The notes beneath the pieces were generated by a model. That model saw nothing but the letters and a program-made list of their open reading frames with translations, was not told the DNA's origin and did no database searches. A program made the translations under genes and the position numbers. Positions 1-20,553 of a DNA stretch of 20,553 nucleotides are shown here, in pieces. How positions within the stretch are numbered: the stretch's first letter is position 1; each line of letters opens with the position of its first letter. Source of the stretch: a virus; IMG/VR virus record IMGVR_UViG_3300027840_000013, positions 1 through 20,553 of that record; one strand, given 5' to 3'.

Positions 1-6939: not shown

Positions 6940-7329
6940 ATGTCAGATTTCGTAAAGTTAAGCGCACTCGTAGGGGACACATTCACAGTTAAAGAGGTTA
7001 AGGGTTTCACTTATAAGAAGTGGGACAATGACGAAAAGAAAATGCTCACATCCGATATGTGGCAAGATGGGTTCAAAAAAGTATATCAAGTAGAAACCGA
7101 CAAAGGTCAGCTAGATATGGGGCCAGGACAAATTGGACAGCTATTAGAAGGTTCACTTTATAACGGAGTAGCCGATCTAAATGGCAAAACCTTCGCAGTT
7201 AAGTCAAATGGTAAGACGGGGATGGACATTCGTTACTATCTAAACCCAGTCAAACCAACAGTAAAGAACGAAGACACCAGTGAAGATGTACCACTAGAAG
7301 ATATTAACATTGACGACATCCCCTTTTAA
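6940..7329 (+). CDS. Phage single-stranded DNA-binding protein
   Basis: A 129-residue protein. The body (about 1-105) has an alternating beta pattern with aromatic residues (VKGFTYKKWD, DGFKKVYQVE, GMDIRYYLNP) that suits an OB fold. The end is an acidic tail finishing in DDIPF, the conserved SSB C-terminal tip that docks helicases, nucleases and other partners. The start at ATG 6940 follows AAAGGG. A TTG-initiated extension to 6910 exists but lacks a good site. SSB coats single strands during replication and recombination, fitting its place next to NinB- and NinG-like genes. The body does not look like canonical bacterial SSB, so it is a divergent phage type. Confidence 0.75.
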   Translation: MSDFVKLSALVGDTFTVKEVKGFTYKKWDNDEKKMLTSDMWQDGFKKVYQVETDKGQLDMGPGQIGQLLEGSLYNGVADLNGKTFAVKSNGKTGMDIRYYLNPVKPTVKNEDTSEDVPLEDINIDDIPF

Positions 7330-7338
7330 GGAGTAGTT

Positions 7339-7467
7339 ATGAAGTGGCGAGTAGTCTACAAAATCGGTCAGAAGTGGCTCACTAAATACGAGTACGGCTC
7401 ATGGGATGAAATAATGATTAAATACATGGGTAAGTCAGCGAGGTTATTCCAATGCAAAGATCATTAA
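7339..7467 (+). CDS. Hypothetical 42-residue protein
   Basis: A basic, aromatic-rich small protein (MKWRVVYKIGQKWLTKYEYG and onward) preceded by AAGGAG with 6-base spacing. It overlaps the start of the NinB-like gene by 16 bases, so the pair is probably coupled. No membrane segment and no motif recognised. The good ribosome binding site and the tight packing are the reasons to call it. Confidence 0.5.
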   Translation: MKWRVVYKIGQKWLTKYEYGSWDEIMIKYMGKSARLFQCKDH

Positions 7468-7763
7468 AACAAAATGCAAGCCTACATGTGCTGTTCTCTG
7501 AACTAGCCGATGCCTTAAATGACGCAGGGCTAGACCAAAGGGTAGTTCTTAAACCGAGTGTTGAAATCCCCTGGAACTTGGAATCAGTCAAATCTAACCT
7601 ATGGAAACCTATTCAGAAAGCTGTCACTCATAAGGATTCAACCACCGAACTTGACTCAGTAGAAATAGATAAAGTCTACGATATTCTCATGCGACATCTA
7701 GGTGAAAAGTTTAACATTTTTGTTGACTTTCCATCCAACGAAGAAGATAATAAGCATATATAA
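7452..7763 (+). CDS. NinB-like / KQN-family phage recombination protein
   Basis: A 103-residue protein. It opens RSLKQNASLHVLFSELADAL, which matches the start of a widespread phage family in which a (K/Q)QN...LH signature begins the first helix, as in the lambda NinB/Orf region. NLWKPIQKAV, STTELDSVEIDKVYDIL and LGEKFNIFVDFPS complete the family-like pattern. NinB proteins bind single-stranded DNA and assist recombination; here the SSB is upstream and a NinG-like nuclease is nearby, similar to a lambda nin region. The family resemblance is good; functional equivalence to NinB is inferred. Confidence 0.62.
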   Translation: MQRSLKQNASLHVLFSELADALNDAGLDQRVVLKPSVEIPWNLESVKSNLWKPIQKAVTHKDSTTELDSVEIDKVYDILMRHLGEKFNIFVDFPSNEEDNKHI

Positions 7764-7797
7764 TAGTTAGTACTTTCAAAATCTTGGAGCAAGAACA

Positions 7798-7821
7798 AGT
7801 AGATCATAGAAGACATCTACT
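7798..7821 (+). other. Perfect 7-bp hairpin upstream of the lysozyme-like gene
   Basis: AGTAGAT (7798-7804) and ATCTACT (7815-7821) form a perfect 7-base stem with a 10-base loop, about 28 bases before the proposed ATT start. There is no following T-tract, so it is not a typical terminator. It may shape access to the ribosome binding site. Confidence 0.4.
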
Positions 7822-7848
7822 GACTATCACTAAAAGAGAGAGGGAAAA

Positions 7849-8304
7849 ATTAGCAAAAGAAAACTAATACTCTTACTTGCAGCGCTTTGTGCACTGTTAG
7901 TAGCAGGAAGAGTAATCGGAGCAAGTTTAACCAATCAAACACAAACAAAAATCGTTGAAACGACCCAGAGTACCCCAGAACCTATAAAAACGCCACAGAG
8001 CGAGCCTGTGAAGGTTACAGAGCCTATTAAACCAGTTGTTGTGGACACCAATGCGTGCCTCACAGCAATGCGTCAGGTATTTCCACAAGAAACTTGGCAG
8101 GTAGGTGAGGCCATTATGAGAGCTGAAAGTGGGCTAAACCCAAATGCGGTATCTAGTACCAATGACCACGGTTGTTGGCAGATACACGACTGGGCCTTAT
8201 ACGACCCACTAGAAAACACTAAAGTAGCGTACTACAAGTACACTCACTACGGATGGCAACCCTGGAGCGTATATAACTCAGGAGCTTACCTAAAATGGCT
8301 TTAA
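7849..8304 (+). CDS. Secreted lysozyme-like (SLT-fold) muralytic protein, probable ATT start
   Basis: The mature domain (residues about 68-151) carries AIMRAESGLNPNAVS, with the likely catalytic Glu near residue 93, then DHGCWQIHDWAL, the pattern of lytic transglycosylase/lysozyme-like domains. Two cysteines (Cys70 and the one in GCWQ) may pair. No ATG/GTG/TTG start lies between the upstream in-frame stop (7831-7833) and the domain except an internal GTG at 8008. Reading from ATT 7849, which follows AGAGAGAGGG, gives SKRK, a strong hydrophobic stretch (LILLLAALCALLVAG) and an AxS-like cleavage region, i.e. a convincing signal peptide, then a Thr/Pro-rich linker. The GTG start would remove the signal. 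It is encoded with early genes, far from the lysis genes. Confidence 0.75.
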   Translation: MSKRKLILLLAALCALLVAGRVIGASLTNQTQTKIVETTQSTPEPIKTPQSEPVKVTEPIKPVVVDTNACLTAMRQVFPQETWQVGEAIMRAESGLNPNAVSSTNDHGCWQIHDWALYDPLENTKVAYYKYTHYGWQPWSVYNSGAYLKWL

Positions 8305-8363
8305 TATGTTGGGCGATAACATTCTACATAGTCTGGGGACTGATGAACTTAAAAACTACATAG
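8295..8363 (+). CDS. Possible 22-residue membrane peptide
   Basis: A tiny frame encoding MALICWAITFYIVWGLMNLK plus TT, almost entirely one hydrophobic helix. Its ATG overlaps the end of the lysozyme-like gene by 10 bases and a GGAG lies 10 bases upstream. The stop codon touches the GGAGGG site of the next gene. Very short, but the hydrophobic pattern and coupling argue that it may be translated. Confidence 0.4.
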   Translation: MALICWAITFYIVWGLMNLKTT

Positions 8364-8372
8364 GAGGGTAAA

Positions 8373-8741
8373 TTGACTGATAGGGCAAGACTCAAGAAAA
8401 AGCTTGATACCATACATTCTAAACTGATTAGAAGCATTGAAAAATCTTGCGTGGTCTGTGGATCACAAGAAATGCTACAGTGTGGACACCTTTTTACCAG
8501 AGCTGCCCTATCAACCCGTTGGGACATAGAGCCAGATGGAAATTGTCATTCTCAATGCGCCAGCTGTAATTATAGGCATGAACACGATTCGTACCCATAT
8601 AATAATTGGTACATAGAAAAGTTCTCAAAAGATAAATGGGATGAACTACATAGAAGACACAAGGCTTGTCGGAAGTTCACACTTTTAGAAATGGAAGAAA
8701 TGTGTCAAGAGTTTAAAAATCTTTTGACACAAAGCGAATAG
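8373..8741 (+). CDS. NinG/HNH-like recombination nuclease
   Basis: A 122-residue protein starting at TTG with GGAGGG a few bases upstream. A zinc-type CVVCGS motif (about residue 26) is followed by QCGHLFTRAALSTRWDIEPD and NCHSQCASCNYRHEHD. This matches the NinG/Rap family, where C..C, a central GH, RWD and QC..CN build an HNH-like fold. NinG-family proteins act on branched DNA or in recombination-dependent replication. It lies downstream of the SSB and NinB-like genes. The C-terminal 40 residues are helical and charged. Confidence 0.8.
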   Translation: MTDRARLKKKLDTIHSKLIRSIEKSCVVCGSQEMLQCGHLFTRAALSTRWDIEPDGNCHSQCASCNYRHEHDSYPYNNWYIEKFSKDKWDELHRRHKACRKFTLLEMEEMCQEFKNLLTQSE

Positions 8742-8752
8742 TTTAGTATAAT
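8724..8752 (+). promoter_or_regulatory. Consensus sigma70 promoter
   Basis: TTGACA (8724-8729) and TATAAT (8747-8752) are both perfect consensus with an ideal 17-base spacer. The -35 box lies inside the end of the NinG-like gene. The start point would be near 8759, giving a leader of under 20 bases before the small membrane gene, and the transcript would run on into the GC-rich block. It is the strongest promoter visible in the window. Confidence 0.85.
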
Positions 8753-8774
8753 AAAATAAATTAGTGGAGGGAAC

Positions 8775-8954
8775 ATGTCAGATCACTATTTAGAAGAAGA
8801 ACCAAAAGACTGGGTAACAGTCATACACGACACTTTTACAAAACACACTTGTTTTGCAATGATAGTAGCACTCATACTAGGATTTATCTTGAAGCCAGCC
8901 ATTATTGGACTGGTATTTTTGTTTTGGTTATTATGTGTAGCTTGGAGCTTATAG
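8775..8954 (+). CDS. Small membrane protein
   Basis: A 59-residue protein with an acidic N-terminus (MSDHYLEEEPKDW) and a hydrophobic C-terminal half (about 27-58: FAMIVALILGFILKPAIIGL and beyond) that could form one long helix or a short hairpin around the Lys-Pro pair. The ATG follows GGAGGG. It lies directly behind the consensus promoter and is the last AT-rich gene before the GC-rich block. Strong expression is predicted. Role unknown; host-membrane functions such as exclusion are possible. Confidence 0.72.
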   Translation: MSDHYLEEEPKDWVTVIHDTFTKHTCFAMIVALILGFILKPAIIGLVFLFWLLCVAWSL

Positions 8955-8981
8955 GAGAGACTACGACTATTGTCTAACTAT

Positions 8982-9041
8982 GTTGGGGCGATGCATAACC
9001 CCAACCTAGATGGCCAGAAGCCATAGAAACTTTAATCTAGG
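8982..9041 (+). promoter_or_regulatory. Tandem hairpins in the leader of the GC-rich block
   Basis: GTTGGGG (8982-8988) pairs with CCCCAAC (8999-9005). Directly adjoining it, CCTAGAT (9005-9011) can pair with ATCTAGG (9035-9041), enclosing an alternative inner hairpin ATGGC (9010-9014) with GCCAT (9020-9024). The last strand runs into the GGGAGG ribosome binding site (9040-9045) of the first gene, so folding could limit translation. No T-tract follows, so these are not simple terminators. Confidence 0.55.
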
Positions 9042-9051
9042 GAGGCGTGAC

Positions 9052-9372
9052 ATGGATTACCAACAAGAGTTGGATAAGGCAGTCCGTCTCCACAAAGCTC
9101 TCCTTGTTGTACACAAGGGGTGTGCTGGACTGCGACCCGAATACGAACAGCTCAATGCTGTCGTATGTAACTTCGTTCTGGGCTTCGTGCCTGTCATCAA
9201 CGTCCAGTGCCCTCACGACAAGGACTGTCAGGTAACAGGGCGTGAGACGTTCGGTGGCTTGGAAGACCTCATAGAACAGCTTGAAGTCATCATCTGGTGG
9301 CTCCAACTGGAGGTCTGCTACGAGACTGAGACCGACTACGACGACCTTTCAACCACGGGGGGTGATGGGTAA
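9052..9372 (+). CDS. Hypothetical acidic protein, first gene of the GC-rich block
   Basis: A 106-residue protein starting at ATG 9052, chosen because GGGAGG (9040-9045) lies just upstream; the in-frame ATG at 9010 sits inside the leader hairpins without a site. The N-terminal part is helical (QQELDKAVRLHKALLVVHKG). The middle contains CPHDKDC, and the C-terminal part is helical and very acidic (GLEDLIEQLEVIIWWLQLEV). No family recognised. The stop overlaps the next start (TAATG). Confidence 0.68.
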   Translation: MDYQQELDKAVRLHKALLVVHKGCAGLRPEYEQLNAVVCNFVLGFVPVINVQCPHDKDCQVTGRETFGGLEDLIEQLEVIIWWLQLEVCYETETDYDDLSTTGGDG

Positions 9373-9494
9373 TGTGTCCGCACATCTGGTTCTTTGCCAC
9401 TTTCGGACACATCCACATCCGCAAGTGTGCCATCTGCAACCGAGTTCAGTTCAGGACAGCCGATGACGAAGAGTGGACGGAGGTGGAGATGTGA
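9372..9494 (+). CDS. Small zinc-finger-like protein
   Basis: A 40-residue protein beginning MCPHIWFFATFGHIHIRKCA. Cys2, His4, then KCAICNR (CxxC) provide four possible zinc ligands, followed by an acidic tail. The start overlaps the previous stop and its stop overlaps the next GTG start. Composition matches the block. Short, but coupling and the metal-ligand pattern support it. Confidence 0.5.
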   Translation: MCPHIWFFATFGHIHIRKCAICNRVQFRTADDEEWTEVEM

Positions 9495-9712
9495 AGAAGA
9501 AGGAGCGGTGTAAGCTCTGTAACGACAACGCCGTTCTCACAAACCATCACCACTTCTTTCCCAAGAAGAAGCACAAGAGCAATCGCATCCACCGCATCTG
9601 TTGGCCATGCCACAAGGCGTTCCATGTCAAGGTTCGGGAATGCCTCAAGGCTTGGAAGAACGATTGCCGTAAGTGCCAGTACGCAGGCGTCTGTATGCAC
9701 TATGGGAGGTGA
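9491..9712 (+). CDS. Small HNH-type nuclease
   Basis: A 73-residue basic protein: CKLC (residues 7-10), then TNHHHFFPKKK with adjacent histidines (19-21), NRIHRICWPCHKAFH (CxxCH at 37-41, His45) and a C-terminal CRKCQYAGVC. This Cys2-HH-N-Cys2-H order is the HNH fold with structural zinc. The GTG at 9491 is chosen because GGAGG lies 7 bases upstream; a GTG 18 bases earlier is less well placed. HNH enzymes of this size may nick DNA during replication or packaging, or act as homing nucleases. In an imported block, a mobility role is worth considering (inference). Confidence 0.75.
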   Translation: MKKKERCKLCNDNAVLTNHHHFFPKKKHKSNRIHRICWPCHKAFHVKVRECLKAWKNDCRKCQYAGVCMHYGR

Positions 9713-9716
9713 TACC

Positions 9717-10040
9717 ATGAAGATATACGTAGCAGGCCCCTACACCGCCGACCCCGAGGTTTGTACCCACGTTGCCATTCTGAATGGAGACATCCTCCTT
9801 TCACTGGGCTACGCACCGTACATCCCTCACCTGACCCACTTCTGGCACAACCAGTGTCCTCACCACTACGAGACCTGGATGACGCTGGACTTTGAGTGGG
9901 TCGCATCCTGCGATGTGCTCTACAGGCTCCCTGGGGAGTCCAGTGGGGCTGACAGGGAAGTTGACCTGGCTACATCACTCGGCATCCCTGTCGTCTACTC
10001 GCTCTCCGAACTGCTGGAACGATTCCCATTGGAGGTGTGA
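9717..10040 (+). CDS. Nucleoside 2-deoxyribosyltransferase-like protein (DUF4406 type)
   Basis: A 107-residue protein that begins MKIYVAGPYTADPE, the signature start of the deoxyribosyltransferase-like fold. CDVLYRLPGESSGADREVDL carries the conserved acidic and Gly/Ser active-site segment, and ATSLGIPVVY follows. Members of the wider fold transfer or hydrolyse N-glycosidic bonds of nucleosides and nucleotides. Phage copies are thought to act in nucleotide metabolism or base modification. The ATG is preceded by GGGAGGTGATACC. The last codons (GAG GTG) also form the ribosome binding site of the next gene. Confidence 0.8.
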   Translation: MKIYVAGPYTADPEVCTHVAILNGDILLSLGYAPYIPHLTHFWHNQCPHHYETWMTLDFEWVASCDVLYRLPGESSGADREVDLATSLGIPVVYSLSELLERFPLEV

Positions 10041-10044
10041 GATG
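10031..10044 (+). repeat. Repeated stop/ribosome-binding/start unit (second copy 10255-10268)
   Basis: The 14-mer GGAGGTGTGAGATG occurs exactly at 10031-10044 and 10255-10268, each combining Shine-Dalgarno and start ATG; in the first copy it also supplies the stop TGA. A near copy, GGAGGCGTGACATG, lies at 9041-9054. This unit is absent from the AT-rich genes. Confidence 0.75.
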
Positions 10045-10254
10045 TACTGTGCCACGTGTGGTCAGAAGGAGACCCCCGTCAAAACCAAGCGTTTTGACAG
10101 GGATACGGGAGAGCCCGTCTACGTGGACTACTGTCTCAACCCCAACTGCGTTGTGGGCAGGCAGAACGTCTGTGGCATCAACACGGGCCACACCATCGGG
10201 TTCTTCATCGGGACCTGCAAGAACTGCGGGTTCCAGCCCTGCGACTGGTACTAG
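10042..10254 (+). CDS. Small multi-cysteine zinc-ribbon protein
   Basis: A 70-residue protein with CATC (residues 3-6), CLNPNC (about 31-36), a further Cys near 44, and CKNCGFQPC (about 59-67). This could bind one or two zinc ions. It starts within the repeated 14-base start unit and overlaps nothing. Zinc-ribbon proteins of this size are common in phage early regions and often bind nucleic acids or host RNA polymerase; no target can be deduced. Confidence 0.68.
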   Translation: MYCATCGQKETPVKTKRFDRDTGEPVYVDYCLNPNCVVGRQNVCGINTGHTIGFFIGTCKNCGFQPCDWY

Positions 10255-10265
10255 GGAGGTGTGAG

Positions 10266-10457
10266 ATGACCTTCCCTATCCCTGACAAGGAGAAGAACCC
10301 CGTCTGTGAAGAGTGCGTCAAGTTGACGCCTCACAAGGCGACATCCTGTCAGAACCCGTGCTCACATCTCGTCTCGTGGGCATCGCACCAAGCAACGGCT
10401 GACATCGTGGCTATGGCCATCAAGTCGGCACGAGCCATCCGAGAGAGCAGGGGCTAG
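10266..10457 (+). CDS. Hypothetical 63-residue Cys-containing protein
   Basis: Starts in the second copy of the 14-base start unit. N-terminal CEECVKLTPHKATSCQNPCSH offers a CxxC...CxxxCxH metal site; the C-terminal half (ATADIVAMAIKSARAIRES) is one helix. No family recognised. It is the last gene before the structured noncoding segment. Confidence 0.62.
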   Translation: MTFPIPDKEKNPVCEECVKLTPHKATSCQNPCSHLVSWASHQATADIVAMAIKSARAIRESRG

Positions 10458-10472
10458 TCTAGCCGAGCCGAA

Positions 10473-10637
10473 GGGCAGTTACCGCCTAGATGAAATGCCC
10501 CTAACCTACCAGCTTTCCAGGTTACTGGTTGAACAACAAACCTGGCTACACCGTCCTTCTCCCACATTCAGCTGACTGGCTAACATCTGGCCAGCGTGGG
10601 GGAAGGGCGACCAACCTTTATATGTCAGCAACCGCTG
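10473..10637 (+). ncRNA. Candidate structured noncoding RNA (four tandem hairpins)
   Basis: The 211-base gap 10458-10668 has no plausible gene but has dense secondary structure. Hairpins: GGGCA 10473-10477 with TGCCC 10496-10500; CCAGGTT 10517-10523 with AACCTGG 10539-10545; a long stem 10552-10565 with 10596-10609, 14 consecutive pairs including two G-U wobbles, topped by CTGGC 10576-10580 with GCCAG 10590-10594; and CAGC 10626-10629 with GCTG 10634-10637. No T-tract follows the long stem, so a simple terminator is unlikely. It could be a small regulatory RNA, a processing site, or a leader controlling the phosphoesterase gene. No known RNA family was recognised. Confidence 0.5.
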
Positions 10638-10668
10638 GCTCCACTAAGGCAAAGTAAGGAGGAAGACT

Positions 10669-11790
10669 ATGCCAATCAACTGGAGCGATGAGATGAAGAA
10701 CGAACTCGTCTCGTCCGACAACCTGCAAGAGTTTGCAGACAAGTACGGTCTGTCGTTCGCAAACGTAGACCGCAAGAGACGCAAGTTGCGTGCCAAGACC
10801 AAGCCCGTTGACGGACCGTCATCTATCGTTCGGTATCTCTCAAGGGGTCGTACTGTCGCTGAACTGGAAGACAAGGGTATCTACCTTGACGACCTGGACA
10901 TTGACGGCTACGAACTCTACGAGACCCAGAACAACCGCTACGAGAAGGTCTACCTCTTGTTTGCCAAGCCCACCGAAGAGCTCGTCCTTCAGGACAAGAC
11001 GTGGACTTACAAGCAGGCGGTTGACCCTGACGGCAACGCCCAACCCTACTACATGATGCAGATGCAGGGAGACTTCGACAAGCTCAAGATAGTCCCCCTC
11101 GCAGACGTGCATTACGGAGCCAGGGCGTGCATGGTTGACAAGTTCAAGGAGTACGTCAACTGGATTGCCGCCAACGACAACGTGTTCTGCTTCATCTCGG
11201 GAGACCTCTTCGAGAACTCTCACGGAGACTCCAACAAGGGTCTCTCCCACTACGAGCAGGATGTCCGCCCCCAAGACCAGGTGACTGACATGTGTCGGTT
11301 GCTCGCACCCATCGCCCATAAGATACTGTGGGCCATCCCCGGCAATCATGAGGACCGCTCACGAACGAGGGACTACGACCCTCTGGAGCGTCTCTGTGAA
11401 CGCCTGCACGTACCTTACAGCTACGAACCCATCTTCGTTGACCTGCTGTGGAAGGGGAATGTCTTCTCTTTCCACGACCAGCACGGTCGTGCGGGTGGTC
11501 AGACCAAGGGTGGCAAGATGAACGCTGCCGCTCGTCCCCAGGAGATGCAAGAGCACATCATGTTCACCGTGATGGCTCACGTGCATGACGGGGACGTCTC
11601 AAGGAACACCAGGATTTGTCGCAATCGTGTGGACTTCTACCTGGAGTTCCGCAAGCAGTACATAATCGTCTGCCCTTCGTTCTTCGGCTACTTCGGTAGC
11701 TACGCAAGCAAGGCTGGCTACAAGCCAGGTTCGTACGGTTCCATCAACATGGACCTGTTCGCCAACGGGGACTACCACGCCAATTCGTAG
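10669..11790 (+). CDS. Calcineurin-like metallophosphoesterase with N-terminal HTH-like region
   Basis: A 373-residue protein preceded by AAGGAGGAAGACT. All five metal-binding motifs of the calcineurin-like phosphoesterase fold are present in order: DVH (146-148), GDLFE (178-182), GNHED (225-229), HDQHG (269-273) and AHVHDGD (303-309). Such enzymes use two metal ions to cut phosphoester bonds; phage members are often nucleases or phosphatases related to SbcD/Mre11. The first 45 residues (LQEFADKYGLSFANVDRKRR) resemble a helix-turn-helix, suggesting DNA binding. It is the largest gene of the GC-rich block and lies behind the structured RNA. A terminator-like hairpin follows. The substrate is unknown. 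Confidence 0.85.
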   Translation: MPINWSDEMKNELVSSDNLQEFADKYGLSFANVDRKRRKLRAKTKPVDGPSSIVRYLSRGRTVAELEDKGIYLDDLDIDGYELYETQNNRYEKVYLLFAKPTEELVLQDKTWTYKQAVDPDGNAQPYYMMQMQGDFDKLKIVPLADVHYGARACMVDKFKEYVNWIAANDNVFCFISGDLFENSHGDSNKGLSHYEQDVRPQDQVTDMCRLLAPIAHKILWAIPGNHEDRSRTRDYDPLERLCERLHVPYSYEPIFVDLLWKGNVFSFHDQHGRAGGQTKGGKMNAAARPQEMQEHIMFTVMAHVHDGDVSRNTRICRNRVDFYLEFRKQYIIVCPSFFGYFGSYASKAGYKPGSYGSINMDLFANGDYHANS

Positions 11791-11798
11791 AGGCTCCA

Positions 11799-11823
11799 GG
11801 GGCTGCCTACAAAGCCCCCTTTC
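11799..11823 (+). terminator. Terminator-like hairpin at the right end of the GC-rich block
   Basis: GGGGCT (11799-11804) and AGCCCC (11813-11818) form a perfect 6-base GC-rich stem with an 8-base loop, followed by CTTTC. The T-run is short, so termination may be partial. AT-rich DNA resumes immediately afterwards. Confidence 0.5.
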
Positions 11824-11842
11824 AATAATTAAAGGAGGAATT

Positions 11843-12052
11843 ATGATAACAGAAGCTGAACAAGACCTAGAAAGAATAAGATTTACATCAGACAAACTCT
11901 TAGATGTAAAATATCGTGAAGGCAATAAGGAACATGGTGGAGACCTAATGACCATGACAGTAAGGGAATATATAACCAATGCCTTAGACGAGAATACTGA
12001 CCAAAGGGTTTATCTATTAAAAGCTCTTGAGGCATTAAATGATAAAAATTAA
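11843..12052 (+). CDS. Small EHGG-motif phage protein (MazG-like helical fold possible)
   Basis: A 69-residue helical protein preceded by AAAGGAGGAATT. KYREGNKEHGGDLMTMTVRE followed by DENTDQRVYLLKALEAL resembles a family of short phage proteins in which KxxxGxxEHGG is followed by a conserved acidic helix, related to all-alpha nucleotide pyrophosphatase (MazG-type) folds. If so it may sense or hydrolyse nucleotides. Composition is again AT-rich, matching the main phage genome. Family assignment is moderate only. Confidence 0.6.
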   Translation: MITEAEQDLERIRFTSDKLLDVKYREGNKEHGGDLMTMTVREYITNALDENTDQRVYLLKALEALNDKN

Positions 12053-12170
12053 GTGGGTAAAGCGTGCTCATCAATGGTGCAAAACAACAATATCAGAAAA
12101 CAAAGGTAAAATTATTCAAACCCAAGAATGGGCAAGTAGTAAAAAAGAATTGGAGGAAAAAGATGTATAA
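12039..12170 (+). CDS. Hypothetical 43-residue basic protein
   Basis: Encodes MIKIKWVKRAHQWCKTTISE and continues to a charged end. Its ATG overlaps the upstream gene by 14 bases, with GAGG 6 bases before it, and its stop overlaps the next gene by 8 bases. It explains this stretch better than a GTG-initiated N-terminal extension of the downstream gene. Confidence 0.5.
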   Translation: MIKIKWVKRAHQWCKTTISENKGKIIQTQEWASSKKELEEKDV

Positions 12171-12504
12171 AGTAAAAATGTTCTTTGGAAGCAAATATAA
12201 CTATGTACTAGACGAACAAGAATACCAAGAGTTCCTAGAATACAAAAAATGGCTGGATACGCCCTGTTGTGAATTAAATGATAAGTGGTGTGGTCACGAA
12301 TACTGGCCTATGGATAAGTGCGATATATGTGACCAAGAAACCTGTCCAGAAGAAAACAAGCACTGTAGTTGCAGACACATCCCATACGACCAAGAAACCC
12401 TAGAAGATAGAGTAGATGACCTTGAATGTGATGTCCGACAATTTATGACCACCCAGAAACTAATAAACAAAGTAATAGAAGAACAGATAAGCGAAAAGGA
12501 GTAG
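12163..12504 (+). CDS. Cys-rich putative metal-binding protein with coiled-coil tail
   Basis: A 113-residue protein from ATG 12163, supported by GGAGG 6 bases upstream; an in-frame GTG at 12064 gives a longer reading but overlaps another small gene and lacks a site. N-terminal 35 residues: a short beta/helix region. Residues about 34-70 contain CC, CGHE, CDICDQETC and CSCRH, enough ligands for two zinc ions. The tail (QETLEDRVDDLECDVRQFMT) is an acidic coiled coil. Function unknown; oligomeric zinc protein is a fair structural guess. Confidence 0.68.
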   Translation: MYKVKMFFGSKYNYVLDEQEYQEFLEYKKWLDTPCCELNDKWCGHEYWPMDKCDICDQETCPEENKHCSCRHIPYDQETLEDRVDDLECDVRQFMTTQKLINKVIEEQISEKE

Positions 12505-12509
12505 ATCAG

Positions 12510-12671
12510 ATGGAGGGTAAAGAGATAATGAAATACAGCTGTATCAGCTTCTTCAAGAAAGGCAAATGCCCTCGTGCCCATACATCAAATTGTCCTTTTG
12601 TAATAAAAGGTATTGACTATTCTAAAGAGTGTATTTATAGTAAAGTTAAACTAGATACGAAAAGTAGGTAG
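12510..12671 (+). CDS. Small zinc-finger-like protein, last gene of the rightward operon
   Basis: A 53-residue protein. CISFFKKGKCPRAHTSNCPF has the spacing of a compact Cys/His zinc finger, similar to CCCH-type fingers. ATG 12510 has AAGGAG 8 bases upstream; an alternative ATG at 12528 (47 residues) has GGAGGG before it. The C-terminus is basic. The stop codon lies inside a 10-bp inverted repeat (12662-12699). Confidence 0.62.
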   Translation: MEGKEIMKYSCISFFKKGKCPRAHTSNCPFVIKGIDYSKECIYSKVKLDTKSR

Positions 12672-12699
12672 TCAGGGGAGGGATCCTTTCTACCTACTT
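12662..12699 (+). terminator. 10-bp perfect inverted repeat over the last plus-strand stop
   Basis: AAGTAGGTAG (12662-12671) and CTACCTACTT (12690-12699) form a perfect 10-base stem with an 18-base loop. A second small hairpin (GCC 12702-12704 with GGC 12715-12717, plus TTT/AAA pairs) follows. Without a long T-tract this may be a termination aid, a 3' stabiliser or a protein-binding site. Confidence 0.5.
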
Positions 12700-12743
12700 A
12701 CGCCCTTTTATAAAGGCAGACTATCATTATAGCACATAATACA

Positions 12744-12769
12744 ATACCCCGTCAATAAAGGCGGGGTAT
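12744..12769. terminator. Bidirectional terminator between convergent operons
   Basis: ATACCCCG (12744-12751) and CGGGGTAT (12762-12769) form a perfect 8-base stem with a 10-base loop, followed by TTATG on the plus strand. It lies between the end of the rightward genes and the end of the leftward lysis and structural genes, where transcription from both sides must stop. Confidence 0.72.
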
Positions 12770-12775
12770 TTATGT

Positions 12776-12797
12776 AAAAACGGAGGGAGGAACTCCG
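12776..12797 (-). terminator. Terminator of the leftward structural/lysis operon
   Basis: Read on the minus strand, CGGAG (12793-12797) and CTCCG (12781-12785) form a stem with a 7-base loop, followed by TTTTT (12780-12776). This is the standard intrinsic terminator form and lies just after the endolysin stop. Confidence 0.68.
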
Positions 12798-12806
12798 CCG
12801 ATACAA

Positions 12807-13733
12807 CTAAAAGTTTTTAGGATCTGTTGGATTATTGAGTCCAGCAAGTACCGAGATAATCGCTGTTACTGTCCCAACTACGGTCTTAATAAGGTCTGTT
12901 TGTCCTGGTAGTACGAATACTGCCAATGTTGACAATATAGCAATAAGTTCAATTATCACTACTGGGGATTTAAATCTGTCTAATATTTCTTTCACATCTA
13001 CTCCTATCTTTATCTCTGTGGCCTGCGTAGAGGCCTCTTCTTGGCGTTTTTTCTCCTCCTCGGCTATCCTTAGTCGTTCTGCTTCTAGCAGGGCTTTCTC
13101 TTCTTGTGCTTTACGTTCATTCTCTATCCTTTCGGCTTCTAATTTATCAGCCAATTCTTTTTCAAGTCTAGCCTGTTCTTCGGCTAGTTTCTTTTGCTCT
13201 TCGGCTATGCGTTGTGCTTCAGCCTTAGCTTTAGCGTCTGCTTCTGCCTGTGCCTTTTCAGCAGCGATACGCTTTTCTTCAGCGAGTCTAGCCTGTTGAG
13301 CGTTATAAGCATCTTGGTCAAAGTTCACATCTTGGTTTGGTCTTAGGACTCCTAGAAATGAAGTATAGTTATGAGACACATACCTAGATGGTTTAGAACC
13401 ATCCCATGGGGAGTCCCAGTTTTGGTCAAGAGAGACAAAGTAATTAGTATTACCCTCTCCTGTACAGATAGCTATATGACCATAAGTGCCCATATTCCAA
13501 ACAGCCACATCACCACGCTTCGGTACGAAGCTAGGGGTGTTGGCTATTTTAGTAAAGGCTGAAGTGTTGTATGAGTTCCAGGTGTCCTTAGCGGCAGGAG
13601 CACCCTTTACGGTTACTTTTAAGTAGTTCCGTTGGTAGTCTGCGTATAAGTCCATACATTGAGCACCGTAGGATTTATCGTCATCTATGTACTTACCAGC
13701 CCTTTCGCTGAAGAATCTGTCTGCTATTGTCAT
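12807..13733 (-). CDS. CHAP endolysin fused through a coiled coil to a holin-like membrane tail
   Basis: A 308-residue protein in three parts. Residues 1-135: a CHAP amidase/peptidase domain, with YGAQCMDLY (Cys26), KRGDVAVWN and GTYGHIAIC (His86). Residues about 140-237: a long Ala/Glu/Lys/Arg coiled coil. Residues about 250-308: LDRFKSPVVIIELIAI and a second hydrophobic stretch, ending ISVLAGLNNPTDPKNF, which resembles the C-terminal two-helix region and NNPT(D) ending of phage holins of the Phage_holin_1 group. Endolysin and holin are normally separate proteins. No signal peptide is seen at the N-terminus. It overlaps the upstream 44-residue gene at one base. CHAP domain is certain; the holin resemblance is good but unproven. 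Confidence 0.85.
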   Translation of the reverse strand: MTIADRFFSERAGKYIDDDKSYGAQCMDLYADYQRNYLKVTVKGAPAAKDTWNSYNTSAFTKIANTPSFVPKRGDVAVWNMGTYGHIAICTGEGNTNYFVSLDQNWDSPWDGSKPSRYVSHNYTSFLGVLRPNQDVNFDQDAYNAQQARLAEEKRIAAEKAQAEADAKAKAEAQRIAEEQKKLAEEQARLEKELADKLEAERIENERKAQEEKALLEAERLRIAEEEKKRQEEASTQATEIKIGVDVKEILDRFKSPVVIIELIAILSTLAVFVLPGQTDLIKTVVGTVTAIISVLAGLNNPTDPKNF

Positions 13734-13867
13734 TAGTCCTCCTTTATGTCTTTTTCTACATTAAATAATTTACGGTCCTTGAACTCTTCTTGCTTACTGT
13801 CGTTCCAATTAAAGGTGGGTCTAAGGTATCCGCAGACTCTGCTATAAATCTCGCATTTTGTTCTCAT
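13733..13867 (-). CDS. 44-residue stand-alone NrdD-like glycyl-radical C-terminal peptide
   Basis: The reading frame is open to 13957, but ATG 13867 has AAGGA upstream and its ATG overlaps the previous stop (ATGA). The peptide contains YSRVCGYLRPTFNWN followed by SKQEEFKDR. The C-terminal radical domain of class III ribonucleotide reductase (NrdD; E. coli RVCGYLG...PFN.GKQEEV) has the same order, with the glycine of CGYL being the radical site, here Gly13. The rest of NrdD is absent and not in this window. It lies between the coiled-coil membrane protein and the endolysin. It may be a spare radical domain, by analogy with GrcA (YfiD) for pyruvate formate-lyase, or a metal-binding peptide. Motif match is strong, function speculative. 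Confidence 0.65.
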   Translation of the reverse strand: MRTKCEIYSRVCGYLRPTFNWNDSKQEEFKDRKLFNVEKDIKED

Positions 13868-14169
13868 ATTAAATGTCCTTGTATGAGATATGATAATATC
13901 CCGATTACTGCTGTTATTATTGCAACGATGAATATCTTTACGAACCAAGCTACCCAAGCCGGAGCGTATTTCTTGTCGGCTACATCAAAAAAAGAATCAA
14001 GCTTCGCCTCAAAACGAGTGAACCTATCGTCTACTTTTTCATCTAGGCGTCTGACATCGTCTTTGAGGTCGCATATTTCTTTCATAAGTCTTGACTCCAA
14101 TTTATCTGCATCTGACTTTCTGTCGGATACAGCTCTTTCTAAGTTTGCTTGTACTTGGTCTGCTCTCAT
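13864..14169 (-). CDS. XhlA-like coiled-coil membrane protein (lysis accessory / holin candidate)
   Basis: A 101-residue protein. Residues 1-65 are a highly charged coiled coil (LESRLMKEICDLKDDVRRLD and onward), followed by AWVAWFVKIFIVAIITAVIG (about 71-90), a single membrane helix, and a short polar tail. This soluble coiled coil plus C-terminal helix is the layout of XhlA/haemolysin-type proteins in phage lysis cassettes and of some holins. Located two genes before the endolysin, it should work with it. An AGGA lies a few bases before the ATG. Confidence 0.75.
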   Translation of the reverse strand: MRADQVQANLERAVSDRKSDADKLESRLMKEICDLKDDVRRLDEKVDDRFTRFEAKLDSFFDVADKKYAPAWVAWFVKIFIVAIITAVIGILSYLIQGHLI

Positions 14170-14177
14170 TCATGATC

Positions 14178-14798
14178 CTATTTTGAATACTCGGTATCAC
14201 TACCGAATGAATCTATTTCTATATGTATATCAAATTGGTTGCACAACATATCTCCAGTATAGACATTGTCATCTCGGTATAGTTTTATAACCATTATTGA
14301 ACTCATTGTCATCCCAGTTCCGTCTATACCAGCCCCTTTAAGGATTTGGTGTATTGTCCCTGATGAGTAGGTTGCAACATAAGAGTCCATTGTATAGGTG
14401 GTAAAACCAGCAGGAACTGCATCACCAATATTGAACCACTTATAATCTATCTTAAACACTGCTTGTTGATTGGCTGCCTGTTGGACATGTACATGGGGAT
14501 ATATTGTAGACCCTGCTTTATATCTATGCGGTATTTGAGCAACAATATAAACTATTTCGGTTGCATCATTTTTGGGGAATAGGAAACCTATATTTGTAGT
14601 ATCCCAGTCTGGTTTAGTTAAAGCACCCAGTCTACCTGGTGTCATTTCAAAGACAACATCATCAAACGAAGTACCATCACCACTTAAAAGAACGTTATCT
14701 GTGAATGTGTTTTCTCCAGTAAAAGTATTATCAAGCACCCTATTTGCTACTTGGTCACTTGGAGTATTTACTACTGATGTGATTACATTATCTGCCAT
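14178..14798 (-). CDS. Putative virion structural / fibre-associated protein
   Basis: A 206-residue beta-rich protein. The N-terminal 65 residues contain NTFTGENTFTDNV, a common fibre-type repeat start. The C-terminal part has a jelly-roll-like pattern with STIYPHVHVQQAANQ, FKIDYKWFNIG and LYRDDNVYTGDMLCNQFDIHIEID. YPHVHVQ-containing domains are found in uncharacterised phage structural proteins. It overlaps the 940-residue fibre gene by one base (a shared A of TAATG type), so the products are made together. A capping or receptor-contact role is plausible. Confidence 0.62.
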   Translation of the reverse strand: MADNVITSVVNTPSDQVANRVLDNTFTGENTFTDNVLLSGDGTSFDDVVFEMTPGRLGALTKPDWDTTNIGFLFPKNDATEIVYIVAQIPHRYKAGSTIYPHVHVQQAANQQAVFKIDYKWFNIGDAVPAGFTTYTMDSYVATYSSGTIHQILKGAGIDGTGMTMSSIMVIKLYRDDNVYTGDMLCNQFDIHIEIDSFGSDTEYSK

Positions 14799-17620
14799 TA
14801 CTTAAGTCCCATCCATTTAGCAAATGTTAGTAGTTTCTTGCCGACTTTCTCTCCAAAACTTCCAGCAATTGCGTGTTCACTTACCATATCATCCCAAACT
14901 GCGTTAGCGATTGACTTACCAGAAAGTAATGTAGCGATTGTTGGTGCTACAGGTTCGGCTGCTGACCAGTCATCCATACCACCTAAATCAAGGGTAACAT
15001 CTACTGGGTAGAATACAGACCAGTCGTCAAAGTAAATATAGGCGTCAGTCGTTAGAGCGTCAGTCATACCACTTATCGTGGCTGTGATTGAACCAGTAGT
15101 AGTTAAAGGAGTTATTGGAACAAATAATTTCTGCCACTCGGTTGACTGTGCAGCTTCTGCATAGGCAGTTGAAGTATCATCATAAGTTATTGTAAGTCTC
15201 GGCATTTGATTAGTCCCTGCCCAGTAAGCAGAAGAGTTAATTTTAACCCAGACCTCTACTACCATATCCTTATTTTGGATGTTACCAGTAGGAATTGACT
15301 GAGACCACGTTAGTGCATCAGTTGAAGAGCTTGGCTGAAGTCTAAAGGCGAACTTACCAGTACCAGATGTGTGAACAGTCGTATCGTCTAGTCCATCACC
15401 AGTTCTCTGATAGTATCCAAATGGTAGGTATCCCCTGTCGTCATTGGTTGTTTCGTTAAAGTTAGTGAACTTGATATTAGTTCCTGGTGTTTGGTCTGGT
15501 AGGAATGTCCAGTCAAAAGTATCTACCCCGTCTGCATTATGAAATCTATAATCGTGGAGTCCACCAGCTATCACAGAAAGGTCTGTTGTACAGTTTGTTG
15601 AGGTAAAACCACTATTTATGCAGTTTATTGAATAAGAGCCAGCAAACGATAAGGCACATAGGCAGTTTTCTGCTATGTTGTCTTCTGCTGTACAGTTAAT
15701 AGCTTTATCTATGTTATAGGCTCCAAGTTGTGCTCCAGTATTGGCGACTCCCCAGACATAGTTTCTATCAACAGTTGAGTCTATACCACCGATATAAATT
15801 GCTGGGTATGATGCAGCCCTGTTGTTTTCAACAATGTTGTCGTATATGTCCATCTTATAGTTAGAAGATGTTGATGGTGAACCTATACCAGAAGAATACC
15901 CAGATAGGGTAACAGTGTTTCTAACGATGGCTCTACCAGACTTATAGTAGGTTGAGTTAAGTACACTCGGAACATAGGACGGGAACATTCTCCAGCCATA
16001 TATTCGTTCAAAGATATACCCTGCTGGTGGGATTATAAAGGTTGAGAATAAACAATAGCAAGAAGTTGATAATCCCTTACAGAGTACATCTCCGACATAT
16101 TTAGCTCCCCTGTTTGAATCTAGTACATTCATATTAGAATTGTTAGCACCCTCAGAGAATGCAGTACCAGCAAAATACACACCAGATAGATATAGTTGAT
16201 TATAGTTAAATACAGCAGATAATGATTGGGTCGCCCCTGCATAGGACATTGTTATGCCGAATCTGTTGGCGTTTATTACCGAACCACCAGACTTACGGAT
16301 ATTTGTAAGTAAATTAGTATTTAGAGTAATTGTTTGTCCAGCGATTGAAGCAATCGTATAAGTAGTGGTAATTCCCTGACCCTGTACATCTTGCTTTCCA
16401 ACCCAGACTTCATCACCATTAGCCCAACCAGTAATATCACCAGTAACTACGATATCTTTTTGACCAGTATTGGCATCTTGGGCTAAGGTTACTCTTACTG
16501 GAGTTGTGGGGATTTCACCATACATAAACAGCGAACTTCTTCCAAAACAATAGGTAGATGATGCGTGTGGTGGTCTAAAACAAGGGATTAAGGTTCCAAC
16601 CGTAGGAGCACCCCAGACTATTTTAGCCTGCTGTGCGAATGGGATACGATTAGTTGAGGTACCCACCCTGAACCCAGAGTATGTTCCAAGCATCACTGCT
16701 CCATTAAAGGTAGCCGTATATGAAGACGCTGGCGTATCATCCCATTTTAAGAGTGAAACATTATCGGCAGTTTGGTCTGTTTTATTAGCACAGACTATGC
16801 AAGCGATTCCATTTACAGTATCACCAGTTCCCAAAATACCATTTAGTGTAATGTCTGAATCTATCGTTAGAGAGTCTTTTACGATTAAAGTATCACCAGG
16901 AGTAATTGATGCTACGGCTGTATTACACCAAGTCCAGTATGATGGATTAGTACCATCGGAGGTTCTTAGATACCAAGTACCTGTAGTTCCACCAGACTGT
17001 ACAAAAACAAACTTCCACGCACTAGCAGTGGTTGTTACTGCATATGGAGTTGTAAAAGTAAAATTAACATAAGGTGTTACATAGGAAGTTGATGCTATGT
17101 TTGAAAGAAGTGTGGAGCCAGCAAATGTTTCGTTAATCCTAATGGCCCACAAAGTATGAGTTCCACTTGTAGAACCTGTAAAGTTTATGCTTGTTCCACC
17201 TGCAGTTGTTGCTATATTAAAAGTGTTGGCATTTATGTATTTTACATAATAAACAGTACCTGCTGTTATACCAGTAGGTAGAGTTCCTGTGGTTAAAAAT
17301 CTTACCTGTTCACCACCAGAGAAGCCGTGACTCGCTAGTGTAACAATACCAGGTGATGCTATTGGGGTGGTACAAGTACCCTTATTTTCTTCTAAACGAA
17401 CAGTTAGATTTCTGTCATTGAGACCAGTTGAGTAAATTGGTAATCCTATACCCAAACAATTCCCAGCGTTAGCGAATGTGGTTGTGAAGTTAGCAGGGAC
17501 TGTCGCTGAAGTAGTTATGGTAACAGTTGAGTCAGAGCCTGCATATAGGTTCTGTGCCTCTACTCTATACCCACTAAAAGATGCTGTGGTGGTTGTTCCA
17601 TTTGTAATTATTACTGCCAT
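14798..17620 (-). CDS. Large beta-helix tail fibre / tailspike-like protein
   Basis: A 940-residue protein. Residues about 85-160 hold an inserted domain (VTLASHGFSGGEQVRFLTTG, then VYYVKYINANTFNIATTAGG) common in phage fibres. Residues about 225-450 contain TPGDTLIVKDSLTI and VVTGDITGWANGDEVWVG, like a G8-type beta domain. Residues about 560-690 have short repeats (YDNIVENNRAA, DRNYVWGVANTG, AEDNIAENCLC) of a right-handed beta-helix. Residues about 720-880 form a carbohydrate-binding-like beta sandwich. The end, NAVWDDMVSEHAIAGSFGEK, is a known fibre C-terminal motif. It probably binds, and perhaps cuts, a host surface polysaccharide; no catalytic residues can be assigned. Confidence 0.78.
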   Translation of the reverse strand: MAVIITNGTTTTASFSGYRVEAQNLYAGSDSTVTITTSATVPANFTTTFANAGNCLGIGLPIYSTGLNDRNLTVRLEENKGTCTTPIASPGIVTLASHGFSGGEQVRFLTTGTLPTGITAGTVYYVKYINANTFNIATTAGGTSINFTGSTSGTHTLWAIRINETFAGSTLLSNIASTSYVTPYVNFTFTTPYAVTTTASAWKFVFVQSGGTTGTWYLRTSDGTNPSYWTWCNTAVASITPGDTLIVKDSLTIDSDITLNGILGTGDTVNGIACIVCANKTDQTADNVSLLKWDDTPASSYTATFNGAVMLGTYSGFRVGTSTNRIPFAQQAKIVWGAPTVGTLIPCFRPPHASSTYCFGRSSLFMYGEIPTTPVRVTLAQDANTGQKDIVVTGDITGWANGDEVWVGKQDVQGQGITTTYTIASIAGQTITLNTNLLTNIRKSGGSVINANRFGITMSYAGATQSLSAVFNYNQLYLSGVYFAGTAFSEGANNSNMNVLDSNRGAKYVGDVLCKGLSTSCYCLFSTFIIPPAGYIFERIYGWRMFPSYVPSVLNSTYYKSGRAIVRNTVTLSGYSSGIGSPSTSSNYKMDIYDNIVENNRAASYPAIYIGGIDSTVDRNYVWGVANTGAQLGAYNIDKAINCTAEDNIAENCLCALSFAGSYSINCINSGFTSTNCTTDLSVIAGGLHDYRFHNADGVDTFDWTFLPDQTPGTNIKFTNFNETTNDDRGYLPFGYYQRTGDGLDDTTVHTSGTGKFAFRLQPSSSTDALTWSQSIPTGNIQNKDMVVEVWVKINSSAYWAGTNQMPRLTITYDDTSTAYAEAAQSTEWQKLFVPITPLTTTGSITATISGMTDALTTDAYIYFDDWSVFYPVDVTLDLGGMDDWSAAEPVAPTIATLLSGKSIANAVWDDMVSEHAIAGSFGEKVGKKLLTFAKWMGLK

Positions 17621-17629
17621 CTTATGTCC
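17615..17629 (-). repeat. 15-base repeat spanning two start codons (second copy 17886-17900)
   Basis: GGACATAAGATGGCA (minus strand) occurs exactly at 17615-17629 and 17886-17900. Each copy includes the upstream stop TAA and the start ATG of the next gene. Either a recent duplication of a gene boundary or a conserved coupling element. Confidence 0.75.
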
Positions 17630-17891
17630 AAACTATTGTTATGCCATCAGTAGCGTTGTTAATGGCAACTGTTTTAGTTTTAACACCATCGGTGATGACG
17701 ATTGTTTCTACATCTCCGACAGTTGTATCAGTTATGGTTAGATCAGCACCAGCCTTGAATCCACTACCATCCATAGCAGTTACGTTTGAGCCATCTACAC
17801 CATAGGCAATATTCTCGTACATCCCATAGGTATCATTAAAAGACCTACGATCTAGGGACTGGGAACTAAACTTCGTGTCATCTGATGCCAT
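17622..17891 (-). CDS. Hypothetical small structural protein
   Basis: An 89-residue protein. The N-terminal half (SDDTKFSSQSLDRRSFNDTY) is polar; the C-terminal half (GADLTITDTTVGDVETIVIT, then GVKTKTVAINNATDGITIVW) is beta-rich. Its start and the start of the following fibre gene share a 15-base repeat. It lies between a glycosyltransferase and the large fibre and is probably a virion or fibre-assembly component. No family recognised. Confidence 0.65.
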   Translation of the reverse strand: MASDDTKFSSQSLDRRSFNDTYGMYENIAYGVDGSNVTAMDGSGFKAGADLTITDTTVGDVETIVITDGVKTKTVAINNATDGITIVWT

Positions 17892-17892
17892 C

Positions 17893-18714
17893 TTATGTCC
17901 TTATAAATAAACAATTTTCATTTGTTGCTGTTTCAGCGTACCTACGCCATGTTTTTGCTTCGTTGTCCCAACTCATATCTGCCATGTGTAGTAGGGCTTC
18001 TTTGAACTCAGGATTGCCTAGAATTGCTTGTAGGCAGTAGTTTCGGGCTTCGTCACCTCGTTGGAGATTAAATAGGCATTTGGAAGCTCGTAGGTTAGCG
18101 TCTGCTATCTCATATCTCCATGTGCCTACCTTTATATATGCTTTATATTCCCTTAAAGCCTTCTCCCACTCGCCCCTGTCAAAGTATTCTTGGGCTAGAT
18201 AATACTTATTTCTAACAGATTTATCCTTTAGTAGAATCCTTAGATTTCTATCTGGGTCTACTTCGTGCTGGGGTGATTTTCTGTATCTTATTTCTATATT
18301 GGTTTTCTTGGGGTTGCATACGACATATTCATGTACTTTACCCTGATACCTAAGCCCTTTTTTGAAGATTCTTGGTCCTCTGTGAAAACTTGTATCACTC
18401 CAAGATACCTTTACTTCTAATGCGTCATAATTGTCATCTAGTTCTATCTCGCTGACAGGTGTTAAAAGTATCTCGTCAGCGTCTATTATTAGATTCCAAT
18501 CCCCATTTGATTTTGAAAGGGCGTAGTTTCTAGCGTCAGAGAAGTCATCTTTCCACTTATGGTGGTAGACTTTTCCATACTTAGAAGCTATCTCTACAGT
18601 TTTATCAGTAGATCCAGTATCTACGATTATTATCTCGTCTATACCCTTGAGTGATTTAAGACACTCTTTAAGCATAGCCTCTTCGTTTTTAACTATTAAA
18701 CAAGCTGATAGCAT
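17893..18714 (-). CDS. Family 2 glycosyltransferase with TPR-like C-terminus
   Basis: A 273-residue protein. LSACLIVKNEE (2-12) starts the GT-A nucleotide-binding fold, IIVDTGSTDKT (29-39) follows, and IIDADE (76-81) supplies the DxD metal site. From about residue 155 the chain becomes helical with TPR-like repeats (YYLAQEYFDRGEWEKALREY, then LRASKCLFNLQRGDEARNYC). This matches SunS/SPbeta-type glycosyltransferases, which transfer sugars onto protein or peptide. It lies inside the fibre cluster, immediately downstream of the collagen-like fibre gene, so a virion protein is the most likely acceptor (inference). The sugar enzymes at 19-1745 may make the donor. Confidence 0.88.
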   Translation of the reverse strand: MLSACLIVKNEEAMLKECLKSLKGIDEIIIVDTGSTDKTVEIASKYGKVYHHKWKDDFSDARNYALSKSNGDWNLIIDADEILLTPVSEIELDDNYDALEVKVSWSDTSFHRGPRIFKKGLRYQGKVHEYVVCNPKKTNIEIRYRKSPQHEVDPDRNLRILLKDKSVRNKYYLAQEYFDRGEWEKALREYKAYIKVGTWRYEIADANLRASKCLFNLQRGDEARNYCLQAILGNPEFKEALLHMADMSWDNEAKTWRRYAETATNENCLFIRT

Positions 18715-18722
18715 GATTCCCC

Positions 18723-19808
18723 CTAAGATGCTTCATATGTTCCTACAAGTATCATTTTGTCACTAGCTGCCCAAGTAAATGGTGTACTAGCACCGAGATT
18801 CGCATAACCAGTCCAAGTACCATTGGCTAGTGGTGCAACTGGGTATATTTTATTAGTAATTATGTCTGTTGCTCCCATCCACCAACTTCCATTAGCGTCT
18901 AGGAAGAATGCAGTACCAGTTACATGGTCTGTGGCGTTATTAGCAGGTGTTGCAAATGCGGCAGCTCCCACAGAGATGCTGGTACCACCGAGAGTAACGA
19001 CAATACTGTAGTGAACGGTTTTACCGATTTGAGTCCACCTAGCAACGACAGTTCCAGTTGAGCCAACATTTAGATTAGTAAGTCCTGGATTCCATGTTGC
19101 CCATGCACCCCCAGGCTGACCAGCAGTAGTGGCTAACTTGGCGTTATTAACTACAGCATCTAGTGTCCATGTAGCGCCAGAAGAAGATACTGTTATATCA
19201 CCCTTATCTCCATCTGCTATCGTTCCAGTTGGTCCAGTAGGACCTGTGGCACCGGCAGTTCCCTGAGTTCCCTGAGACCCTTGCGTTCCCTGTGTCCCCT
19301 GAGACCCCTGAGTCCCAGTAGCACCTACAGTACCTTGAGTGCCTTGAATACCCTGAGTACCTTGCGTGCCTTGAGACCCTTGTGGTCCAGTTGGGCCAGC
19401 AACGGTTGAAGTTGCACCAGTCGGTCCTGTTGCTCCGATGGTACCCTGACTGCCTTGTGGACCAGTGGCTCCTGCCGTACCCTGTGTGCCTTGTATTCCC
19501 TGTGTTCCCTGTATTCCTTGAGTTCCCTGACTTCCCTGAATACCAGTAGGACCAGTAGGCCCAGTAACAGTAGAATCGGCTCCAGTTGCTCCGGTTGGGC
19601 CAGTAGGTCCAGTACCAGAAGCTCCAGTGGGTCCTGTAGGACCAGTTACACCTGCACCTGTTGGTCCAGTTATTCCTACTCCCGTAGGTCCAGTTGGGCC
19701 AGTTGGACCAGTATCACCAACACCTGGACCTGTTGGACCCGTAGGTCCCGTTGCTCCATCTATGCCATCTCGGCCTTGTTCTACAATTTTAGCGAATACT
19801 CTTGTCAT
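18723..19808 (-). CDS. Collagen-like phage fibre protein
   Basis: A 361-residue protein. A short N-terminal anchor ([18 protein letters not shown]) is followed by about 180 residues of Gly-X-Y triplets, first GPT-rich, then GTQ/GIQ/GSQ-rich, which would form a collagen triple helix. The C-terminal 155 residues begin [18 protein letters not shown] and contain [13 protein letters not shown] and [19 protein letters not shown], a beta-rich trimeric tip domain widespread in tail fibres. Thr-rich triplets are possible glycosylation sites, and a glycosyltransferase gene follows. The gene overlaps the upstream reading frame by 20 bases. Confidence 0.9.
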
Positions 19809-20277
19809 TAATCCATCTCTCTAATTGTTTGCTTGTCATGTCCATTGGGTCCATTGCTTCTAGGTCTTTCTTAGCCTGTAAAGCATCCCTTAGTTTTTGT
19901 TGGACTCTTACGAAATCTCTTATAGATTCTATCGTTCCGTATATGTCATCGGTTATGTACTTTTTTAACTCCTCAAAGTTCTTTTCATACTCTTTACGGG
20001 TATCTGCCTGTAAGTAAGCATCTATCTCTGCTAGTTGACTTTTAACGTCAAATGTTTCGTAGGCTTGTCCAGCGTTTAGTAAATCAGTTACTAAAGGTGG
20101 TCTACCCAGTTCAACTAACTCTTTCGGTGATGGCTCCGTTGACGATGTGGTAGTCGTCTGTATAATAACGTCCGTGGGAGCAGAACTTACATCCTGCTTG
20201 ATGCTTTCCCTCTGGATCGGTTCCCTGGTCAACGTAGAAATGGGTGCAGTCTCCTGACTCAATGATTCTTGGCTCAT
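19789..20277 (-). CDS. Putative structural protein with disordered N-terminus
   Basis: A 162-residue protein whose ATG is preceded by AAGGAGG with 6-base spacing, an excellent site. Residues 1-60 are Ser/Thr/Gln/Pro-rich and probably disordered; residues 65-160 are helical and charged ([20 protein letters not shown], then [20 protein letters not shown]). The first 167 bases of the gene are read in another frame by the zinc-motif gene. Position before the fibre suggests a head-tail or tail component. No family recognised. Confidence 0.75.
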
Positions 20278-20338
20278 GGATTACCTCCTTATCCGTAGAG
20301 TTCACTGTTTTTAATTGTTCTGATTCCTTTTCCGACAC
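20111..20338 (-). CDS. Small zinc-motif phage protein, overprinted on two neighbours
   Basis: A 75-residue protein starting at GTG 20338 with GGAGG about 9 bases upstream. After a charged N-terminus, [20 protein letters not shown] and [19 protein letters not shown] form a C.H...CxxCxHG metal site with an aromatic and Gly tail. This pattern is common in short proteins of phage structural clusters, so the frame looks genuine. It overlaps the end of the Lys-rich gene by 50 bases and the start of the 162-residue gene by 167 bases. Confidence 0.65.
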   Translation of the reverse strand: MSEKESEQLKTVNSTDKEVIHEPRIIESGDCTHFYVDQGTDPEGKHQAGCKFCSHGRYYTDDYHIVNGAITERVS

Positions 20339-20553
20339 CTTTTGTTCCTCCTTTGGCAGTACCTTTAGCGATACCTGCGTTCTTTAATTTAATACCTTTA
20401 GATTTTAGGGTAGGTTTGGTAACTTTCGTGTTGATAGATAGTTTCTTGCCCTTATAGGTGGCTATCTTTCTACCAGATTTTGCCTTAGTGGTTTTCAGTT
20501 TAGCGGTCTTCTCTGCTATTTTCTTAGGTTCTTGTCCAAATAAGTCTACTTTA
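20289..20553 (-). CDS. C-terminal part of a Lys-rich protein (truncated by window edge)
   Basis: The last 87 codons of a gene that enters from the right edge. The visible sequence is very basic and Gly/Ala/Thr-rich (KKIAEKTAKLKTTKAK, then GIAKGTAKGGTKGVGKGI), ending ELYG. Its stop lies directly beside the AAGGAGG of the 162-residue gene. Such basic tails occur in nucleic-acid-contacting virion proteins, but the start is not visible and no family can be named. Confidence 0.7.
   Translation of the reverse strand, partial: KVDLFGQEPKKIAEKTAKLKTTKAKSGRKIATYKGKKLSINTKVTKPTLKSKGIKLKNAGIAKGTAKGGTKGVGKGIRTIKNSELYG

Follow-up and report, generated by a model that had tools for sequence, protein, structure and literature searches.

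A GC-rich gene block with a recurrent HNH and metallophosphoesterase core in an AT-rich phage that probably infects Patescibacteria

We analyzed 20,553 nt of viral DNA (IMG/VR record IMGVR_UViG_3300027840_000013, positions 1 to 20,553; hereafter the window) and found a single GC-rich block whose core, a small HNH nuclease-like protein and a metallophosphoesterase (MPE), recurs with nearly the same codon usage in a diverged phage. With moderate confidence, we interpret the block as an accessory cassette for early DNA or nucleotide processing that has been acquired recurrently, from an unsampled GC-rich pool, by phages probably of Patescibacteria. The features of the block and its surroundings are collected in Table 1.

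Table 1. Features of the GC-rich block and its flanks (window coordinates).
Feature	Position	Strand	Remarks
Operator-like inverted repeat (TGTGTCAAGAGTTT/AATCTTTTGACACA)	8701..8731	.	Overlaps -35 box; z -4.7; putative function
Sigma-70-like promoter, TTGACA-17-TATAAT	8724..8752	+	Perfect consensus, 12/12
59-aa hydrophobic AT-rich ORF	8775..8954	+	GC 0.36; outside block, between promoter and block
Left-edge hairpin, GTTGGGG-10-CCCCAAC	8982..9005	+	No T run; z -3.1
b1, 106-aa protein	9052..9372	+	No recognised family or credible match
b2, 40-aa Cys/His-rich protein	9372..9494	+	No credible family
Small HNH nuclease-like protein	9491..9712	+	GTG start; CxxC..HH..CHxxxH plus second Cys cluster
DUF4406/DUF7768 protein, nucleoside 2-deoxyribosyltransferase-like	9717..10040	+	Curated profiles and phrog_355
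70-aa zinc-ribbon-like protein	10042..10254	+	Paired CxxC motifs; no credible family match
b6, 63-aa Cys-containing protein	10266..10457	+	Weak PHROG match only
GC-rich noncoding gap before MPE	10458..10668	+	GC 0.54
Two-tier hairpin	10552..10609	+	14-bp outer stem, shorter inner stem; z -4.5
MPE, 373 aa	10669..11790	+	N-terminal HTH/winged-helix-like helices, then DP1/Mre11-like phosphoesterase domain (predicted)
Right-edge hairpin, GGGGCT-8-AGCCCC	11799..11818	+	Weak T tail; z -0.9; putative terminator at most
69-aa AT-rich ORF just outside block	11843..12052	+	Homologue also 3' of G007 MPE

Composition, edges and upstream region

The original prediction described a GC-rich block in which composition, codon choice and ribosome binding site style change together at sharp edges. 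The maximum-scoring GC-rich segment spans 8985-11819 (GC 0.55, against 0.40 outside). Its score of 237 is far beyond chance: in 1000 chunk shuffles the score averaged 40 and peaked at 89. Maximum likelihood places the segment at 9078-11819 (GC 0.556 inside, 0.404 outside), and GC averaged over 500 nt rises from about 0.37-0.44 to 0.53-0.58 over roughly 9000-11800 before returning to 0.36. The right edge is as abrupt as predicted, with GC falling from 0.55 to 0.30 in about 100 nt at the right-edge hairpin; the left edge is slightly softer (0.47 over 8955-9051). Codon choice shifts as well: block ORFs have a third-position GC of 0.62-0.85, compared with about 0.36 elsewhere, and synonymous usage differs between the block and the rest (G = 582, df 41). 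By eye, three block genes share the ribosome binding site GGAGG(C/T)GTGA(C/G); the AT-rich genes use other types, for example AGGAGGAATT. The noncoding DNA of the block has a GC of 0.47-0.63, compared with 0.24-0.44 for noncoding DNA elsewhere. A second GC bump, at 19000-19750, comes from a gene for collagen-like Gly-Pro repeats; its third-position GC is just 0.25, so it is a different thing from the block.

All seven ORFs of the block lie on the + strand, including the HNH, deoxyribosyltransferase-like, zinc-ribbon and metallophosphoesterase genes that had been predicted. The predicted structured noncoding DNA is most evident in the two-tier hairpin, with a weaker signal for the gap as a whole (z = -2.3), and a hairpin does stand at the end of the block. 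The hairpin loop motifs TTACCA and GTAGCTACAA formed no recurrent class in the loci searched. No convincing att-like repeats, target duplications or terminal repeats were found at the block edges, and no integrase was seen for the block. Rfam searches gave chance-level matches only, tRNA and tmRNA searches gave none, and the whole window had no megablast match among phage records.

The block lies between NinG-like and lysis genes, and the early region around it holds one gene like NinG/Rap and another with weak similarity to NinB. It had been placed directly behind a perfect promoter and was expected to be expressed at once. The putative promoter is indeed a perfect match to the sigma-70-like consensus. 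"Directly" holds only roughly: the promoter is about 300 nt 5' of the block, with the 59-aa ORF intervening. Immediate expression was not supported, because a palindrome resembling a repressor site lies on the -35 box.

Genes of the block and the predicted fold of the MPE

The zinc-binding core of the HNH-like protein (CxxC, HH..CHxxxH) is conserved, with 17 invariant columns across the window and two other carriers, G007 and L192 (the C39 locus). Its match to HlpB-type HNH proteins (25 bits) is under the cut-off, and tblastn of b1 and of the HNH protein against phages returned nothing. The DUF4406 protein matches PF14359 (36.5 bits, cut-off 22), PF24963 (37.8 bits, cut-off 26) and phrog_355 (1.1e-22). 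Deoxyribosyltransferase-like genes adjoin MPEs in four phage loci (L136, L141, L168 and L185) and in the chromosomal Patescibacteria locus L188, compared with 0 of 80 terminase loci.

The MPE matches phrog_7339 ("DNA repair exonuclease", E = 2.1e-29). Its predicted model (pLDDT 94) has the calcineurin-like superfamily fold, with DP1, Mre11 and LpxH at Z 13-19; PolD DP1 scores 18.9 over 223 residues and Mre11 14.5. The di-metal ligand motifs DxH, GD, GNH, H and HxH are all present, and D146, H148, D179, N226, H227, H272, H304 and H306 are each shared by at least 90%, or all, of 71 homologues. By its ligands and modelled fold, the MPE thus belongs to the calcineurin-like metallophosphoesterase superfamily. 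It is predicted to carry DNA-binding-like helices ahead of a phosphoesterase whose fold is nearest to that of archaeal PolD DP1, followed by Mre11. The DP1 family profile NF003118 gave 17.6 bits, where the cut-off is 445, and searching PDB sequences with the MPE profile yielded no credible match.

These genes point to DNA and nucleotide processing, in keeping with the nucleotide-metabolism side of the original prediction. We propose that the cassette would be driven early in infection by the regulated promoter at 8724. The MPE may bind DNA via its N-terminal helices and trim or cut it, as a DP1/Mre11-type 3'-5' exonuclease or a hairpin nuclease. The HNH protein may nick DNA, and the DUF4406 enzyme might cleave or exchange the base of the resulting deoxynucleotides. 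The outcome would be a supply to phage DNA synthesis, recombination or both.

Recurrence of the core and origin of its composition

G007, a diverged phage, carries the same HNH and MPE core, and its MPE is 53% identical to that of the window. Its cassette is the most GC-rich stretch there (0.53 vs 0.44; 0 of 885 other windows as high). The gradual composition that would have spoken against a discrete block was therefore not seen in this relative, where the same genes form a local GC peak. Between the two phages, the SSB-like proteins are 58-60% identical, and the orientation of the cassette relative to the SSB-like and lysin genes is not the same. A direct IMG/VR search with the MPE alone found no relative; the G007 MPE was reached there solely by an alignment query. 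The third carrier, C39, is a contig in a Patescibacteria bin whose HNH protein and MPE are 35% and 26% identical to those of G007. Its cassette is only mildly GC-rich (0.457 vs 0.392; 72 of 1015 windows are as high) and its MPE falls in another clade. Hairpins of the two-tier kind adjoin the MPE in G007 and C39 too. The recurrent core would be the HNH-like protein followed by a putatively DNA-binding phosphoesterase, to which the window version adds, between the two, the deoxyribosyltransferase-like enzyme, small Cys-rich proteins and the hairpin.

The window and G007 cassettes have nearly identical codon usage (G/df 1.40), and the value is similar when the non-MPE cassette genes of the window are compared with the G007 MPE (1.41). 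For bulk genes of the two phages it is 11.9, and for each cassette against its own genome 14.2 (window) and 4.4 (G007). Dinucleotide signatures agree: 0.073 between cassettes, 0.143 and 0.098 between cassette and own genome. At conserved residues, codons of the two MPEs agree at a rate of 0.573, where shuffling predicts 0.520; the synonymous sites are therefore almost randomised, close to saturation. Incomplete amelioration of one old insertion is unlikely given the same codon style at such sites. Foreign composition is usually taken as a clock of recent transfer; a foreign codon style common to two near-saturated phages points to a hidden GC-rich pool or to something that holds composition. 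We favour the former: cassettes would enter such phages repeatedly from a not-yet-sampled gene pool with third-position GC near 0.75, which would account for their foreign composition.

No GC-rich donor was found; the only close MPE in IMG/VR is that of G007, and a genome-contig donor scan gave matches of at least 40% identity only in Patescibacteria MAGs. A donor would be unusual, because T exceeds G at fourfold sites of the cassettes, which is true of none of the 16 loci with comparable third-position GC. The missing donor and this T excess count against recurrent acquisition, as do the absence of att sites, target duplications and an integrase, and the C39 cassette with its mild GC excess and its MPE of another clade. 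In a regression of GC12 on GC3, the window, G007 and L192 all fall only 1.1-1.4 sd under the line. We rejected intrinsic GC-richness of the MPE family, as the median third-position excess over neighbours was 0.05 in 92 cases. Among cellular MPEs, the nearest are encoded on Patescibacteria chromosomes, and a terminase piece 58% identical occurs in a Patescibacteria bin (control phylum at most 38%). The cassette-bearing tailed phages thus probably infect this little-studied group.

The chief rival to recurrent acquisition, unlikely in our estimate, is that the cassette was inherited once by a common ancestor with G007 and that its composition has been held by selection, either for codons suited to high expression or for nucleic-acid structure, or by local mutational bias. 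It would explain unchanged codon usage at nearly randomised sites, and the SSB-like proteins are about as diverged as the MPEs. The 69-aa ORF at 11843 has a counterpart 3' of the G007 MPE (41% over 44 aa), which counts against recurrent acquisition and would fit common inheritance too. The preference for C and T over A and G at fourfold sites could also come from codon selection. Against in-situ maintenance, the noncoding DNA of the block is GC-rich as well, which codon selection does not explain. In candidate Patescibacteria hosts, ribosomal-protein genes favour NNC codons only mildly and favour neither NNG codons nor C at fourfold sites. Structural genes of both phages, presumably highly expressed, lack a GC shift.

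An improbable alternative is a homing-type unit, in which the HNH protein would cut relatives that lack the cassette and recombination would copy it into them. Conservation of the HNH protein in all three carriers, and a two-tier hairpin beside the MPE in each, are consistent with this, as are the NinG/Rap-like and weakly NinB-like genes nearby. However, an empty cognate site could not be identified, the HNH protein has no obvious DNA-targeting domain, and the C39 MPE comes from a different clade. Still less probable is that this phage alone received the block, in one recent insertion from a GC-rich donor, without wider significance. The edges and foreign codon usage suit it, and the related contig G304 (terminase 64%, SSB-like 58%) has no MPE, although part of that genome may be missing. 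L003 and L004 are nearer relatives, represented by sequence that stops short of the cassette site. Such an insertion is an incomplete account because the core recurs in G007, GC-rich against its own genome and with the same codon usage; barring an independent coincidence, G007 largely contradicts it. Lower again we rank a self-spreading Patescibacteria-phage element whose HNH protein and MPE act on the two-tier hairpin; circulation in its own GC-rich pool would explain one codon style on diverged backbones.

The "anti-host" part of the original prediction found no direct evidence. Metallophosphoesterase and deoxyribosyltransferase superfamilies can act on nucleotides, and the block lies in an early accessory region, so the two enzymes might degrade nucleotide signals or NAD-like messengers that host immunity uses. 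We consider this quite improbable: the DNA-binding-like helices and the nearest folds, DP1 and Mre11, point to DNA, and a PADLOC search, whose library holds defence rather than counter-defence proteins, gave no hits. An assembly chimera, with a foreign GC-rich fragment misjoined into the one contig that spans the block, is very improbable because it requires two independent joins, relatives of the left-flank terminase (72%) and right-flank lysin (~70%) occur together in one contig (G001), so that both flanks come from a single kind of phage, and G007 holds the core too, with the same composition.

Recurrent acquisition remains our preferred reading. The predicted "transferable module" is reasonable to the extent that the block looks foreign, carries DNA- and nucleotide-processing genes, and has a core that recurs in G007 and, more distantly, in C39.

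Comparison with known systems

The cassette offers a DP1/Mre11-like phosphoesterase with predicted DNA-binding-like helices and a recurrent phosphoesterase-deoxyribosyltransferase neighbourhood. The DUF4406 protein matches the nucleoside 2-deoxyribosyltransferase family over its full length and above curated cut-offs; the difference is its place in a GC-rich nuclease cassette. Among cellular proteins, the MPE is closest to the active copies of MPEs that stand in tandem pairs in Patescibacteria (L187-L189), with 36-45% identity across the full alignment. These are chromosomal, paired with a degenerate copy and have no adjoining HNH gene of the window type. Unlike the window cassette, L188 and L189 show no clear GC shift.

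DP1, the proofreading exonuclease small subunit of archaeal DNA polymerase D, is the best structural match of the MPE domain and has the metal ligands conserved in the MPE, although the NCBIfam match is weak. In DP1, an OB domain about 90 residues long interrupts the phosphoesterase domain (PMC4996933). The MPE has no room for it, since model residues 111-373 (263 residues) cover about 417 positions of DP1 and 223 of them align; it has the N-terminal helices instead. No DP2 partner is seen in the window, a 20.5-kb fragment. Mre11/SbcD and PHROG 7339 proteins have the same fold and motifs (DxH, GD, GNHE, HxH). The structural score of Mre11 is below that of DP1, and no Rad50/SbcC occurs among the window ORFs of this incomplete genome.

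The block also resembles phage "moron"-like cassettes of atypical composition. Its composition is unlike that of its own genome, as in other accessory cassettes, and it shares with morons sharp edges, small early genes and an upstream promoter, with genes of unassigned role lying between NinG-like and lysis genes. It differs in having no demonstrated internal promoter of its own, and in a core and foreign codon usage that recur in a phage with nearly randomised synonymous sites.

Limits and gene content of the GC-rich block

The GC-rich block is a real foreign cassette with sharp bounds. In this 20.5-kb IMG/VR virus record, GC content is about 0.40 outside the block and 0.55 within a single segment. 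Segment statistics placed its left limit at 8985/9078 and its right limit at 11819, with a score of 237 against a maximum of 89 after shuffling the window in 150-nt pieces. The original prediction had drawn the block at 8955-11822, which departs from these limits by no more than ~100 bases at the left edge and by a few bases at the right. Third-position GC rises from ~0.36 in the rest of the window to 0.62-0.85 in the block, and synonymous codon usage differs between the two (G = 582, 41 df).

As far as can be told, the block is not an assembly chimera. A single contig, G001, carries relatives of both flanks, the terminase on the left (72%) and the lysin on the right (~70%), and the core of the block (HNH and phosphoesterase genes) is found with the same composition in another phage contig, G007. 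The first 3.9 kb of the window (1-3905) match contigs L002 and L003, from two other IMG/VR records, at 100% identity, so members of this phage population were recovered repeatedly.

The window has another GC bump, at 19000-19750, that is unrelated to the block. It is caused by the amino-acid composition of a collagen-like Gly-Pro repeat gene with a third-position GC of 0.25.

Features of the window
Feature	Coordinates	Strand	Remarks
Epimerase/dehydratase-like genes	19-1745		two genes
Zincin-like ORF	3770-4030		near terminase
Inverted repeat	8701-8731		near-perfect
Promoter	8724-8752		perfect (12/12); sole 12/12 promoter found in 5600-13800
b1	9052-9372	+
Cys/His-rich protein	9372-9494	+	40 aa
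HNH-like protein	9491-9712	+	GTG start
DUF4406/deoxyribosyltransferase-like protein	9717-10040	+
Zinc-ribbon-like protein	10042-10254	+
b6	10266-10457	+
Two-tier hairpin	10552-10609		strong (z -4.5); in 211-nt gap before phosphoesterase
Metallophosphoesterase	10669-11790	+	373 aa
Hairpin at end of block	11799-11818
Glycosyltransferase-like gene	17893-18714
Collagen-like gene	18723-19808		GPTGPTG repeats

The block had been expected to be expressed at once from its perfect promoter, which was not borne out. The inverted repeat overlaps the -35 box of this promoter and looks like a repressor site, so immediate expression is not implied. The window holds no second exact copy of the repeat.

Recurrence and composition history of the cassette

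At least one diverged phage also carries the cassette, in the same codon style. An IMG/VR profile search with the phosphoesterase identified one close relative (53% identity, full-length) on G007 (52.6 kb, locus L107). This contig represents a related but diverged phage, in which the SSB-like protein matches that of the window at 57-58%, the lysin domains at 33-48%, and an 11843-like ORF at 41% over 44 aa. As in the window, an HNH gene directly precedes the phosphoesterase. With limits drawn by eye after the genes were seen, this stretch is the GC maximum of G007 (0.531 vs 0.437; 0 of 885 windows as high).

Contig C39 (L192) is a third, more distant carrier, and the phylum sample of its bin coincides with that of a Parcubacteria MAG. 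Three proteins, among them HNH (35%) and the phosphoesterase (26%), occur in matching order in C39 and G007. The C39 phosphoesterase falls in another clade, and the GC excess of its cassette, also delimited by eye, is unremarkable, being reached by 72 of 1015 windows. C39 is evidence for the association of the genes but not for the composition argument.

A small zincin-like ORF (HELLH / HEIIH) shifts position between the two phages, lying near the terminase in the window and beside the phosphoesterase in G007 (L107:7094-7393). The window also has two NAD-dependent epimerase/dehydratase-like sugar-nucleotide genes adjoining the terminase and a glycosyltransferase-like gene; similar genes are present in G007 and C39.

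The window and G007 cassettes have near-identical codon usage (G/df 1.40) and agreeing dinucleotide signatures. Comparing the non-phosphoesterase cassette genes of the window with the G007 phosphoesterase gave a G/df of 1.41; therefore, common protein sequence is not the cause of the codon agreement. Bulk genes of the two phages are far apart (G/df 11.9, using a sample of long ORFs for G007), and each cassette departs from its own genome (14.2 for the window, 4.4 for G007). Residues conserved between the two phosphoesterases use identical codons at a frequency of 0.573, compared with 0.520 expected from shuffling, indicating that almost no history remains at synonymous positions.

We favor separate acquisition of the cassette by both phages from a common GC-rich pool because the noncoding DNA of the block is also GC-rich, other members of the phosphoesterase family have no strong GC excess over their neighbors (median 0.05), and this codon style is absent from the ribosomal-protein genes of candidate hosts. 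The IMG/VR profile search, in which G007 was the only close phosphoesterase relative, found no GC-rich donor. At fourfold sites the cassettes have T above G, unlike the 16 GC-rich loci used for comparison. Alternatively, selection or mutation may hold the composition in place. One old insertion with incomplete amelioration cannot easily explain near-lost synonymous history combined with matching codon usage.

The phosphoesterase, its neighbors and the host

An AlphaFold2 model of the phosphoesterase (71 homologues, mean pLDDT 94) begins with ~100 residues containing helices of HTH/winged-helix type, as read from the secondary-structure pattern, and continues into the phosphoesterase domain. 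This domain is nearest in fold to DP1, the small subunit of archaeal PolD (Z 18.9, 223 residues, 3.4 A), followed by Mre11 (Z 14.5) and LpxH (Z 13.8). Conserved residues include the metal ligands, which match the kind described for DP1 (PMC4996933), and the catalytic His of the GNH motif. The protein is nevertheless not a DP1: it fails the DP1 family score and is without the OB insertion. By inference, its activity is most likely that of a DNA exonuclease or hairpin nuclease.

Deoxyribosyltransferase-like genes adjoin related phosphoesterases in four viral loci (L136, L141, L168, L185) and a chromosomal phosphoesterase pair on Patescibacteria contig L188, where the scores are under Pfam cut-offs. 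G007 has a DUF4406 gene ~0.7 kb downstream of its phosphoesterase, and 0 of 80 terminase loci have a deoxyribosyltransferase-like gene. This recurrent neighborhood supports a common role of the two genes in DNA or nucleotide processing.

Hairpins in G007 (L107:5849-5897) and C39 (L192:6702-6751), one 5' and one 3' of the phosphoesterase gene, have one architecture: short internal loops separate an outer stem of 12-13 bp from an inner stem of 4-5 bp that carries the loop UUACCA, and the stems differ between the two hairpins but stay paired. The two-tier hairpin of the window is comparable in architecture and different in sequence. A descriptor of this architecture has about one match per 15 kb over 2.2 Mb (both strands combined). 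At this frequency, three hairpins beside phosphoesterase genes are unlikely by chance, although intergenic DNA is enriched for hairpins and the descriptor was defined after the first examples were seen. The L107 and L192 hairpins are a candidate structured RNA or DNA element.

The nearest cellular phosphoesterases are Patescibacteria chromosomal genes, with active and degenerate copies in tandem. A Patescibacteria bin also holds a terminase piece 58% identical to that of the window (control phylum, <=38%). These matches are suggestive, not proof, of a Patescibacteria host.

On Patescibacteria chromosomes, tandem phosphoesterase genes are found at L187:3626-5976, L188:4586-6942, L189:4544-6906 and L203 (G145). 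In the first three, the pair combines a copy whose metal ligands are intact with a degenerate one that has lost the GNH motif; the deoxyribosyltransferase-like gene of L188 follows the pair.

The cassette belongs to a known kind, the accessory cassettes of phages.

Follow-up and report, generated by a model that had tools for sequence, protein, structure and literature searches.

The window, by which we mean the whole 20,553-base viral record analysed here, carries on its minus strand a 44-codon frame lying between a holin-like gene and an endolysin gene. The features of this locus, in the direction of reading, are:

13876..13880, minus strand: Shine-Dalgarno-like AAGGA, 8 nt 5' of the peptide ATG (from the sequence)
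13864..14169, minus strand: holin-like upstream neighbour, 101 aa, with a coiled coil and a C-terminal membrane span (by reading)
13864..13867, minus strand: ATGA, 4-base overlap of the holin-like stop and the peptide start (from the sequence)
13733..13867, minus strand: stand-alone NrdD glycyl-radical peptide, 44 aa; the radical glycine is residue 13 (RVCGY)
13731..13735, minus strand: TAATG, overlap of the peptide stop and the endolysin start (from the sequence)
12807..13733, minus strand: CHAP endolysin, downstream neighbour, 308 aa (Pfam CHAP, 1.1e-8; PHROG 635 endolysin, 5.6e-32)

The peptide frame comprises 44 codons and a stop, the plus strand of the same interval contains a stop, and the AGGAGG of the endolysin sits inside the last codons of the peptide gene. 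The holin-like protein has weak PHROG matches only (best hemolysin, 0.015; holin, 0.052), and the C-terminal part of the endolysin is hydrophobic by reading.

An earlier note on this DNA had proposed that the 44-aa product is related to the C-terminus of NrdD, the class III ribonucleotide reductase (RNR), and profile comparison bears this out. Pfam NRDD (PF13597) matches the peptide with E=1.4e-9 and 37.6 bits, above the curated cut-off of 26.2, residues 4-35 aligning with positions 532-562 of 562 (the last 31) and the radical glycine falling within the match. NCBIfam TIGR02487 (NrdD) matches over positions 549-579 of 581 (E=2.8e-9), its cut-off of 326 bits being set for the whole protein and not expected to be reached by a fragment, and PHROG 487 (NrdD-like) matches with E=6.3e-5. 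NRDD alone was returned by a Pfam scan of the peptide up to E=10, on which ground we rejected membership of the pyruvate formate-lyase (PFL)/GrcA family; a chance motif was rejected on the strength of the Pfam NRDD and TIGR02487 matches. A phmmer search of the single peptide against the PDB found no NrdD (best match CD80, E=0.024); a 48-row profile of viral peptides found the NrdD chains 4coi (4.9e-4) and 4u3e (5.1e-4), in both cases at their C-termini. AlphaFold models the peptide with low confidence (mean pLDDT 69.6, pTM 0.35). Covering PF13597 532-562 only, the peptide is without the catalytic barrel, the active-site cysteines and the zinc Cys pairs and, judged by its sequence, is a part of a class III RNR enzyme and not a whole one. 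When the rest of the record was searched for nrdD with profiles, as the earlier note had advised, the peptide was the sole NRDD match and no NrdD core was found in the 20,553 bases; with its 44 aa and its own start, the product is thus free-standing as claimed, and the likeness drawn to GrcA/YfiD is upheld to the extent that both are small stand-alone glycyl-radical proteins.

A related record of 29.9 kb, IMGVR_UViG_3300042810_000006, was found with each of the two neighbour proteins, the motif not being used; in the best segments, its endolysin and holin-like protein are 69% and 76% identical to those of the window. Here the peptide has 55 aa, starts at a TTG and sits immediately 5' of the endolysin with the glycine intact, an HNH-like gene separates it from the holin-like gene, and no NrdD core was found in this 29.9-kb record.

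The window's terminase is nearest to those of Flavobacterium phages (47%) and its endolysin to those of Staphylococcus phages (about 40%), both too distant for host assignment from similar phages, which we therefore rejected. Among the viral relatives, no hosts were found for L031 and L059, whose record numbers suggest prophages of isolates, nor did a search with the Sak4-like neighbour of L026 point to one. GC content is 47-54% at 8001-12000 against 38-45% elsewhere, which suggests a mosaic genome. A 98-aa ORF at 8008-8304 on the plus strand is lytic-transglycosylase-like by reading and a possible second lysin, and a 361-aa ORF with collagen-like G-x-x repeats occupies 18723-19808 on the minus strand, beside a glycosyltransferase gene (17893-18714).

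Viral relatives of the peptide

A profile scan of viral contigs in IMG/VR confirmed at least 481 loci; it is not a census, and the best 80, which were taken further, comprise 76 stand-alone C-terminal pieces and four longer NrdDs. The radical glycine was present in 80/80 of these best loci, with GF in place of GY in one, a count favoured by the selection, which used two patterns of which one contains GY. Among the 78 records behind the 80 loci, NRDD is represented by the C-terminal part only in 74 (the extra core of G049 set aside) and by a longer NrdD in four: G028, G030, G069 (cut by the contig start) and G077 (interrupted). In the last, a frame of 2553 codons holds the NrdD (L088) together with long insertions that keep the frame and are probably inteins. 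Many of the records are fragments, and a core accompanies the C-terminal-only piece in 1/74: in G049 (187,654 b) an NrdD core spans profile positions 1-525, stopping short of the glycine, and ~69 kb separate it from the peptide (L174, L175). By reading, a TnpB-like ORF adjoins this core. Comparison of the two ends of 20 records showed direct repeats of 99-127 b in five (G004, G005, G009, G040 and G045), which look complete on this account, and no NrdD core was found in any of the five. No radical-SAM match was found in G004, G009 or G045, and 9 of the 33 records searched had one.

An alignment of 48 viral peptides has eight invariant residues (R10, G13, Y14, P17, N22, K25, E28 and R32). Pooled pN/pS was 0.21 over 406 pairs of viral peptides, a value to be taken as a guide only because the pairs overlap and are non-independent, duplicate copies are included and the set is partly motif-selected; one pair, L030 and L074, differs by eight synonymous changes and zero others. 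These values are signs that the viral peptides may be under purifying selection. The claim of the earlier note hinged on the glycine and the frame being conserved among homologues; the former was retained throughout the best 80 of at least 481 loci, and the frame, kept with its glycine in the viral relatives, shows the low pN/pS of a coding sequence.

Peptide searches of 50,697 GenBank phage records matched the same nine records. One is that of the ANMV-1 virus, whose protein AJP62049 (144 aa) is a stand-alone form, with no core in the ANMV-1 record; in MT835493 and Lak-C1 the glycine segment lies within long NrdD frames, in an Oceanotoga phage it lies within the annotated large subunit, and the remaining five are Lak-A phages.

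The earlier note had also placed the peptide in a lysis cassette. This is accurate for the window, with its holin-like and CHAP endolysin neighbours, and is not general among the viral loci. Upstream (52 of 66 listed neighbours and the window's), Sak4-like genes make up 6/53 and HNH genes two; downstream (56 of 61 listed and the window's), SSB-like genes make up 4/57, RusA 3/57, the terminase large subunit three and endolysins two, the last presumably the window and its relative. Many of these neighbour genes are without an assigned family and the identified ones belong mostly to DNA metabolism, so that we rejected a lysis function for the peptide and regard the lysis site as a local matter. 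Two further arrangements were observed: at L049:4983-5564 the peptide frame runs on into what reads as lipoprotein-like sequence with LAAGC and may be fused to a spanin-like gene, and two virus records hold two glycine peptides each, G021 (L032, L043) and G022 (L035, L064).

Split and glycine-less NrdD in cells

On plasmids of Paracoccus ferrooxidans and Sulfuricurvum kujiense, an NrdD terminating past the second zinc Cys pair is followed by a small glycine protein (60 or 58 aa) and then by NrdG. At the sequence level, the big chain of such a split NrdD stops after the second zinc Cys pair and the glycine is on the small chain; the window peptide likewise falls after this pair and carries the glycine. 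A scan of cellular genomes, again not a census (best 80 of at least 509 loci), gave 67 loci in frames of at least 250 aa and 13 in shorter ones. Nine of these 13 consist of an early-ending core beside a short ORF (L091, L093, L095, L098, L106, L107, L137, L151 and L162), while L094, L096 and L159 reach the contig end and L158 is interrupted by N. An intron or intein origin of the two-chain genes was considered and provisionally rejected, since the small chains of L091 and L151 are read in a different frame that overlaps the core gene at its end, an arrangement not expected of an intron.

Split-type genes were called from profile positions in groups that are named here by the title of their centre genome and for which genome completeness figures are absent. 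In the phylum of G085 (Falkowbacteria, which we take to be Patescibacteria), NRDD was found in 42/145 genomes and was split-type in 22 of the 42, with a core that stops near position 530 and a separate C-terminal match. Two chains were read in 16 of these 22, and in G319 the separate match lies on another contig and is doubtful. The phylum of G087 (Elusimicrobia) has NRDD in 57/79 genomes and split-type genes in 39 of these, with cores ending at 531-540 and 38 of the separate pieces close by. Core ends were read in two genomes (L137/L176, and L162, the latter outside the sample), and six further loci have the small chain between ORFs of ~700 aa and ~205 aa. For the phylum of G088 (Nanoarchaeota) the figures are 14/60 and 7/14, with one locus read (L151). 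Besides these, weak C-terminal NRDD matches under the cut-off (E 1e-5 to 5e-5) accompany the full-length NrdDs of G369, G378, G366 and G381 and may be further stand-alone copies.

In Elusimicrobiota, by reading, a charged, coiled-coil-like tail terminates the core, and a stretch resembling it opens the small chain. Eleven genomes of the phylum-of-G087 sample hold extra copies away from the core, and 16 such loci were fetched (L171, L172 and L297-L310), L310 holding the sole small chain detected in its genome. Of the 16, four adjoin one endolysin family, assigned by PHROG profile in L305 and L308 (5e-29 and 3e-27) and by similarity in L306 and L172 (89% and 58%); an Rz-like spanin was matched at L172 as well (7.6e-5). 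L302 adjoins an integrase; for the remaining away-from-core loci, neighbours were scanned for some only, and some of these loci look chromosomal, such as L301, which adjoins an outer-membrane transporter. The endolysin family was not found in six operon loci (L311-L316). It differs from, and is unrelated to, the CHAP endolysin of the window, and these loci thus repeat the lysis-cassette position with another endolysin family. The four genomes concerned (G417, G403, G427 and G091) have split NrdD, and the endolysin-side copies share their type of N-terminal stretch with the host small chain; phage-type copies are thereby tied to hosts with split NrdD.

A different situation was seen in the class of G082 (Desulfobacterales by title), where NRDD occurs in 105/117 genomes and 13 of these also encode, in frames of 121-177 aa, a separate match to the C-terminal part. 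Residues 1-105 of the ANMV-1 protein match all 13 loci outside the glycine segment (E <=3.6e-9, in a small local set), and this shared N-terminal part has Cys pairs and is zinc-ribbon-like by reading. Among the 12 readable genomes with the stand-alone protein, NrdD has lost its cis glycine in six (G134, G106, G124, G161, G188 and G156; loci L212, L214, L215, L209, L210 and L211) and kept it in six (G190, G155, G187, G166, G210 and G182). G106 has Arg in place of the radical glycine in an otherwise recognisable motif, G166 has the glycine after a Ser-to-Pro change, and G082 itself reads N at the site. The glycine was kept in 35/35 genomes read without the stand-alone protein, chosen from 92 NRDD-positive ones (6/12 against 0/35 losses, Fisher p = 8.6e-5, a statistic that ignores descent), and five of the six losses look alike and may represent one event. 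A stand-alone copy beside an intact NrdD has the look of a spare part and one beside a glycine-less NrdD that of an obligate subunit; both are present in this class.

Role of the phage peptide

Like the window peptide, GrcA/YfiD of E. coli and Y06I of T4 are small stand-alone glycyl-radical tails, and theirs act in trans on a larger enzyme (PMC8683613); these proteins serve PFL, are of ~14 kDa and have been shown to repair oxygen damage, whereas the window peptide is NRDD-type and 44 aa long. With class III NrdD (PF13597, TIGR02487) it shares the last ~31 positions and the radical glycine, but not the barrel, active-site cysteines or zinc Cys pairs. Closest in layout are the split cellular NrdDs (Paracoccus, Sulfuricurvum and the Falkowbacteria, Elusimicrobia and Nanoarchaeota groups), which also have a separate small glycine chain with the break after the zinc site; there the core is usually adjacent, whereas the phage record has the small chain alone. 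ANMV-1 AJP62049 and the class-of-G082 proteins are likewise stand-alone NrdD glycine segments but have a further N-terminal part. The split class II RNR NrdJa/NrdJb is also an RNR in two polypeptides (PMC9669993), of another class and with no glycyl radical.

The earlier note regarded a phage-encoded spare part for NrdD as new. A phage glycyl-radical spare part as such is known already in T4 Y06I for PFL (PMC8683613), but the NrdD version is apparently undescribed. In 2021, spare glycyl-radical parts had been validated only for PFL, others being left as speculation (PMC8683613), the class III RNRs reported in a 2024 survey are glycine-bearing ones only (PMC11528403), and phage nrdD is described as broken by introns and inteins (PMC3653736). 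Neither a stand-alone NrdD glycine peptide nor the class III RNR split seen here is described in the available portions of PMC3653736, PMC12338860, PMC8683613, PMC9669993, PMC9531940, PMC11528403, PMC4390871, PMC3019208 and PMC12363816, the search having covered few subscription papers. A detachable radical subunit, known for another enzyme, has thus apparently not been described before for NrdD.

We propose, with a probability of roughly 0.72, that this 44-aa product serves class III RNR as a glycyl-radical subunit, the phage supplying no catalytic core of its own, and the best reading is that it would act in trans on host NrdD. The host NrdD core would take the phage peptide as its radical-bearing tail, host NrdG would activate it, and dNTP synthesis would go on during infection. 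Docking, activation, radical transfer, the benefit to the phage and a fitting NrdD in the window's host are steps that we infer. The basis for the proposal is drawn from sequence comparison: homology with the tail of NrdD, retention of the glycine, the signs of purifying selection, the absence of a core from apparently complete relatives, the cellular split and the loss of the cis glycine from some NrdDs in genomes with a stand-alone glycine protein. The frequent DNA-metabolism neighbours in other viruses also speak for it.

Repair of oxygen damage by the peptide is possible; as a GrcA-like spare part, it would take the place of the tail once oxygen had cut an otherwise intact host NrdD at the glycyl radical. 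Oxygen does cut NrdD at this position (PMC3019208), and GrcA and T4 Y06I restore oxygen-cut PFL (PMC8683613). The six class-of-G082 genomes in which the stand-alone protein lies beside a glycine-intact NrdD also point this way, and count against the subunit reading, as a pure subunit model needs no cis glycine. However, the genomes of the endolysin-side copies (G417, G427, G403 and G091) have split NrdD, in which the peptide would be a plain subunit, and we consider the spare part rather unlikely for the window. A trans-acting subunit fits better than oxygen-damage repair because many cellular NrdDs are split and some are without their own glycine; whether the peptide would repair an oxygen-cut NrdD or serve a split one depends on the host.

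The phage might instead encode a split NrdD of its own, as G049 does with its core and distant peptide. The window record, being without terminal repeats at its ends, is possibly a fragment, as are most other records, and a core could therefore lie outside its 20.5 kb. A core in only 1/74 C-terminal-only records (many of them fragments, from the best 80 of at least 481 loci), and none in the 29.9-kb relative or the five apparently complete records, makes this distinctly improbable. A mimic of the subunit could act as a decoy, sequestering NrdG or blocking the host core and so shutting down host RNR, but a blocker need not keep the radical glycine and its surrounding residues, and the cellular counterparts look like enzyme parts; we deem this very improbable. 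Finally, the peptide might be a decaying remnant of a full-length phage nrdD: it equates to a C-terminal piece of NrdD, interruption is common in phage nrdD genes (PMC3653736), and the profile matches of G004, G044 and G047 extend through stop codons in the upstream direction, a point against the subunit reading since a remnant could also give this pattern. Such a remnant would hardly have its own start with a ribosome site, tight gene overlaps, a conserved frame and glycine and low pN/pS, and by eye no NrdD-like residues are present in the 60 codons upstream of seven viral peptides, those of G004, G044 and G047 included. We find decay scarcely credible, and retain the trans-acting subunit.

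More broadly, and only tentatively, phages might carry an exchangeable radical subunit of class III RNR as a mobile gene that is loaded on host NrdD cores, its domestication having permitted glycine loss and splitting of cellular NrdDs on repeated occasions in both bacteria and archaea; we regard this extension as doubtful, if possible. Taken together, the analysis brings into one picture a widespread phage family with the NrdD radical tail only, many split NrdDs, and glycine-less NrdDs accompanied by a trans copy. The natural core/peptide pairs make trans radical transfer in RNR directly testable, and phages of anaerobes may secure their DNA precursors through a 44-codon gene.
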